A stretch of DNA of 64,000 nt from Colwellia demingiae (GTDB lineage: Bacteria > Pseudomonadota > Gammaproteobacteria > Enterobacterales > Alteromonadaceae): positions 1 to 64,000 of the forward strand of contig NZ_VOLT01000006.1 of the NCBI RefSeq assembly GCF_007954275.1. The letters are read 5' to 3'. Shown piece after piece: positions 1-64,000 of the stretch (its first letter is position 1; every line of letters starts with the position of its first letter). The notes below the pieces were generated by a model. That model was given only the letters and a program-made list of their open reading frames with translations. It ran no database searches and was not told the DNA's origin. The translations under genes were made by a program, and so were the position numbers.

Positions 1-215
1 TAGGTTGAAGACCTGTGGGGCACTACAGCAACTTTTTAAGTATGCTTTGGCGCTTTTGAGGACAATCTAGCGCGGATCTCATCGTGGAGCTGGGCCTAAT
101 ATATTTGGTAACCCAAAAAGACTCCGAATACATTAGCGCAAACCAACTACGTTATCGATATTATTACTTGCAATATCGAGGCGGACCATACATTGTGCCC
201 CGGAGCGAGTTAGGG
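1..215. other. Left-edge non-coding stretch
   Basis: I see no convincing gene here. A short perfect inverted repeat, CGATATT/AATATCG with a 9-base loop, lies at 156-178. The stretch is next to a decayed integrase and is probably part of the same accessory, eroded DNA; that is inference. Confidence 0.4.
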
Positions 216-308
216 TTATTCAAGTTGTTCATTTAATAATGTTACTCTTTTATTAACGGTTTCCTTCTCAGAGTCAGAAGAATAAAAAACTACAGCACTT
301 TTACCCAT
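216..308 (-). CDS. Possible 30-residue small protein or remnant 3' end of a gene
   Basis: On the minus strand an ATG at 308 follows a strong Shine-Dalgarno-like stretch (AAAGGAAAAGGA) and opens a 30-codon frame ending with TAA at 216-218. The frame stays open upstream of the ATG to about 371, giving roughly 20 more codons of protein-like composition (Leu, Lys, Glu rich). It could therefore be the tail of a truncated larger gene rather than a genuine small gene. I recognise no family. It lies downstream of the decayed integrase, in the same orientation. Confidence 0.25.
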   Translation of the reverse strand: MGKSAVVFYSSDSEKETVNKRVTLLNEQLE

Positions 309-430
309 AAAATCCTTTTCCTTTAAAGTTTCATTAATCGTTAAATTTTTTAATTCACTTAGTCTGCTTTAAGAAAGGAACTGTGGCAAGTTACATATTT
401 GATCTAGAAGGTATATTTCAAGAATATGTA

Positions 431-940
431 TCAAAATAACCCACTACCACCTTGGGCTGAAGGATGTGTGTCATTATAAACTTGGGTGAGTTTTTTACGG
501 CTAACGTGAGTGCATAACTGCGTAGTGAGAATACTGGCATGACCAAGTATTTCCTGTACATGTCTCAAATCAGCACCATTATCTAACATGGTGGTTGCAG
601 TGTTATGGCGGAATAAATGACATGTTCCAGTTTGGTCAAACCCTGCTAGTTTCACATATTGTGAAGCAATATCCGATAACTTACCAGGTACATAACGTTT
701 GCCGTTATTGGCTAAAAACAGCGATTTACCTGAGCCAATAAATGGGAACATAGGGCGAATTTTACCAATGTAAAAAGCGATCCATTCAAAACCACGAAGA
801 CTAATTGGCACTAGGCGCTCTTTCTTACCTTTACCGTGTACTCGTACCATAAGCCCATTGAAATCAATGTCATCAATATTGAGTTTTACTAGCTCTCCAG
901 TAGAATGCCTGTTGCGAAAAAAAACTCAAGTATTGACCTA
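431..940 (-). pseudogene. Decayed Xer-like tyrosine recombinase (integrase) remnant
   Basis: The frame open from about 905 down to 431 encodes the C-terminal catalytic half of an XerC/D-like integrase: SELVKL-type start, KGKKERLVP, HLFRH box, GHASILTTQ and a THPSA tail. The segment continues in another frame at about 905-940 (SILEFFFATGI), so a frameshift lies near 890-905. Where the family has GIRR-SEL with the first catalytic arginine, the sequence now reads GILL. The nucleophile position, normally TTQIYTHV, reads TTQLCTHV, so tyrosine is replaced by cysteine (codon TGC). The N-terminal half is absent. This is a dead gene, probably the scar of an older integration or the site beside which the next element sits. 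Confidence 0.75.
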
Positions 941-1012
941 CCAGTTGCTCAACTACTGGCACATCTTGCTACGCAAGAATGCAGAATAAGTTGTGGGCAA
1001 CGCTTCGCGTTG
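941..1012. repeat. Cluster of three small hairpins at the edge of the integrative element
   Basis: Three short inverted repeats follow each other: CCAGTTGCTCAACTACTGG (941-959, imperfect), CTTGC-TAC-GCAAG (965-977) and CAACGC-TTC-GCGTTG (998-1012). They fill the gap between the decayed integrase and the 3' end of the helicase gene. None is followed by a T-run that would make it an obvious terminator. The position suggests one terminus of the recombinase-bearing element; that is inference. Confidence 0.45.
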
Positions 1013-1071
1013 ACACACAGTTTATTTCCGCTTGTACCTGTACTCACTCTTCAATGTAATAATTTTATTTT

Positions 1072-3300
1072 TTATATTTTTAAAAGTTCCTGCAAATAGG
1101 TTTGTCGCTTACTCGCATTACTTTGAGTTTTAATAGCACTGATTAATTTTTCTTTTGGGCCAACAATATGAATTTCTTCTTCGGCTCTTGTGATTGCAGT
1201 GTAGAGCCACGCTCGATCTAAATTACTTCCTCCTGACAAAGCAACTATAACCCTAGGAAACTGTGAACCTTGCGCTTTGTGGAGGGTTATCGCATAACCT
1301 GCTTTTAATGTGTAAAGCAATGATTCAGTTAATGAGACAAATTCAGATTCTTCATCTTCAAAGTCATCCATTTGTACTTCACCCAATATACTTCCATCTT
1401 GTTCAACAGAAATTAATTTACCTAAAGAGCCGTTTTGAACGCCAACGTCATAGTTGTTTTGTGTAAATAAAACAGGATCGTTTTGATAGAGATTATCGCG
1501 ATAATGTTGACCATCCCTTTCATACTCAATTCGCTTTCCATTAGGGTTTAACTCAAGTTGACATTTTGCATTGATTTTATCAACTAAGGCATTAGTAGGG
1601 GTTACCACACGACTATTTTCTGGGGCTTGATGATATAGTTCAACGCATTTATCTACAACAAATTCAAATCCTGTATCATGAAACGTAATGGCTCCTGTGG
1701 TGAGCTTAGGAGGAATTACCCCTTCATTTATTAACTTAGAATATTCCGGTATGCCACTACTTGCCCCTTGTCGTTTCACTATGCTTAGCTCAGTGTTATG
1801 TATTAATCTCGATTTTACTATATCAGCAAGTATTTTTCCGGCACCGATAGGAGGGAGTTGGTTCGGATCACCAACGAATAAGATCCGAACCTCAGGTGCA
1901 ATATGGGTGGCGATCTTAAAAATGGTTGGCAAGTCAATCATTGAACTCTCATCAATGACTAGTAAAAACTTGTTATCAGCTACATCCTCAATTGCATCTT
2001 CTCTTAAAAACTTAGCTATGGTTGAGCATGGTCGACGAATGCTTTGACGCATCCTCATAGCTGCACGACCACTTAATGCTACAGCTTTTATCTTATAACC
2101 AATTTCTTCATAAGCATTTAGGACAGTATTAAGTACAGTTGTTTTTCCCGTTCCCGCACCGCCTGTTATGCAAGAAATAGCATAGCTAATTGAAGTCATC
2201 ACTGCTTCACGTTGTTGTGGTTCCAAATTAAAAGGGACTGACTGAAATGCGCTAATACAAGCAGCATCTTCGACCTCATCATATATCTCGCCTAGCTCAT
2301 GTAATTTCAAGAGACGTTTTACAACAGTATTTTCCATAATATAAGTTGAAGTGAACTGATACATGCCGCTTTTAGGATAGATGATAAATGCTTTTTTATC
2401 GTAGCCTCCTTCAAGCGCCTTACTCGCTAAATCATCAGATCCTAACATTTCCTTTAATGGTTTTATTAATTGTGAACGATGTGCAACAGTATGCCCCTTA
2501 GATGCATGTTTTCTCATCACCTCAACTACAGCAGCAACCAATCTTCGAGTGTCACAATCTGTGATATCAAAGTGCACCTTTGCAATTCGATCATTTAGCT
2601 TGAAGTCCATTCCAAAAGTGCTAAGGGAATATGGATTAGATTTGATCAAAACAGTTGGATCAGGATCAAACTCAATATCCTCTTTTTTTACTAACGAACC
2701 GTCTGTCACTCCATTGAATTTATAAATACGTTTTTGAATAGCTACTGGGATGTCATGTTCTGTGAAGAATTTTGAATATTTTAGGTAAGAGAATTGTTCA
2801 AACCCTGTTATTAAAGCTACAGCAGATATTTTTCCCAATCCTTTTAATGTCATAAGTTTAGCTAGATCTTTATTTTCTAAAATTTGATATATATTCTCGC
2901 CAAACTCTTGCCAAAGCTTCTCGGCTGTAGACAAACCAATCCCCTTGAAATGAGGTGTGTCAGCAATAAATGATTTAAACCCAATGGGGTTTTTAGAAAG
3001 AATTAGTTCAGCTTTTACAACATTAACATGATGTTTTTTAATATAATACTTACCATCAAAACTAGGCGTTTCTTCGTAACTAGCATTACCTTTAATCGAC
3101 CATATTTCACCTTCGTGCGGATCTGGTGAAATAGTGTCAGGAGCTTTTATCGTGTAGTAATCAATTTTACTAAGAACCCTATGCTCTGTTTTATGAACGG
3201 ATACTGCGCTAAAAAGAATATAATCTTTAGTCTTTTTAGTGCTAGTGAATATTTTCGTAATTCGAACGGTCAAATCAGCCTCGTATCCTGTCTGCATCAT
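1072..3300 (-). CDS. RecD2-like SF1 DNA helicase of the integrative element
   Basis: A 742-residue helicase related to RecD2/TraA-type superfamily 1B enzymes, expected to unwind DNA with 5'-3' polarity. Visible motifs are a helix-hairpin-helix-like segment near 150-165 (LMTLKGLGKISAVAL), a Q-motif-like PQQREAV near 361, Walker A GGAGTGKTT at 380-388, Walker B DESSM near 450, GDPNQLPPIG, and a C-terminal TLHKAQGSQFPRV box typical of UvrD_C_2 domains. The start ATG at 3300 overlaps the stop of the upstream gene as TAATG, indicating translational coupling. It is the last gene of the minus-strand recombinase block and may help replication or resolution of the excised element; that role is inferred from position only. 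Confidence 0.85.
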   Translation of the reverse strand: MMQTGYEADLTVRITKIFTSTKKTKDYILFSAVSVHKTEHRVLSKIDYYTIKAPDTISPDPHEGEIWSIKGNASYEETPSFDGKYYIKKHHVNVVKAELILSKNPIGFKSFIADTPHFKGIGLSTAEKLWQEFGENIYQILENKDLAKLMTLKGLGKISAVALITGFEQFSYLKYSKFFTEHDIPVAIQKRIYKFNGVTDGSLVKKEDIEFDPDPTVLIKSNPYSLSTFGMDFKLNDRIAKVHFDITDCDTRRLVAAVVEVMRKHASKGHTVAHRSQLIKPLKEMLGSDDLASKALEGGYDKKAFIIYPKSGMYQFTSTYIMENTVVKRLLKLHELGEIYDEVEDAACISAFQSVPFNLEPQQREAVMTSISYAISCITGGAGTGKTTVLNTVLNAYEEIGYKIKAVALSGRAAMRMRQSIRRPCSTIAKFLREDAIEDVADNKFLLVIDESSMIDLPTIFKIATHIAPEVRILFVGDPNQLPPIGAGKILADIVKSRLIHNTELSIVKRQGASSGIPEYSKLINEGVIPPKLTTGAITFHDTGFEFVVDKCVELYHQAPENSRVVTPTNALVDKINAKCQLELNPNGKRIEYERDGQHYRDNLYQNDPVLFTQNNYDVGVQNGSLGKLISVEQDGSILGEVQMDDFEDEESEFVSLTESLLYTLKAGYAITLHKAQGSQFPRVIVALSGGSNLDRAWLYTAITRAEEEIHIVGPKEKLISAIKTQSNASKRQTYLQELLKI

Positions 3301-3770
3301 TAAAGCTCACCTAAGTCCGCAAACGTATCACTTAACTCGCTAAAACGCCCAAATTTCCCTCTTAGGGCTGCATTTTCGGCTTTAAGCTCTATTATCTGCT
3401 GTTCTAAGTCTGGCACTCTCGATTGCTCTCTAGCAGCTTTAGTTGATTCTTTTTGTATATCTTTTGGCTTTAGTAACTCTTTTTCACCTTTTTCAGTTAA
3501 CTGAGGGAGTACATTGCGATCTCTTAAATCATCTTCAAGTTGTTTAAGTTCTGGGCATATATCGGGATTATCTCTCAAAGTCGTTTTAGAAAATCCACAC
3601 CCCTTCGCAATTAATCGGCGATTCAATTGGCCACTTCTTGATATGATATCTACATATTTTTGATCGGTCATGCTATCTACCCAAACACGCCATTTTTCTG
3701 TATTAATATCTTTGTCTACGGAGCTCATTCGATTTCCTTTTTCTTCTGATAATCGCTTTTTCCTTTCCAC
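3300..3770 (-). CDS. Small DNA-binding/coiled-coil protein of the recombinase block
   Basis: This 156-residue basic protein has a likely helix-turn-helix region around residues 45-70 (RSGQLNRRLIAKGCGFSKTTL). A C-terminal heptad-like coiled coil follows (LEQQIIELKAENAALRGKF), ending in an acidic tail. The layout resembles KfrA- or TnpC-like accessory proteins that accompany transposon or plasmid recombinases. A small protein of this kind also follows the recombinases in gamma-mobile-trio islands, but I cannot confirm homology from sequence alone. The first methionine is at 3770; a second possible start is Met15. The stop overlaps the helicase start. It probably acts as a recombination auxiliary or repressor. 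Confidence 0.65.
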   Translation of the reverse strand: MERKKRLSEEKGNRMSSVDKDINTEKWRVWVDSMTDQKYVDIISRSGQLNRRLIAKGCGFSKTTLRDNPDICPELKQLEDDLRDRNVLPQLTEKGEKELLKPKDIQKESTKAAREQSRVPDLEQQIIELKAENAALRGKFGRFSELSDTFADLGEL

Positions 3771-3779
3771 TCACCATGA

Positions 3780-4427
3780 TTATCCCTTACGGTTTAACTG
3801 AAGAGTGAGCTCACTATTGGCTTTTCTTAATTGTGCGATAGTTGTTTGAGCAACATCATAGTCTTTTTTCAAATCTTTGTGTTTTTGCGCCAATGCAGCA
3901 TGCGAATCCAATACTTGTGAATTTAAAGCTGCCTCAAAATAATCAACCAGATTCTTATTTTTTTCGTTTTGTAGTTGCAGCTCAAGATCAGACTTTAATG
4001 AAGTCAATTCTGGCTTTGTTAAGCGTTTACCTGATGTGATATTACCAACAACATCACTCCAATAAATTGAAAGCTTCCCGTTTAGATTGCTTATATGCCC
4101 CAGTAATTTTGGTATGCTTTTACGATCTTTTCGAATATTGGAGCGGTTAATATTAAGCCTCTCACAGAGTTGCATCACGACAATAGTTCTTTCTGTTATC
4201 GTCAGATGTTTTACACACTTTTCTATAGGTGTCTCCGGAGTTTGCTCTCTAAGTTCTAATACACGCCTATCGATTCGTTCCTTAATATCTTTAAATTCTA
4301 CTTGTAATGAATCGAATAAATTTTTTGCTTTTGGAGAAAGGTCAGCAACCCAAATTGGCTCTTTACCTGATTCGGTAGAGTCTGGTACAGAAAACTGACT
4401 AAGATCTATCATCTTGTTCCCACTCAT
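3780..4427 (-). CDS. Recombination-auxiliary-like coiled-coil protein
   Basis: This 215-residue protein has no enzyme motif that I recognise. Its N-terminal half is charged and helical, and a region around residues 90-130 (LTITERTIVVMQLCERLNIN) resembles a small DNA-binding helix bundle. The C-terminal 60 residues form a coiled coil. It overlaps the 3' end of the upstream large recombinase by 29 bases, so the two are probably co-translated. In strand-biased circularizing elements a small auxiliary gene follows intA-tfp-intB in this place, and in gamma-mobile-trio islands GmtX is a comparable small protein. Assignment to either is inference from gene order and size. Confidence 0.6.
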   Translation of the reverse strand: MSGNKMIDLSQFSVPDSTESGKEPIWVADLSPKAKNLFDSLQVEFKDIKERIDRRVLELREQTPETPIEKCVKHLTITERTIVVMQLCERLNINRSNIRKDRKSIPKLLGHISNLNGKLSIYWSDVVGNITSGKRLTKPELTSLKSDLELQLQNEKNKNLVDYFEAALNSQVLDSHAALAQKHKDLKKDYDVAQTTIAQLRKANSELTLQLNRKG

Positions 4428-6378
4428 CTAATATCTTTGTTCCGTTTTTAACCACTTCCTTACTAACAGAGTGAGCACGGGTTTTAATAGGGAACTCCTT
4501 TAAAAACTCTTGGTGAGAAATAACAATTCGAGTAATTTCTTCTTTATTACTGTTCTTGCTACTCACATTATGTAGGCAGCCGGAACATAATTTGAAACAT
4601 CCATTTTCAATATTTGGAGATTGCGTCTCTTTATCTAGACATTTCGACAATCCTTTAGTCTCTTTTATTACTATGCAAATTCCATATTCGTGGACTTCTA
4701 TACTCTCTATGCTCTCTGATACCTCCTTCAGTAATTCTTCAACCTCTGAAGGCTCTATAACAGCAACATCTTTAACTTTTCTTTTAATAAACAATGCTAA
4801 GTGCCCTACGAACGCATCATCAATATCATCAAATGCCATTCTTTTCACTAGCTCATCTATATAATCCCTCTCAATCTCTTCTGACACTTCCTCAGTAAGT
4901 TTATTATCTGTGTACCTTTTGGTGAATTTACTGCCATAGGCATGCCTAAAGTGCTGACGAATTGCTTCAAGCACATTTCCGTCAAATCTCCTTATAGCAA
5001 ACTCAGCAAAAGAGTGTCTAAGCATATGCGGATGCAAATGGTTGCATACATTAGCAAATTGACTTCCGTATTTTTCAATAGACAAAGAATAATGATTGCT
5101 CAGAATACTACGTAGAGTGTTTTCACTAGCACATGTGAATTTTTTCGTAGTTTTAAATCTTGATTGGTGCATTTGGGCAAACAGTGGTGGACGAATCCCG
5201 TCGTCTCGACGCACCTTTTGTGTATAAGATACTTCAACCATAATGTTAGCAGCTTCTGCAACCAACCCTGACATAGTTCTGACTTCTGTTAATCCGTAAT
5301 TCGTTTTTACAAGATCACTTTTGAACACCCAAACGCCATCGCTTTCTTGCTTATAGTCGTCTGCATAAATTGAGCTAACTTCGCTTATCCTGATGCCTGT
5401 TAATGATAAAAATATAGTGAGAGCAGCACCATAGATCCGTCGTATAGTTTGAACCAATTCTTCATAGTTGAAAGGCATTCCCACAACTTCGTAACCAAGT
5501 ATACTTTCAAATAATTTTTTTAACGCTGTGTAAGCTTTAACAACTCCAACCTTCCTTTTCCTCCCATTAGGGGTAATGAATGGTGAAGCGCAAAACTCTT
5601 CAAAGAATCCATTATTAAACAACTGTAAGTGACTGATGGAATTGACACTTTGCTGATGCTTAAAAAATGCAACAGCTAACTTAGTTTCTTCGCTTCTAAT
5701 AACCTCTATAGCGTGACCTAAATTAAGCATGGCATTAACAATCGGCAAAGAGTCCCACCCATTCCCTTCGCGCCATTCATGGGGAACGATGCCATGATCT
5801 TTAAGTATCGGTTCTACCGTACTCATTAGGAAAGTTTTAGGTAGAGTGACATTGATGCCATCATAAATCATCCCTTTAAGATATAGCTTTCTTGAGTCTA
5901 GCAATAGTGAATAAAGTGATTCAACTGGACCGTGCCCAAGTATTTCAATATTTTCACAATTTCTTTGAGCTATGCTGCCTTCTATGTAAAAATCGATTTG
6001 ATTTTGTAAAGTGCTTAATATTAATTTTTGACAATCTTCTTCCGTCCAGTTCCTCATTGGCGTATCTGGTTTATTCATACTTGCCCAAATAAAAATCCGC
6101 CTAAGGTTAGAGTGATATGCCTTGGCAGTGTTAATATTACACGTTATTTGTCTAGTATTTACATCTACGCCTCCACACTTCTGAATAAATAGGGTCTTGA
6201 AATTGGATAGCCATAAATCAGACATATTCAATTTTTCGCTGTTGAATTCGAATTCACATATTTTTGGTGAATCATCAGCAGCAGAAACCTTATCGTTCGT
6301 GACAAACAATATCTCACTCGATAAGTCGTTAATATTAGGAAATTTTATATCTTGAAACTTTAACTGTGTTACTTTCAT
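4399..6378 (-). CDS. Large tyrosine recombinase (IntB-like)
   Basis: This 659-residue site-specific recombinase has catalytic residues visible in the C-terminal half: Arg330 in LTGIRISEV, His451 and Arg454 in HPHMLRHSF, His479 in QHFRHA, and a tyrosine nucleophile at Tyr489 in KRYTDNK. A CxxxCxxC cluster (CFKLCSGC) near residues 595-605 suggests a small zinc-binding tail. About 300 residues precede the catalytic domain, much longer than phage integrases. It is the third gene of the recombinase trio; the middle gene ends 9 bases upstream. It probably performs excision or integration together with the 375-residue recombinase. Confidence 0.85.
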   Translation of the reverse strand: MKVTQLKFQDIKFPNINDLSSEILFVTNDKVSAADDSPKICEFEFNSEKLNMSDLWLSNFKTLFIQKCGGVDVNTRQITCNINTAKAYHSNLRRIFIWASMNKPDTPMRNWTEEDCQKLILSTLQNQIDFYIEGSIAQRNCENIEILGHGPVESLYSLLLDSRKLYLKGMIYDGINVTLPKTFLMSTVEPILKDHGIVPHEWREGNGWDSLPIVNAMLNLGHAIEVIRSEETKLAVAFFKHQQSVNSISHLQLFNNGFFEEFCASPFITPNGRKRKVGVVKAYTALKKLFESILGYEVVGMPFNYEELVQTIRRIYGAALTIFLSLTGIRISEVSSIYADDYKQESDGVWVFKSDLVKTNYGLTEVRTMSGLVAEAANIMVEVSYTQKVRRDDGIRPPLFAQMHQSRFKTTKKFTCASENTLRSILSNHYSLSIEKYGSQFANVCNHLHPHMLRHSFAEFAIRRFDGNVLEAIRQHFRHAYGSKFTKRYTDNKLTEEVSEEIERDYIDELVKRMAFDDIDDAFVGHLALFIKRKVKDVAVIEPSEVEELLKEVSESIESIEVHEYGICIVIKETKGLSKCLDKETQSPNIENGCFKLCSGCLHNVSSKNSNKEEITRIVISHQEFLKEFPIKTRAHSVSKEVVKNGTKILDEWEQDDRS

Positions 6379-6387
6379 TTATATCCC

Positions 6388-8463
6388 CTATATTAATGAC
6401 GCGAATGGAAAACTAAACTTTTTAGACTTCGCCTTGCCTTCTGCTAAAATTGATTGCGAAAATTCATCTAACAATAATGTTAAATACGAATGGTGTGCCT
6501 TAAACCTGACTGCTTTTTTCTCATGATCAACTTTAATTCTTGGCAATTCTTTTTCAATGTGTTTAATTTTGGAAATTATAAGAGCAGCAGTTAAAGGAGT
6601 AGCTACCACAACTCTCTTATTGTTTAATTCAATATCACCAATATCACCAATGACATCCCCAAGTTCTTTTTCAATCAATTCATACAAATCTTCCGCTTCA
6701 ATTGCACTATCATTTATGCCTAACTCTTTTTTGAACGATTTCATATCTAGGACTTTGGTTTTATTAAAAAGATCGCTAACCAGTAATGCATCTTGTTCCA
6801 TAGAGTCCCCAACTTGGGATGCAAAGGATCTCAAAGACTTAATTTTTTCAGGAGAATTGGAACGAGCATTATAAACGTTTTTTTTCGTAGCTAAGCTCTG
6901 GGCCGTTAGCTCTGCACCTAGTTCTTCGTTTAGTTTTTGATCAACCTCTTTATTGCTAGTGTTGTCTATTTTGTCATCCATTCTTACCCTTGACATTGCA
7001 ATAGCGTTAATACTAAGAGATAAAACACCCTCAACAACATTACTATCGGTTCCATAGGAAGCGTGACCTTTTTTAGCTCGATGATTATGAGATATTAAGT
7101 TCTTAACATAAAACAAAAAAGGGTTCGCGTCCTCTCCAACCTCCTTCATCAAATTATTGTGTAACTCTGTCTTCTCATTAACCATATCCGTAAAGAATTT
7201 TTGCATTCTCGATGAGGTAAGTCCAAGTTGTCCCAAAATATCCATTTTCCCTGAATCTTTATGATATTGTATCAAAAGAGGGTTTTCGCCTGTGTGCTGT
7301 TCTTTAAATCTATCAATAAAAGTTGAATAAGCCTTGTATATAAGTGAACCTTTTCGATATATTAACGTTGCGGAATCAATGCCTCTTCGCCTCTTCCCAT
7401 AACCAATTTGTACGCCTTTGTCGTTAATGACAATATCTTTTAAGCACAAATCACGAATGCCTGAGGATTGAATTCTTTCTGATGCAAGCAGACATTGCAT
7501 AGCGAACACTTGTTCGTGAGATAGACCATAAATATCATTTAAAATATAACCATTCGTCGCTGTATGAGTCGTTTTTTTCTTATCAACAACAACCGCTGTT
7601 TTAACAGTATATTGATTCGTTTTTTTCGGAAGCCGCACCCATTTTTTAAACCATGATTTATTCCTAGTTAACGAGTCATTCTCTTGAGGCATATACCATA
7701 GAGGAGGGGGGTAATTGTGAGATAATCGCTCTAAAACCCAATTATCATTCTCTTCTATTACAGCGTTAAAAAGGGGAGCATGTAATCTTAGGGCATTTTT
7801 ATATTGGTCATGTATATGAGTCGAAGGAATCCCCATTAACGGGAAAGAATCCGTAGATTTTCGGTAGGCTTCTATCGCAAACCCCTTGACATTGGGGTGC
7901 TTAATAAAAAGTTTTCTTTTTTCATCAAACTTCAGAATTATATAACAACATACAGACCTTAATGATTTAATGGCCTCTGTATTGTCGTATGGCGTATTAG
8001 TAAACATTGATACTAAATCTGGATTAGGCGTTGTATTACTCCCCTTTAAAACAGGTGCCTTATATAATAACTGTAAAAATTCTTCTCTCCAGTATTCGGA
8101 CGTCACGGAGCGTTCTTCTCCATATAACCTGAGTGGATACAGAAGCCAGTTAAGCCTTGACCTAACCGTATTACCAGTAACACCACCTTTAATGAACTGC
8201 ATGTATGTATTAAAAATTTTTTCTGGCATAGCTTTGTGCTGTATTATTTGATCACTTGCGACACCAATGAAAGAAATAACCTCCCTAGCTATATTTACTC
8301 GATAATCCAAGACACACACCTTAAACTTGGGACTATGCATATAATCAATATAAAATAAAAATAAAGGTACATCTCGAAAATCACTCGGGAGTACATAGTT
8401 AATACTCCCCACAGAGAATTCGTAGTGATTCAATTCTCTTATAGTGATACTTTCAAGTCTCAT
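6388..8463 (-). CDS. Recombinase-fold protein lacking visible catalytic residues
   Basis: This 691-residue protein is sandwiched between two active-looking tyrosine recombinases. It has an arginine in a plausible core-domain context (LLASERIQSSGIRDLCLKDI), and the surrounding fold resembles a tyrosine recombinase catalytic domain. I find no HxxR box and no C-terminal GH..Y motif. Proteins of this size and place are called Tfp in strand-biased circularizing elements and GmtZ/VPA1269-like in gamma-mobile-trio islands; the resemblance is by order, length and absence of motifs. It starts at ATG 8463 sharing a base with the stop of the upstream recombinase (TAATG). It probably has a structural or targeting role in the recombination complex. 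Confidence 0.6.
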   Translation of the reverse strand: MRLESITIRELNHYEFSVGSINYVLPSDFRDVPLFLFYIDYMHSPKFKVCVLDYRVNIAREVISFIGVASDQIIQHKAMPEKIFNTYMQFIKGGVTGNTVRSRLNWLLYPLRLYGEERSVTSEYWREEFLQLLYKAPVLKGSNTTPNPDLVSMFTNTPYDNTEAIKSLRSVCCYIILKFDEKRKLFIKHPNVKGFAIEAYRKSTDSFPLMGIPSTHIHDQYKNALRLHAPLFNAVIEENDNWVLERLSHNYPPPLWYMPQENDSLTRNKSWFKKWVRLPKKTNQYTVKTAVVVDKKKTTHTATNGYILNDIYGLSHEQVFAMQCLLASERIQSSGIRDLCLKDIVINDKGVQIGYGKRRRGIDSATLIYRKGSLIYKAYSTFIDRFKEQHTGENPLLIQYHKDSGKMDILGQLGLTSSRMQKFFTDMVNEKTELHNNLMKEVGEDANPFLFYVKNLISHNHRAKKGHASYGTDSNVVEGVLSLSINAIAMSRVRMDDKIDNTSNKEVDQKLNEELGAELTAQSLATKKNVYNARSNSPEKIKSLRSFASQVGDSMEQDALLVSDLFNKTKVLDMKSFKKELGINDSAIEAEDLYELIEKELGDVIGDIGDIELNNKRVVVATPLTAALIISKIKHIEKELPRIKVDHEKKAVRFKAHHSYLTLLLDEFSQSILAEGKAKSKKFSFPFASLI

Positions 8464-9590
8464 TAATCTTCATCCTTCTTTTTTTTGTTATATCTTTCGT
8501 ATCGACTGTCCTTCAATGAAAGTGTGTTTAATATGTCAACCCTACCCATCACAACAGCATAATAGAATACGTATATTTTGGTCATCTCATAATCCGTATG
8601 GCCCATCCATTGACTCACAAATACCATTGGGTCTTTACCCTTTTTATAACAGTAGGTTACTGAATTTGTCGCGTAACACTTTCTTAAAGTGTGATAACGG
8701 CGAGCAAGCCAATCATCTATGTTTTCCACCCCCTTTAAAATCCGAGCTTTCACACACCTTTCAAAGAGCTTTGTGCCAAATTTCTTATCGACTAGGTCTT
8801 TACCCGATTTAGCAGCCATTAAAGATCCTGTAAGGTGCGATCCTCGATTCCAAATAAAATTGTAAATTGCTTCAGCCAATTCGACACTTACTTGTGCCGA
8901 TCTCATTTTATTCCCCTTTCCCATAATCTTTAATTTCATTGATTTGGGAGTCCAATCCTTTTGCTTAGGAAGTAACTTTCTTAATTCCTTTACATTCAGG
9001 TTATCGTAACTTACCAATTCATGCGTTCTAAACCCTGCGTAATACCCTAACTTAAGCGCAATCTCGTCTCTTTCACGTTTAAATGCACTAGTAGCAGTGA
9101 TATTAGCAAGTACATCCTCTTCAAAAGATTTTTTATCCATGTAAATTTGAAGTATTTCAGTTGATAGAACTTCTTTTTTATTTTTGACTTTTTTTAGACC
9201 TTCCCACGTAAATGAGATATTTTTCAAATTATCTGAGATCCCCAAATTAGCCATTTTCTTATAAAACTCATTTAATATAGTTGCATGATAGTTAACCGTT
9301 TCAGGTGAATTTTTTAATTTTTGAACTCTGTAACCATTAAGATAACCTGTCATCTGAGCGTCAGTAACTTGATCGTACTTTAGATCTCCTCCACTGCTAT
9401 CTAAAACTCCAAAAAAGTCTTTCAAAACTCTAGCGTAATTTTCAGTGGTACTTATAGCATTGCCAGCTTTAGCTAAGTCAAGAAGATAGAGGCCAGGCTC
9501 AAGCAAAGGAATACCATCATTATTTACCACGCAATAAAACTCTAAATATCGACCTCCAGAAGATACATTTTTAACTTTAGCTACATCCAT
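8463..9590 (-). CDS. Tyrosine recombinase (IntA-like)
   Basis: This is a site-specific recombinase of 375 residues when started at the ATG at 9588-9590, which has a GGGGTGAT ribosome-binding site seven bases ahead; the longer open frame to 9671 begins without a comparable signal. Catalytic residues in this numbering are Arg188 (YAGFRTHEL), His300 and Arg303 (RRYHTLRKCYA), His331 (WMGHTD) and a tyrosine near 340 (KIYVFY). The N-terminal region looks like a SAM-like core-binding domain. It is the first of three recombinase-type genes with tight overlaps, so all three probably act in one reaction. Confidence 0.85.
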   Translation of the reverse strand: MDVAKVKNVSSGGRYLEFYCVVNNDGIPLLEPGLYLLDLAKAGNAISTTENYARVLKDFFGVLDSSGGDLKYDQVTDAQMTGYLNGYRVQKLKNSPETVNYHATILNEFYKKMANLGISDNLKNISFTWEGLKKVKNKKEVLSTEILQIYMDKKSFEEDVLANITATSAFKRERDEIALKLGYYAGFRTHELVSYDNLNVKELRKLLPKQKDWTPKSMKLKIMGKGNKMRSAQVSVELAEAIYNFIWNRGSHLTGSLMAAKSGKDLVDKKFGTKLFERCVKARILKGVENIDDWLARRYHTLRKCYATNSVTYCYKKGKDPMVFVSQWMGHTDYEMTKIYVFYYAVVMGRVDILNTLSLKDSRYERYNKKKKDED

Positions 9591-9710
9591 TTTTATCACC
9601 CCATGTGTTACTGATAAACAGGTTTGAGATCTGCGGACAAGAGTATTTAGTGAATGTGTCAAAAGCACCAAATTAATAGATATGAGATCTTAACGATTTA
9701 TGACAAAGCG

Positions 9711-9968
9711 TTAAGAAAAGCCTCCATACTCTATTTGGCGGATATAATGAAGAAAATCATTCATTTGATTATTTCGGCAGATCTCTAGCCCTGTCTTTCC
9801 TCCAAGAGCTGGGATTTTCTCATTTTGAAACCAACTAACAGCTTGTCTATCTGAGCCTGCCCAACTAGCTATTAGGGGAAAAAAATATATTTTCTCTTTT
9901 TCATCAAAAAACTCACCACAACATTTTTCTAGCTTGTGATAGTTAGAGCTAATATCTTTCTTTTCCAC
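9711..9968 (-). CDS. DUF2384 (MbcA/ParS/Xre antitoxin toxin-binding) domain protein
   Basis: The C-terminal 50 residues fit the toxin-binding domain of Xre/MbcA/ParS antitoxins: a WF motif, then PALGGKTGLEIC and a final YIRQIEYGGFS. The usual N-terminal HTH is short or missing in this 85-residue protein. Translation starts at GTG 9968, preceded by AGAGG seven bases upstream. No RES or other toxin gene is adjacent, so it is not an intact toxin-antitoxin pair here. It lies 120 bases upstream of the first recombinase in the same direction, where it could act as a small regulator of the element; that is inference. Confidence 0.65.
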   Translation of the reverse strand: MEKKDISSNYHKLEKCCGEFFDEKEKIYFFPLIASWAGSDRQAVSWFQNEKIPALGGKTGLEICRNNQMNDFLHYIRQIEYGGFS

Positions 9969-10070
9969 TGTAGTACCTCTCTAACAAAAAGCTTAGTTAA
10001 CACGCACTAAAAATCATAGTCAAAAATCAAGATGAATTCAACACAAAATAGCAATAAAATTCAAATAGTT

Positions 10071-10175
10071 AATGCATTAATATGACACAATATTGACAGG
10101 AACTAAATGCATTAATATGACACTATATTGACAGGAACTAAATGCATTAACATGACACTATATTGATAGGGGTTT
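10071..10175. repeat. Three tandem 35-bp repeats with promoter-like content
   Basis: Units start at 10071, 10106 and 10141 with an exact 35-base period. Each begins AATGCATTAA and contains ATGACAC, TATTGACAGG and variants; copies one and two differ at a single base and copy three has drifted at its end. A TTGACA hexamer (10093-10098) is followed, after 17 bases, by TATGAC (10116-10121), a plausible sigma-70 promoter pointing away from the recombinases. The first unit also holds the palindrome TTAATGCATTAA. They may be recombinase arm sites, iterons or operators. Confidence 0.8.
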
Positions 10176-10755
10176 GTTGATTAAAAGTCCATGCGATTCG
10201 CATTAACTTTTTGGTAAGTGAAGTCATTCTCTCCTCACTAAGTCAGACTTTTCGGTGCAGTGCCCAACTTATAAAATCACGCGTCCCCCCTCTGATTTGA
10301 TACTCACTTACTGCCTGTTGATATTTTGAAGAAAAGCAGAGGTAAGGGGTAAGTAGTTTTCAATTGAACCAGCATGAGATAGTTACTGAATAAACCAATT
10401 TGTAGTCTGCCTTGTTAGCAAAATAATTACGTAGTCTTTGAAAATGTTCATTTATTTTAAGTAGTCATTTGATTTGGTGCCGATATGCCATGCGTATTTT
10501 GCATCACCTTTTTTTTTTGCTTTGCCAACTTTTGTATCGACTTTCTTTACTACTTTTAGCCATCTTCGTTTATATCATCGAATAATATGCTTTGGAATGC
10601 CATTGTCCTGTTCATTGTTTTTCAGCGGGAGTTAGTTAAAGCTGGTACTTTGAAGCAGGAAAATATTCATATCGATGTATTTTTGATCGAGAATAGTAGG
10701 CAGTATCTATGCAAGCACATATATTGAATTGAAAATTTTTCTTCTTTTGTCACAA

Positions 10756-10791
10756 AATAAAAAAGCGACCACTCAAAAGAGTAAGTCGCTT
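10756..10791 (-). terminator. Rho-independent terminator of the channel gene
   Basis: On the minus strand AAGCGAC...GTCGCTT forms a stem with an inner ACTC/GAGT pairing and is followed by a run of Ts. It lies about 50 bases past the stop of the truncated ion channel gene. Confidence 0.7.
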
Positions 10792-10838
10792 AATAATGAG
10801 TTTAGCTCTTAAATCAATTTATTAGATCTCAAACCTTT

Positions 10839-11513
10839 TTATCGATAACACCATGACATTTGTTGATATTTTAGAGTCATAAAAATACAAGGATATTTAT
10901 GACTCTTGTCAACAAAAAGAACCAAAAAGAACAAGGGGAGATAATCTGTCCAATCTTCAAAAGTGGCGACACGAAATAAAGTCAGCATAGAGATGGATAC
11001 ATCGCCCCACAACACTTCATTAATCGAGTGAAAGTACATACTACCAATCGCAGCATAGATATAGAAAATAACAAACATGAGTAGCGCGATATAGCCCATA
11101 CGAGGTATCGCTTTGAGTAATGCATTAATCAGTAAGCGCAATTCTGGCACCATGGATACTAAACGCAAAACACGAAATACGCGCAATAAACGAGCGAGTA
11201 ATACGCCAGAGCCACCCGATGGAACTAGGCTACCAATAACAATGATGGTATCAAAAATATTCCAGCCACTTTTAAAGAAACTCTTTTTCTTTGGGCAAGC
11301 TAAGTAACGAATAGATATTTCTACCGCAAAAAATACGGTAACCGCAACATCCATTAGCAATAAAATAGCAACGACGTTAGAAGATAAATTATGTGTTTTT
11401 GCGCCAATCAACAACGCAGACAATAAAATAACTGCAATAACAATACCTTGAAAAACTTTACTATTATCTATTTTTCTTAATTGTCGTTGAGCTTTTAGTA
11501 CTAAAAGACTCAT
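10839..11513 (-). pseudogene. Voltage-gated cation channel, truncated before S6
   Basis: The protein is a one-domain voltage-gated channel related to the bacterial sodium channels (Ion_trans family). Helices S1-S3 span about residues 20-100. The S4 voltage sensor has arginines every third residue (R108, R111, R114, R117), S5 runs about 140-160 and the pore filter reads ATFEDW at 183-188. Family members continue with a hydrophobic S6 and a helical tail. Here the frame ends after a low-quality 36-residue tail at residue 224. The sequence at the break contains an 11-bp inverted repeat. The start codon overlaps the stop of the upstream MBL hydrolase (TAATG). A channel lacking S6 should not conduct, so I call it a truncated gene. 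Confidence 0.65.
10861..10914. repeat. Inverted repeat at the break point of the channel gene
   Basis: AGAGTCATAAA and TTTATGACTCT form a perfect 11-bp stem around a 12-base spacer. An outer TGTTGA/TCAACA pairing extends the structure. It lies inside the aberrant C-terminal coding tail of the channel gene. It may be a small palindromic insertion or a hairpin left by a deletion. Confidence 0.6.
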
Positions 11514-12172
11514 TATCTTATTCCTACCGCTGCATCACTTACATGGGGGTTACTGCGACGTTCTTTTCCAAAGGTACTCATTGGGCCATGACCTGGGATA
11601 AAACGAACATCATCACCTAAATGGAATAGATTTTTACGAATAGAATTAATTAGCGTTGCATGATCCCCACGAGGAAAGTCAGTACGCCCTATCGAGCCAC
11701 TAAATAACACATCGCCAACTTGGGCAAGTTTTGACTCACGATGGAAAAATACGATATGACCCGGTGTATGACCCGGACAAAAATACACCTCCATAACAAT
11801 ATTACCAAAGCTAACCGTATCACCTTGATTTAAAAAACGATTTGGCGTAAATTTTTTCGCATACGAAAAATAACTACCAAAGCGTTGCTTTTGATCATCA
11901 ATACCATCTATCCAGAACTGATCTTCTTTGTGTGGCCCCTCAATCAGCACATCGTAGTGACTTGCCAGAGCATCAGTTGCACCGGCATGATCAATATGTG
12001 CATGCGTGATAAGAACCTTTTCAAGTGTTAAGCCATGTTTGGCAATACCCGCTTTAATTTTTTCGATATCACCACCAGGATCGACTACCGCGGCTTTTTT
12101 AGTGTCACTACACCAAAATAAAGTACAGTTTTGCTCAAAAGGAGTTACCGGAATAATTTCATGCTTCAACAT
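11513..12172 (-). CDS. MBL-fold hydrolase, glyoxalase II-like (YcbL type)
   Basis: This 219-residue metallo-beta-lactamase-fold protein carries the THAHIDHAGA metal-binding motif, a GHTPGH box around residues 133-138, D in GDVLFSGSIGRTDFP and the final FIPGHGP. The length and motif set match the short YcbL-type glyoxalase II proteins, which hydrolyse thioesters such as S-lactoylglutathione and bind two metal ions. It is cytoplasmic, with no signal peptide. It precedes the truncated channel gene with a one-base stop/start overlap. The exact substrate cannot be read from sequence. Confidence 0.85.
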   Translation of the reverse strand: MLKHEIIPVTPFEQNCTLFWCSDTKKAAVVDPGGDIEKIKAGIAKHGLTLEKVLITHAHIDHAGATDALASHYDVLIEGPHKEDQFWIDGIDDQKQRFGSYFSYAKKFTPNRFLNQGDTVSFGNIVMEVYFCPGHTPGHIVFFHRESKLAQVGDVLFSGSIGRTDFPRGDHATLINSIRKNLFHLGDDVRFIPGHGPMSTFGKERRSNPHVSDAAVGIR

Positions 12173-12391
12173 ATCTTGCTCTTCAATTGTTTCTATTTAC
12201 AAAAAGACAGCATTATATACCCGTTATCATTCAAAGTGCAGGATTTCAGCATATTGGATTAGTTTTAATATCCAAATATCATCCCGCTATAGTGCTAACA
12301 AAAATGTAACAAAAGCAATGAATAGTACTTCCCCTAAGCGTCTTAACTCGGTAAGCTTTGCGCAACTAATTTTATCGACTACTCACTATTT

Positions 12392-13729
12392 ATGACCACT
12401 GCTTCTTCTCGTGACTCTTTTCATTCTCGTCTTGGTTTTGTTCTCGCGGCAGCAGGTGCTGCAATAGGTTTAGGCAATATTTGGGGCTTCCCCACTCAGG
12501 CGGCAAATAATGGTGGCGGTGCCTTTTTAGTTGTTTATTTAGTCGTGACTTTTTTACTTGCTTTACCTGCACTTTATGCGGAAATTTACATTGGCAATCA
12601 AGCACAAACTAATCCAGTTTCCGCCTTAGCTAACGCTTGTGGTAAGCGCTTCAAAAACCTCGGTCACTCTGCCGGCATTATAGGTATTATTGGCGCTATG
12701 ATGATGCTCAGTTTTTATACCATAGTAGCAGGTTGGATGCTGTCGCATGCGCTAGCATCATTAGCTGAATTAGTCGGTTTAATGGACTTATCTCATTGGC
12801 TATCGACCTCAAGTACGCTCCGAAATGTAATATTTACTCCGATATTTATCGTGCTAGGGGCAGCTATCGTCCATCAAGGTGTTCACAGTGGCATAGAGCG
12901 TTGGTCAGCGAGATTAATGCCAATGTTATTAGTGATGCTGCTTGGTTTAATTATTTATATATTACAACAAGAGGGGGCGGAAGAAGGTTTGACGCTTTAC
13001 TTAGTCCCTGACTTTAGTCAAGTCACTGAGCCAAAGTTGGTTATTTCAGCCATGGGGCAAGCTTTTTTCTCACTCGCTATTGGTGTTGGCGCTATGATGG
13101 CTTATGGCTCATATATGCCTAAGGGACAAAGTGTTGGCAAGTTAGTATTATCGATAACGTTACTTGATACCTTTATTGCCTTTATTGCTGGTTTACTTAT
13201 TATCCCTGCACTCTTTGTCGCTCAACATGCCGGACAAGAAGTATTTGTAGACGGTCATCTCATTGGTGAAGGGCAACTTATATTTAATATTTTACCAACA
13301 CTATTTAGCTCTATGGGAAGCGTTGGTTTACTTGTTTCTTTTGCTTTTTTCTCACTATTATCAATTGCAGCTCTTACCTCAACCATTTCATCAACTGAAG
13401 TACCTGTTGCTTATCTAATTGAAGATAAAGCGATGACAAGAAAACGTGCGACTTGGTTCGTCTCTGGGTTGGTATTTATTGCTAGTATGTTTCTCATCGC
13501 CTTTTTTGAGCAACTATTTGGCTTAGTGATCCAGCTCCTAACCACTATTTTACAACCACTGATGTCATTATTTTACTTCATCGTTGTTGGTTGGTTGTGG
13601 AAACGCGGTAATCAACTTACCGATATTGCTCAATTAAATAAGCACACATCATTAAAATTACTTGGCTTTTATTTACGCTTTATCTGCCCTGTTCTTTTAG
13701 TCGTAGTTTTTATTAATGTAGCTTTTTAA
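12392..13729 (+). CDS. Sodium-dependent transporter, NSS family
   Basis: This 445-residue inner-membrane protein of the neurotransmitter:sodium symporter family has about eleven to twelve hydrophobic helices. The N-terminal signature is SRLGFVLAAAGAAIGLGNIWGFP, with the unwound first helix that binds sodium and substrate, followed by NNGGGAFL. Prokaryotic NSS members usually import amino acids such as tryptophan, leucine or tyrosine with sodium. It is divergent from the MBL hydrolase. Substrate is not predictable here; a marine sodium-rich habitat fits. Confidence 0.9.
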   Translation: MTTASSRDSFHSRLGFVLAAAGAAIGLGNIWGFPTQAANNGGGAFLVVYLVVTFLLALPALYAEIYIGNQAQTNPVSALANACGKRFKNLGHSAGIIGIIGAMMMLSFYTIVAGWMLSHALASLAELVGLMDLSHWLSTSSTLRNVIFTPIFIVLGAAIVHQGVHSGIERWSARLMPMLLVMLLGLIIYILQQEGAEEGLTLYLVPDFSQVTEPKLVISAMGQAFFSLAIGVGAMMAYGSYMPKGQSVGKLVLSITLLDTFIAFIAGLLIIPALFVAQHAGQEVFVDGHLIGEGQLIFNILPTLFSSMGSVGLLVSFAFFSLLSIAALTSTISSTEVPVAYLIEDKAMTRKRATWFVSGLVFIASMFLIAFFEQLFGLVIQLLTTILQPLMSLFYFIVVGWLWKRGNQLTDIAQLNKHTSLKLLGFYLRFICPVLLVVVFINVAF

Positions 13730-13805
13730 TCGCTATCTCTGATTCTTATTGAGACGAGTTAAAGGGATTGAATGTTCAGCTAACCATACTAGTTGTTGCT
13801 AATGA

Positions 13806-14579
13806 TTAGAAAGAAGTGTGAAGGGGCTCTCGATGTTTAAGATAAATGGCCTCTATGGTTCCATCAGTCGTTAGTTCTTTAATTACATCATTGACTGAGT
13901 TTCTTAGCATCTCATCTTTAAAGGCCATATGTGAATATACGTCTGGCCAAAGCCTATGTATGGTGAAATCCTTAGCCTCTATTTTTTCTTCATTTATATA
14001 ACGTTTATCTGCTAAGTCATGTAAAAAGATATGTATATCTCCGATGCGAATATCTTTCTGGCCAGCAACCATCAAATAAGTGGTCTCATCAGGCTTTGAA
14101 TGCTCACTGTATTTAGAGTTAGCGAGCGCCATTTCTTTAAAATCATCCCCAAGTAAATCTTTAGCCCCTTGATAGGCAGCAACAGAAAACCTTTTTAGAT
14201 CGGAAACTTTATTTATCTTTAGTTCGGTTGAATTTTTTGACACGGCTACATCGGTATAGCGAAAAATAGGCGCGGATAAAAAACCTTCAACTTGTGAGTT
14301 AGAGAATATATTACATGCTACATCTATTCTTTTGCCTGAATTAATTTCATGTAACAACCTATAATTACTCATATAGATAAACTTCACATTGTATCTTGGT
14401 AATTGCTTAAATATTTCTTCGGTAATTTCAAGAAACAAGCCTTGCTTATTTTCGTCCCCCAAAAAAAGCGAAAAATTGCCAACACCTATTTTTAGATCTT
14501 GTTTAGCTATTATCGAACTTGATGTAAATAATAGGGAGAATAAGAGCAAACGGTATAATATTTTAATCATATAAAACAA
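13806..14579 (-). CDS. Periplasmic solute-binding protein (SBP_bac_3-like)
   Basis: The 257-residue protein starts with a signal peptide (hydrophobic run IKILYRLLLFSLLFTSSSIIA, probable cut after AK). An extracellular solute-binding family 3 fold follows, seen in LKIGVGNFSLFLG, a GLFLEITEEIF segment and DLKRFSVAAYQGAKD. No permease or ATPase gene is adjacent, so it may be an orphan sensor-like binding protein as is common in Alteromonadales. Met1 or Met4 could be the start. Ligand unknown, perhaps an amino acid. Confidence 0.75.
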   Translation of the reverse strand: MFYMIKILYRLLLFSLLFTSSSIIAKQDLKIGVGNFSLFLGDENKQGLFLEITEEIFKQLPRYNVKFIYMSNYRLLHEINSGKRIDVACNIFSNSQVEGFLSAPIFRYTDVAVSKNSTELKINKVSDLKRFSVAAYQGAKDLLGDDFKEMALANSKYSEHSKPDETTYLMVAGQKDIRIGDIHIFLHDLADKRYINEEKIEAKDFTIHRLWPDVYSHMAFKDEMLRNSVNDVIKELTTDGTIEAIYLKHREPLHTSF

Positions 14580-14730
14580 CCCACTGACAGAGTCTTATAA
14601 ACGAGAATAAAAGAACTGATTATCGACATTACACTTTTTCTATTAATCATAATAACCAATTAACCATAAAAGAACGGTAAATAGTAGTAAATTTCTATGA
14701 TTAGATAGGAAAATGGTCCTAAGAGTACTT

Positions 14731-16104
14731 TTAGTCATGCAACTCTAAAGATTCTTTTTCACTGAGATCCACCTGCTCTATTTTCTCAAAACGGGTAGAT
14801 ATTTTATCTGCCGAAGTATGTATTTGTTTTACATCCGTTGCCGCCTGATCTATATGCATAGCAAGGTTAGCAAAACGGCCTTTAAAACGACTAAAGTCTT
14901 GTGCTAAATCGGATAAATGCGCCTGAATAATATGAATTTGTTGACGCGTCGCTTCATCTTTAAGTACCGAGCGTGCCGTTGTTAATATTGCCATTAAGGT
15001 CGTGGGAGATGTCAGCCAAACACGTTTCTTATTTGCATATTCAACGAGGTCACTTTGGTGTCCATGAATCTCGGCAAAAATGGCCTCTGCGGGAATAAAC
15101 ATAATCGCGCCGTCAGCTGTTTCGTTATCAATCAGGTACTTATCACTAATATCATTGATATGTTTTTTTATATCGACTTTAAACTGACGCAGAGCTGATT
15201 TTCGCTCTGCTTCATGAGTTTCAAAGTCCACCATTTTTCGATAGTTTTCTAACGGGAATTTAGAATCAACAACAACGTTACCCGTAGGTTTGGGTAAAAA
15301 GAGGACACAATCGGCAATTTTACCGTTTGATAGCGTATGTTGAAGTTTAAAACTTTGTTCAGGTAACACATTTCTAATTAAGCTATTTAATTGTACTTCA
15401 CCAAAGGCGCCCCGTGAGCGCTTATCATTAAGTACTTCTTGCAAGCTCACTACGTTGGTAGATAATTCAGTGATTTTTTTCTGCGCGTCATCAATTAACG
15501 CCAAACGCTGTAAAATATCACTAAAGGTTTTGGTGGTTTTTTCAAAGCCTTCAGCCAAGCGTTTTTCTACTTGACCACTAATCTCTTGTAATCGTTTATC
15601 GGTCGCTAGGGTCAAACCATCAATACGCTTACTCATTTGATCACTGCTTTGTGCCAGTGTTTTAGCCAACTCTTCTCGGTTAGCTTGGCCAGTATTATTT
15701 AGGTGCTTAATCACCTGATCTAATGATTGGCTTTGATTAGTGGCTAGCTGAGTTTGTAATTCATTTATTTGCCGCATGAGTTTAATACGTAAATCAGCCA
15801 TTTGCTGTTCAATATTATTTGATAATTGCAGTTGCTGTTTATCATGGGCTTGCAATATTTGTTGCTGGTTAATTTGTTGATAATTTTGCTGTAAATGTAA
15901 TAACTGTTCTGCAAACTGCTGGTCTAGTAACGCTTTTACGCGATCTTCTTGTTCAGAGTTTTGTGCTAACACAGCACTGTTAATACTGCTTAGTCGAAAT
16001 AACACCCATATCAGCATAAATAAAAATACTAATGCCAATGTTAGTGCGAGTGGTAAAAGGTGTTGTGGCTCTAAGGAAAAATTCATAATTGATATTACTC
16101 TCAA
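14731..16104 (-). CDS. rmuC: DNA recombination protein RmuC
   Basis: A protein of 457 residues with an N-terminal membrane anchor (LLPLALTLALVFLFMLIWVLF), a long glutamine-rich coiled coil (residues about 45-200) and the conserved RmuC domain (LSNGKIADCVLFLP, VVDSKFPLENY, MFIPAEAIFAEI). RmuC limits inversions at short inverted repeats and is thought to have a nuclease-like core. Met7 (16086) is an alternative start with a more usual N-terminus. It stands alone between a binding-protein gene and the IclR regulator. Confidence 0.9.
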   Translation of the reverse strand: MRVISIMNFSLEPQHLLPLALTLALVFLFMLIWVLFRLSSINSAVLAQNSEQEDRVKALLDQQFAEQLLHLQQNYQQINQQQILQAHDKQQLQLSNNIEQQMADLRIKLMRQINELQTQLATNQSQSLDQVIKHLNNTGQANREELAKTLAQSSDQMSKRIDGLTLATDKRLQEISGQVEKRLAEGFEKTTKTFSDILQRLALIDDAQKKITELSTNVVSLQEVLNDKRSRGAFGEVQLNSLIRNVLPEQSFKLQHTLSNGKIADCVLFLPKPTGNVVVDSKFPLENYRKMVDFETHEAERKSALRQFKVDIKKHINDISDKYLIDNETADGAIMFIPAEAIFAEIHGHQSDLVEYANKKRVWLTSPTTLMAILTTARSVLKDEATRQQIHIIQAHLSDLAQDFSRFKGRFANLAMHIDQAATDVKQIHTSADKISTRFEKIEQVDLSEKESLELHD

Positions 16105-16185
16105 GGAAAACTAGCACTTAACACTGTATTTTATTACAGTACTTATAAGGTATTAAAACATAACTCGTTATATTCAACCAGTATT

Positions 16186-16989
16186 TTAATAAGTTAGCTG
16201 CTCAATAGCACCTGCGCAGACTTTTAGTGCGGGTAAAATAGTCGTTAATATTTGCTGTTTCATTGTTTGAGAAATATGTGTACTGATACTTAACGCACCA
16301 AGAACTTTTCCGGCTTGATTTCGCACCGGAACCGAAATAGAGGTTAGGCCCAGCTCTAATTCTTGTTCTACTAAAGAATAACCTTGCTGATTTACTCGTG
16401 ATATTTCAGTTTTTAACTCTGCTTTGTTAGTGAGCGTGAAGGCAGTATATTGCTTCACTCGACAGGTTGTTAAAAAGTCATTTAATGCCTTATCTGTCAT
16501 GTCAGCTAACAGTACTCGACCTAATGATGTTGCAAAGGCAGGTAAGCGAGTACCTACATTTAGGCTAACAGACATTATCCGCTTGGTGGTGGCAACACGT
16601 CCAACATAGACAACATCTTCACCTTCTAATACTGCTGCCGAGCATGACTCATTGAGTTGCTCAACTAATTGCTGCATTAAAGGTTTTGCGTTCTGCCAAA
16701 CATCTTGAGAAGCGAGGTAAGAAAAACCCAAGTTAAGTATTTTTACCGTTAACGAAAACAGCTTCCCTTCTTGTTTAGCATAACCTTCACTTACTAAGGT
16801 CAGTAAAAAACGCCTCGCGGCTGCTCGTGTATAACCTGTGGCAGTAGCAACTTCAGACAATGTCATCGTCGGTCTGTGCTGATTAAAGGCCTGAATAACT
16901 AGCAAGCCCTTAAGTAAGGATTGTACGATTTCGGATGATTTGATCATAACTTGATCATCATCATGTTTTCCTTGTTCTTGCTTTGACAT
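16186..16989 (-). CDS. IclR-family regulator, PcaR/PobR-like
   Basis: This 267-residue regulator has an N-terminal winged helix (about 20-80; RPTMTLSEVATATGYTRAAARRFLLTL) and a C-terminal IclR effector domain (VGTRLPAFATSLGRVLLAD; ISVPVRNQAGKVLGALSISTH). The PcaR/PcaU/PobR subgroup controls the beta-ketoadipate pathway. It is divergent from pcaI, and the 128-base gap holds two sites resembling the PcaR operator. It probably activates the cluster in the presence of a 3-oxoacid-type effector such as beta-ketoadipate; that is inference. Confidence 0.85.
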   Translation of the reverse strand: MSKQEQGKHDDDQVMIKSSEIVQSLLKGLLVIQAFNQHRPTMTLSEVATATGYTRAAARRFLLTLVSEGYAKQEGKLFSLTVKILNLGFSYLASQDVWQNAKPLMQQLVEQLNESCSAAVLEGEDVVYVGRVATTKRIMSVSLNVGTRLPAFATSLGRVLLADMTDKALNDFLTTCRVKQYTAFTLTNKAELKTEISRVNQQGYSLVEQELELGLTSISVPVRNQAGKVLGALSISTHISQTMKQQILTTILPALKVCAGAIEQLTY

Positions 16990-17014
16990 TGAATTATCTC
17001 AAACCTACAATAAT

Positions 17015-17048
17015 GTTCGACATACTAACAAATGTTCGCATAGCGCAC
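17015..17048. promoter_or_regulatory. Tandem PcaR-like operator sites
   Basis: Two copies begin with GTTCG: GTTCGACATACTAAC at 17015-17029 and GTTCGCATAGCGCAC at 17034-17048, 19 bases apart. The second matches 11 of 15 positions of the PcaR site I recall from Pseudomonas putida, GTTCGATAATCGCAC. Both lie in the gap between the IclR gene and pcaI. An additional CGAACAT occurs near 17093-17099 in inverted orientation. Confidence 0.6.
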
Positions 17049-17117
17049 AACTTGTTTTAGTGAACTTTAAATATTGCCGGGTGAATAAAGCCCCGAACAT
17101 GAGATGAGTAGGACAAA

Positions 17118-17888
17118 ATGATAGATAAAAGAGTAGCAAGTTGCGTTAGTGCTGTTGCCGATATAAAAGATGGCGATACCGTAATGATTGGTGGTTTTGG
17201 TGAAGCAGGTAGTCCGATAGAGTTAATTCACGCATTAATCGATCAAGGGGCAAAAAACTTAACCGTCATTAATAACAATACAGGCAGTGGTCGAGTAGGT
17301 TTAGCTGCCCTGATTGAAAATGGTCAAGTGGCTAAAATGATCTGCTCCTATCCACGCACTGCTAACTCTCTCGTTTTTCCAGAACTGTACCGCAGTGGTA
17401 AAATTGAACTAGAGCTTGTTCCGCAAGGTACGTTAGCCGAACGCATTCGTGCTGGTGGCGCTGGAATCCCTGCTTTTTTCACTAAAACGTCAGTCGGAAC
17501 GCCGCTTGCAGATGGCAAAGAACTCCGAAATTTTGAGGGCGATGACTATGTTATGGAACGTAGCCTAAAGGCTGATTTCGCTCTTATCAAAGCTAAGCAA
17601 GCTGACCGATACGGTAATTTAACCTATAACAAAACTGCCCGTAACTTTGCGCCAATTATGGCTATGGCGGCAACAAGAACCTTAGTGCAAGTCAATGAAA
17701 TGGTTGAATTGGGTGATCTTGATCCCGAAAACGTCATTACCCCTGGCATATTCGTTAATGCGTTAATTGAGGTGAGCCAACCACAACAAGAGTCTCAACT
17801 GGTGAAAGACGGCATTACCTATCCAGAAGTAAAAGCATCTGCAACAAATAGTCTAGAGAAAATAAACTCGGGAGCAATACAAGCATGA
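17118..17888 (+). CDS. pcaI: 3-oxoadipate CoA-transferase subunit A (PcaI-like)
   Basis: The 256-residue alpha subunit closely follows PcaI: GGFGEAGSPIELIHAL, NNNTGSGRVGLAAL, LVPQGTLAERIRAGGAG, ADFALIKA and LTYNKTARNF. With PcaJ it moves CoA from succinyl-CoA to a 3-oxoacid such as 3-oxoadipate; homologous ScoA handles acetoacetate. It is cytoplasmic. It is the first gene of the cluster facing the IclR regulator and overlaps pcaJ by four bases (ATGA). Confidence 0.88.
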   Translation: MIDKRVASCVSAVADIKDGDTVMIGGFGEAGSPIELIHALIDQGAKNLTVINNNTGSGRVGLAALIENGQVAKMICSYPRTANSLVFPELYRSGKIELELVPQGTLAERIRAGGAGIPAFFTKTSVGTPLADGKELRNFEGDDYVMERSLKADFALIKAKQADRYGNLTYNKTARNFAPIMAMAATRTLVQVNEMVELGDLDPENVITPGIFVNALIEVSQPQQESQLVKDGITYPEVKASATNSLEKINSGAIQA

Positions 17889-18628
17889 GCCAAGTAGCAA
17901 AAAATCAAAAACTCGAGGCAACAACTCAAATTGGCTGGAACCGAGAGCAAATGGCACAGCGCTGTGCACAAGATATTGAAGATGGCAGCTATGTAAACCT
18001 TGGCATAGGTATTCCTGAAAAAGTCGCTCAATATGTTCCTGATGGTAGAGAGGTTATCTACCACACAGAAAATGGTTTACTTGGTATGGGTAATTCTCCC
18101 TCCGATGAAGAGCTTGATGCTGATTTAATCAATGCCGGTAAAAAAGCGGTAACAGCAATTCCAGGCGCCTCATATTTTCATCACGGTGACAGCTTTGCCA
18201 TGATCCGCGGCAATCATATAGATGTTTGTGTACTCGGGGCAATGCAAGTATCAATGAAAGGAGATTTAGCCAATTGGTCGACCGGCGCCGTTGACGCTAT
18301 TCCCGCCGTAGGTGGAGCGATGGACCTAGTTGCTGGCGTTAAAACCATCTACATTCTTACCCAACATACCACTAAAACAGGGGCAGCTAAAATATTGCCT
18401 GAATGTACTTTTCCGCTCACCGGCCAGAAGGTTGTTAATCGAATTTATAGTGATTTATGTGTGATTGATGTCACCGAAAACGGTTTAGTGCTTATAGAGT
18501 TAGCGCCTGGTATTAGCTTTGACTATGTACAAGAGCGCACAGGGGTAGCGCTGATTAACGGACTCTCAAAAAAAAATAACATAGCAGATAATCATATCGT
18601 TAACACCACACATAAGGCGCAGCAGTAA
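17885..18628 (+). CDS. pcaJ: 3-oxoadipate CoA-transferase subunit B (PcaJ-like)
   Basis: The 247-residue beta subunit carries the ENGLLGMG motif whose glutamate (about residue 62) forms the glutamyl-CoA intermediate. A GDLANW segment, AVGGAMDL and TKTGAAKILPECTFPLTG follow, all typical of PcaJ/ScoB. It pairs with the preceding subunit through a 4-base overlap. Its stop shares a base with the start of the aminotransferase (TAATG), so the three are likely translated together. Confidence 0.88.
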   Translation: MSQVAKNQKLEATTQIGWNREQMAQRCAQDIEDGSYVNLGIGIPEKVAQYVPDGREVIYHTENGLLGMGNSPSDEELDADLINAGKKAVTAIPGASYFHHGDSFAMIRGNHIDVCVLGAMQVSMKGDLANWSTGAVDAIPAVGGAMDLVAGVKTIYILTQHTTKTGAAKILPECTFPLTGQKVVNRIYSDLCVIDVTENGLVLIELAPGISFDYVQERTGVALINGLSKKNNIADNHIVNTTHKAQQ

Positions 18629-19938
18629 TGGCAAATAAAAGCGAAAAACTATTTAATAAAGCGCTGAAGGTATTACCTGGCGGTGTTAGTCGTAATACTA
18701 TTTTTAGAAAGCCATATCCATTTTACGCTGATAAAGGTGAAGGCTGTTATGTTACCGATGTAGAAGGTATAACTCGCATCGACTTTGCTAATAACATGGC
18801 CTCATTGATTCATGGTCACGCCTACCCTGCAATTGTTGAAGCCGTATCAGAACAGCTAGCTAAAGGCAGTTGTTTTACCATGGCAACCGAAGCTGAAGTT
18901 AACTACGCACAGCTTTTATGCGATCGAGTACCAAGCTTTGATAAAATTAGGTTTGTTAACTCGGGCACCGAAGCGGTAATGGCAATGTTAAAAGCATCGC
19001 GTGCCTATACAGGTAAAGCTAAAATAGCCAAAGTTGAAGGGGCTTATCATGGCGCTTACGATTATGCTGAAGTAAGCCAAACCGCAAACCCAAGTAATTG
19101 GGGAGAGCTCGATAACCCAAATAGCATCCCTGTAGCCGAGGGTACACCACCAAAAGCATTAGAAGATGTTGTGGTAATACCGTTTAATGATCCTGAACGA
19201 GCGATTAAGATTTTAGATCAACATAAAGATGAAATCGCCTGTGTTTTAGTTGATTTATTACCTCATCGAGTTGGCTTAATTCCCGCCAACAATGCTTTTA
19301 TTAATGCGCTACACCAGTGGACCCGTGATAATAAATCACTGTTAGTATTCGATGAGGTTATTACCTTTAGAACTAATTACAGTGGTGCTCAACAAAACTA
19401 TGATGTTGCACCCGACTTAACCGCGATGGGAAAAGTTATTGGTGGCGGTTTCCCCGCAGGCGCCTTAGCAGGTTGTGATAAGGTGATGAAAGTACTCGAC
19501 CCAACGGAGCCAAAAGTTTTATTACCTCACTCCGGCACTTTCTCGGCCAATCCAATTACCATGACAGCAGGTTTAGCCGCCATGAAAGACTTTGATCAAG
19601 CAGCGGTAACTAAGCTTAACCTACTTGCCACCTATGCTAGAGAAGCAATTACTCAGGCCATAGTAGAGGTGGGTATCAATGCTTGTGTAACAGGTGCCGG
19701 CAGTATGTTTAGAATACATCTAAAAGCACAGCCACCTAAAAACTACCGTGAAAGCTATGTAGATAAAAAAGAAAACCAATTAATCACTAAATTACTCGAT
19801 CATTTATTCGATAATGGCATTATGATGATAAATACTTGCACAGCAACGTTATCAACCGCCATGAGTGAAAAAGAAATAGATCATTTAGTCTGTGCACTAA
19901 AAGATGGCTTTGAACTAATAAAGCCAGAAATGGCATAA
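18628..19938 (+). CDS. Class III aminotransferase, GSAM/beta-transaminase-like
   Basis: This 436-residue PLP enzyme has GSAM-type motifs: PGGVSRNT at the start, NSGTEAVMAM (about 111-120), GAYHGAYDY, FDEV with Asp242, MGKVIGGG with the PLP lysine at about residue 269, and HSGTFSANP. It differs from HemL in having substitutions around the active site and in its genomic context. The overall pattern recalls beta-phenylalanine aminotransferases, which convert 3-amino acids to 3-oxoacids. Lying between pcaJ and pcaF, it probably supplies the 3-oxoacid for CoA transfer; this is inference. HemL itself would be encoded elsewhere. Confidence 0.8.
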   Translation: MANKSEKLFNKALKVLPGGVSRNTIFRKPYPFYADKGEGCYVTDVEGITRIDFANNMASLIHGHAYPAIVEAVSEQLAKGSCFTMATEAEVNYAQLLCDRVPSFDKIRFVNSGTEAVMAMLKASRAYTGKAKIAKVEGAYHGAYDYAEVSQTANPSNWGELDNPNSIPVAEGTPPKALEDVVVIPFNDPERAIKILDQHKDEIACVLVDLLPHRVGLIPANNAFINALHQWTRDNKSLLVFDEVITFRTNYSGAQQNYDVAPDLTAMGKVIGGGFPAGALAGCDKVMKVLDPTEPKVLLPHSGTFSANPITMTAGLAAMKDFDQAAVTKLNLLATYAREAITQAIVEVGINACVTGAGSMFRIHLKAQPPKNYRESYVDKKENQLITKLLDHLFDNGIMMINTCTATLSTAMSEKEIDHLVCALKDGFELIKPEMA

Positions 19939-20046
19939 CACGCTTTGTTATTTCGGTTGTATCTGAAGCAAAAATATTAGCATTAAAATAACTCGACTCC
20001 CTATTTTAAACTCGGGAATGACTCAAAATATAAGGTGTAGGAGTTC

Positions 20047-20103
20047 AATTCAAAGGTATTTGAATTAATTTATAGGAAATAGCACGGAGTTGACGCGCGT
20101 CAA
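20047..20103. promoter_or_regulatory. Two palindromes upstream of pcaF
   Basis: AATTCAAA-GGTA-TTTGAATT (20047-20066) and the perfect 14-base palindrome TTGACGCGCGTCAA (20090-20103) lie in the 230-base gap before pcaF. The second is unusually GC-rich for this AT-rich gap. They look like operators rather than terminators, as no T-run follows. Confidence 0.5.
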
Positions 20104-20168
20104 TGAGTACTTTTGACAACGAAATTATTCCAATAACGAAGTAGTGACACCTACAAAGGAAATAGAAA

Positions 20169-21398
20169 ATGAGAGACGTATACATCTGTGATGGCGTACG
20201 CACGCCGATTGGAAAATATGCTGGCGCTTTATCATCAGTTCGCGCTGATGACCTAGCTGCAATTCCACTTAAAGCATTGAAAGACAGAAACCCAACATTA
20301 GATTTAACCCAAGTAGACGATGTTATTTTAGGCTGTGCCAACCAAGCAGGTGAAGACAATCGTAACGTTTCTCGTATGGCGCTTTTGTTAGCGGGTTACC
20401 CTACCCAAGTGGCAGGTTGCACCATTAACCGTTTATGTGGCTCAGGTATGAACGCCATTGCAATGGCGACAAATGCTATTAAAGCTGGCGAGGCTGAAAT
20501 ATTAATTGCTGGCGGTGTTGAAAGCATGTCGCGCGCACCTATGGTAATGGCGAAAGCTGAAACCGCTTTTTCACGTAACGCTGAATTATTCGATACCACG
20601 TTAGGCTGGCGTTTTGTTAATCAAAAATTACATACCGCCTATGGTACAGATTCTATGCCTGAAACGGCGGAGAATGTTGCTGAGCAATTTAACATTAGCC
20701 GTGAAGCTCAAGATAAATTCGCTTTTGCGAGTCAAAGTAAAGCCAAGGCAGCACAAGATGATGGTCGATTTGCCGAAGAAATAGTACCTGTCGTTATTTC
20801 GAAACGCCGTGGTGATGATGTTATCGTTGAAAAAGATGAACACTTGCGTCTTAGCCCATTAGAGAAGCTAGCAACTCTCAAAACGCCCTTTAGAGAAGGC
20901 GGCTCAGTCACCGCTGGTAATACTTCTGGTGTAAATGATGGTGCTGCAGCCGTCATTCTCGCTAGTAAAGAAGCTGCCTTAGCGAATGGCTTAACGCCAA
21001 AAGCAAGAATACTTGGCTCTGCCGTAATTGGTGTTACCCCTGAAATTATGGGTATTGGACCAGCGCCAGCGAGTGCCAAACTGCTAAAACGATTGGGCCT
21101 TAGCATTGATGATATGGACATTATTGAGTTCAACGAAGCTTTTGCTGCACAGGCCCTTGCCAGTGCGCGTGAATTGGGTCTTGAAGATGATGACGCACGT
21201 TTAAACCCACAAGGTGGTGCCATTGCTCTGGGTCATCCATTAGGCATGAGTGGTACACGTTTATTAATCACAGCAACAAAACAGCTTGAGCGCAGTGGTA
21301 AACGTTATGCACTCTGCGCTATGTGTGTTGGTGTTGGCCAAGGCATTGCGATGGTAATTGAGCGATATAGTGAAAGATACAGTGAGAATGCACAGTAA
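20169..21398 (+). CDS. pcaF: 3-oxoadipyl-CoA thiolase / acetyl-CoA acetyltransferase (PcaF-like)
   Basis: The 409-residue thiolase has its nucleophilic cysteine at Cys90 (NRLCGSGM), a GGVESMSRAP motif, the GHPLGMSG histidine motif and the second cysteine in CAMCVGVGQG. Near-complete agreement with PcaF blocks (GCANQAGEDNRNV, GWRF, DSMPETAENVA, GIGPAPA) favours 3-oxoadipyl-CoA thiolase over a general acetoacetyl-CoA thiolase. It ends the pca-type cluster and has its own gap with palindromes, so it may be separately promoted. Product would be acetyl-CoA plus a shortened acyl-CoA. Confidence 0.87.
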   Translation: MRDVYICDGVRTPIGKYAGALSSVRADDLAAIPLKALKDRNPTLDLTQVDDVILGCANQAGEDNRNVSRMALLLAGYPTQVAGCTINRLCGSGMNAIAMATNAIKAGEAEILIAGGVESMSRAPMVMAKAETAFSRNAELFDTTLGWRFVNQKLHTAYGTDSMPETAENVAEQFNISREAQDKFAFASQSKAKAAQDDGRFAEEIVPVVISKRRGDDVIVEKDEHLRLSPLEKLATLKTPFREGGSVTAGNTSGVNDGAAAVILASKEAALANGLTPKARILGSAVIGVTPEIMGIGPAPASAKLLKRLGLSIDDMDIIEFNEAFAAQALASARELGLEDDDARLNPQGGAIALGHPLGMSGTRLLITATKQLERSGKRYALCAMCVGVGQGIAMVIERYSERYSENAQ

Positions 21399-21463
21399 AT
21401 AGGTGCAATATAAACTATCGTGAAACCCGTTAAATAAATCGATAGCGAAAAGAATTAAATGAC

Positions 21464-21503
21464 AAAAAAGGGAGGCTAATTATTAATTAACCTCCCTTTT
21501 TTT
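21464..21503. terminator. Bidirectional terminator between pcaF and nudC
   Basis: AAAAAAGGGAGG and CCTCCCTTTTTTT flank a 15-base AT-rich loop, giving a strong stem with T-runs on both strands. It serves the converging genes pcaF and nudC. Confidence 0.85.
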
Positions 21504-21545
21504 GAGCCTTAAAGACTCTATCTTTTGTTCGCTTTTAGCCTGCGA

Positions 21546-22577
21546 CTAATACTGCCCTATTTCCTTATTCTTCCAAGCAGTGATCAAGTAGGACGAAATA
21601 GAATCACCACTACTCAATTTATATTGTGGGTTATCAGCGCTATCTTCCCCTGCAATGACTGAACTATTAACGCCAAAGTTGACCAGTTGCTCGCGCGAAA
21701 ACCACCGAGCGTCTTCTAAATCATCTTGGCTAATATCAATTTTTTCTGACGTCGCAACAGCAGTAAAACCCAACATTACCGAGGCTGGAAATGGCCAAGG
21801 TTGCGAGGCAATATATTGTGGGTTTTCAACATGTATGGCAGTTTCTTCAACGACCTCTCTAATTACTGCTTGCTCGAGCGTTTCTCCAGGGTCTACAAAA
21901 CCGGCCAGCGTTGAGTACATACCCTCAACCCAACTCGCTTGTCTACCTAATAAGCAACGTGGAATACCATCGGAAAACATTTTTTCTACCAGCATGATCA
22001 CCGCAGGATCGGTTCGAGGAAAACTCATATTTCGACAATCAGAGCAACGCCTTGCGTGTCCTGCTTCAACTGAACGATTAGCATGTCCACATTGACCACA
22101 AAATTGATGGCTTATATGCCAATGAACTAATCCTTTAGCTAACGCTAATATTGATGCATCAATAGCTGACAAATTAGCCGTCACTTTTCGAAGCCCTTGC
22201 CATTGACCCATTTCACTTAACGCTTCTTGTGTGGAAAAACGTAATTTATTAAAATCGATAGCAAAAATTGAAATAGCAGATGGTTGATGGATATTACTGT
22301 TACCAGCAGTGCTGGTATCTAAAGTGTTATTGTCTAAGCTCTGGAGACCTAAATCTCCTTTACCTAAGTAAATGCAACTATCAACATTCACTGTAGGTAC
22401 TTGTGATTTACTAAGATAAATTGGCGAAAGAACTTCTTCTTTATTAAATAGGCACTGACCATCATTAATAACGCAAAATAAAGTATCTTCACGGGTAAAC
22501 TCAGCAGCTAACCAGCGCTTATTCTTGCGTTGATTGGTCCCTCTATCTAACGGCATATTGCCATACGCTAATGTCAT
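21546..22577 (-). CDS. nudC: NADH pyrophosphatase NudC
   Basis: A 343-residue Nudix hydrolase, cytoplasmic. A zinc ribbon (CGQCGHANRSVEAGHARRC..C) lies mid-protein, then the Nudix box GFVDPGE...REVVEE, and the NADH-specific SQPWPFPxS motif. It splits NAD(H) to NMN(H) and AMP and can remove NAD caps from RNA. It is longer than E. coli NudC by about 85 residues, mainly in the N-terminal domain. The last Nudix glycine is replaced by alanine (EETAI), a mild deviation. Confidence 0.92.
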   Translation of the reverse strand: MTLAYGNMPLDRGTNQRKNKRWLAAEFTREDTLFCVINDGQCLFNKEEVLSPIYLSKSQVPTVNVDSCIYLGKGDLGLQSLDNNTLDTSTAGNSNIHQPSAISIFAIDFNKLRFSTQEALSEMGQWQGLRKVTANLSAIDASILALAKGLVHWHISHQFCGQCGHANRSVEAGHARRCSDCRNMSFPRTDPAVIMLVEKMFSDGIPRCLLGRQASWVEGMYSTLAGFVDPGETLEQAVIREVVEETAIHVENPQYIASQPWPFPASVMLGFTAVATSEKIDISQDDLEDARWFSREQLVNFGVNSSVIAGEDSADNPQYKLSSGDSISSYLITAWKNKEIGQY

Positions 22578-22996
22578 AATATTCCTTTGCTATCAGTTAC
22601 TAGCTAAGTGTCTTTTGTTACCTGAAATGATAAAGCGCACAAAAGAAAAGGACTAATACCAATTACACTAATAAATTGATTAGCTTAGAGTTATATTAGC
22701 GAGCTTAAAACAATCAAAATTATTTAAACATAGTCATTCTATATTTCTTTAATTTTGAGCGGTTATTAGTTTGCTAATGAACTCCCAAGGGCGAGTTTAA
22801 AAGGCTTACATGCGGCGTTATTTATTTTGAGAAGGGAATAACCATTCGCTTCAATCAATGCCTTGCCTCTAAGCCTTTTAATTCTCGCTAAGTGGTCAAT
22901 TAATTAATGTACTTGTTATCACCAAGGGCTAGTCCTTTTTAAACGTTAAGTTTATTAAATAACGTTCATCACTTAATTACCAGTACAAAGTAAAAA
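22578..22996. other. 419-base intergenic stretch with a short palindromic repeat
   Basis: It has no gene. A 98-base inverted-repeat element sits at 22791-22888, and an AATACCAATTACA-type motif near 22650-22670 resembles short repeats often seen in this group. The rest is AT-rich. Confidence 0.5.
22791..22888. repeat. Short inverted-repeat element sharing the MITE core
   Basis: GCGAGTTTAAAAGGCTTA (22791-22808) and its near-complement TAAGCCTTTTAATTCTCGC (22870-22888) flank about 60 bases. That middle, including TTCAATCAATGCCTTGCC (22849-22866) and a CGTTATT..ATTT segment, matches the core of the larger elements at 40210, 52771 and 63221, although its ends differ. Confidence 0.7.
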
Positions 22997-23596
22997 TTAA
23001 ATTCTTACGCCTTCAATGTTCAACGACATTTCAACCTGTGTTGACGCTGGGCCTAAATTGTAAGTAATACCATAATCAGCTAGCTTAAAGTGAGTGGTTC
23101 CAGAGAAACCAGCACGATAACCGCCCCAAGGATCTTCTCCTTCACCAATTTTTACTACTGGGAATGAAATAGTTTTCGTCACACCTTTTAAAGTAAATTC
23201 ACCCGTAACAATAGCGTTTTCATCATCGCTAAATTTAATACTGTTACTAACAAAAGTAGCTTTAGGGAAGTTGCTAACATTTAAGAAGTCTTTACCTTTA
23301 AGATGCTTATCACGCTCTGCATGATTCGAATCAATACTTTTAGTGTCTATTTCAATGTTAATTTTTGCATTGTTAGGTGATTTATCATCATAAGAAAAAT
23401 TGCCATCAAAAGTATTAAAACGACCTAATAACCAGCTGTAACCTAGATGCTTAATTTTAAATTGTACAGAGGCATGTGCACCTTTTACGTCTACTTTGTA
23501 ATCGGCGGCAAGTGCTGTGTTTGGCGCTATAGCTGCAAATAGCGAGCTTGCTAATAACGTGGTTGCTAGTGTGGTGGTAATTAATGTCTTTTTCAT
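22997..23596 (-). CDS. YceI-family periplasmic lipid-binding protein
   Basis: This 199-residue lipocalin-like protein starts with a signal peptide (LITTTLATTLLASSLFAAIAPNTALA). The YceI signature follows: DVKGAHASVQFKIKHLGYSW, FDGNFSYD, ERDKHLKGKDFLN, FPKATF. YceI proteins bind isoprenoid or other amphiphilic ligands in the periplasm. The cytochrome b561 gene lies 160 bases upstream in the same direction; this pairing is widespread and suggests a shared redox or quinone role. Confidence 0.9.
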   Translation of the reverse strand: MKKTLITTTLATTLLASSLFAAIAPNTALAADYKVDVKGAHASVQFKIKHLGYSWLLGRFNTFDGNFSYDDKSPNNAKINIEIDTKSIDSNHAERDKHLKGKDFLNVSNFPKATFVSNSIKFSDDENAIVTGEFTLKGVTKTISFPVVKIGEGEDPWGGYRAGFSGTTHFKLADYGITYNLGPASTQVEMSLNIEGVRI

Positions 23597-23756
23597 GTGA
23601 TATTCCTTGTCTATTCTCTAATTAAGAGGAATGATGTGTAAATTAATATTGAATGCGTTAACTTAGATGTTTCTATATTAGGTAAATTAATTAGTTCTTT
23701 ATTTATTGATTTAGTTCGATATTTTTTATATTTTTTTTAGATATTTGATTAATTAG

Positions 23757-24326
23757 TTATTTTCTAGGTATTACTTTGACCATACGTACTAAGGTGTCAT
23801 TTTTATTAATAAAGTGATGTTTAAGTGCAGCAAGCGCATGACCAGCACTAAGTAAAATTAAGGTCCATGCTAAAACTTCATGAATAATGCCAGCAATATC
23901 TTCTTGGTTAGCAAAATCTAAAGGCAATGCCGGTATCGATAGTAAACCGAAAACATCAATAGCTCTGCCATCTGCAGTTGATATTAAATAACCACTTATC
24001 ATCAAAAAAACCATCAAACCATAAAGTGCTAAGTGGGCATAGTGTGCTGCTTTTTTTTCAATTTCACTTGCAGATTCATCGGCATTTTTTGGTGTAACAT
24101 TAACCACACGCCAAACGATTCTTAACATCAAAGCCACAAAAAGCGTTATACCAATATTCTTATGTAAATCTAACGAACCTTTGTACCAAGCATCGTAGTA
24201 AGTTAGTTCAACCATATAAAGGCCTAAGCCGAATAAGGAAAAGATGCTTATTGCCATAAGCCAATGAAACATAATGGCAATGAGGCCATAACTGTTTTCG
24301 GTATTCTTTAATATGCTATTACTCAT
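23757..24326 (-). CDS. Cytochrome b561
   Basis: This 189-residue four-helix membrane protein of the diheme b561 family has histidines in helix regions (MFHWLMAISI, LDLHKNIGI, HYAHLALYG, GHALAALKHHF) that are the likely heme ligands. It is expected to pass electrons across or within the inner membrane, possibly to quinone. It is located upstream of the YceI gene and divergent from a LysR regulator. Confidence 0.88.
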   Translation of the reverse strand: MSNSILKNTENSYGLIAIMFHWLMAISIFSLFGLGLYMVELTYYDAWYKGSLDLHKNIGITLFVALMLRIVWRVVNVTPKNADESASEIEKKAAHYAHLALYGLMVFLMISGYLISTADGRAIDVFGLLSIPALPLDFANQEDIAGIIHEVLAWTLILLSAGHALAALKHHFINKNDTLVRMVKVIPRK

Positions 24327-24447
24327 CGTGTCATCTATCTTTTCTGTTAGCGCTTTATTTAAAAAGCTAACAATATCCCTGTCAAATTGTTAAAGCTACT
24401 ATAACGAACTAAAACCTATTAAAAAATAGCAATAAATGCGAAACTAT

Positions 24448-24463
24448 TGTGCAAATATGCACA
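24448..24463. promoter_or_regulatory. LysR-type operator candidate
   Basis: The palindrome TGTGCA-AATA-TGCACA lies between cytochrome b561 and the divergent LysR gene, and contains the T-N11-A core of LysR boxes. It is about 40 bases upstream of the LysR start and about 120 upstream of the b561 start. Confidence 0.5.
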
Positions 24464-24503
24464 GCTAAATGCGTTTTATATAATTTATAGTGTGGGATTA
24501 AAA

Positions 24504-25427
24504 ATGAAAGATACTTCTTGGGATGATTATAAAATAGCTTATCAAGTCGCACTTGATGGTAGCTTAAGTCGAGCGGGCGTATCACTGCGAATAAACCATG
24601 CCACCGTATTAAGACGCATCAATCAATTAGAGCAAGCACTTGAAGTAAAACTGTTTATTCGCCATCAACGAGGTTATAAGCTTACAGATGCTGGTTGTGT
24701 TTTAATGGATGAAATGCCCGAAATGCTGGCAAAGTTTTCTAGTTTGGAAAATAAACTACAAAATGTTGAAGGTGATATTAGTGGCGAACTAAGGATCACC
24801 ACGGTCAGTTCATTTTCTCCTGTGATCACTCCCGCATTAAAAGCATTTCGAGCTAAGTACCCAAAAATCCGTCTTAAACTTATTTCTACTGATGATATTG
24901 TACCGCTCGATTCAGGTGCTGCACATGTCTCCTTACGAGCAGGCCCAAGCCCTGTTGGTGTTGATCTTGTTGTTAAAAATTTAATCCAATTACAAACGGC
25001 ATATCATGCGACACAAGACTACATCGATGAATTCGGTCAACCCAAAACCATCAGTGAGTTTAACGATCACCAATGGGTGTTACCGACACCTGAGAAATAT
25101 CGCATTCCCTTTGTTAATTATATTGTTGATAAAATAGATAAAAACAGAATAGTTTTTCAAAGTAATAACTTTTCCGATATTCACGATGCGGTTATCGCAG
25201 GTATGGGCATCGGCCCTTTAAGTGATCATCAAGCAAGTCTAAATCCATCAATGGTTAAGATCGATTTAGATATCCCCAAAAATGGTGAATCTATCTGGTT
25301 TGTTTATCATAAAGATTTAAAGCATAGCGCCCGCATTCAATGTTTTTATCACTTTTTAAAAGCGGCGCTATCAGATATTGAACGAGAACATTTACGCGCT
25401 GCAAATAGAACATCTGATAAAGACTAG
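24504..25427 (+). CDS. LysR-family transcriptional regulator
   Basis: A 307-residue regulator whose start was set at ATG 24504 because the following residues (KDTSWDDYKIAYQVALDGSLSRAGV) begin the winged-helix domain. An upstream TTG at 24447 would add a tail overlapping the palindrome. The HTH reads SRAGVSLRINHATVLRRINQLE, followed by a substrate-binding domain to the end. It is divergent from cytochrome b561/YceI, so these are candidate targets. Confidence 0.8.
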   Translation: MKDTSWDDYKIAYQVALDGSLSRAGVSLRINHATVLRRINQLEQALEVKLFIRHQRGYKLTDAGCVLMDEMPEMLAKFSSLENKLQNVEGDISGELRITTVSSFSPVITPALKAFRAKYPKIRLKLISTDDIVPLDSGAAHVSLRAGPSPVGVDLVVKNLIQLQTAYHATQDYIDEFGQPKTISEFNDHQWVLPTPEKYRIPFVNYIVDKIDKNRIVFQSNNFSDIHDAVIAGMGIGPLSDHQASLNPSMVKIDLDIPKNGESIWFVYHKDLKHSARIQCFYHFLKAALSDIEREHLRAANRTSDKD

Positions 25428-25501
25428 GTATCCTGACTACTTGTATTGTTGAAGAGAACAAGTGGCTATCAACACTCAATAGCTCACTTTCAACCATTAT
25501 T

Positions 25502-26707
25502 TTAAAGTGAAGAGTTTGATGGGGTATGCTTATCCGTATTAACAAAACGGCTTGCCGCTAAAGAGAGTAATGCGATAAATGCGCCGGCATAAAAGACTAA
25601 CGAATGATCATGAAGCCAAACCAAACCAAAAGTAGCAGGAATAACAACGGCAGCAATATGATTAATACTAAAACTAACCCCAGCACTTGAAGCAATGTCT
25701 TTAGGGTCAGCAATTTTTTGAAAGTAAGTCTTTAATGCAATAGCCATAGCGAAAAATAAGTGGTCTATTACGTAAAGCACAGCAGCCACATTGGCAGATT
25801 CAACCAGCGCATAACCAACAAAGATAGTAATTAGTCCTAAATACTCAAGAGTCAGCGCTTTACGCTCACCTACTTTTGCAATCCAAACGCCTATTTTCGG
25901 TGCTAAAAAGAAGTTAATTACATGGTTAATCATATACAACACTGTGATTTGCTGAACACTGTAGCCGAACTTTTCAACCATAAGAAAACCAGCAAAAACA
26001 ACAAATATCTGTCGACGGGCTCCCGCTAAAAAAGTCAGCAAGTAATACAAACTATAACGTTTTCTTAAAATTATTTTTTTATGCTGAGGATGATCCATTA
26101 CAAACTTAGGCATAGAGAATGCCAGCCATAACGTCAGTAATAAACCACTTAAACCAAAAAACAAATACATCACTTGATAACTAGTAGAAAAAATACTGAA
26201 GCCCAACCAAATCAAAGCGTAACAAGTCAGTGAAGCCGCAGATTTTATTGACATTAATTGACCAAGCTTTACCGCAGCTTCATCTTTTTTAAACCACTGC
26301 AAGCTTAATGAAGTATTTAAGGTTTCGTAATAATGAAAACCAATAGACATCAATACCGTTGTTGCATAAAGTCCATAAATACTGGGAAAGAACCCTGTAA
26401 CAGCCACGCCTATGGATAGTAGACACAAAGAAATTAAAGCAAAGACTTGTTCGGTAAACACCAATAATACAAAAATTGCGGTAAACGCTAAGAAACCAGG
26501 GATTTCTCTTAAAGACTGCAACATGCCTATTTCAGCCCCCGTAAAGGCAGCTTGTTCAATAACAAAATTATTGAGCATAGCCATCCAACCGGCAAAAGTA
26601 ACTGACATTACAATGCTGGCAATGGCTAAGAAAACAAAAGGACTATGCCATTTATTACCTTGCTCAGCTAAAACTGAAATTGCTTTTTCTGTGGTTACTT
26701 TTTCCAT
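25502..26707 (-). CDS. Major facilitator superfamily transporter
   Basis: This 401-residue inner-membrane transporter has about twelve hydrophobic helices and short MFS loops (EIGMLQSLREIPGF, KVGERKALTLE). The second half (YFQKIADPKDIASSAGVSFSINHIAAV) resembles an MFS subgroup common in Alteromonadales. Direction of transport and ligand are unknown. It is divergent from an AraC regulator, an arrangement often seen with drug or metabolite exporters. Confidence 0.8.
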   Translation of the reverse strand: MEKVTTEKAISVLAEQGNKWHSPFVFLAIASIVMSVTFAGWMAMLNNFVIEQAAFTGAEIGMLQSLREIPGFLAFTAIFVLLVFTEQVFALISLCLLSIGVAVTGFFPSIYGLYATTVLMSIGFHYYETLNTSLSLQWFKKDEAAVKLGQLMSIKSAASLTCYALIWLGFSIFSTSYQVMYLFFGLSGLLLTLWLAFSMPKFVMDHPQHKKIILRKRYSLYYLLTFLAGARRQIFVVFAGFLMVEKFGYSVQQITVLYMINHVINFFLAPKIGVWIAKVGERKALTLEYLGLITIFVGYALVESANVAAVLYVIDHLFFAMAIALKTYFQKIADPKDIASSAGVSFSINHIAAVVIPATFGLVWLHDHSLVFYAGAFIALLSLAASRFVNTDKHTPSNSSL

Positions 26708-26891
26708 GCGGGTTTATTGCCTTAAATAACTAACACTAGGTTACTGACACTGAATAATTCAAATGCAGAGGTTCACACAAGGTAATTAAATGTCAAAAAA
26801 TAATAACTCTCCAAGCGCTTTTATAAAGTTCAACTTGTGTCGCTACAATGACCATTATATGATGATTTCAATATGACCAATAGCGACAATT

Positions 26892-27698
26892 ATGAAAGTT
26901 AGTTTATCAATTCAGACAAAACGTGCATGGCATCAGCAAAGTCCTAGCCGGCTTTACCCAAGCTTGCCTCGTTCGGTATTACCATTGTCTGCTGAATTTA
27001 AGCCCATGACTCAGATTATTAGCCATTCTCACCCATGGTCACAGCTTTCCTATTCTTGTGTTGGGGTTATGCATATTGAAACTGATGCGGGTGTTTTTGT
27101 TATTCCGCCAGAGCAAGCACTTTGGCTTCCCCCTGGCATTACGCATCAACACTTTTGCAAAAACAAAGTCAGCTATCGTAGTTTATATATCGACCCGATA
27201 TTAAGTGAGATGTTAGGTAATAGAGTACGCCCATTAACAGTTGATCCTTTATTAAAGTCATTAATATTAGAGATTTCAAGCTGGCCGGAAGATTATGAAG
27301 AAACAGAAGAAACGCGTCGTTTTCTGCTGGTATTATTAGACCGCTTAGCGATAGCAAAAAGTAATGAACTTTTCATGCCAACGATTCAAGACAAAAGACT
27401 TTTCCCTATCATTGAAACCTTGAATCAAGAACCAGCAAATAAATTAACCATTGAGCAATGGGCACTCAAAGTAGGTGCATCAAGTCGCACTCTAAATAGG
27501 TTGTTTAATCAAAATTATGGCATGGGTTTTAGTCGATGGAAACAAAAGCTGAGAATATTAAAATCATTAGAGTTACTTAACAGTAACACGCAACTTATCG
27601 ATATCGCTTTTGAGCTGGGTTATGAATCCACTTCGGCATTTATTACCGCTTTTAAAAAACAGTTAGGTTGCTCACCTAAAAAGTATCTTGCGACATAG
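26892..27698 (+). CDS. AraC-family transcriptional regulator
   Basis: The 268-residue regulator has an N-terminal cupin-like sensor (SHPWSQLSYSCVGVMHIETDAGVFVIPPEQALWLPPG) and a C-terminal double helix-turn-helix (LTIEQWALKVGASSRTLNRLFNQNYGMGFSRWKQKLR and LIDIAFELGYESTSAFITAFKKQLGCSPKKY). It faces the MFS gene across 184 bases, so control of that transporter is likely. Confidence 0.85.
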   Translation: MKVSLSIQTKRAWHQQSPSRLYPSLPRSVLPLSAEFKPMTQIISHSHPWSQLSYSCVGVMHIETDAGVFVIPPEQALWLPPGITHQHFCKNKVSYRSLYIDPILSEMLGNRVRPLTVDPLLKSLILEISSWPEDYEETEETRRFLLVLLDRLAIAKSNELFMPTIQDKRLFPIIETLNQEPANKLTIEQWALKVGASSRTLNRLFNQNYGMGFSRWKQKLRILKSLELLNSNTQLIDIAFELGYESTSAFITAFKKQLGCSPKKYLAT

Positions 27699-27791
27699 AT
27701 TATAACATTGCGCCTAGCTCAACTTAGTTGTATTAAGCAAAGCACAGTTTAGTCGAATTGAGATAGTTGGGTTCAACTGTGTTTAAAATAT

Positions 27792-27820
27792 AAAAGCCCT
27801 GCTAATTTAACAGAGCTTTT
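27792..27820. terminator. Terminator between AraC regulator and kamA-like gene
   Basis: AAAAGC-CCTG...CAG-AGCTTTT forms a hairpin with A- and T-runs at its base. It can serve the converging AraC and KamA-type genes. Confidence 0.6.
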
Positions 27821-27900
27821 AAACGAGCCTTTTCAAGAGTAATAATTAGCCGGTCGCTAGTATTACTCTTTTACTTTGCAACTTTGACCTGTAGTTTAGA

Positions 27901-29568
27901 TTATAGTTTTAATCGATTAGTTAATGCTGCCGCTAAATCATGCTCAATTGTCGCCAGTTCATCTTCAAAGAAAAACTTATCCGTATCAAAGGGTTTAAGT
28001 AATTTCACATCATTCGTGGTTTCATCATATTTCGCTAAAAATACTTTGTCCATCCACTTCATGTTACGTCCTTCGGTGAACATCAATGCAAAGGCTCGTT
28101 CTCCGCCAACTTCACACTCGCCCATTATTGAGATTTTACCCGCAGATGTGGTCATAGAAAGGTGACGTGATGGGCGGTTAATCGACGGTAATTCACGGTA
28201 TATTTTATCAAATATTTTACTAACAGCACTAAGTGGCGCGGTAAAGTAATGATGCTCACCTGTTGGTCTGGCGCAATACATAGAGTGAAAACTAATTAGC
28301 ATAGTCCCTAAGATATTAGATAAATCTATCCAGTTTTGCGCGCTGCGATCGATATCGATTGAGCCATCTTGGTTCTCGAATAAACTGATGTGATTCATCA
28401 TAGGACTTTGACTACGAATAACCACACCGTGGCGTTGCAAGCGACGAATAGCAGCAATAGTGGTTGGGTTTAACAATTCACGCGGCGTAGAAAAATGCGC
28501 CATCCATGCCAGTTGAATACCATTTTCATGCATTTTATCAAATACGGCTAACATCTTGTCGTACTTACTGCTTAAAATCATTTCTGGTTGGAAAGTTAAT
28601 GCACGTGTGGCAAGACGAACCGTTTTAATGTGCAATAAGTCTCGCTCCTCCATTAATGGCGTGACATATTGCTCAAAACGACTAGCTGGCATATAACCAC
28701 CATCCCCACCGGTAATTAACATATCAGTGACTTCTTTATGCACTTTTAAATAACGATGAATTTGGTCAATTTCTTTTTGGATAAACATATCTTCATCACC
28801 ACGAACTTGCGCATGACGGAAACAGTAAGTACAAAATGAAAAGCAGTTTTGGGTGGTTTTATCAAAAATCAACTGACATTGAGGGTACTTATGCTGACTA
28901 CCATCAAGAAACTCTATTTCACCTTGCTCGTTTTCAAACCAAGGTTTATTGAGCTGTTGATTACCATCGTGCGGACTGGTTTTTTCTTGGTATTCTGCAA
29001 CGATAACTTTTTTTTCTGTCACGCTTGCCGCTAAGTATTCAGCCACGGTAACTTTGTTAATCATATTAGGTTGTGGCATCACTAACTGAAAAACAGAATC
29101 TTCATAAAAGTTAGTCCAGTCAATGCTATTTAAACTGTGCTTAGTCGCTAAAAATCGGTAAACCTCAATAAATAGTTCCCGCTCTTCAATATCACCAATA
29201 TCAATATTATTAGCTTCAAGAATTTCAACCACACGGCGAAAGCCTGAAAGCCCAGTGTATTGATCTTTCTCATCGAACATATGGGCTGCTTTATCTAGCA
29301 AGCCCGAATGCTGTGGGTAAGACGCATGCAAGCGGCTGAGTAAACCCGGTGACAGTAGCTTTTCATCTTTAATCGTTTTACGAACGTCATCACTGTAGTG
29401 ATATACATCCATCATATAGTTAATATCAATTTCGCTGACATCACTAATACCACTGTTTCGAACATGGACATTGCCATCCTGTTTAGGTTCAAGCTCTTGT
29501 GGGTTATGCACCGCAACATCAATATGCTGCGCTTTATTTGCTGAAACTTTAGAAGTGGAATCGGTCAT
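27901..29568 (-). CDS. KamA-family radical SAM protein (2,3-aminomutase-like)
   Basis: A 555-residue radical SAM enzyme with the iron-sulfur motif CFSFCTYC at Cys242, Cys246 and Cys249. The neighbouring FRHAQVRG and ITGGDGGYM segments and a TTSAGKISIMGE segment carrying the probable PLP lysine are typical of lysine 2,3-aminomutase relatives. Such enzymes move the alpha-amino group to C3 using SAM and PLP. It is about 140 residues longer than clostridial KamA, with an extra N-terminal region of about 180 residues. Substrate (lysine, glutamate or another amino acid) cannot be read. It faces a LysR gene across 326 bases. Confidence 0.82.
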   Translation of the reverse strand: MTDSTSKVSANKAQHIDVAVHNPQELEPKQDGNVHVRNSGISDVSEIDINYMMDVYHYSDDVRKTIKDEKLLSPGLLSRLHASYPQHSGLLDKAAHMFDEKDQYTGLSGFRRVVEILEANNIDIGDIEERELFIEVYRFLATKHSLNSIDWTNFYEDSVFQLVMPQPNMINKVTVAEYLAASVTEKKVIVAEYQEKTSPHDGNQQLNKPWFENEQGEIEFLDGSQHKYPQCQLIFDKTTQNCFSFCTYCFRHAQVRGDEDMFIQKEIDQIHRYLKVHKEVTDMLITGGDGGYMPASRFEQYVTPLMEERDLLHIKTVRLATRALTFQPEMILSSKYDKMLAVFDKMHENGIQLAWMAHFSTPRELLNPTTIAAIRRLQRHGVVIRSQSPMMNHISLFENQDGSIDIDRSAQNWIDLSNILGTMLISFHSMYCARPTGEHHYFTAPLSAVSKIFDKIYRELPSINRPSRHLSMTTSAGKISIMGECEVGGERAFALMFTEGRNMKWMDKVFLAKYDETTNDVKLLKPFDTDKFFFEDELATIEHDLAAALTNRLKL

Positions 29569-29894
29569 AACAGGGCTCTCTAGTGCAAGCTCAATACATT
29601 GATGAGTTCACGCTTTTTATAAGGTAATAAGTTAAAATTTGAAGTCGAAATAAATATTTTATGATCTGATTTTCAAAGAAAGTGCGAAGTGAATCAAACG
29701 AGTAAAAATCACCAAGTTATGACTTTTGGTAATGACCTCAATAAAAACGCCCTTTATTGAGCTTGTTTGATATTAAGTAATAAAGTGAAACCTTCCCTTA
29801 GTTATACTGGCAAGCATGTAAAAATGGCTCAACAATTTTGGCCAGCTTATTAACTATTATCCAAATTCCTATTACACAATGAACTAATTAGCCA
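29569..29894. other. 326-base divergent promoter region
   Basis: It holds no gene. A hairpin CTCAATAAA-AACGCCC-TTTATTGAG lies at 29737-29761 without a following T-run; it might be an operator. The short direct repeat CAATGAACT occurs near 29877 and 29893. Confidence 0.5.
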
Positions 29895-30866
29895 ATGAAC
29901 TCACTGCCTGCTGAAAGTCCACAATCAAAAAAGTTACTCCCCAGTACCAGTATGTTGGCCGCCTTTGATGCTGCAGCAAGAACAGGTAGTTTTACCGCAG
30001 CAGCAAAAGATCTAGCATTAACGCAAGGGGCTATTAGCCGACAAGTAAATGCACTAGAGCTGCAAATAAGCGTTAATTTATTTAATCGTCATAAGCAGAA
30101 TATATCGCTAACCGAAGCAGGGAAAACCTACGCTAAAGAAGTAAATTCGGCGTTAAGTCATATACGTTCCGCAACACTAAACCTCATGACAAACCCCGAT
30201 GGTGGCATACTTAATATTGCAATATTACCCATGTTTGGCTCTCGGTGGTTAATGCCCAGATTGGCCGATTTTTTAGCAAAACACCCACAAATCACCATCA
30301 ATACAGTATGTAAGCTGTCACAATTTGATTTTTCTCATGAGGATATTCATTGCGCTATTCATTTTGGTAAAGCTGATTGGACGCAAGCCAACTGTACTTT
30401 TTTAATGGCCGAAGAAAGCGTTCCTGTGTGCTCACCCAAATTATTCGAACAAGCAGAGTTAGCAAAGGCCGATAATGTTTGTGCCAGTTTAATTAATTTA
30501 CCACTATTGCATATAGCAACCAGACCTAATGCTTGGCAGCGCTGGTTTGATGAACATAAAGTCAACTCAACAACAAATGAAAAATCAAAGACAAAAACAC
30601 TGCAAGACATGCACTTTGAGCAATTCTCTATAGCAACTAATGCTGCAGTAGCTGGTCTTGGCGTCGCTTTATTACCAAGGTTTTTAATTGAAAGTGAATT
30701 ACAACGAGGTGAATTACAGGTGATTTGTAACAAACCCCAACTTACCGATAATGGCTATTACTTAGTAAGCCCCAATGACAAACTTAACTATGCTCCTATG
30801 TTAGCCTTTACCCGCTGGTTAACCAAAGTTATCACCAGTGAAAAGTCTCCCTCTCTGAATAAATAA
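29895..30866 (+). CDS. LysR-family regulator (GcvA-like)
   Basis: This 323-residue regulator has an HTH in the GcvA style: SMLAAFDAAARTGSFTAAAKDLALTQGAISRQVNALE. A substrate-binding domain follows, with LNIAILPMFGSRWLMPRLADFLAKHP. It is divergent from the KamA-type gene, which is a likely target. The start ATG 29895 has no strong ribosome-binding site. Confidence 0.83.
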   Translation: MNSLPAESPQSKKLLPSTSMLAAFDAAARTGSFTAAAKDLALTQGAISRQVNALELQISVNLFNRHKQNISLTEAGKTYAKEVNSALSHIRSATLNLMTNPDGGILNIAILPMFGSRWLMPRLADFLAKHPQITINTVCKLSQFDFSHEDIHCAIHFGKADWTQANCTFLMAEESVPVCSPKLFEQAELAKADNVCASLINLPLLHIATRPNAWQRWFDEHKVNSTTNEKSKTKTLQDMHFEQFSIATNAAVAGLGVALLPRFLIESELQRGELQVICNKPQLTDNGYYLVSPNDKLNYAPMLAFTRWLTKVITSEKSPSLNK

Positions 30867-31003
30867 ATCTAAAAGTATAACTAACAATATTTATTTAATA
30901 TTTTGATACTAAAAGTAATTAAGATAGATTAACGTTCATAAACGTAGATCTTAATTATAGATAGCTCTACATAATAAGTTGCGATATTTACTAGGAGTCA
31001 CTA

Positions 31004-31375
31004 ATGAAAACTTTATTTATTTTTATTCTATGTTTCATGATTACCAATGTTCACGCTAAAGAAACAGACCATGGCTTTGTTAATAAAAGTGATTCAGGCA
31101 CGCTTCAAGTTTGGAATGCCGAAAGAAATGAGTGGAGTGATATTGATTCATTTTGGAAGAGTTTTGCAAAAACAAATCAAGCTAAATCATGGGGTGTTTC
31201 CGATACGTATCCCACTTATGGTGAAGTAAATGAATTTGATACGCTTGTTATAAAATTAAAACAAGGCACATGTTTGATGCAGTTTTATCATGGTCGCTGG
31301 AGACGAGCTAATGACGTTCAGCGTTGGGATGATGCTTTTAATGAGTATAGTGCTTGCCCTTATGTCTTTGATTAA
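31004..31375 (+). CDS. Small exported protein of unknown function
   Basis: This 123-residue protein has a signal peptide (FIFILCFMITNVHA, probable cut after HAK) and a mature part of about 105 residues with many tryptophans and two cysteines near the C-terminus. A TAGGAG ribosome-binding site precedes the ATG. No family is recognised; the likely location is periplasmic. It precedes a DUF805 gene by 68 bases. Confidence 0.6.
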   Translation: MKTLFIFILCFMITNVHAKETDHGFVNKSDSGTLQVWNAERNEWSDIDSFWKSFAKTNQAKSWGVSDTYPTYGEVNEFDTLVIKLKQGTCLMQFYHGRWRRANDVQRWDDAFNEYSACPYVFD

Positions 31376-31442
31376 TTAGAGTAACCACGCAAACTATCAA
31401 ATGTTAGTTTATAAAAGTTATTCACAACAAGGAGAGTCCAAA

Positions 31443-31781
31443 ATGGATTATTTTACAGGCGCACTAAAAAAATATGCTGATTTCACCGGCAGAGCACGCA
31501 GAGAAGAGTATTGGATGTTCATACTTATTTATATGATCATCAATGTTGTTTTAGCGGTTCTTGGTTTGGATGCCATTTCAGCATTGGTCGGTCTTGGACT
31601 ATTAATCCCAAGTATTAGTATAGCGGCAAGAAGATTACATGACACCGGTCGTTCAGGATGGTGGCAGTTAATAGTATTAATTCCTGTCATTGGCTTTATT
31701 GTGCTTATCGTTTTCTTAGCTCAAGATGGACATGATGCAAATGATTATGGTGTTAACCCTAAGTCTGGTACTACCGCATAA
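31443..31781 (+). CDS. DUF805 family membrane protein
   Basis: The 112-residue protein starts at ATG 31443, with AAGGAG at 31429-31434. The DUF805 layout is clear: YFTGALKKYADFTGRARREEYW, two to three hydrophobic helices, the ARRLHDTGRSGWW box and an NDYG..P tail. It is an inner-membrane protein of unknown function. An upstream start at 31401 is less likely because DUF805 members begin near MDYF. Confidence 0.85.
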   Translation: MDYFTGALKKYADFTGRARREEYWMFILIYMIINVVLAVLGLDAISALVGLGLLIPSISIAARRLHDTGRSGWWQLIVLIPVIGFIVLIVFLAQDGHDANDYGVNPKSGTTA

Positions 31782-31872
31782 AACCTTCAAGCTAACTAAG
31801 CGTGGCAAGTAACGTCACGTAGATTAATTACCTCCTCAGTATATTGGGGAGGTAACTATATTTCGATAAGCC

Positions 31873-32274
31873 TTAAGTAAAACTTGCCGGGCGACTATCT
31901 TCCATTATTATATCTAATTTTATTTGCGCTTTTTTGGGATTAGCTAAATCTATTACTTCAATCATTTCACATTCATCTCTAATCATTTCAGGAATAAGAC
32001 TAGGGTAATGACGACAGTCTTCTGGTCTGTCTAAGTAAATGCTGCAGGTATACATATTTGGGTCAAGCGGATTTTTTTTGGCAGCTATATCGAGAAAGGG
32101 ACAGCTTGTTAACCTTGCACCTGATTCAGGGTCGAACCATATTTCGTTGTTTATAACGTATTTGAAAATGTCTGGATTAAATATTTCCCATAGGTCAATT
32201 TCTTCTTTTGTTGCAGAAAGATCACCGCCTCCGTATTTGATACAACATTTTCCGCATTGATTACAATCTTTCAT
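31873..32274 (-). CDS. YkgJ-type cysteine cluster protein
   Basis: A 133-residue protein beginning MKDCNQCGKCCIKYGGGDL, with an eight-cysteine pattern (CxxCxxCC; CPFLD; CSIYLDRPEDCRHYP) of the YkgJ/CxxCxxCC family. These are thought to bind a zinc or iron-sulfur cluster; function unclear. It is isolated between a DUF805 gene and the histidine kinase. Confidence 0.82.
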   Translation of the reverse strand: MKDCNQCGKCCIKYGGGDLSATKEEIDLWEIFNPDIFKYVINNEIWFDPESGARLTSCPFLDIAAKKNPLDPNMYTCSIYLDRPEDCRHYPSLIPEMIRDECEMIEVIDLANPKKAQIKLDIIMEDSRPASFT

Positions 32275-32499
32275 AGTTCGCTATTTAATTGGCTAGACAC
32301 GGCTTCATTATATCACCGATGCTGTTTTTAGTTCTCTGACTGTTACTATTTTTCTAGTGTGGCGTTGAAGCATAAAGCCCATACTCGCGTTAACTGATGC
32401 ACTATAAAAAGCTGCGCTACTAGCTGACATACTGCATTCTTAGCTAAGCTATCACTAAATCATAAGTAAATCGTAGCTAAGTGAATTATGAGTTAACCG

Positions 32500-33453
32500 C
32501 TAACAAGGTAAATAAATGGTAAAAGTTGTGCCTTGATTTTCTTCACTAGTCACCTCTATTTTGCCCTTGTGTTTTTCAATAATCCCAAAAGAGACTGATA
32601 AACCTAATCCGGTACCAACACCTACAGGTTTAGTGGTAAAAAAGGGGTCAAAAATCTTATTGATTACCTCCTGAGGTATACCATCACCATGATCGCTTAT
32701 TTCAATAGTCAGGTAATCTCTTCCTTTTTCCTGCTTAATTCCGGTAGTTATATCCAAAGCACCTTTGTCTTTTGTTGCATGAGCCGCGTTTATAAACATG
32801 TTCAACAACACTTGGTTAATTTCACCAGGATGACAATAAATTTTAGGTAATCCTATAAAGTGTTTATTTACTGTTAAGCAATATTTCAACTCATTCCATA
32901 CGACTTTAAGAGACTCTTCAATGAGCATATTAATATCGCAAAGCTCTTGTTCAAAAGAGCCAGAGTGGCTCACTTTATTCAAATTACTGACAATTTCTTT
33001 AACTCTATTCAGACCTTTGTCTGTTTCAGACAGCATCGATTTTATATCATCTCTTATATAATCAATGTCTTCTCGTTCCCTCAGTTGTTGATATGCTTGT
33101 GCAATATCTTGTGATGCTAATGAGGGCAAATGAGTATTCATAAAATCATCTAACATTAACAATGAATCGACATATTCAGACAGCATAGATAGGTTACTGA
33201 TTGAGTAACCTATTGGATTATTTATTTCATGAGCAACGCCTGCAGCAAGTTGACCTATCGAAGCCATTTTTTCAGATTGTATGAGCTGATGCTGAGTTGT
33301 TTTTAATTCTTTTACGGTTGACTCAAGCTTAATACAATTGTCATAAAGACTACGCGTTTTGTTATCTAATAAGTGCTCAGCAAGTAATCTCGCTTTTCGC
33401 TCTCGCTCATAGGCAACTTTATATGGGTCTGGCTTATTCATTGTGACCTTCAA
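32500..33453 (-). CDS. Histidine kinase of the H-NOX system (HnoK-like)
   Basis: The 317-residue soluble kinase has an N-terminal coiled coil (residues about 14-60) and a HisKA H-box with His75 (AAGVAHEINNPIGY). The HATPase domain shows N (LLNMFINAAHATKDKG), G1 (ISDHGDGIP), F (DPFFTTKPVG) and G2 (GTGLGLSVS) boxes. No transmembrane segment is present. It overlaps the 3' end of the H-NOX gene by 20 bases, and Met5 is an alternative start. In Shewanella and Vibrio such kinases are inhibited by NO-bound H-NOX and feed phosphate to HnoB/HnoD-type regulators; no regulator gene is adjacent here. Confidence 0.82.
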   Translation of the reverse strand: MKVTMNKPDPYKVAYERERKARLLAEHLLDNKTRSLYDNCIKLESTVKELKTTQHQLIQSEKMASIGQLAAGVAHEINNPIGYSISNLSMLSEYVDSLLMLDDFMNTHLPSLASQDIAQAYQQLREREDIDYIRDDIKSMLSETDKGLNRVKEIVSNLNKVSHSGSFEQELCDINMLIEESLKVVWNELKYCLTVNKHFIGLPKIYCHPGEINQVLLNMFINAAHATKDKGALDITTGIKQEKGRDYLTIEISDHGDGIPQEVINKIFDPFFTTKPVGVGTGLGLSVSFGIIEKHKGKIEVTSEENQGTTFTIYLPC

Positions 33454-33988
33454 ACGTTACCACTAATTTACAACGCGAAGCCCCATGATGCATACATTCG
33501 GGGTGCGCTATTGATACTTTTTCATTGAATTGATCCGCGGCACCAAAAATTAAGCCGATACTCACATGACATAATTTACGCTTAGAGCTGTAATACATAA
33601 TAAGGGTATTATCATCTACCGTTTCATATTCAAAGGTGGGTAAATAAGCTTTGGGATGAAGACGTTTTACTTCGACATGAATGAGGTTATCTATCGCAAG
33701 TAAAAAGCTCTTTAAGCTACCTATTGTGGAGATGTCTACTGGGCTGGTATCGTATAGTTTTTTAAATAAATATCGGCCAAACTTTTCAATTAACTGGTCA
33801 ACTTCAATACCGGTTTTAATCGATAGTGCTTTCACCATGTTTATCAGTTCACTGTCTTGGTATTGCTCTCCGCTTGTATATATTCCATGTGACGGTGGAT
33901 TCGTTTGTTCAATTAACTCATTCCACTGCTCCATTCCCATTTGTTCAACAATCATATCTGAGAATGCTGTATATATAGATCCTTGCAT
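33434..33988 (-). CDS. hnoX: H-NOX heme nitric-oxide sensor
   Basis: This 184-residue protein has the H-NOX (HNOB) heme pocket: proximal His104 (NLIHVEVKRLHP) and the YxSxR heme-propionate motif at 133-137 (YSSKR). A putative zinc site is formed by Cys140, His162, Cys165 and Cys173, spaced H-x2-C-x7-C. I recall the same zinc ligands, one residue lower in number, in Shewanella oneidensis H-NOX. It binds NO (probably not oxygen: the pocket lacks an obvious distal tyrosine) and is expected to inhibit the adjacent kinase. It starts at 33988. Confidence 0.85.
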   Translation of the reverse strand: MQGSIYTAFSDMIVEQMGMEQWNELIEQTNPPSHGIYTSGEQYQDSELINMVKALSIKTGIEVDQLIEKFGRYLFKKLYDTSPVDISTIGSLKSFLLAIDNLIHVEVKRLHPKAYLPTFEYETVDDNTLIMYYSSKRKLCHVSIGLIFGAADQFNEKVSIAHPECMHHGASRCKLVVTFEGHNE

Positions 33989-34103
33989 AATATCCCCATT
34001 ATTTTTATTTATATAACTAAAATGCTAATTACATTAGTCCAGTTTAGTACTTAATTGATTAAACCCATAACTGATATAAAAATCAATAGATAACGTAGCA
34101 TTA

Positions 34104-35012
34104 CTACAGGACTTCACCATAGAGTTCACTCACAAAATCGATGAAGGCTTTAACTTTAGGAATTTTTGCTCGATGTTTTGGGTATAGTGCATAAATGTCA
34201 ACTTTTGCCATGCCCCAGTCAGGTAGTATATTAACTAATTGACCTGAAGCCACTTCTTGACGACACATGTAATCAGGCAATACCGCAACACCTAAACCAT
34301 CAACAATAGCTTGTTTGAGCATGGAGAAATCATCAACTAATAAACGTGGCTGACAACTTAAGATGAATTCCTCATTATATGATGAGCTTAGTGGTAACTT
34401 TAAGTCATTATTACCTGAAATATTAAGTGGGTTCATTATCAGCAATTGATGCTCAGTTAGTTGCTCAACCTTATCTGGATTACCTTGCTTGGCTAAATAG
34501 CTTGGGCTGGCGAATATTTTTCGGTTAATAGCACCCAACTTTTTTGCAATTAACATCGAGTCATTTAATTGCCCTATGCGAATGACTACATCAAAGCCCT
34601 CTTCAATAAAGTCAACGCGTCTATTCACTAAGTTAAGCTGTACTTTAAGATCAGGATACTGATGCATAAACCTGCCAAGTGCAGGTCTTAAGACTTGTTG
34701 CCCGGTAGCAACAGATGCCCCAATTTTTAATTCGCCTGTATAGTTATGAAAAAGTTCACAAACTGAGGCTGTCGCTAAATCGAGTTCTTCATGAATGCGT
34801 TTGCAATGGGCTAAGTAACGACGTCCTGCTTCAGTTAAATGCTGAGAGCGTGTTGAGCGTTCGAGTAAAGTAACGGCAAGGTTTTTCTCTAAACGCGATA
34901 CTTTTCGGCTGACATTGGCTTTAGGAATACCAAGCCTGTCCGCGGCGCGGGTAAAGCTGCCAGTTTCAACTACGGCTAAGAAAACCATCATGTCATTTAA
35001 ATCATGTTCCAT
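34104..35012 (-). CDS. LysR-family regulator
   Basis: This 302-residue regulator starts at ATG 35012, with AGGA about nine bases ahead; the longer frame to 35033 has no support. The HTH is DMMVFLAVVETGSFTRAADRLGIPKANVSRKVSRLE, and a substrate-binding domain fills the rest. It is divergent from a pirin gene across 192 bases with an inverted-repeat operator candidate, an arrangement common in Shewanella-like bacteria. Confidence 0.85.
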   Translation of the reverse strand: MEHDLNDMMVFLAVVETGSFTRAADRLGIPKANVSRKVSRLEKNLAVTLLERSTRSQHLTEAGRRYLAHCKRIHEELDLATASVCELFHNYTGELKIGASVATGQQVLRPALGRFMHQYPDLKVQLNLVNRRVDFIEEGFDVVIRIGQLNDSMLIAKKLGAINRKIFASPSYLAKQGNPDKVEQLTEHQLLIMNPLNISGNNDLKLPLSSSYNEEFILSCQPRLLVDDFSMLKQAIVDGLGVAVLPDYMCRQEVASGQLVNILPDWGMAKVDIYALYPKHRAKIPKVKAFIDFVSELYGEVL

Positions 35013-35096
35013 TACTGTATTTCCTAAACACAAAACGTTATGTAAAGCGTGAGATTAAATGTCCCTGTTCACACTCCCTTCAACACACCATCATTG

Positions 35097-35126
35097 TTGT
35101 TGATAATGAGATTATCATATCAACAA
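35097..35126. promoter_or_regulatory. LysR/pirin operator candidate
   Basis: TTGTTGATAAT (35097-35107) and ATTATCA-TA-TCAACAA (35110-35126) form an inverted repeat of about 10 bp per arm with a small bulge. It lies between the divergent LysR and pirin genes, about 80 bases from each start. Confidence 0.5.
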
Positions 35127-35204
35127 AGTGCTATTTATCAAACAATGTATAACGCTTATGATTGTATTCACTGAAACAACTTACTCTATTATTAGGAGCA
35201 GAAC

Positions 35205-35906
35205 ATGCAAGTACTCAGCAGAAAATCATTACCTTTAGGCGGTTTTGCCGGTTTAACCGAACACCGCTTGGTAACTGACCGTCGTATTTTTGGCTCACGT
35301 AAAGCGCCTAATACTTTTGATGGTATTGGCAGCTTTGTTTATTTAGCAGACGCACAGTTTAACCCTCATGGCGAAACTCACATGCATCCTCACAAAGAAA
35401 TTGACGTTATTTCAATCATGATGGCTGGTCGAGTAAGCCACGAAGGATCTTTAAAGCATGGCCAAAGTTTAAACGTCGGTGAAGTACAAGTTCAACGTGC
35501 TGGTGGTGAAGGTTTTTCACATAATGAGATAAACCCTGATAGCACTAAAAACCGCTTGTTGCAGTTGTGGGTATTACCTGAAGTGGCAGGACAACCTGCT
35601 GGATATAAGCATTATTCATTAAAGGCAAAAGGTGTCAGCCGCATTTATGGAGGTAAAGAGTCTGGGGGACAAAAAAACCAGAATGAAACTTTTTCCAGCA
35701 AAACAACCATAGATATTGTGCGCTTAGCTTCGGGTGAAAGCATTAGTTTTAGCGAAGAAGTACTCGCTTATGTCACTAAAGGCACAGCTGATTTTTCGGA
35801 TGAAAATAATCATTTTAGTGCAGAAGACGGAGATTTAATTCGTAGCTATAAAACTAACATTTTAGCCACCAGCGACTTAGAAGTAGTCGTGGTTGGTCAA
35901 CGTTAA
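35205..35906 (+). CDS. Pirin-family protein
   Basis: The 233-residue double-cupin protein has typical pirin motifs: LGGFAGLTEHRLV, FNPHGETHMHPHKEIDVISIM with the metal-binding histidines, VSHEGSLKH and GEGFSHNE. E. coli YhaK/YhhW-type pirins can oxidise quercetin; the real substrate is unknown. A TTAGGAGCAGAAC ribosome-binding site precedes the ATG. The divergent LysR gene is its likely regulator. Confidence 0.88.
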   Translation: MQVLSRKSLPLGGFAGLTEHRLVTDRRIFGSRKAPNTFDGIGSFVYLADAQFNPHGETHMHPHKEIDVISIMMAGRVSHEGSLKHGQSLNVGEVQVQRAGGEGFSHNEINPDSTKNRLLQLWVLPEVAGQPAGYKHYSLKAKGVSRIYGGKESGGQKNQNETFSSKTTIDIVRLASGESISFSEEVLAYVTKGTADFSDENNHFSAEDGDLIRSYKTNILATSDLEVVVVGQR

Positions 35907-36010
35907 ACATAATAGTTAAATATAATAGTTAAATATTGGGCTATGTATCATCATCGGTTCGTATTTATTCGTTAACGATATTATAGAAACCATAGTCCGA
36001 TGAGTAATTT

Positions 36011-36250
36011 ATGATCCCACCTAACAAACACCTGCTTGCACTGATTAACTATATCTCATTGCTTCCTTTAGTGTATTTTATTCCTACATGGATTAGCCCC
36101 TATTTACCCGAAAATAATTTGCTGCAAGTTTGCATTGTGCTCGCTATCATTGTGCCTATTATTTCTTATATTGTGATGCCTATCACTATGAAAATATTAG
36201 TCCGAGAAAAGACTGAAAAAAATGGTCTAAAAAGTTACACCACAACTTAA
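36011..36250 (+). CDS. Small two-helix membrane protein
   Basis: This 79-residue protein has two hydrophobic segments (about 10-28 and 38-60) and a basic C-terminus. I recognise no family. The ribosome-binding signal (GATGAG) is modest. It could be a minor membrane protein or a spurious frame, but its hydrophobic pattern and codon use look real. Confidence 0.5.
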   Translation: MIPPNKHLLALINYISLLPLVYFIPTWISPYLPENNLLQVCIVLAIIVPIISYIVMPITMKILVREKTEKNGLKSYTTT

Positions 36251-36303
36251 CATTTTATATGCCTATACCAGATATCTCACAATTCAAAAGTAGGCAGGCA
36301 CAA

Positions 36304-36326
36304 AAAAGGCGCTATAAGCGCCTTTT
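36304..36326. terminator. Bidirectional terminator downstream of fumarase
   Basis: AAAAGGCGCT-ATA-AGCGCCTTTT is a strong stem with a 3-base loop and T-runs on both sides, suited to the converging small membrane protein and fumarase genes. Confidence 0.85.
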
Positions 36327-36374
36327 ATCAAGTGTCGTTAAGTCCTAGTTAGACTCAGTAAGCTAAACCTCAAA

Positions 36375-37898
36375 TTAAGATTTTGCTTTGTCTTCAGCGT
36401 CTTGGATTTTAACTTTCCAAATTTCAGGACCTGTTACATGAGCAGACTCACCAGTGCTGTCAACGGCAACAGTTACCGGCATATCTTCTACTTCAAACTC
36501 ATAGATAGCTTCCATACCCATGTCTTCAAAGGCAACCACTTTCGCTTTTTTGATTGCTTTTGAAACAAGATAAGCAGCGCCGCCTACAGCCATTAAGTAT
36601 ACTGACTTATGGTTTTTAATACTTTCACAAGTTTCAGCACCACGTTCAGCTTTACCGATAGTGCCTAAAAGACCTGTCTCAGCTAACATCATCTCAGTAA
36701 ATTTATCCATACGTGTTGCTGTTGTAGGGCCAGCAGGACCTACCGCTTCATCACCAATGGCATCAACAGGGCCTACGTAATAAATAAACTTATCAGTAAA
36801 GTCTACAGGCAGTTTTTCGCCTTTAGCTAACATGTCTTGAATACGTTTATGCGCTGCATCACGACCCGTTAAAATAGTACCGCTAAGTAATACAGTTTCA
36901 CCTGTTTTCCAATCGCTTATATCAGCTTTACCTAAATCATCAACATTCACACGGCGAACATCTTCACCGACTTCCCAGGTGATTTCTGGCCATTCTTCAA
37001 GCTTAGGTGGTGTTAAATCAGCAGGGCCAGATCCATCAAGATGGAAATGTACATGGCGAGTAGCTGCACAGTTAGGGATCATAACAACAGGTTTAGAAGC
37101 CGCATGCGTTGGTACTGAGTTAATTTTCACATCAACGACGGTTGTTAAACCACCTAAACCTTGCGCACCAATACCTAATTTATTTACACGCTCAAAAATT
37201 TCAAGGCGTAACTCTTCTTCTGCGTTTTCTGGACCACGTTCAATTAAATCTTGAATGTTTACCGGGTCCATTAAGCTTTCTTTCGCTAAGACGCCTGCTT
37301 TTTCAGCCGTACCACCAATGCCTATACCTAACATACCTGGTGGACACCAACCTGCGCCCATTGTAGGTAGGGTTTTAACTACCCAATCAGCAATCGAGTC
37401 AGATGGGTTTAACATCGCCATTTTAGTTTTGTTTTCGCTACCACCGCCTTTAGCAGCAATCATTATTTCAAGACCAGAGCCAGCAACCATATCAATATGT
37501 ACAACTGCTGGAGTATTGTCTTTAGTATTTATACGAGCGCCTGCAGGGTCTGCAACGATAGATGCACGTAATGGGTTATCAGGATTTAAATACGCGCGAC
37601 GCGTACCTTCATCAACCATTTGTTGCACGGTCATATCAGTTTTATCCCACTGAACTTCCATACCTACTTTAACAAAACAGGTAACAATACCGGTATCTTG
37701 ACAGATTGGGCGTTTACCCTGTGCTGACATACGTGAGTTAATTAAAATTTGTGCTATTGCGTCTTTTGCCGCCGTTGATTCTTCTTTGTTATAGGCTTTT
37801 TCTAGTGCCTGAATAAAATCAATCGGGTGATAATAAGAAATATATTGCAATGCATCTTCAATACTATAGATTACGTCTTGTTGTTTAATGATGGCCAT
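36375..37898 (-). CDS. Class I fumarate hydratase
   Basis: The 507-residue iron-sulfur fumarase was started at ATG 37896-37898 (MAIIKQQDVIYS); the longer frame to 37958 is unlikely. Cluster cysteines are seen in KRPICQDTG, MIPNCAATRHVHF and ERGAETCESI. It hydrates fumarate to malate in the TCA cycle and is cytoplasmic and oxygen-sensitive. FumA and FumB types cannot be separated by eye. Divergent from pabB. Confidence 0.9.
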   Translation of the reverse strand: MAIIKQQDVIYSIEDALQYISYYHPIDFIQALEKAYNKEESTAAKDAIAQILINSRMSAQGKRPICQDTGIVTCFVKVGMEVQWDKTDMTVQQMVDEGTRRAYLNPDNPLRASIVADPAGARINTKDNTPAVVHIDMVAGSGLEIMIAAKGGGSENKTKMAMLNPSDSIADWVVKTLPTMGAGWCPPGMLGIGIGGTAEKAGVLAKESLMDPVNIQDLIERGPENAEEELRLEIFERVNKLGIGAQGLGGLTTVVDVKINSVPTHAASKPVVMIPNCAATRHVHFHLDGSGPADLTPPKLEEWPEITWEVGEDVRRVNVDDLGKADISDWKTGETVLLSGTILTGRDAAHKRIQDMLAKGEKLPVDFTDKFIYYVGPVDAIGDEAVGPAGPTTATRMDKFTEMMLAETGLLGTIGKAERGAETCESIKNHKSVYLMAVGGAAYLVSKAIKKAKVVAFEDMGMEAIYEFEVEDMPVTVAVDSTGESAHVTGPEIWKVKIQDAEDKAKS

Positions 37899-38041
37899 AG
37901 TGCTCTCTATTAGCTTTAATAATGCGTGGTTGAAAGTTATAATAATTCTAATACACATAATAACCCGCTATTGAAAGTGCTGCCAGAGCAAATGGCTGAT
38001 AATAACTATTTAACTAGCGAATACTTAGAGTAATAAAAACC

Positions 38042-39541
38042 TTGTTCCAGACAATCACTGCCACACACCCAACCACTGTTATCTCAGCTAAAGAACTGTC
38101 CCTGAAAAGTGGTACTACAGCAGAAGCAATATTTGCCCCTATGGCTCAACAAGCTTGGGCTATGTGGCTAGATTCAGGTAATAGTGATCATATTGATAGC
38201 CGTTTTGATATTTTAGTGTGGCAGCCCATTGCAACCCTAACAGCACAAGGTGTTAGTACCGAGATTTGCTTTCCTGATGTTTATTATCCTGAAAAGAAAA
38301 TTAGTGAGAAAAGTACTGATGATCCGCTATTACTACTAAAACAACTACAAGCACAGTTATTTACAACACCAAACTCACCACATGAGTTCCTGCCTTTTTT
38401 AGGTGGTGCATTAGGTTATTTCTCCTATGACTTAGGTCGTCGATTTGAGCAACTGCCTAATTTAGCGGAACAAGACATTAATTTGCCTGAGATGGCTGTG
38501 GGTCTTTATGATCGCGCTGTTATTTTTGATAAAAACTCAGCAAAATTTTACTTAGTTTGCCCTGATGACAAACGAGCCGAGATTGAAGTAGCACTTTTTA
38601 ATTCCACTGTGTCTTCAAATATAACACCTACAAAGGGAAAACCCGATGCGACCGCTGAGAGTTTTCACTTAACTAGTCGCTGGCAAGCCAATATGGATAA
38701 AGCCGGTTACATTGAAAAGTTTAATAAAGTACAAAATTATTTATTAAGCGGTGATTGTTACCAAATTAATTTAGCACAACGCTTTAGTGCCCAATACCAA
38801 GGTGATGAGTTCGAAGCTTACTTAGCCCTAAAAACAGCAAATAAAGCACCATTCTCTGCTTTTATTCGCTTAGATAACGCGGCCATTTTAAGTGTGTCCC
38901 CTGAACGATTTTTACAGTTATCGCAAGGTAAGGTACAAAGCAAACCCATTAAAGGCACAATGCCACGCAGTGATGATAAAATTCAAGATGCCAAAAATGC
39001 CGAAATATTAAGGCATTCAAGCAAAGATAATGCTGAAAATTTAATGATTGTTGATTTACTGCGTAATGACATCAGTAAAAGTTGTCAAGCTGGCTCGGTA
39101 AAGGTACCAAAACTTTTTGATATTGAAAGCTTCCCTGCCGTGCATCACTTAGTGAGTACAGTAGAAGGTACACTTGCTAGTGATAAACATGCCACTGATT
39201 TACTGCGCGGTGCCTTTCCGGGGGGCTCTATTACGGGTGCCCCTAAAATACGCGCGATGGAAATCATCGAAGAGTTAGAGCCACACCGTCGCAGTGTTTA
39301 TTGCGGCTCAATTGGCTACCTTTCCAATTGTGGCACCATGGATACCAGTATTACTATTCGCACCTTAATTTGTCTGCCAAGCGAAACGCCAGCAAGTACT
39401 TCCCTTAATGACGAGAAGACAATTCATTGCTGGGCTGGTGGTGGGCTAGTGGCTGATTCAACCGCAGAAAGCGAGTATCAAGAAACCTTTGATAAAGTTA
39501 ATTGCATTTTGCCGGTATTATCAAAACTCAATCAGGTGTAG
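38042..39541 (+). CDS. pabB: Aminodeoxychorismate synthase component I (PabB)
   Basis: A 499-residue chorismate-utilizing enzyme. The C-terminal domain has PIKGTMPR, whose lysine marks PabB rather than TrpE (PIAGT), then GGSITGAPK and ESEYQETFDK. The N-terminal region carries LPFLGGALGYFSYDLGR. It makes 4-amino-4-deoxychorismate for folate, with a separate PabA glutaminase. The first codon is TTG (38042-38044); the next ATG lies at residue 34, too late to keep the domain. Confidence 0.88.
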   Translation: MFQTITATHPTTVISAKELSLKSGTTAEAIFAPMAQQAWAMWLDSGNSDHIDSRFDILVWQPIATLTAQGVSTEICFPDVYYPEKKISEKSTDDPLLLLKQLQAQLFTTPNSPHEFLPFLGGALGYFSYDLGRRFEQLPNLAEQDINLPEMAVGLYDRAVIFDKNSAKFYLVCPDDKRAEIEVALFNSTVSSNITPTKGKPDATAESFHLTSRWQANMDKAGYIEKFNKVQNYLLSGDCYQINLAQRFSAQYQGDEFEAYLALKTANKAPFSAFIRLDNAAILSVSPERFLQLSQGKVQSKPIKGTMPRSDDKIQDAKNAEILRHSSKDNAENLMIVDLLRNDISKSCQAGSVKVPKLFDIESFPAVHHLVSTVEGTLASDKHATDLLRGAFPGGSITGAPKIRAMEIIEELEPHRRSVYCGSIGYLSNCGTMDTSITIRTLICLPSETPASTSLNDEKTIHCWAGGGLVADSTAESEYQETFDKVNCILPVLSKLNQV

Positions 39542-39613
39542 GCTTGAGTTAACCCATTAACTAAGACAACTAAAATTATTACTAATAAGTAGTACTGTTA
39601 AAGAGTAATACCA

Positions 39614-40189
39614 ATGACTAAAGATGAATTTTTATTACGCTTTAATTTATTACAGTTGGCCGAGTCTGAGCATAACTATCAGCACCCTTTGCCACTAAGA
39701 TCAGCCGCGGTACTCATCGCTTTGGTCGAGTCGGAGAATGGTGAGGGCTTGCAAGTATTATTAACTAAACGCGCTAGCCACCTTAAACATCACCCATCTC
39801 AAGTGAGTTTCCCCGGCGGAAAAGTAGAACTAGAAGATAAATCACTTATAGATACCGCACTTCGAGAAGCTTTTGAAGAAATAGGCTTATCTCGTGAAGC
39901 CGTAACAGTGGCAGGTCAATTACCACCCTATGAGACTATTAGTGGTTTTCAAGTTACGCCAATTATCGCCATTGTAGCCAGTTCACAAATTTACCAAATA
40001 GATGAAAATGAAGTCACTGAAGTATTTCAAGTACCTCTACAGCATTTTTTAACCACTACTGACCACCATGTTTTTGTTGCCCACAAAGGTGGCAAACAAC
40101 ACAACGTGCACTTTCTTCCCTATAAAGATTACAACATTTGGGGCGCCACCGCGGTAATGCTCAAAGATTTAGTTGCCCACATCAACTAG
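39614..40189 (+). CDS. nudL: CoA pyrophosphatase, Nudix (NudL/YeaB)
   Basis: This 191-residue Nudix protein has the CoA pyrophosphatase signature LLTKRASHLKHHPSQVSFPGGK followed by REAFEEIGL. It cleaves CoA derivatives to 4'-phosphopantetheine and 3',5'-ADP. It lies 72 bases after pabB in the same direction; pabB-nudL is a common pair in gammaproteobacteria. Sure assignment. Confidence 0.92.
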   Translation: MTKDEFLLRFNLLQLAESEHNYQHPLPLRSAAVLIALVESENGEGLQVLLTKRASHLKHHPSQVSFPGGKVELEDKSLIDTALREAFEEIGLSREAVTVAGQLPPYETISGFQVTPIIAIVASSQIYQIDENEVTEVFQVPLQHFLTTTDHHVFVAHKGGKQHNVHFLPYKDYNIWGATAVMLKDLVAHIN

Positions 40190-40209
40190 TTAATTCGCTC
40201 GTTCATCAA

Positions 40210-40524
40210 TATACCCAATCTACCTGAAGATTCAGGTTTCAGCTGGAATTAGAAAAGCCTTTAGGCAAGGCTTTGATTGAAGAGAATGGTTGCGTCCTTA
40301 TCGAAATCAATAACGCAGCATAAAGCGGTTCTAAACCAGCCCTATGGGGACGTTTGAGCAAAGCATGTTCTTCGTTGCCACCTTTTTTAAGGACGCTACA
40401 TGGATGTAGCTTATTAGAGAATGCAGGAGCACATTCTCCCGAATAACCCTTAATAAAAAGAGGCGCCTTGATCATGACTCGCTCAAGCGTCCTGAAATAC
40501 GAATCTTAAAGTAGCTTGGGTATA
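40210..40524. mobile_element. MITE-like element, copy A (315 bp)
   Basis: Terminal inverted repeats begin TATACCCAATCTAC at 40210 and end in the complement of TATACCCAAGCTAC at 40524, about 24 bases with several mismatches. The interior carries the shared core near 40255-40315 with CATTGATT/AATCAAT-type folding, then GCTACATGGATGTAGC and GAATGCAGGAGCACATTCTCC hairpins. A 78-codon minus-strand frame inside is not a gene. Same family as copies at 52771 and 63221. No transposase is seen, so it would be moved in trans. Confidence 0.85.
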
Positions 40525-40788
40525 TATCACCTTGTTAGTGCATTTAGTTATTTAATAGTTGAATATTTTGGTTCTTTATTTGCTCACTTTCAGCTAGAAT
40601 TACTACCGATAAAATTAATCGACAATAATCCCATTATTCTAACAAAAACCAACTATAATTCGGAAAAGGATGAAACAATCCAAATTTGATATTGTAGCAG
40701 TCCATTTCACCGAGCTGTCGCTTAGAGGGGTTTGAGTCTATAATTAAAGAATAGTGTCTATTACATAAGCAGAGCAAAGGTAAAAATT

Positions 40789-42165
40789 ATGATTAGTGTA
40801 TTTGATATGTTTTCTATTGGCATAGGTCCATCAAGCTCACACACAGTGGGCCCTATGAAAGCCGCGAAACTTTTCGTTGATGCGTTAGTTAAACAAGATT
40901 TATTAAATAACGTCGACAGAGCTAGATGTGAACTATTCGGCTCATTAGGACAAACAGGTATTGGCCATGGTACGGGTAAAGCTGTAATTTTAGGCTTTTC
41001 CGGTCAAACACCGGAAAACATCCCTGTTGAGTCAATAGAGTCGACTTTAGCAGAAGTTGTGAGCAGCCAAAAAATATCACTCAATGGTACTCATGAAGTC
41101 AGCTTCCCTAAAGATGACGCTATTATTTATCATCGCAAGAAAACATTGCCTGCTCATTCCAATGCGATGACATTGTATGCCTATCAAGGGGATACCTTGG
41201 TATTAGAACAAACGTATTATTCTATTGGCGGTGGCTTTATTGTAGAAGATTGTGACTTCGAAAAAGAAAAAGATAAAGCATTATCGCTACACACGAATAT
41301 CAAGCCTCCTCATGTTTTTACTACTGGCGATAAATTACTCCAAGAAGCTAAAGAGCATGGTTTAAGTATTAGTACCATTATGATGAATAATGAGAAGTGC
41401 TTAAACGATGAAGCGACCATACGCACTAAATTAATTGAAATTTGGGATGCTATGAAAGCGAGTGTTGACCGCGGTATTGCTACTGAAGGTATTCTACCAG
41501 GTGGTCTAAACTTAAATCGAAGAGCCCCTGCCCTTCATCGCTCTTTGATGGTGGAAAATTCTAACGATCCACTTACTGCTATGGACTGGGTTAACTTGTT
41601 CGCAATGGCGGTAAATGAAGAAAATGCTGCCGGAAGCCGCGTAGTTACAGCACCAACAAACGGCGCTGCAGGTATTATTCCTGCTGTACTTTGTTACTAC
41701 GACAAGTTTGTTAAGCCAGTCTCTGATGATGATTGTATTCGTTACTTACTTACCGCAGCAGCCATTGGTATTTTATACAAGACTAACGCTTCTATTTCTG
41801 GCGCCGAAGTTGGCTGTCAGGGTGAAGTTGGTGTAGCTTGTTCAATGGCTGCTGGCGCATTAACTGAAATTTTGGGTGGTACTCCCATTCAAGTAGAAAA
41901 TGCAGCTGAAATAGGTATGGAACATAATTTAGGATTAACATGCGATCCAGTTGGCGGCTTAGTACAAGTACCTTGTATTGAACGTAATGCGATGGGCTCT
42001 GTAAAAGCGATTAATGCTTCTCGTTTAGCACTTCGTGGTAATGGCACATCAAAAGTATCTTTAGATAAAGTAATCAAAACTATGTGGGAAACTGGTAATG
42101 ATATGAAAACTAAATATAAAGAAACTTCACGTGGTGGTTTAGCGGTTAATATTATCGAGTGTTAG
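40789..42165 (+). CDS. sdaA: L-serine ammonia-lyase (SdaA type)
   Basis: The 458-residue single-chain iron-sulfur enzyme deaminates L-serine to pyruvate. The N-terminal beta domain starts [22 protein letters not shown]. The C-terminal catalytic domain has [32 protein letters not shown] and [12 protein letters not shown] with the cluster cysteines. A promoter-like region lies between MITE copy A and the gene. Confidence 0.93.
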
Positions 42166-42230
42166 TCAGTCTCCTTTAAAATATTTAGTTGAAGCTATCG
42201 GTTAGAACGATTAGTTAAAGTTAAAAATTT

Positions 42231-42267
42231 AAAAGCTCCAGTAAGTGATACTTACTGGAGCTTTTTT
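42231..42267. terminator. Bidirectional terminator after sdaA
   Basis: AAAAGCTCCAGTAAGT-GAT-ACTTACTGGAGCTTTTTT is a 16-bp stem with T-runs, shared by the converging sdaA and sterol-desaturase genes. Confidence 0.9.
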
Positions 42268-42278
42268 GTTTCGTATTT

Positions 42279-43103
42279 TTATTTTTCAACTGAACTTGTT
42301 GGATAAGTAAATAATACCCGGTACTTAGCTTTTAATCCTTTAGCGTTGAAAGCCGTTTTAAATAGGTAGGTCCACTGGTGAAAACTAATGTAAAACGGAT
42401 TATTAGATTTGATTTGACCAATGATACCGTAGCGGCAAGGACCATTTTTTTCAGCATTTTCTTCAACATAAGTACCAAAAATTTTATCCCAAATAATTAA
42501 GACACCGGCAAAGTTTCTATCTAAATACGCTTTATTGGTTGAATGATGCACTCGATGATGTGAAGGCGTATTCAATATTTTTTCAAACCAACCTAATTTA
42601 TAAATAATTTGCGTATGAACAAAAAATTGATATGCCAAATTAAGTGCAACCACGGTAAAAACGGTGTTCGGATCAAAACCAATAATTATCATTGGCATCC
42701 AAAAAATCCACATACCTGCTAATGGATACATTAACGATTGTCTAAAAGCAGTTGAGAAATTCATATTGGTTGAACTGTGATGCACAACATGTGCTGCCCA
42801 CAACCAATGGATATGATGTGACGCTTTATGAAACCAATAGTAGAGAAAGTCTTGTAATAAAAAAGCTATGAAAACAGTTATAAAACTAAGCGTGATATCA
42901 AACACTGCAAATTGATGTAACCAATAAAAAAACGGCATTAATAATAATAGAGCGATAGCATCTGATGCTTGATGTAAAAGTGCTAAGACGGTGTTGGCCA
43001 TGCTGTCTTTAATGTCATAAAGTTTACGGTGTTTGACAAACTCATAAATTATAAAGCCTAAAAATATTGGACTCAACGCCAATAGGATCACTTCAATATT
43101 CAT
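42279..43103 (-). CDS. Sterol desaturase / fatty-acid hydroxylase family protein
   Basis: This 274-residue membrane di-iron protein has the histidine cluster of the family: FHKASHHIHWLWAAHVVHHSS and HRVHHSTN, with four or more hydrophobic stretches in the first 150 residues. The substrate is probably a lipid, unknown. Its start overlaps the stop of the SRPBCC gene by four bases (ATGA), so the two are co-translated. Confidence 0.85.
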   Translation of the reverse strand: MNIEVILLALSPIFLGFIIYEFVKHRKLYDIKDSMANTVLALLHQASDAIALLLLMPFFYWLHQFAVFDITLSFITVFIAFLLQDFLYYWFHKASHHIHWLWAAHVVHHSSTNMNFSTAFRQSLMYPLAGMWIFWMPMIIIGFDPNTVFTVVALNLAYQFFVHTQIIYKLGWFEKILNTPSHHRVHHSTNKAYLDRNFAGVLIIWDKIFGTYVEENAEKNGPCRYGIIGQIKSNNPFYISFHQWTYLFKTAFNAKGLKAKYRVLFTYPTSSVEK

Positions 43104-43561
43104 GCAATGTTCTCCACTGAAATGTGCCCGTCTTCAAAGTGCTCCGCTAACTTTTTCATTGCTTTGTTAATATCACTGGCAACAAAGAACTTTAACAAGA
43201 AGGATGGCAACCATTTTGGCCCATTAAATTTAATAATGTAGTCAAGTTGCGTAGTTTGGTTGTCAACGCCAAGTGATGTTAATTGAATATCGCCTTGATG
43301 ATCTGATACCGGCCAGTTACCAATAATGCGATAGCAAATGTGCTCATTAGTTGCACTAATAATTTTTTCTTCAAATACTATTTTACCGATAGTGATTTGG
43401 CGAACTGCGCCTTTCCCTCCAATTAATTCCCCTTCATTTTGTATTTGTGTTGTTTTAATTTTGGCATTAAAAAATCGTTCTAATTTTGGATGGTCTAATA
43501 AAATTTGGCATACTTGCTCTACTGGAGCTGATATTTTTTGTGTTACTTCAATGGTAATCAT
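43100..43561 (-). CDS. SRPBCC-fold protein
   Basis: The 153-residue START/polyketide-cyclase-like protein begins MITIEVTQKISAPVEQVCQILLDHPKLERFF, a common SRPBCC opening. I chose ATG 43561, preceded by GGTGAA, over the start at 43582. It has a hydrophobic ligand cavity in this fold; it may carry or sense a lipid for the overlapping hydroxylase. Confidence 0.75.
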   Translation of the reverse strand: MITIEVTQKISAPVEQVCQILLDHPKLERFFNAKIKTTQIQNEGELIGGKGAVRQITIGKIVFEEKIISATNEHICYRIIGNWPVSDHQGDIQLTSLGVDNQTTQLDYIIKFNGPKWLPSFLLKFFVASDINKAMKKLAEHFEDGHISVENIA

Positions 43562-44092
43562 AAATTTCACCAGATAATTCATACAAGCGTTTAATTATCT
43601 CGATTCAAGCAGAGTTAGCCTAAAACAACAAGTGTTTATTTTTTCTGCGGTGAAATAAAAATGATAAATAACAAGCAATGGGAGTGTTTTGAACAGTGCC
43701 TTTTTATATAAACTCAAAAGTACTAATGATACGTTACTAGTGGCTTTTTCATGAATATGACCAAACTAAAGCACAAATTAACTGACTATGATCTGCATAG
43801 ATAGTTTCCTGTTGAAAAATTGTTAGAACTATCTTCGCTAAGGCTGTTAATCACATTTTCGTCTTGGTTAAGATCAGTTATAATGAGTTGTTCACATTAG
43901 TTTTTTTGACTATATTTGGTTATGGATCCGCAAGGCAGTCAATAATACGGGTTAACCATTATTTACATAATAACAACACCCCCTTAAGTCTTTTTCAAAC
44001 CGCTTAAGGGAATAAATACCGACAATAATAAAGCCGCTAAAATTTGAACTTATCAAACTCAGCGCTTTTAAAATTAAAATAGAGGATCGAAA
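43562..44092. other. 531-base intergenic stretch before purU
   Basis: No gene is seen. A hairpin with CCCTTAAG/CTTAAGGG arms and a loop of about 14 bases lies at about 43980-44010, roughly 85 bases before purU. It lacks a proper T-run and might be a leader structure. A minus-strand open frame through it into purU is a shadow. Confidence 0.5.
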
Positions 44093-44971
44093 ATGTCCGA
44101 TATCAAACCAGTATCGCAAACCCACGTTATCACCGCGAGCTGCCCTAGCCAGCCTGGCACAGTTAATGTAGTTACCCGCTTTTTGTTTGAACAAGGGTTT
44201 TATATTAATGAAATTCATTCGTTTGATGATACTGATGAAGAGCGTTTTTTCATCCGTATAGAGTTTAGAGCCGATACGGCAACAAATTTTAATCGAGAAG
44301 ATTTTTGCCAACAATTCGGACAAAAAGCCAGTGAGTTTGAAATGCAGTGGGAACTGGCATCTAGTCCTTATAAATCGAAAGTAGTGATCATGGTGTCAAA
44401 GCACGATCATTGTCTTAATGACTTATTATACCGCTATCGTACTGGTGATCTTAATATTGAAATTCCAGCAATCATCTCTAACCATCCAGATTTAGAAGAA
44501 CTGGCCAAATGGCATGATATTCCTTATTACCATCTGCCTATCAGTAAGGAAACTAAACCAGAACAAGAAGCTAAAGTTCTTCAGATCATTGAAGATTGTG
44601 AAGCAGATCTCGTGGTATTAGCACGTTATATGCAAGTACTCTCTAGTGAAATGTTTAAAAAACTCTCTGGTAAAGCCATTAATATTCACCACTCGTTATT
44701 ACCTGGTTTTAAAGGCGCTAGACCTTATTATCAAGCCTATGATCGTGGCATTAAATTAGTCGGCGCTACTGCCCATTATGTCAGTGATGATCTTGATGAA
44801 GGACCAATTATTAGCCAAGGCGTTGAAACTGTTGACCACAGTTACTACCCTCAAGATCTAGCAGCTAAAGGACGTGATATAGAATGTTTAACGCTCGCTC
44901 GCGCGGTACGTTGTCATATTGAACATCGAATTTTCTTACACGGTAAAAAATCCGTTGTATTTGCTAAGTAA
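44093..44971 (+). CDS. purU: Formyltetrahydrofolate deformylase PurU
   Basis: The 292-residue enzyme has an N-terminal ACT domain (HVITASCPSQPGTVNVVTRFLFEQGF, about 1-80) and a formyltransferase-fold domain with KAINIHHSLLPGFKGARPYYQAY and DDLDEGPII. It hydrolyses 10-formyl-THF to formate and THF, balancing C1 pools for purine synthesis. AGAGGA precedes the ATG. Confidence 0.93.
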   Translation: MSDIKPVSQTHVITASCPSQPGTVNVVTRFLFEQGFYINEIHSFDDTDEERFFIRIEFRADTATNFNREDFCQQFGQKASEFEMQWELASSPYKSKVVIMVSKHDHCLNDLLYRYRTGDLNIEIPAIISNHPDLEELAKWHDIPYYHLPISKETKPEQEAKVLQIIEDCEADLVVLARYMQVLSSEMFKKLSGKAINIHHSLLPGFKGARPYYQAYDRGIKLVGATAHYVSDDLDEGPIISQGVETVDHSYYPQDLAAKGRDIECLTLARAVRCHIEHRIFLHGKKSVVFAK

Positions 44972-45084
44972 TAAAATACCAAGCACGCAAGTAAATAATT
45001 GGTATTAATACACGTTCAATAACAACGACTTTAGTTGTTTTTATCTGTATTGAGTTAACGACTTTTACTCACACAGCAGATAAT

Positions 45085-45115
45085 AAAAAGGCCACTTTAT
45101 AAAGTGGCCTTTTTT
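45085..45115. terminator. Bidirectional terminator between purU and thyA
   Basis: AAAAAGGCCACTTT and AAAGTGGCCTTTTTT form a near-perfect stem with A/T-runs on both sides. The converging genes purU and thyA share it. Confidence 0.9.
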
Positions 45116-45145
45116 ATATTAATAATTAACAAGTCTTCTTAATTA

Positions 45146-45997
45146 CTACACTGCAAATGGGTACTTAATAGCTTCATGGCATTCATAACCTTCAACTTTG
45201 AAGTCATCCATTGTTACCCAAGTTTCCAGATCTTCTAACGATTTAATTTCTGGATTAATGATAAGCTTTGGTAACGCTAACGGTTCACGTTTGAGCTGAA
45301 CTTCTTTCATAAGCGGTAACTGGTCTTCATAAATATGAGCATTCACTATTTTATGATATGCCATACCTGCTTTTTTGCCCGTTATTTGCGCCATTATCGC
45401 TAAAAAGGCAAAGACTTGTACTTGGTTAAAGTTAAGCCCTAGCGGAACATCACATGAGCGTTGAAAGCTAGTTAAATGCAAAGTATCACCAAGTAGCGAA
45501 AAGTTGTGGGTATGCATGCAAGGTCTTAAACAGCCCATGTGAAATTCACCAGGATTATAAAAGGTCATAATCTCAGCGCGATCATCAATACCATTTTTAA
45601 GGTTATCAACAATCTTTTTCAGCTGGTCAATAGTTCCGCCATCAGGCTTAGCCCATGAACGAGCTTGAACCCCGTAAACGCGGCCCATATCATCTTCACC
45701 TTTTCGGTGAGTATTGTTAAGCCAAGCATCATTTAAGTTAGCATTAGCATCCCACGTTTTAGTACCTAATTTACGAAAATCAGCGGCATTATCGTAGCCA
45801 CGGATATAACCAATAAACTCAGCAATGGCGGACTTAAAAAAGCTTTTACGGGTAGTTATTAAGGGGAATTCGTTAGCACCAACATTGTATTGTAAATCAG
45901 CATTAATCACGGTTAAACAACGTTTACCTGTGCGTTCGTTTTCAACCCAAGTGCCTTCATCGATAATTCGTTGGCATAAATCTAAATAAGCGCGCAT
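45146..45997 (-). CDS. thyA: Thymidylate synthase
   Basis: A 283-residue enzyme making dTMP from dUMP with methylene-THF. The catalytic cysteine is in [11 protein letters not shown], and [15 protein letters not shown] and the Tyr/His region [17 protein letters not shown] are present. The length and the PCMHTHNF variant match the Vibrio-type ThyA rather than the 264-residue E. coli form. Its start shares a base with the lgt stop. Confidence 0.95.
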
Positions 45998-46887
45998 TAA
46001 CTATTTCCTTTTACTGATTTTTTATTGGCCTTTTTATCGCCAGCTGCTGGTTTTTTTTTATCCGCAGCCGAACTACCTTGAGCAATAGCTGATTTTTGTT
46101 GCGATAAATATCCTAAATAAATAATAAGTATACCCGCTAATATCATCGGAATACTTAAGATCTGCCCTTTAGAAATAAAGGAGAAATACAAACCAAGGTG
46201 CGCGTCAGGCTCACGGAAAAATTCGATAATACTTCTAAAAACACCGTAACCAATTAAGAAGACACCAGATGCTAGTCCTAGGCTTCGTGTTCTACGGCTA
46301 ATTACATATAAGATAGCGAAGAGTACTACACCTTCTAAAGCAAATTCATATAATTGCGACGGGTGACGTGGCACTTGTAATGGATCGGTTGGGAAAACCA
46401 TTGCCCAAGGCACATCGGTTTGACGGCCCCACAACTCTGCATTAATAAAATTACCTAAGCGGCCCATTCCTAAGCCAATAGGTACCAAGGGGACAACGAA
46501 GTCGCCCACCACTAAAAAGGATTTATTGGTTTTACGGGCAAAAATAAATACCGCGAGAATTACGCCTAATAATCCACCGTGGAAGGACATACCCCCTTGC
46601 CATATTTCAAATAAATAGAGAGGGTCTGATAAGAAATACTCGAATTGGTAAAATAGAACATAACCAACACGGCCACCTAGAATTACTCCTAAGAATCCAT
46701 AAAACAATAAGTCGCTTACTTGATCGCGCGTCCATAAACCGTTACTTCTATCAGCAGCCTTGTTTGCCATAAACATAGCCGCAAGAAAGCCAATTAGGTA
46801 CATGGTGCCATACCAACGTAATGATACCGGGCCAATGCTAAATATAATTGGGTCTATCACCGGAAATTGTAAAAACTTATCTGTCAT
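45997..46887 (-). CDS. lgt: Prolipoprotein diacylglyceryl transferase
   Basis: The 296-residue inner-membrane enzyme has seven helices and the Lgt signature [24 protein letters not shown]. Its motif HPSQLYE and R in [10 protein letters not shown] are conserved. It adds diacylglycerol to lipobox cysteines. A Lys/Ala-rich tail of about 30 residues is an extension. Upstream of thyA as in E. coli. Confidence 0.94.
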
Positions 46888-47054
46888 TGCTTGTCCATCT
46901 CTAGAAAATAGAGGTTAAAGTAGTAAATTAAAAACTAAATATTATTATAAAATAATATCTCTAAAATTTATCGGTTAAATATCGTGGTAAGAATAGATAT
47001 TTTATTGCGCAATATTATACGCTGTAAAACCGCAAAGTACCCACAGAAAAAACA

Positions 47055-47849
47055 TTAACCTATCATCATTTTAATAGCGACGAAAATAAGAAAAACGGCA
47101 AAGAATTTCTTCAAGGTTTTTACCGGTAGTTTACTCGCGTATTTAACGCCTATTGGCGCAAATATTGATGAACTTATTACAATGCCTAATAAAGCAGGTA
47201 AATAAAGATATCCTAAGCTCAAGTCAGGAAGATTGGGTAAATTAAATCCAGTAATTATGTATCCAAGGGAACCAAACAGCGCAACCATTACACCACAAGC
47301 GGTTGCAATACCTATTGCGTGTCGAACCGGTACACCAAAAAAGCTCAATGATGGCACTAAAATAGCACCACCGGCAATGCCCATTAAACTTGAAATGATA
47401 CCCGTTATAAAGCTTAGTAATTGCAATACGTAAGTGGCGGGTAACGACCTTTCTTTGGAGGCGTTTATAGAGAGCAACATATAAGCGGCGAGTAAAATAA
47501 CGACGAAAGAGAAAAAACTCGTTAATGCTTCACTCGAAAGTGAATCAGCAATAAAGGCTCCTACCAATGCCCCTACCGCAACTAAGATCATTAACTGTCT
47601 TGCCAACTGCCACGGAATATTCTTTTTTCGATGATGAGCATATGCTGCACTCGTTGAGGTGATAACAATCGCCCCTAAAGAAGTACCTAGTGCCATGGGC
47701 ATAACCACATCGCCACTAACGCCCACCATAGGAAGTAAATACACCAATGCGGGTACTATGATGAGACCGCCGCCGATACCCAATAAGCCCGCTAAAAAAC
47801 CAACAACACTACCTAAAACGATACAAGAAATTAATACGGTTAAAATCAT
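47055..47849 (-). CDS. TauE/SafE-family sulfite exporter-like permease
   Basis: This 264-residue membrane protein with eight hydrophobic segments has the TauE/SafE start GFLAGLLGIGGGLIIVPAL and the second GIAGGAILVPSL repeat. The family exports sulfite, sulfoacetate or other organic anions. It sits between ptsP and lgt, a position not found in E. coli but common in Vibrio and relatives. Confidence 0.85.
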   Translation of the reverse strand: MILTVLISCIVLGSVVGFLAGLLGIGGGLIIVPALVYLLPMVGVSGDVVMPMALGTSLGAIVITSTSAAYAHHRKKNIPWQLARQLMILVAVGALVGAFIADSLSSEALTSFFSFVVILLAAYMLLSINASKERSLPATYVLQLLSFITGIISSLMGIAGGAILVPSLSFFGVPVRHAIGIATACGVMVALFGSLGYIITGFNLPNLPDLSLGYLYLPALLGIVISSSIFAPIGVKYASKLPVKTLKKFFAVFLIFVAIKMMIG

Positions 47850-47934
47850 TCTGTTTTGCGGAAATTCCGCTCCTAAATATGGAATAAAAACTATGCGTGG
47901 GTTTGTCGTTTGTCTTTATTGGTTAAGGCTAAAA

Positions 47935-50289
47935 CTAATAACCTGCCCGAATAAATCCACCAAGACCGAGTACTTCAAGCTGTTCATTAAGGTAACTGTG
48001 CACTTGCTTAGCTGTTGTTAATGTTAATGCTTTATCTAAAATATTTTGCGCTTGTTCAAAGGAAATATGGCGAATAACCCACTTAATACGAGGAACGTTA
48101 TGGCCATTCATACTAATTTTGTCAAAACCCATAGCCAATAATAAAATGGCCCCTGCAGGTTGTGAGGCGAGTTCTCCACATAAACTAATGGGTGTTAAAT
48201 ATTGCGCTGATTGTTGCGCAATACTATTTAAAGCGTTTAAAACTGCAGGATGAAAAGCATCATATAAATTAGCTACTTGACTATTATTTCGATCGACTGC
48301 TAATAAATACTGTGTTAAATCATTACTACCAACAGAAAAGAAATCAACACGTTTAGCCAAGGCTTCCATTTGAAAAATAACCGATGGCACTTCCAACATA
48401 ATACCGACTTTGGGCCGTACTAATTTGGCAGAAACCGCTTGCGCTTTTTGTTGTGCTTGTTGGAGCGTTAAATGACCATCCTCATTACTAACTGACATGA
48501 GTTCTGTCGTTATATCTTTGGTCAATTCAGCTTTAAGCTCAAAAAATGCCTGATTAATTAATCTATTTGCTTCATCAATTTCTTCAACACCCGAGATCAT
48601 AGGCAACATAATCTCTAAGTTATTTAATCCTTGATTTGCCCGTAACATGGCACGTACTTGTACCAGAAATATTTCAGGGTGATCTAAGGTGATCCGTATG
48701 CCGCGCCAACCAAGAAAAGGATTTTCTTCATTAATGGGGAAGTATGGCAATGATTTATCGCCGCCAACATCCAGAGTACGCATGGTGACGCCGTGTTTAG
48801 GAAAAGCCTGTAACACTTTACGATATAACTGAGTTTGCTCTTGCTCTGACGGAAAACAGTTACGATTCATAAAAGGTATTTCAGTACGGTATAAGCCAAT
48901 ACCCAATGCACCAAGTTTAGTTGAGTGTTCAAAACCGGCTGATAACCCCGCATTAAGTAATACTTCAATGGCTCTGCCATCTTGGGTAATACAAGGTAAC
49001 TGCGCTACTTCCATGACTTTATTGGTCAGCGCTTTTTCCTGGCTCAATAAATATTGGTACTCTTGTATTAACCCTTCATCTGGGTTAATAAATAACTCGC
49101 CACTATAACAATCAATGATCGCCTGTTGCTGATGCAACTGACCAAGCACAAATGCATTGACTCCCATTATGGCTGGTAAGCCTAATGAACGCGCTAAAAT
49201 GGCGGCGTGAGAGTTATTAGAGCCCGATAAAGAAATAATCCCTAACAATCCCTGATGCTGGTATTGAGCAACCAAGGATGCACTGACATCTTGTGCCAAT
49301 AAAATGAATTCGTTTGGTAACTCCAGCTCTTCTTTTGCTTGCTGCTGAATATTAACCAATAAACGAGTGCCTAAATCTCGAATATCACTTGCGCGTTCAC
49401 GAAAGTAGCTATCTTCAATGGCTTCAAACTGGCTAATATAATGTTCAATCACTAACTTCAATGCGCTATCGGCGCGCCAGCCTTTTGATATTTTAGCCGC
49501 GACTTCGTGGCCTAAACTAGCTTGCTCTAACAATTGTTTATACACGTCAAAAATAGCTAAGCTGTCGTCATCTATAGCTTCACTTAACTGACTACTTAAG
49601 ACATTAAATTCTATACGCGTTTTTTCAACTGCTTGCTCAAAGCGCAGCAATTGCTTTTGGCTGTCTGTAGATTTTTTTAATGAGACCGCAGCAAGATCAG
49701 CTTGCGGTTGGCAGACAATAATTTCACTTAGAGCAATACCTGGAGCACCAGCAATACCATGTAACTGCTTTACACCATGATTTTTTTGCTGTTGGTGACT
49801 TAGCAAGTTTTTAACTTCAGCATTCGCTAAAGCACTGGCAAGTTGCGCCGAAAGTGTCACTAAAAAAGCTTCATCATTTTCAGTATAATGACGAGACTCT
49901 TTTTGCTGAATAGCTAAAATACCAAGTACTTTACGTTGGTGAATAATAGGTGTGCCTAAAAAAGCATTGAAATCATCTTCTTCAACTTCTGGCGCATGCA
50001 TATAGTCTTGATGTTGCTGAGCATCAGCAATATTTAACGGCTCTTCTCGTTGACCAACTAAACCGACTAATCCTTCAGAGAAACCAATACTCGTTTCACC
50101 TACTGACGTTTTAGCCAAGCCATCGGACGCCATTAATAAAAAATGTTGTTGGTGGTAATCAGCGAGATAAATTGAACAACAATCTGTTTTCATCGCTTTT
50201 TTTACACTGTATACCATACGTTCAAGCGCATTTTGAAGTTCAGCTTCTTGACTAAACTCTAATACTATTCGACGCAAGGTAGTTAACAT
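47935..50289 (-). CDS. ptsP: PEP-protein phosphotransferase PtsP (EI-Ntr)
   Basis: A 784-residue protein with an N-terminal GAF domain (about 1-165) and then the enzyme I architecture. The phosphohistidine is in GSNNSHAAILARSLGLPAIMG, and the PEP-binding domain has GIGLYRTEIPFM and FSVGSNDLTQYLLAVDRNN. It phosphorylates NPr in the nitrogen PTS. It follows rppH by about 160 bases. Confidence 0.94.
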   Translation of the reverse strand: MLTTLRRIVLEFSQEAELQNALERMVYSVKKAMKTDCCSIYLADYHQQHFLLMASDGLAKTSVGETSIGFSEGLVGLVGQREEPLNIADAQQHQDYMHAPEVEEDDFNAFLGTPIIHQRKVLGILAIQQKESRHYTENDEAFLVTLSAQLASALANAEVKNLLSHQQQKNHGVKQLHGIAGAPGIALSEIIVCQPQADLAAVSLKKSTDSQKQLLRFEQAVEKTRIEFNVLSSQLSEAIDDDSLAIFDVYKQLLEQASLGHEVAAKISKGWRADSALKLVIEHYISQFEAIEDSYFRERASDIRDLGTRLLVNIQQQAKEELELPNEFILLAQDVSASLVAQYQHQGLLGIISLSGSNNSHAAILARSLGLPAIMGVNAFVLGQLHQQQAIIDCYSGELFINPDEGLIQEYQYLLSQEKALTNKVMEVAQLPCITQDGRAIEVLLNAGLSAGFEHSTKLGALGIGLYRTEIPFMNRNCFPSEQEQTQLYRKVLQAFPKHGVTMRTLDVGGDKSLPYFPINEENPFLGWRGIRITLDHPEIFLVQVRAMLRANQGLNNLEIMLPMISGVEEIDEANRLINQAFFELKAELTKDITTELMSVSNEDGHLTLQQAQQKAQAVSAKLVRPKVGIMLEVPSVIFQMEALAKRVDFFSVGSNDLTQYLLAVDRNNSQVANLYDAFHPAVLNALNSIAQQSAQYLTPISLCGELASQPAGAILLLAMGFDKISMNGHNVPRIKWVIRHISFEQAQNILDKALTLTTAKQVHSYLNEQLEVLGLGGFIRAGY

Positions 50290-50368
50290 TTAATTCCTCA
50301 GTAATACTAAACGGATTAATAGAATAGTCCATTCGATATAATTCATGGTTAACGTAAAGTGAAAATTT

Positions 50369-50402
50369 ATAAAAAAATAGCCCACAATAAAGTGGGCTAT
50401 TA
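50369..50402 (-). terminator. Terminator of rppH
   Basis: On the minus strand AATAGCCCAC-TTTATT-GTGGGCTATT is followed by seven Ts. It lies between rppH and ptsP, so the two may be separately transcribed. Confidence 0.8.
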
Positions 50403-50453
50403 GGATTCTTAACGCGAATTTACAATCATAGTAATAATTAGGTTTTTTTGTTA

Positions 50454-50969
50454 TTAAGCCCTACGTTTACGGCGATCTGGTCGCCTTTCATACGTTAGCG
50501 GTAAAGCAAAATTAGCAAATTCTTTCATGACCATTCGATAAACATCCCGTTTAAAAGACACTACCTGTCTGACTGGATACCAATAACTTACCCATCGCCA
50601 GTCATCAAATTCAGGATGCGAGCTATGAAGTAAATCAACTGATGACTCAGCTGCAGTAAGCTTTAATAAAAACCACTTTTGCTTTTGACCAATACAAACG
50701 GGTTTAGAGTCATGCCTAATATAACGTTTTGGTAATCTATATTTTAACCAATGCTTAGTAGAAGCAACAATTTTCACGTGTTCAGGTTTTAAACCAACTT
50801 CCTCATGTAGTTCTCGATACATGGTTTGTTCAGCAGTCTCACCTTCATCAACTCCACCTTGTGGATATTGCCATGAATGTTGTCCATACCGCCTTGCCCA
50901 AAATACTTGTCCCATTTCATTAATTATTACTATGCCGACGTTGGCGCGATAGCCTTCGGCATCGATCAC
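50454..50969 (-). CDS. rppH: RNA pyrophosphohydrolase RppH
   Basis: The 171-residue Nudix hydrolase removes pyrophosphate from mRNA 5' ends. I set the start at GTG 50969 because AGGAG lies five bases ahead and the following [14 protein letters not shown] is the normal N-terminus of RppH. The Nudix box runs from Gly38 (GGVDEGE, then [10 protein letters not shown]). The frame stays open upstream to 51218 but that part runs over the mutH 5' end and is not RppH. The Arg-rich tail is family-typical. Confidence 0.93.
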
Positions 50970-51120
50970 AGGAACTCCTGACAATATATAAAATACTTGC
51001 CTCAATTCAACCATATTAACGTCAGTGGAGCAAATGATTACTTTAATTTTTTTAGTAAATCTATGATAATAGTCACTAACCTTAGTAAGAAAATATTTCC
51101 TGGTTAATGTCGCTTCTTTT

Positions 51121-51789
51121 ATGAACATACCCTCTTCTGAACAAGAACTCATGAACAACGCTAAAAATTTAGCCGGTTTAACATTAGGTGAATTGGCTGA
51201 GCAAGCGGGTATTGTCATTCCAAAAGACTTAACCCGTAATAAAGGTTGGATCGGTTTATTACTGGAGCATATTTTAGGTGCTAGTGCTGGCTCTAGGCCT
51301 GAGCCTGATTTCCCCCACTTAGGTATTGAGTTAAAATCATTGCCTATTAATGAGCAAGCTAAACCGCTTGAGACAACCTTTGTCAGTGTTGCCCCCTTAA
51401 CTGGCCTTGTTGGCGTAAATTGGCATAACTGCTATGTGCGCAAGAAACTAGCGCGAGTATTATGGGTGCCAGTGATCACGCCAAAAGATGTGCCAATAAG
51501 TGAGCGTATAGTAGGCACACCTTTTTTGTGGTCACCCAACGCCGAAGAAGAAGCATTATTAGCCCAAGACTGGCAAGAACTCACCGACATGATTGTACTA
51601 GGTGAAGTAGAAAATATTCATGGTAAACATGGGCAAGTAATGCAGCTAAGGCCCAAAGCGGCCAACAACAAAGCAAGAACACAAGCGTTCGATCGTAATG
51701 GTAAACCTTTTATGACGTTACCCCGTGGTTTTTACCTTAAGATTAACTTCACGCAAAGTTTACTGCATCGTTATTTGAGAATTAACTAA
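51121..51789 (+). CDS. mutH: DNA mismatch repair endonuclease MutH
   Basis: This 222-residue enzyme nicks the unmethylated strand at hemimethylated GATC. The catalytic set is Asp63, Glu70 and Lys72 in the [13 protein letters not shown] segment. It is divergent from rppH with about 150 bases between them, as in other gammaproteobacteria. Its presence implies Dam methylation in this organism. Confidence 0.94.
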
Positions 51790-51806
51790 CATCGAGCTGA
51801 ACAGCG

Positions 51807-52730
51807 CTAGAGTTGAGTCACATTTATCTCTTGAGAGATAATAACCGTTTCACCCGCTGGTAAAGCTTGCCAGCTAGTATTTGCCGCTTCTAAACAAACA
51901 TAGTTTTGCTCACCTTGAGGGTGGATATCTGCCATAGTGTTTGCTAGTTCAGTACCGGGATTCCATAACACCCATTGCTGACAATTACTGCTTACGATGT
52001 CAATTCTACGCTGCCAATGATTATCGATAACAGTCATTTTGTCACTACAATGATATTCACGATCAATTTCACCAACACAACTTACAGATTCTTGCTGAAT
52101 GCTTGAACTGCCCGTTAATTTGTCATTATAACGAACTCCCGTTAATGCATCGATACTGACGTTGCTTGGGTTGCTGACAGTAAAGTAGCTATGTAAGGCG
52201 ACAGAGTATTGTGCATCTTCTTGAGAGAGGTTACTCATTTCGAGTGTTTGTTTAAGGCTACGACCAAAAAATAAGGTTTGCGTTAGTCTATAAGCATTAG
52301 GCCAGAGCGGGTGCTGGTTCTTGCCGGTTAATACTAACACTAAGGTAACACCATTTTCATCCGCCTCAATGCTTGCTAACTGCCAAGGTAGCTGACGAGC
52401 AAAACCATGGTTGACCGCTTTGAATTCTGTGTCTGGATTCTTAGCAATATATTGGCTTTGTTTATCATTAGGACCAAACCAAGGCCAGCACAAAGGGATA
52501 CCACCTCTAATCGCTTTTCCCATTTGATAGCTAGCATTGTTACTTAACCATAAGACATCTTTCTGATCAGCAGGTTTAAAGCTTAATACCTGACCACCGT
52601 ATAAACTTACCTTTGCTTGGCAATAGGCATGAGAAATATTGAGTCCCTCAAAACATTCTTCACCACTGTCTTGGTTTAGTGTGATTGAAGTAACTTGAGA
52701 AAAATCGTTATCTAGTAGTATTTTTGTCAT
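51807..52730 (-). CDS. D-hexose-6-phosphate mutarotase (YeaD)
   Basis: The 307-residue aldose-1-epimerase-like protein has the GGIPLCWPWFGP motif, HGFARQLPW, and SVALHSYFTVS with the probable catalytic histidine. It interconverts alpha and beta anomers of hexose-6-phosphates. MITE copy B lies just upstream. Confidence 0.88.
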   Translation of the reverse strand: MTKILLDNDFSQVTSITLNQDSGEECFEGLNISHAYCQAKVSLYGGQVLSFKPADQKDVLWLSNNASYQMGKAIRGGIPLCWPWFGPNDKQSQYIAKNPDTEFKAVNHGFARQLPWQLASIEADENGVTLVLVLTGKNQHPLWPNAYRLTQTLFFGRSLKQTLEMSNLSQEDAQYSVALHSYFTVSNPSNVSIDALTGVRYNDKLTGSSSIQQESVSCVGEIDREYHCSDKMTVIDNHWQRRIDIVSSNCQQWVLWNPGTELANTMADIHPQGEQNYVCLEAANTSWQALPAGETVIISQEINVTQL

Positions 52731-52770
52731 GGAATAAACTAATATGGTTAGGTTATGAAAATATAAATTT

Positions 52771-52965
52771 TATACCAAAATCACCTGAAGAGGCAGATTT
52801 CAGCTGGAATTATAAATGCTTTTAGGCAAGGCATTGATTGAAGAGAATAGTTATTCTATTGTCGAAATCAATAACGCAGCATAAAGCGTTTATAAGCCAG
52901 CCCTGCGGGGACGTCTGAGGAACTCATGCGTCCTGAAACACACATCTTTAGGTAGCTTGGGCATA
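52771..52965. mobile_element. MITE-like element, copy B (195 bp)
   Basis: It begins TATACCAAAATCACCTGAAG and ends with CTTTAGGTAGCTTGGGCATA, matching the ends of copy A, in the same orientation. It retains the shared core (AGGCAAGGCATTGATTGAAG, AAATCAATAACGCAGC) but lacks the middle 120 bases. The core can fold as GCATTGATT...AATCAATaacGC around AGAATAGTTATTCT. It lies upstream of the mutarotase gene. Confidence 0.85.
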
Positions 52966-53091
52966 TATCAACGAGTGCAAATTTTATAAGCAGCTAAATT
53001 CTATAAAAAGAAGAGGCTGTTTGATAGCATAAAATGTTACCTCGCTCCTTTTACTTAATACCAAGTCGTATAAAAATATTCACCTTTATCA

Positions 53092-55299
53092 CTACCAGTT
53101 CTTACCTATCGACAAGAAGAATGAATATTCTCCGCTAGTCGCAAAGCCCATGCCTAATACTGCAGGTCCAAAACTGGTATCTGTGCCAAGGTAAATACTG
53201 CCTGAACTGATTAAATCATTATACTTAATCCTGTCTTCAACCCCCCAAACATTACCGGCTTCTACACTTGTGCCTAAATAAATAGGTAAACCTGAACCAC
53301 CAGGTATTTCACGACCTAAATCATATTGATAGACAACTGCAGCAAAGACTTTATGTACACCAATTAGCGCATCTTCTTGGTAACCTGAAAGGTTTAGAAA
53401 GCCACCTAATTCAGTTACATGGACACTAAAGTCGCTTTCATTATCGATAGTCGCAAAGGAGGCGATTCCAACAAAAGTATGACCCCTAATTCCTATAGCG
53501 CCACGCCAATCAAGGGTATAGGTAATCGCCTTATCTTTTTCTATATCACTTAATTGAGGAGAATATTCATCTTTTAACCACTTCACTTCAATTAATAATT
53601 TATTACCATCAGTGGGGAAATTAATACTATCAAGCGTATCGTAACCAAAGGTTATAAAACTACCGTAACTGTCATAATCAAAGTCATCGGTACCTGGTTT
53701 ATCAAGAGAAAGATCACCTGTCTCAGCAATGAGTCCTAACTCAATGATTCCCTTAAAGGAATAATCATAGCCCAATGCTACCGTCCCTTGATAATACTCA
53801 TTTCTGAGCTCTTCACGAAAATTTGTTTTCTCCCATTTATCTTGGGCAAAAGAGACTCTTGCTCTACTATATATATCATGACTGTGATTAAGCGGTTGAT
53901 AGAACTCACTCGCCAGTAAACTTTCCCAACCCAGTTCAAGCTCATTTAACCAACGTCCGCCATTCATCGAAACATTTGTCATCAAATAAGACATATTGAT
54001 TGACGTAATAGATTGGTCAGAAAAATCTGTTTTTAAGTTAAAACCAAAATCAAAATAATTGGGTCCCCAAGACTTAGCTTGAGTAGTTAAAGTGATAATT
54101 CGTCCTTCTGGCGAATCATCAAATTCAACCGTGACTTGCTCAAATTTATCTAACGCATAGACCCTATTTATAGCTAAATCCAATGCTTCTTTAGTGAGTT
54201 TTCTTCCTAACTCAACCGCAAAAACTTTCTCAATTATGTCGTTCTCTACTTTGGAATTATTGTTAATTTTAATCTTTGTTATATGTCTGGGTAAAGCATC
54301 AAACCACTTTTTTGCCTTCATCTTTTTTTGATTTTTATAGGCTTGATAATCAACATCATTGATTGCTAGTTTCATCAACGCTTGTGAGTGTGACTGCGCT
54401 TCCTGCTCACCTAACTTCAAGGCTTCTGGCATAACAGACCAGTCAGTAGTACTTAACTTATCAATAGCGGGGCGCAACAAAATATCTCTATCAGTAAGTA
54501 ATGCCTTTTGCGCCAAACTAGTATTGTTAGTGAGAATTGTAGATAACTGATTGAGCACTGATACCGTACTGGTTAGCTCACTTTGTTCAGCGAGCGGCGA
54601 ACCTATATCAATAGCAATAACAATATCGGCGCCCATTGCTTTGATTACATCAATGGGCATGTTATTGGTAATGCCGCCATCTACTAGCGTTTTACCATCA
54701 ATTTCTACGGCTGCTACAATTCCGGGTACCGCTGCTGAGGCTTTCATAGCTTCATTAACGCTACCGGAGTCAAGCACGACCATTTTCGCTGTGGCGATGT
54801 CAGAAGCAACAGCGCGATAAGGGATTGCTAAATCATCAAAACTATCAAAAGAGCTAACAGTATCCGTTGAACGTTGCAGAATTTGGTAAGCACTTTGACC
54901 TAACAACAACCCATGTGGAACTTTAAACTCTCCATCGCTATAACCTAATCGTATTGATAAGTTATACCTATCTCTATGCTGTTTTTTATCATAAGCCAAT
55001 GATTCTCTCGGTATAAAGTCAGAATAACTTTCATCCCAAGGCATGCCTAGCATAATGGCTTCAATTTCACTCACTTCATAACCTAACGCGTACATTCCAC
55101 CAACATAGGCACCAATACTAGTTCCTACCACATAATCGATGGGAATATTATGCTGTTCGAGTACTTTAAGTACACCAATATGAGCTGAGCCTTTAGCACC
55201 GCCACCACTTAACACCAGACCAATTTTGTCTCTAGCATGGGCCGAAAAAGCCAAAGTAGTCAGTTGAAGTATTAAAAATAAAATAATAATGAAACGCAT
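53092..55299 (-). CDS. Patatin-like phospholipase with BamA-type barrel (type Vd-like)
   Basis: A 735-residue outer-membrane protein. After a signal peptide (cut near AHA, residue 22) comes a patatin domain with GGGAKGSAHIG, GTSIG (Ser61) and DGG (Asp207). A POTRA-like segment follows near 340-400 (HITKIKINNNSKVENDIIEKVF), then a 16-strand-like surface-antigen barrel ending in an aromatic residue (SIGKNW). The layout matches PlpD-type autotransporters and related RssA-fused proteins. It probably exposes phospholipase activity at the surface or in the periplasm. Confidence 0.88.
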   Translation of the reverse strand: MRFIIILFLILQLTTLAFSAHARDKIGLVLSGGGAKGSAHIGVLKVLEQHNIPIDYVVGTSIGAYVGGMYALGYEVSEIEAIMLGMPWDESYSDFIPRESLAYDKKQHRDRYNLSIRLGYSDGEFKVPHGLLLGQSAYQILQRSTDTVSSFDSFDDLAIPYRAVASDIATAKMVVLDSGSVNEAMKASAAVPGIVAAVEIDGKTLVDGGITNNMPIDVIKAMGADIVIAIDIGSPLAEQSELTSTVSVLNQLSTILTNNTSLAQKALLTDRDILLRPAIDKLSTTDWSVMPEALKLGEQEAQSHSQALMKLAINDVDYQAYKNQKKMKAKKWFDALPRHITKIKINNNSKVENDIIEKVFAVELGRKLTKEALDLAINRVYALDKFEQVTVEFDDSPEGRIITLTTQAKSWGPNYFDFGFNLKTDFSDQSITSINMSYLMTNVSMNGGRWLNELELGWESLLASEFYQPLNHSHDIYSRARVSFAQDKWEKTNFREELRNEYYQGTVALGYDYSFKGIIELGLIAETGDLSLDKPGTDDFDYDSYGSFITFGYDTLDSINFPTDGNKLLIEVKWLKDEYSPQLSDIEKDKAITYTLDWRGAIGIRGHTFVGIASFATIDNESDFSVHVTELGGFLNLSGYQEDALIGVHKVFAAVVYQYDLGREIPGGSGLPIYLGTSVEAGNVWGVEDRIKYNDLISSGSIYLGTDTSFGPAVLGMGFATSGEYSFFLSIGKNW

Positions 55300-55455
55300 G
55301 ATAGTTGCTTATAAAAGAGTTAGTTAGTGTGAGATTACTCCAATCATAGAGAATGGAGGTTAAAATACAAGTTTATTCTCTTGATGCCATGTCCTGATTG
55401 CCAAGCGCTATGTGATCAGTGGGTTATTTCAATCATTGAGTCGATTAAAATAGAA

Positions 55456-55492
55456 AATCCTGTATTTTAAATAGTACTTAAAATACAGGATT
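55456..55492 (-). terminator. Terminator of the amidohydrolase operon
   Basis: AATCCTGTATTTTAA and TTAAAATACAGGATT form a 15-bp perfect stem around a 7-base loop, followed on the minus strand by TTTTCTATTTT. It lies about 60 bases past the second amidohydrolase stop. Confidence 0.75.
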
Positions 55493-55550
55493 AATTTAAT
55501 AGTACATAAACGTACAATAAATTAGTACGATTGCTATAACTTCTCAAAAA

Positions 55551-56852
55551 TTATTTAGTGTACGCTCGTGGCATATCCGTTTCGGCGGTATAACGCTCGC
55601 GTAATGCATCTTGACGTGATTTTAATGACATTGCTTGACCGTTAATCCACATAGCATCAACTTTGCTGCTTATTTCAAAGGGGTCACTACTCCATAAAAC
55701 TAAATCAGCATTTTTACCAACCGCGATACGACCAGAGTTTAAGTTAAAACTATCAGCAACGTTAGCTGTAATTGCCGCCAAAGCGGTAGTTTCAGCGACA
55801 CCATTGGCAACCGCGACACCCGCATCAAAACGTAATTGATTGATATTATAGCTTTCACCACTATTACTGATAATCACCTTTACACCAGCATCAGTCAGTT
55901 TAGCAACGTTAGTAAGTGAATTATGCAACGAGTCAAAACTGCTAGGTAAGTTATCAATAGCACTCATCATCACAACAACATTGGCTTTAGCTATTTCATC
56001 GCTAACTAATACCGCATCACTTGCGCCAGCGAGTACCAAATTAAGATTAAACTTCTGTTTCAGTTTAAGTAAAGCTAAGATATCAGTCGCCCTATCAGCA
56101 TAAGCAATTAAAGGCTTATCTCCCGATAATAGCTCATTTAGAACCAACTCTGATCGTGATGGCTCTTTGGCCTCTTTCTCTTCGTCCTCTTCTTTAACTT
56201 TTTTACGACTAGCTTTAGCTTTTTCTGCTTTAGCTAATGCTTTTTGCGCATCTTCAAGCTCATTGATTAACGTTTGAAGCTTTGTTGCGCGAGAGCCTTT
56301 AGCCGAAGCACCCAGCGAAACAATCACTGCATTTTGCGGCATGATCACACTATCAAAATCACCTGATAAATTAACAACGAAACTTTGGCCCGTAATAACA
56401 TCTTCACCACCATAGGGCATAACTAAACTACTCGTAATACCACCCTTTCGAGCATAAGCGATTAAAGTAGACTTAGGGTTAAATGCTAAACTGGCATCAA
56501 AAGTAATATCAGCTTTTTTATCCGAGCTATCGCGAGTATCGGAAACTGCCCCCACTTCAACTAAACCAAGTAAATTATGCGTTGCAATAAAACCTGGGGT
56601 TAGAATGCGTCCCTTAGCATCGATAATAGTGTCCGCGCTAAGCGATTCAGGCACTTCATCGTTACTATATACAGCGGTAATTTTTCCTTCATCAATCAAA
56701 ACCGTTGCTTGGGATAAAACACCTTTTTTAGCTACGGTATAAACAGTAGCATTGGTAATTGCGATTGATTCAGCCTGAACAACACTAGTTGTTACCTTAA
56801 GAGCGCCAAGCAAAACATAGCGCAATGAAGTGAGTAATTGAGTATTTTTCAT
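55551..56852 (-). CDS. Amidohydrolase-like pseudoenzyme, exported
   Basis: The 433-residue protein has an N-terminal signal peptide (cut near VQAES) and the amidohydrolase fold (IAITNATVYTVAKKG, GRILTPGFIATHNLLG, GKNADLVLWSSDPFE). The HxH metal motif is THNLLG here, so one of the two histidines is missing. Further histidine and aspartate ligands expected in the barrel are not seen (SNSGES in place of HSDS). It probably lacks metal catalysis. The partner gene starts 8 bases upstream, so it may form a heteromer with it. A Lys/Glu-rich insert lies near residues 200-225. Confidence 0.75.
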   Translation of the reverse strand: MKNTQLLTSLRYVLLGALKVTTSVVQAESIAITNATVYTVAKKGVLSQATVLIDEGKITAVYSNDEVPESLSADTIIDAKGRILTPGFIATHNLLGLVEVGAVSDTRDSSDKKADITFDASLAFNPKSTLIAYARKGGITSSLVMPYGGEDVITGQSFVVNLSGDFDSVIMPQNAVIVSLGASAKGSRATKLQTLINELEDAQKALAKAEKAKASRKKVKEEDEEKEAKEPSRSELVLNELLSGDKPLIAYADRATDILALLKLKQKFNLNLVLAGASDAVLVSDEIAKANVVVMMSAIDNLPSSFDSLHNSLTNVAKLTDAGVKVIISNSGESYNINQLRFDAGVAVANGVAETTALAAITANVADSFNLNSGRIAVGKNADLVLWSSDPFEISSKVDAMWINGQAMSLKSRQDALRERYTAETDMPRAYTK

Positions 56853-56860
56853 TGTGATTC

Positions 56861-58426
56861 CTATTTTTTGTTTGCTGGCTTAGTCGCCGCATTAGTTGTT
56901 GAATTATTTTCTAATTGAGTAACAGCTTTGCTAACGTGATTATCTAACTGTTGACCAAGTAAAAAGTCACTTAAAGCTTGGTATTTTTCATCAAAACGAT
57001 CATAAACTTTAGCACCATCAATAAACACTTGTTCAGCTTGAGCATAAACACTAAACGGGTTCATATTCCAAACGACAACATCAGCATTCTTACCAGCTTC
57101 TAGACTACCTACTTCATCGTTAATACCTAAAGATTTAGCTGCATTAGCAGTGATCCACTTTATGGCATCTTCTTCTTTTAAGGCAAAACCATTTTCATTA
57201 GCGCGGTGCATCACTTTCGCTGCTTCTTGATTTAAACGTTGAATAGTTGTCGCTGAATCAGAATGAACTACGGCACAAGAATTTTTAACGGCATCAACAA
57301 TGGCAACATTTTCTTCAACCATGTCAAAAGCTTCCATTTTAAATCCCCACCAATCTGGCCACATAGCAGCACAATTACCATTAGCAGCTAATAAATCTGC
57401 GATTTTGTAACCTTCAATTGCATGATGAAAGGTACCTGAGTGATAATTAAATTCATTACCAAGGTCAATCATTACCGCCATTTCTTCCGCTTTGTAACAA
57501 TGGTTATGAATTAAAATTTCCCCCTCTAAAACGCCCATTAAGGTATCAAGTGCTAAATCACGTTTGGGCGCATCAGGGTTTTTCCCTGCACTGTAGTCAC
57601 TGTCATATTTATCCCAATCACGTTTGTATTCTGTAGCGGCAAGCCAAGCACTTCGGTAACCAGCAACATTACCCATACGGGTTGAGGGTAAAATTTTTCT
57701 ACGACCATAAACACGTTTGGGATTTTCACCACAAGCCATTTTCAATCCATAAGGCGCACCGGAAAACTTCATTCCTTGCATAGTCTCACTCGGTACGTTG
57801 CGTAACGTAACACCGCGACCGCCAAATAGGTTAGCTGAACCAGGTAAAATCTGTAAACTCGTTATACCGCCAGCACGAGCTGCTTGAAAAGCGGGGTCTT
57901 GTGGCCAAACACTATGTTCAGCCCAGACTTCCGACGTATTAGGAGACGTCATCTCATTACCATCAGAGTGTGACTCTACTTCTGGGTTAGGATAAACGCC
58001 TAAATGTGAATGAACATCAATAATACCTGGCGTTATCCATTTGCCTTTCATATCAATAACAGTGGCTTGCTCTGCCGATAAATCAGTACCTACTTGGGTA
58101 ACCTTGCCATTAACTAACAAAATATCCCCATTATTGATACGTTCACCTGTACCCGTTAAAATTGTGGCATTTGTGAATAAAGTACTTTCAGCAGGTAACG
58201 CTTGATAGGTGCTCGGGTAAGGATTTTTATTGATGACAACTTTCGCATCTTGTTTTTCATTGGGTAAACAAGCCGTTAAGCCCAACGACAACATGGTGGT
58301 GGTGAGTAAAGTAAACGTAGCTTTTTTACTCATAAATTGACTAATAAGCTGACTGATAGTTTTTTGAATGGACTTATTGTTTGAATCTGAGGTAACTAAA
58401 TTACGCGGTAATGACGTTTTAAGCAT
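56861..58426 (-). CDS. Exported amidohydrolase (active partner)
   Basis: This 521-residue metal-dependent hydrolase has a clear HxH motif (GIIDVHSHLGVY), further histidines in IHNHCYKAEEM and GTFHHAIEGYK, and the aspartate in VVHSDSATT. An AGGAAT site supports ATG 58426, giving an unusual 31-residue leader before a lipoprotein-like signal (LLTTTMLSLGLTAC). Starting at ATG 58333 would give a normal lipoprotein signal. The substrate is unknown; relatives act on imidazolone or dipeptide-like amides. Confidence 0.8.
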   Translation of the reverse strand: MLKTSLPRNLVTSDSNNKSIQKTISQLISQFMSKKATFTLLTTTMLSLGLTACLPNEKQDAKVVINKNPYPSTYQALPAESTLFTNATILTGTGERINNGDILLVNGKVTQVGTDLSAEQATVIDMKGKWITPGIIDVHSHLGVYPNPEVESHSDGNEMTSPNTSEVWAEHSVWPQDPAFQAARAGGITSLQILPGSANLFGGRGVTLRNVPSETMQGMKFSGAPYGLKMACGENPKRVYGRRKILPSTRMGNVAGYRSAWLAATEYKRDWDKYDSDYSAGKNPDAPKRDLALDTLMGVLEGEILIHNHCYKAEEMAVMIDLGNEFNYHSGTFHHAIEGYKIADLLAANGNCAAMWPDWWGFKMEAFDMVEENVAIVDAVKNSCAVVHSDSATTIQRLNQEAAKVMHRANENGFALKEEDAIKWITANAAKSLGINDEVGSLEAGKNADVVVWNMNPFSVYAQAEQVFIDGAKVYDRFDEKYQALSDFLLGQQLDNHVSKAVTQLENNSTTNAATKPANKK

Positions 58427-58551
58427 TGTTATTCCTGTAACGAAAAATAATGCTTAACACCATAAATTTATTTTGATAAAACAACAAGGTAATGACGATA
58501 AGTAGTCACTTATCTACGTTTATTTACAACATTATCATTTGAAAGTCACTG

Positions 58552-60741
58552 TTAAGCAGCTACAACCTTATTTCTTCCACTATTTTTAGCTTGATAGAGA
58601 GATTTGTCCGCATGGGCGACAAACGTTTCAGCATTGGTAAAATATTCACTTTGCCACTGACTTACCCCAATACTGACCGTTACAGATATTTGTTTGTTAG
58701 CAATATTTATTTCAAGTTTAGCTATTTTTTGACGTAAACGTTCAGCAAATTTTTGTGCATTGACCAACTGAGTATTTGGCATAATAATCACAAACTCTTC
58801 TCCGCCAATACGGGCAACAACATCACTACTACGGACTGCTTCAACACAAGTTTGATAGAACATTACCAAGACCTCATCTCCGACACCATGACCATAGCGG
58901 TCATTGACACTTTTGAAGTGATCGATATCTAACAGCATAATAGATAGTGGGCTGCCATGACTATTAACATGAGCTATTTCTTGATCAAGCACCTCGTTAA
59001 AATGGTGACGATTAACCGCACCTGTTAAGGCATCAGTCAACGCTAGTTGTTGAAAATGATCCTGCTGAGACTTTCGATATTTAATCTCTTTTTGCTGCTG
59101 ACTAACCGTAGCTTTATAAACATCACCTTGAAGTAATTTACGGCGAAGCTTTTCAAAAGCTAATTGCATAGAGCCAATTTCATCTTTGCTATCAATATGA
59201 TTAAAGTGAATGTTATTCTGTCCTTCAGACATATCATTTAATGCGTAGGTGAGCTTTCTTACTGGGCTAATAATGCTGTAGTTAAGCACTAACGCAAAGA
59301 ATATAGCCGCCAACAAAAATATCAACATGGCAAGAATGATCAAATAACCTTCTTTTTTCAACTGCTGACTTTCAATGTATATTTGTTCATCAAATTCGCT
59401 GATAAGCCTTTCAACCACACTATTTAAATTATCGACTTTTGTTGACATCACCTTGAACCATCTTGCGGCTCTGACACTTTTATCGTTAAACTGCATTGTT
59501 TCTAGATAAAAAGATTCTAAATATTGACGCTGAGCAATAGCATCACAATAGCTTCCACAAATCGCTTTTTGAGCTGCGTTAGCTGAATTTTCAAATATGC
59601 GTAAGGTATTTAATTGTTTACCTACCAATAAACTAACACCGACATTTTCATAAATATTTTCTTGATGACTTTCATCCATTTTCATACCAATAGCACGGAT
59701 TTGCCCCATAAATTCCTTATAACGTAATATGGCATTAATGGCTGAAATATCATTGGCGTGACTTGAGCCTATTTCTATATGAACTAAATGGTCCGATACC
59801 GATAAAAGCTGCCCAATTAATTGAGTATAAGCATGATACGTTTCTTCAAAACTTACGATCTTCTGGTCTAAATGCATTCGGTGACGCGACAAATTCGCTA
59901 CTACTTCTTGAAAATTAGTCATATAGCGACGGACACTTATTTTCACTTCTTGGTTGGCGGACTGATCGAGTAACCATAAAAAATATTGGATTTTAGCATC
60001 TGTATTTTTTCGGCGTTGTCTTAGTTGTTCAGCAAAACGTCTATAGTTTGAACTGGTGTAACCGGTAGACAAACCTCGCTCGGCTTGCAATGAGTGACTA
60101 ATACCATTCACTTGTTCAATAACAGCATTAAGACCTAATACCTTAGAGATATTGTCATAGCGTTGATAATTGTCTTGAAGAATAAATGAACACAGTAACA
60201 GCACTGTCGCAACAGGGAGCAGTGTTGTGATTAGAACGCGATGGCTTAAAATAAGGCAGTGAGACAATTTTACTGAAAAAAATCTTAACCAGGGATGTTT
60301 AGCCTTTTTATCTTTTTGATAACGACTAAACTCTTGAAAGCAGTGTATGGCGGGTACATAGTCTAGATCTTCTTCTAAAATGTGCTTTATTAACCATTGT
60401 TGTAAAAATAAGATAATTTTATCTTTTACTGCCTCAGATTCTGTAACCTTGGCAAACCACTGTTCTTTTAACTGTGGTATTTTCTTAATAAATGCTTGGT
60501 GACTCAATTTATGGGCATCAAGCTCCTTATAATCGATTTTAGTTAAAAAGGCCTCTTCTCGAGCAAAGTGTGATTGACAATAACCTTCAAGTCTTTCAAA
60601 AATAACATCAATATCGTCCTGTCCAAGTTTTTCATTTTTGGCAGACATCAATTGCGCTAAAATGGCAATGAGCTTTTTATGGTCGTTATCTAGGCTATCA
60701 ATGCCGACACTCATTCCCTCGTCCCAAACTAGCTCTGCCAT
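58552..60741 (-). CDS. Hemerythrin-NIT-HAMP-GGDEF diguanylate cyclase
   Basis: The 729-residue membrane protein starts with a cytoplasmic bacteriohemerythrin domain carrying all ligands: His21, His58, Glu62, His77, His81, His120 and Asp125. A transmembrane segment (about 168-188), a periplasmic NIT-like nitrate/nitrite-sensing helix bundle (LQAERGLSTGYTSS), a second segment and HAMP follow. A GGDEF domain ends it, with GGEEF and an upstream RSSD inhibitory site five residues before it. It makes c-di-GMP, probably in response to oxygen or NO and to nitrate. Confidence 0.88.
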   Translation of the reverse strand: MAELVWDEGMSVGIDSLDNDHKKLIAILAQLMSAKNEKLGQDDIDVIFERLEGYCQSHFAREEAFLTKIDYKELDAHKLSHQAFIKKIPQLKEQWFAKVTESEAVKDKIILFLQQWLIKHILEEDLDYVPAIHCFQEFSRYQKDKKAKHPWLRFFSVKLSHCLILSHRVLITTLLPVATVLLLCSFILQDNYQRYDNISKVLGLNAVIEQVNGISHSLQAERGLSTGYTSSNYRRFAEQLRQRRKNTDAKIQYFLWLLDQSANQEVKISVRRYMTNFQEVVANLSRHRMHLDQKIVSFEETYHAYTQLIGQLLSVSDHLVHIEIGSSHANDISAINAILRYKEFMGQIRAIGMKMDESHQENIYENVGVSLLVGKQLNTLRIFENSANAAQKAICGSYCDAIAQRQYLESFYLETMQFNDKSVRAARWFKVMSTKVDNLNSVVERLISEFDEQIYIESQQLKKEGYLIILAMLIFLLAAIFFALVLNYSIISPVRKLTYALNDMSEGQNNIHFNHIDSKDEIGSMQLAFEKLRRKLLQGDVYKATVSQQQKEIKYRKSQQDHFQQLALTDALTGAVNRHHFNEVLDQEIAHVNSHGSPLSIMLLDIDHFKSVNDRYGHGVGDEVLVMFYQTCVEAVRSSDVVARIGGEEFVIIMPNTQLVNAQKFAERLRQKIAKLEINIANKQISVTVSIGVSQWQSEYFTNAETFVAHADKSLYQAKNSGRNKVVAA

Positions 60742-60862
60742 AAAATCTTAAACTTCCCTTTAATTACACTTCACTTTAGTGAAACATTAGCTTGTATATT
60801 TATCATCCGATTAGGACGGGTAGATTATAGAAAAAAGCAATGTTATACCAATGTAAAAAGAG

Positions 60863-61492
60863 CTATTTTGACCTTATATTTTTAACAAATATAGACAGGA
60901 TCAAAGTTTTAATTTTTTTATAGCGAAATGCTAATAAGGCAACCGTTAACACCATGTAGAATAATGGTGAAATAATCTCTGATTTAACCGACCAATAAAA
61001 GTGTACTGACACTAAAATGGCAATAAAATAACTGTAATTATGCAAACTTTGCCATGATTTACCCATTTTCCGTTTAATTCGATCAAGGGAAGTAATAGCA
61101 AGCGCTGTTAATAAAACAAAAGCAATCATCCCAATAGTAATGTATGGCCGTTTAACAACTTCGTTAAAAAATAAAGACCAAGCAAGCTGTAAATCAAAAA
61201 CCAAAAAGTTAAGTAAATGCATGAACGCATAACTGAAAGTATATAAACCGAGTAAACGTCTTACCTGTAATAAATAGCCCTGTTTAAATCTTTTGGCAAT
61301 AGGTGATACAGTCAAGGTTACTAATAACAAGTTAAAAGCACCAATACCGGTAAAATGAATGACTTCCTGCACGGGATCAGCGCCAAGCTGATCATTAAAA
61401 GCAAGATAGTATAGGTTAAGTAATGGTAAGAAAGCCGCCAAATGAATAACGACTTTTAATAGCAAAACTTTATGCGATGTAGTGAAAACCAT
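60863..61492 (-). CDS. msrQ: MsrQ, heme-binding membrane subunit of MsrPQ
   Basis: This 209-residue protein of the ferric reductase-like (YedZ) family has about six helices and heme-ligand histidines in YAFMHLLNFL, LHNYSYFIAI and SVHFYWS. It moves electrons from quinone or flavin to MsrP in the periplasm. It sits 14 bases after msrP. Confidence 0.9.
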   Translation of the reverse strand: MVFTTSHKVLLLKVVIHLAAFLPLLNLYYLAFNDQLGADPVQEVIHFTGIGAFNLLLVTLTVSPIAKRFKQGYLLQVRRLLGLYTFSYAFMHLLNFLVFDLQLAWSLFFNEVVKRPYITIGMIAFVLLTALAITSLDRIKRKMGKSWQSLHNYSYFIAILVSVHFYWSVKSEIISPLFYMVLTVALLAFRYKKIKTLILSIFVKNIRSK

Positions 61493-61506
61493 ATAACAAC
61501 AAAGTC

Positions 61507-62523
61507 CTAATAATACTTACTTAAATTCATATTTTTATACATATGCGCTACCTGTTCACCATAGCCATTAAAAGGTAAGGTCTCAATACGGTTTCGAGCA
61601 AACAAGCCGCCAGAGGTTATCCGCCTTTCGCTGGCTTGACTCCATCTTGGATGATCATGCGCTGGGTTTACATTGGCATAAAAACCATATTCGTTAGCTG
61701 CGAGTTTATTCCACGTTGTTTGAGGTTTTTCACGTACCAACTTAATTGACACAATCGATTTAATACTCTTAAAACCGTACTTCCAAGGCACAACTAAGCG
61801 AATTGGCGCACCATTTTGTGGAGGTAAAGTTTTACCATATAAACCGACACTCATTAAAGTCAGTGGATTCATCGCTTCGTCGATACGTAGTCCTTCCACA
61901 TAAGGGTAAGCAATACCGCCACCTAGGCGTCTATCACTTTGACCTGGCATTTGCTCAGGATCATGGAGTGTTTCAAAAAGCACGTATTTAGCCGATGAGT
62001 TTGGCGCGACTTTTTTTAATAAGTCAGCTAAAGAAAAACCAATCCAAGGGACCACCATAGACCAAGCTTCAACACAACGAAGTCGGTAAATGCGTTCTTC
62101 TAGGGCAAATAGTGTCGTTAAATCATCATAATCTAACGTAATGGGGTTATCGCATTCACCTGAAATAGTTAGCTGCCAAGGATTCACTTTAAAATTTTGA
62201 GATAATTCAGCGGGTTGATTTTTTTTAGCGCCAAATTCATAAAAATTATTGTGGCTAATAACTTTTTGTTCCGGAGTTTTAATTAAAGAAAGGTTATCTT
62301 TATCCGAAGTAAACTTTAATGGCGTTGTTTTAAAACTGCCTGAATCAGCATCTTTACTATCAAAAAAACCAGCACTGGCTGTTTTAGATATTGCTGAGCC
62401 TAATAAAGCACCAGCACCGAGAAACCCCATACTTTTAATAAGTTTACGGCGTTGTATATAGACTGATTCATCAGTAATGTCGGATGTTTTTAGAGCGGAT
62501 TTAGATGGGGTTTTTATCAACAT
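61507..62523 (-). CDS. msrP: MsrP, periplasmic molybdopterin methionine sulfoxide reductase
   Basis: The 338-residue enzyme has a Tat signal ([18 protein letters not shown], Arg25/Arg26) and the molybdenum-binding cysteine at Cys150 ([14 protein letters not shown]). It repairs oxidised methionine in envelope proteins with MsrQ. Sequence length and motifs match YedY. Confidence 0.92.
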
Positions 62524-62674
62524 AAAAGGTCCTACTAGTTTTCTAAACAGGTGATTAACCTAATAGACACATTTTTATGATAAATAATTTCAATAATAAC
62601 TTTATAATTAGCCAGAGAGATCAACACTCACTAACATTTTAATCAAATATTAGTGAGTATAAAAATAATTAGGG

Positions 62675-63049
62675 TTAGGCAGCCTTAGTTAACCCTTGCA
62701 AGTGGCTAACTACATCACTTGACTCATATAACCATTGAACTTGGCCATCTTCTTTTTCAATACGTAAACAAGGTACTTTACGTTTACCGCCTTCACGAAT
62801 AAGCTCTTCACTGTAGTCATTTTTACCATTAATATTACGCAGCTCAATTTGCAAACCTTCACGCTTCATAGTACGTCGAACCTTCACACAAAATGGGCAT
62901 GATGGTAATTGATACAAACTTAGTGTGCGCGTTTTATCGTCAATTTTGGCTTGCTCGTCTGCGGCACGCTTTGGCGATCGTGGTGAAAAAGTAAGGTTTA
63001 GTAATAAAATTAATTGACCTATTGGCCAACGGATAGCTTTCATCAACAT
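62675..63049 (-). CDS. Membrane-anchored glutaredoxin-like protein
   Basis: A short hydrophobic N-terminus (WPIGQLILLLNLTF) precedes a glutaredoxin/GST-N domain with a CPFCVKVRR redox motif and VPCLRIE cis-proline region. I use ATG 63049 as start (124 residues), which follows AAGAG; ATG 63043 is also possible and the frame extends to TTG 63061. The redox domain is followed by SSDVVSHLQG. It probably acts on the cytoplasmic side. Confidence 0.82.
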   Translation of the reverse strand: MLMKAIRWPIGQLILLLNLTFSPRSPKRAADEQAKIDDKTRTLSLYQLPSCPFCVKVRRTMKREGLQIELRNINGKNDYSEELIREGGKRKVPCLRIEKEDGQVQWLYESSDVVSHLQGLTKAA

Positions 63050-63220
63050 AATAAATAACAACTCTTGTAAATCAAATAAATCTAAAAAAAGCTAACATAT
63101 TGTTTATGCTAGCCATTGTAATAGGGTTAGTTTTATTGGTGTGCTCGACACCTAATTTTGCAGCATTCTAACACATTCAACGAACATTTATCCGCCCGTT
63201 GTTAACCAAGGAAAACTCTT

Positions 63221-63534
63221 TATACCCGCTCCACTTGAAAATGCTCATTTCAGGAAATCTGAGGGAATCATAATCAAGGCACATTTTTTATGAAGGGTTA
63301 TTCAGGAGAATATGCTCCTGCATTCTCTAAAAAGCTACATCCATGTAGCGCCCTTAAAAACAAATGTAACGACGAATATGGTTTACTCAGGTTTCCCCGA
63401 AGGGCTGGTTTATAAACGCTTTATGCCACGTTATTGATTTCGACAATAGAATAACTATTCTCTTCAATCAATGCCTTGCCAAAAGGCGCTTCTAATTCCA
63501 GCTGAATCATGCATCTTCAAGTGGAACGGGTATA
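63221..63534. mobile_element. MITE-like element, copy C (314 bp)
   Basis: The ends are TATACCCGCTCCACTTGAAA at 63221 and the complement of TATACCCGTTCCACTTGAAG at 63534, about 24 bases with two mismatches, the best-preserved ends of the three copies. The interior is inverted relative to copies A and B and carries the same core and the GCTACATCCATGTAGC hairpin. It lies between the glutaredoxin and the DUF2058 gene. Confidence 0.88.
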
Positions 63535-63559
63535 GATAAAGTGCTGTCCTCAATTCCCT

Positions 63560-64000
63560 CTACCACATCAAATCATCTGGAATTTGATAATAAGCGTACG
63601 GATCATTTTCATCGGTTTCTTCAGCGTCAACTTTATCGTTCTGAACAAGTATGATATTTTTATCAAGCTCGGCTACTTTTTCTGCCGTTTCACTGGTGAC
63701 AAGATAGGTCGTTTCATTCAAACCACACAGTGCCAAACGACCATTTACTAACGCTTTATGCGTTTTGCTATCTAACGCTAATTTTTTAACTTTATTATCG
63801 AAAGTGTAATTATATTCACTTTCCCCTCTCACACCTGTTAGTTGGTGATGCTCAAGAATTTGCTTGATACGTAATTGTTGTTCTTTATTAGCAATCTCAA
63901 TATTTTTTGCATCATTAAGCGCTGTATCCTTAGCAAGCTTATCAGCTTTTGATAGCGCTAAATCTTGCTTTACTTGCTCTTGCAGGCTAGCACCATGCTC
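63560..64000 (-). CDS. DUF2058 family protein, 5' end outside the window
   Basis: The C-terminal part (at least 146 residues) ends in DENDPYAYYQIPDDLMW, the hallmark of DUF2058 (YaiL-like) proteins. The frame is open to position 64000 on the minus strand (EHGASLQEQVKQDLALSKAD..), so the gene continues beyond the window; a shorter call starting at 63832 would cut it. The seen N-terminal part is charged, coiled-coil-like. Function unknown; relatives are linked to nucleoid or ribosome fractions. Confidence 0.8.
   Translation of the reverse strand, partial: EHGASLQEQVKQDLALSKADKLAKDTALNDAKNIEIANKEQQLRIKQILEHHQLTGVRGESEYNYTFDNKVKKLALDSKTHKALVNGRLALCGLNETTYLVTSETAEKVAELDKNIILVQNDKVDAEETDENDPYAYYQIPDDLMW

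Follow-up and report, generated by a model that had tools for sequence, protein, structure and literature searches.

Seven minus-strand genes, several of them encoding recombinases, lie in a tight block near the left edge of a 64,000-nucleotide stretch of DNA (the window) from a Colwellia-type genome, and the question they raise is whether they form a complete, minimal mobile element or one part of a larger one. The preliminary description favoured a compact integrative element without cargo, linked in an unusual manner to a helicase. We instead consider the block to be the recombination half of an element that resembles the strand-biased circularizing elements (SEs), that breaks a host gene and carries a homologue of it ("break-and-carry"), and that has an optional helicase module; we assign this reading a probability of about 0.78. 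The features on which it is based are collected in Table 1.

Table 1. Features at the left edge of the window (window positions; a dot denotes no strand).
Position	Strand	Feature	Evidence or remark
1..201	.	Multi-copy repeat end, probably IS110-type insertion sequence	Contig break
431..903 (ORF 431-850)	-	XerC-like tyrosine recombinase, C-terminal fragment, remnant	Phage_integrase 69.9 bits
1072..3300	-	RecD2-like SF1 DNA helicase, 742 aa, second module gene	TIGR01448 348 bits, below the cut-off of 500
3300..3770	-	VPA1267-family coiled-coil protein, 156 aa, first module gene	NF040697 154.5 bits (cut-off 90)
3780..4427	-	Auxiliary protein, Srap position, 215 aa	Relatives in L080, L081, L077, G913
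4399..6378	-	IntB, large tyrosine recombinase, 659 aa	Phage_integrase; SE IntB profile match
6388..8463	-	Tfp-position protein, 691 aa	Relatives in L080, L081, G913
8463..9590	-	IntA, tyrosine recombinase, 375 aa	Phage_integrase; SE IntA profile match
9711..9968	-	DUF2384-like (Xre/MbcA/ParS_C) protein, 85 aa, extra gene between terminus and intA	PF09722 weak, 18.8 bits, below the cut-off of 24.5
10071..10175	.	Three tandem 35-bp repeats	Inside the left terminus
10907..10912	-	TTGACA, candidate promoter-like or recombinase-binding motif	32 bases inside terminus
10930..10944	-	Left terminal motif C, TTATCTCCCCTTGTT; 10944 is the element's last base	Same form at two dinB-site left ends
10945..10950	.	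6-bp target-site core, host-derived	Same core in L034, L044
10945..11513	-	Disrupted ion-channel gene, 5' part (host)	Ion_trans partial match

Gene content and contig edge

The window corresponds to C31:1-64000, and its first position is the start of that contig. A repeat that is also present elsewhere in the same genome, including at contig ends, makes up the first ~200 bases. Similar sequence occurs at seven other places, four of them at the start or end of a contig; inspected by eye, the translations of the C24 and C29 contig ends indicate that the repeat is probably of the IS110 type. Since the window starts at a contig start, within a repeated insertion sequence, the seven-gene block is only the left half of the element, and the absence of cargo cannot be judged from a stretch that begins at base 1 of C31.

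All seven open reading frames are present where they had been described, as are the stop/start overlaps: adjacent genes share a TAATG at 3300 and 8463, and those meeting at 4399-4427 overlap by 29 bases. The intA frame as listed (8463-9671) encodes 402 residues from a TTG codon, but the starts of its relatives favour the 375-residue version starting at 9590. IntB residues Arg330, His451, Arg454, His479, and Tyr489 are invariant in all five sequences compared and are likely to constitute the catalytic set, and the IntA residues His300, Arg303, Trp328/His331, and Tyr340 are conserved to the same extent (5/5). For the 691-residue protein there is no Pfam match above cut-off and nothing convincing in NCBIfam, no catalytic set was recognised by eye, and the structure prediction is too poor (pLDDT 42.6) to judge the fold. 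The 215-residue protein likewise has no convincing match in Pfam or NCBIfam. Short proteins resembling the 85-residue DUF2384-like protein are found near two other VPA1267 loci.

The gene order was noted earlier to recall the intA-tfp-intB-auxiliary order of SEs, and this is borne out: at the left end, order and protein sizes agree in the window and in L080, L081, L077, and G913, and each of the two recombinases matches its SE counterpart by profile, position for position. IntA aligns with SE IntA over 300 columns (hhalign probability 98, E 4.9e-14) and IntB with SE IntB over 535 columns (probability 98, E 1.7e-13), while the cross pairs give probabilities below 6. The SE profiles represent nine SE-type loci, of which only pSEA1 and pAQU1 can be linked to SEs in the literature, and the remaining seven were selected from among 50 records as tblastn relatives; an earlier profile comparison with one SE alone had given 15.8 and 4.8 for IntA and IntB, that is, no clear match. 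Against the nine-locus profiles, the proteins in the Tfp and Srap positions have no detectable homology (0.15 and 2.1). In the accessible part of PMC10214605, homologues of Tfp and Srap are the SE signature. We therefore call the element SE-like and do not file it as an SE.

Termini and the split channel gene

Homology to congeners ends at window position 10944 in all five relatives compared, at the edge of an ion-channel gene fragment that covers positions 2-195 of the 241-position Ion_trans profile, as compared with 2-239 in the relative L030. The missing 3' part of this gene was located on contig C29, and the termini at window 10944 (C31:10944) and C29:414573 together split the gene within a conserved coding motif, FEDWTD. 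Once rejoined, the host flanks give gap-free alignments with 18 of 19 congener loci. All 38 other congeners have a channel frame (269-323 codons), the best match in three of these (G003, G015, and G027) being a different channel type, 56-62% identical; the site is thus not occupied throughout the relatives, which upholds the assignment as an integrative element. From the split gene, and not from a contiguous read, we infer that C31 and C29 carry the two ends of one insertion. As the halves lie on different contigs that end in repeats, the physical link, size, and inner cargo of the element are deduced indirectly.

The two termini form a 9-bp perfect inverted repeat, TTATCTCCC, with little similarity beyond it; in SEs the inverted terminal repeats are imperfect and 13-19 bp long. 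The exact form of the left motif is found at three left ends, and that of the right motif at three right ends, in each case those of the window element and of two related elements inserted in dinB. A TTGAC[A/G] sequence is present at offset 32-33 in all four left ends compared (TTGACG in C24), and by eye also at offset 32 in G913. At the channel site, the 6 bp beside the left motif are host sequence and the 6 bp beside the right motif are foreign; at the two dinB sites the same rule applies with the left core deduced from codons, not from an empty dinB site.

A quite different boundary is suggested by the truncated recombinase directly beyond the helicase gene. This XerC-like fragment lacks its 5' part, matches positions 161-293 of 295 in the XerC model, and is cut near 903 (by eye), so that one could picture a minimal element devoid of cargo, with its end near window 903-1071 and inserted into the XerC-like gene. 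Such an arrangement is extremely unlikely, given that the split channel gene and the terminal motifs place the termini at window 10944 and C29:414573, that there is no right-end motif near 903-1071, and that no open reading frame of at least 60 residues with the missing recombinase N-terminus exists between 9968 and 10839. A right end at the XerC-like fragment was rejected on account of the termini.

The split across contigs could also mean that the insertion is an old, immobile fossil, since broken up by insertion-sequence rearrangement. IS110-type repeats occupy the ends of contigs C31 and C33 and, as judged by eye, those of C24 and C29, and on C29 the right end is followed by ~55 kb of mostly catabolic genes. 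Against this, both element ends are intact, as are the core and module reading frames and the likely catalytic residues, and we regard a fossil as unlikely.

Carried genes, relatives and the helicase module

The right half on C29 contains an intact channel homologue, an ATPase, a regulator, and a helicase gene, and a relative (G913) holds efflux genes, so the idea of an element without cargo fails; the element is probably not cargo-free, with its other end on a separate piece of the assembly. The carried channel homologue shares 53% identity with the host-type channel of L030 and 78% with the sole channel match of G003 and of G027. This copy would protect the host from loss of the gene, and its target sequence is changed. 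Similarly, a spare dinB is present at the right end of each of the two dinB-site elements. In SE-6283, according to the accessible text of PMC9345347, bcp is disrupted and the element brings its own bcp copy. Break-and-carry, as reported for bcp in that element, now extends to channel and dinB genes (four elements), and may be a general strategy by which conserved coding motifs are used for insertion. In practice, the other half of a broken gene with an adjacent carried homologue serves to trace the distal end of such an element when the genome is fragmented.

A complete relative is that of G913, a finished genome of the same family, in which a 22,594-bp element with a spare channel gene besides its efflux cargo occupies the same 6-bp core position. 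Its IntA, Tfp, and IntB are 43-49% identical to those of the window. Its ends start with TTATAT and, with up to two substitutions allowed, match neither terminal pattern, and as its two cores are identical it provides no test of the 6-bp asymmetry. The left end in G034 shares only TTATC and the TTGACA position with the ends compared. The dinB element of DT_21 is split between contigs, and over about 95 kb from its left end there is no exact right-end motif, so that rearrangement or misassembly does occur in this group. In L080, where the motif begins TTATCC, the break in the host gene is clear and the fragment matches a nucleosidase domain; we take this gene to be ppnN, a candidate further target. 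Neither a second copy of it nor the right end was found in that metagenome-assembled genome. Element ends were not found in G954. An exact copy of the left motif lies at locus position 3689 in G954, away from intA. Scanning genome contigs with an IntB alignment gave two relatives and scanning viral contigs none, plasmid searches with the 659- and 691-residue proteins retrieved no relatives, and a single-sequence IntB search of 394 genomes of the order produced hits in 12, which were mostly weak and confined to the C-terminus.

The helicase was initially thought unusual for integrases of this type. This view does not hold, since the VPA1267-RecD2-like pair is common to GMT (Gamma-Mobile-Trio) systems, as in the annotated GMT element on plasmid pMAO6, where the helicase gene also follows that for VPA1267, and is found together at all ten genus loci examined, the window included, with the helicase frame directly after VPA1267 (four of the ten VPA1267 loci score below the family cut-off). 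Helicase relatives without an adjacent VPA1267 gene also exist, on a Salmonella IncC plasmid. The DT_21 element, which has the pair, and the element on C24 of the window's own genome, which lacks it, share 79-86% identity in their remaining four genes, whereas the window and G954 are only 24-29% identical in the four core genes but 59 and 74% in the pair (helicase 74%). Judged by these comparisons, the pair is an optional module.

Being optional between close relatives, the pair might be defence cargo, outside the transposition machine, and PADLOC does include models with RecD-like helicases (typeIV_RecD matches best, at 162 bits). No PADLOC model matches VPA1267, however, and the pair keeps a fixed place, with overlapping stop and start codons, after at least three recombinase sets without profile similarity to that of the window, while pMAO6 and DT_21 have other cargo beyond it. 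A defensive role is therefore fairly doubtful. More tentatively, the pair may be a transferable copy-out module used by unrelated multi-recombinase elements (GMT, the SE-like group, and at least one further set), which would turn the one-strand exchange of tyrosine recombinases into replicative circle formation in elements that replace a host gene with an immune version of their own. A literature search found no paper joining strand-biased circularizing elements, tyrosine recombinases, and a RecD-type helicase. The close relatives at dinB with and without the module provide a natural pair by which the helicase question is directly testable.

For the SE-like element as a whole, we envisage that IntA, IntB, the Tfp-position partner, and the Srap-position auxiliary protein would recognise short inverted terminal motifs beginning TTATCT, and that the element would insert into particular host genes at conserved coding motifs (FEDWTD in the channel), with a spacer of 6 bp, while the intact, sequence-diverged homologue that it carries would spare the host. 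As reported for SEs, exchange of one strand between the ends may then give rise to a circular copy without removal of the donor, and the optional module may place the helicase on the nicked intermediate, where unwinding of the exchanged strand would assist copy-out. Strand bias and copy-out, like the helicase role, are predictions.

Comparison with known systems

A link to GMT islands had also been proposed, and it stands in so far as VPA1267 (above the family cut-off in the window) and the RecD2-like helicase are shared: GMT islands (GmtY-GmtZ-GmtX) likewise have both at the operon end, as seen in G009 and pMAO6. This arrangement is an observation of the present analysis and does not belong to a published definition of GMT. 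It does not extend to the trio itself. With the NCBIfam models for GmtX, GmtY, and GmtZ, no window protein matched at E 0.1, while the corresponding G009 genes, used as positive control, score 139, 413, and 578 bits (the last just under the GmtZ cut-off of 600), and no probability above 2 was obtained when the profiles were compared with those of the pMAO6 GMT proteins. That the element is a GMT island or a degraded derivative of one is thus very improbable; membership is refuted, and the sharing of the helicase module remains.

GInts (ginABCD), compared by description only, are similar in having three recombinase-like proteins and a small auxiliary protein. In GInts, it is the third protein that is without the first catalytic arginine, according to the accessible part of PMC5385486, whereas here the second protein has no recognisable catalytic set. 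Tn554, as described in the accessible part of PMC10214605, resembles the element in its large and ordinary tyrosine recombinases, target specificity, and 6-bp footprint, but is described there as having no Tfp counterpart.

The closest likeness is to SEs such as SE-6283 and SE-6945, in the four-gene order, the IntA and IntB homology, the inverted termini, the 6-bp host/foreign asymmetry, and the broken target gene with a carried homologue (bcp in SE-6283). The asymmetry conforms to the SE rule given in the accessible text of PMC9345347, by which the 6 bp beside C derive from the target and those beside C' from the donor. The differences are that the Tfp- and Srap-position proteins have no detectable homology to those of SEs, that the termini here begin with TTATCT, and that VPA1267 and RecD2-like genes were not detected by tblastn in any of the nine SE-type stretches compared. 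To our knowledge, SE copy-out involves tyrosine recombinases and no other strand-nicking enzyme, by a route still being worked out. On our reading, the window element represents a new SE-like group with a plug-in helicase, for which copy-out is presumed.

Target site and ends of the element

All seven genes of the block are present in the window, as the preliminary description had it, and the stop/start overlaps it reported were confirmed (Table). The gene next to the left end is an ion channel in truncated form, whereas the intact relative at congener locus L030 covers positions 2–239 of the Ion_trans profile. A channel frame of 269–323 codons occurs in 38 of 38 other congeners; in G003, G015 and G027, the best channel match is a second channel type (56–62%). 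The remaining 3′ part of the channel is found on another contig, C29, beside the neighbouring DUF188 gene. The junctions read GGGAGATAA-TCTGTC-CAATC on C31, the contig of the window, and GACA-TATAAG-TTATCTCCC on C29. Rejoined over TCTGTC, the host flanks give a gapless match to 18 of 19 congener loci tested, with 6 to 21 mismatches of 86; at the other, L048, there was no match within 22 mismatches. The left 6 bp are host sequence, with the same core in L034 and L044, and the right 6 bp at the channel site are foreign.

A second element of the same kind resides on C24 of the same genome, where dinB is cut just before the DMDCF codons. The element in DT_21, which by grouping belongs to another genus of the same family provided that G927 is the same genome, as place and contig suggest, cuts dinB at the same place. 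The right ends of both dinB elements, found by pattern, come after the KIIHI codons of the broken gene. Common to these and the window's element are the left-end motif TTATCT-NN-CCTTGTT and the right-end motif TTATCT-N15-GACATYRGTG; the patterns were derived from these same ends, so exact matches are not independent proof, and the sole other one among the sequences examined is a left motif in G954. TTGACA (TTGACG in C24) occurs at all four left ends compared, 32–33 bases inward, and at that of the related element of G913, 32 bases inward. The elements of G034 (TTATCC) and G913 (TTATAT, both ends) fall outside the longer terminal patterns.

Features of the element and related loci (C contigs belong to the C. 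demingiae genome)
Feature	Location	Remarks
Seven-gene block	C31: 1072–9968, minus strand	TAATG at 3300 and at 8463; 29-base overlap at 4399–4427
XerC-like recombinase C-terminal fragment	C31: 431–903	Between contig-start repeat and helicase; remnant of another element
35-bp tandem repeats (three)	C31: 10071–10175	Between intA and left terminus
Truncated ion channel	C31: 10839–11513	Ion_trans positions 2–195 of 241
Left end	C31: 10944	Channel homology ends here against five of five close relatives compared
Right end	C29: 414573
AAA ATPase (AAA_21)	C29	Next to right end; PADLOC gives Ppl as best match (87.7 bits, over the C-terminal part alone)
Xre-type regulator	C29	After the ATPase
ResIII-type helicase	C29	After the regulator; shares 57–59% identity with a helicase of the dinB elements
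Intact channel homologue	C29	After the ResIII-type helicase
dinB element right half, then ~60 kb	C33: 250205–313496 (L099–L101; last 3.5 kb outside)	Sugar-catabolic-like by eye; ends at contig end in the same repeat as C31
Further element	C13: 66048–74198 (L014/L015)	Three other genes, two or more of them recombinase-like; small gene, diverged VPA1267, RecD2-like helicase
Three-gene cluster, DT_21	L081 joined with L116–L119: ~30.4–35.0 kb	May hold recombinases; downstream of dinB element
Exact left motif, G954	L135: 3689	May be a relic end, 2.3 kb ahead of intA
SE-like core, G819	L139: 3032–7209	Followed by resolvase gene, 175-aa frame in VPA1267 position, RecD2-like helicase
Element of G034	L080: 6365–6372	Cuts nucleosidase gene (presumably ppnN) within conserved NICTGCGPGAM motif; second, carried copy sought in same MAG, not found

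Carried genes

The window begins at base 1 of C31, inside a repeat of ~200 bases with seven other copies in the genome, and absence of cargo can therefore not be judged from it. The description of the element as cargo-free is not borne out, in view of the ATPase, regulator, helicase and channel genes adjoining the right end and the efflux genes of the G913 relative. Further along C29, to the contig end at 469614, the genes include ones for acyl-CoA dehydrogenase, enoyl-CoA hydratase, sulfatase and TonB receptors. Of these 55 kb, the 16.5 kb that come first and the 18.6 kb that come last were each compared with seven congeners. The host flank, the contig-end repeat and some short pieces aside, matches covered short stretches at 63–77% identity or slightly more, below the 81–89% of core sequence; G012 contains a 77% match to the regulator–helicase stretch.

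The carried channel (264 residues, ~5.6 kb inside the right end) shares 78% identity with the sole channel match in G003 and in G027, and 53% with the host type. Both dinB elements likewise carry an intact 352-residue DinB-type polymerase at the right end, and for channel and dinB alike the carried copy differs in DNA at the target site. G913 is a one-contig genome in the same family, and its element can be seen in full: it spans 22,594 bp at the same channel site, with the same 6-bp core position, in the order intA-tfp-intB-p215-channel homologue, RND efflux, HlyD-type, cation-efflux and ResIII-helicase genes, followed by the channel 3′ part. No VPA1267 or RecD2 relative was detected by tblastn across 100 kb around it.

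The helicase module

The element presents ends, cores, a target and a carried homologue, and its recombinases have intact likely catalytic residues. By analogy with work on strand-biased circularizing integrative elements (SEs), one strand would be exchanged between the two ends, and a circular copy would form without an empty site being left. The RecD2-like helicase might act on the nicked intermediate, a guess prompted by its conserved position and by module exchange; the main rival is that the module formed by VPA1267 and this helicase serves in defence instead.

A link with a helicase had been regarded as unusual in the preliminary description, but a RecD2-like frame directly follows VPA1267 in the window and in nine of nine other regions (one per genus genome with a match, 9 of 39; four of the nine below the family cut-off). 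The recombinases ahead of the module vary, with a Gamma-Mobile-Trio (GMT) in G009, another set on C13 and in G003 (operons 93% identical in DNA between C13 and G003 contig C59), and an SE-like set in the window and G034. The module moves on its own: the window and G954 share 24–29% identity across the four recombination genes, yet 59% and 74% in the two module genes, and of DT_21 and C24, 79–86% identical in the same four genes, only DT_21 has the module. The 175-residue frame in G819 is not recognised as VPA1267; together with its helicase, it may represent a divergent version of the module. In the class sample VPA1267 is rare, with matches at E 0.001 in 4 of 369 genomes (the one over the cut-off being the window's own), and matches in the genome itself are confined to C31 and C13.

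Comparison with SE and GMT systems

Against profiles from nine SE-type loci, IntA and IntB each matched their SE counterpart with probability 98 (E 4.9e-14 and E 1.7e-13, respectively), with all cross pairs, also IntA against IntB within one family, under 6. The proposed likeness to the SE gene order stands, with homology seen for the two recombinases; the proteins in the Tfp and Srap positions had no profile match to SE Tfp or Srap even with seven sequences. Neither module gene was detected in the nine SE-type stretches. At E 1e-20, the IntB profile matched 15 of 395 family genomes, seven above 195 bits, the window's own among them, and eight in the C-terminal part only. As for GMT, the suggested relationship holds for the VPA1267–helicase pair, common to GMT operons, but GmtX/Y/Z models have no match to the window proteins; they match G009, with GmtZ just under its cut-off. 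The annotation of pMAO6 reads gmtY-integrase-gmtX-VPA1267-AAA ATPase, and tblastn relates the final two genes to the pair in the window.

The element is SE-like and is not filed as an SE, because PMC10214605 searched for SEs with Tfp and Srap, unmatched here. If all 55 kb of C29 beyond the right end belong to it, the element would measure ~66 kb and exceed the largest SE reported in PMC10214605, 58.5 kb. According to PMC9345347, SE-6283 inserts into bcp and carries bcp, which resembles the breaking and carrying of channel and dinB genes by the elements described here.
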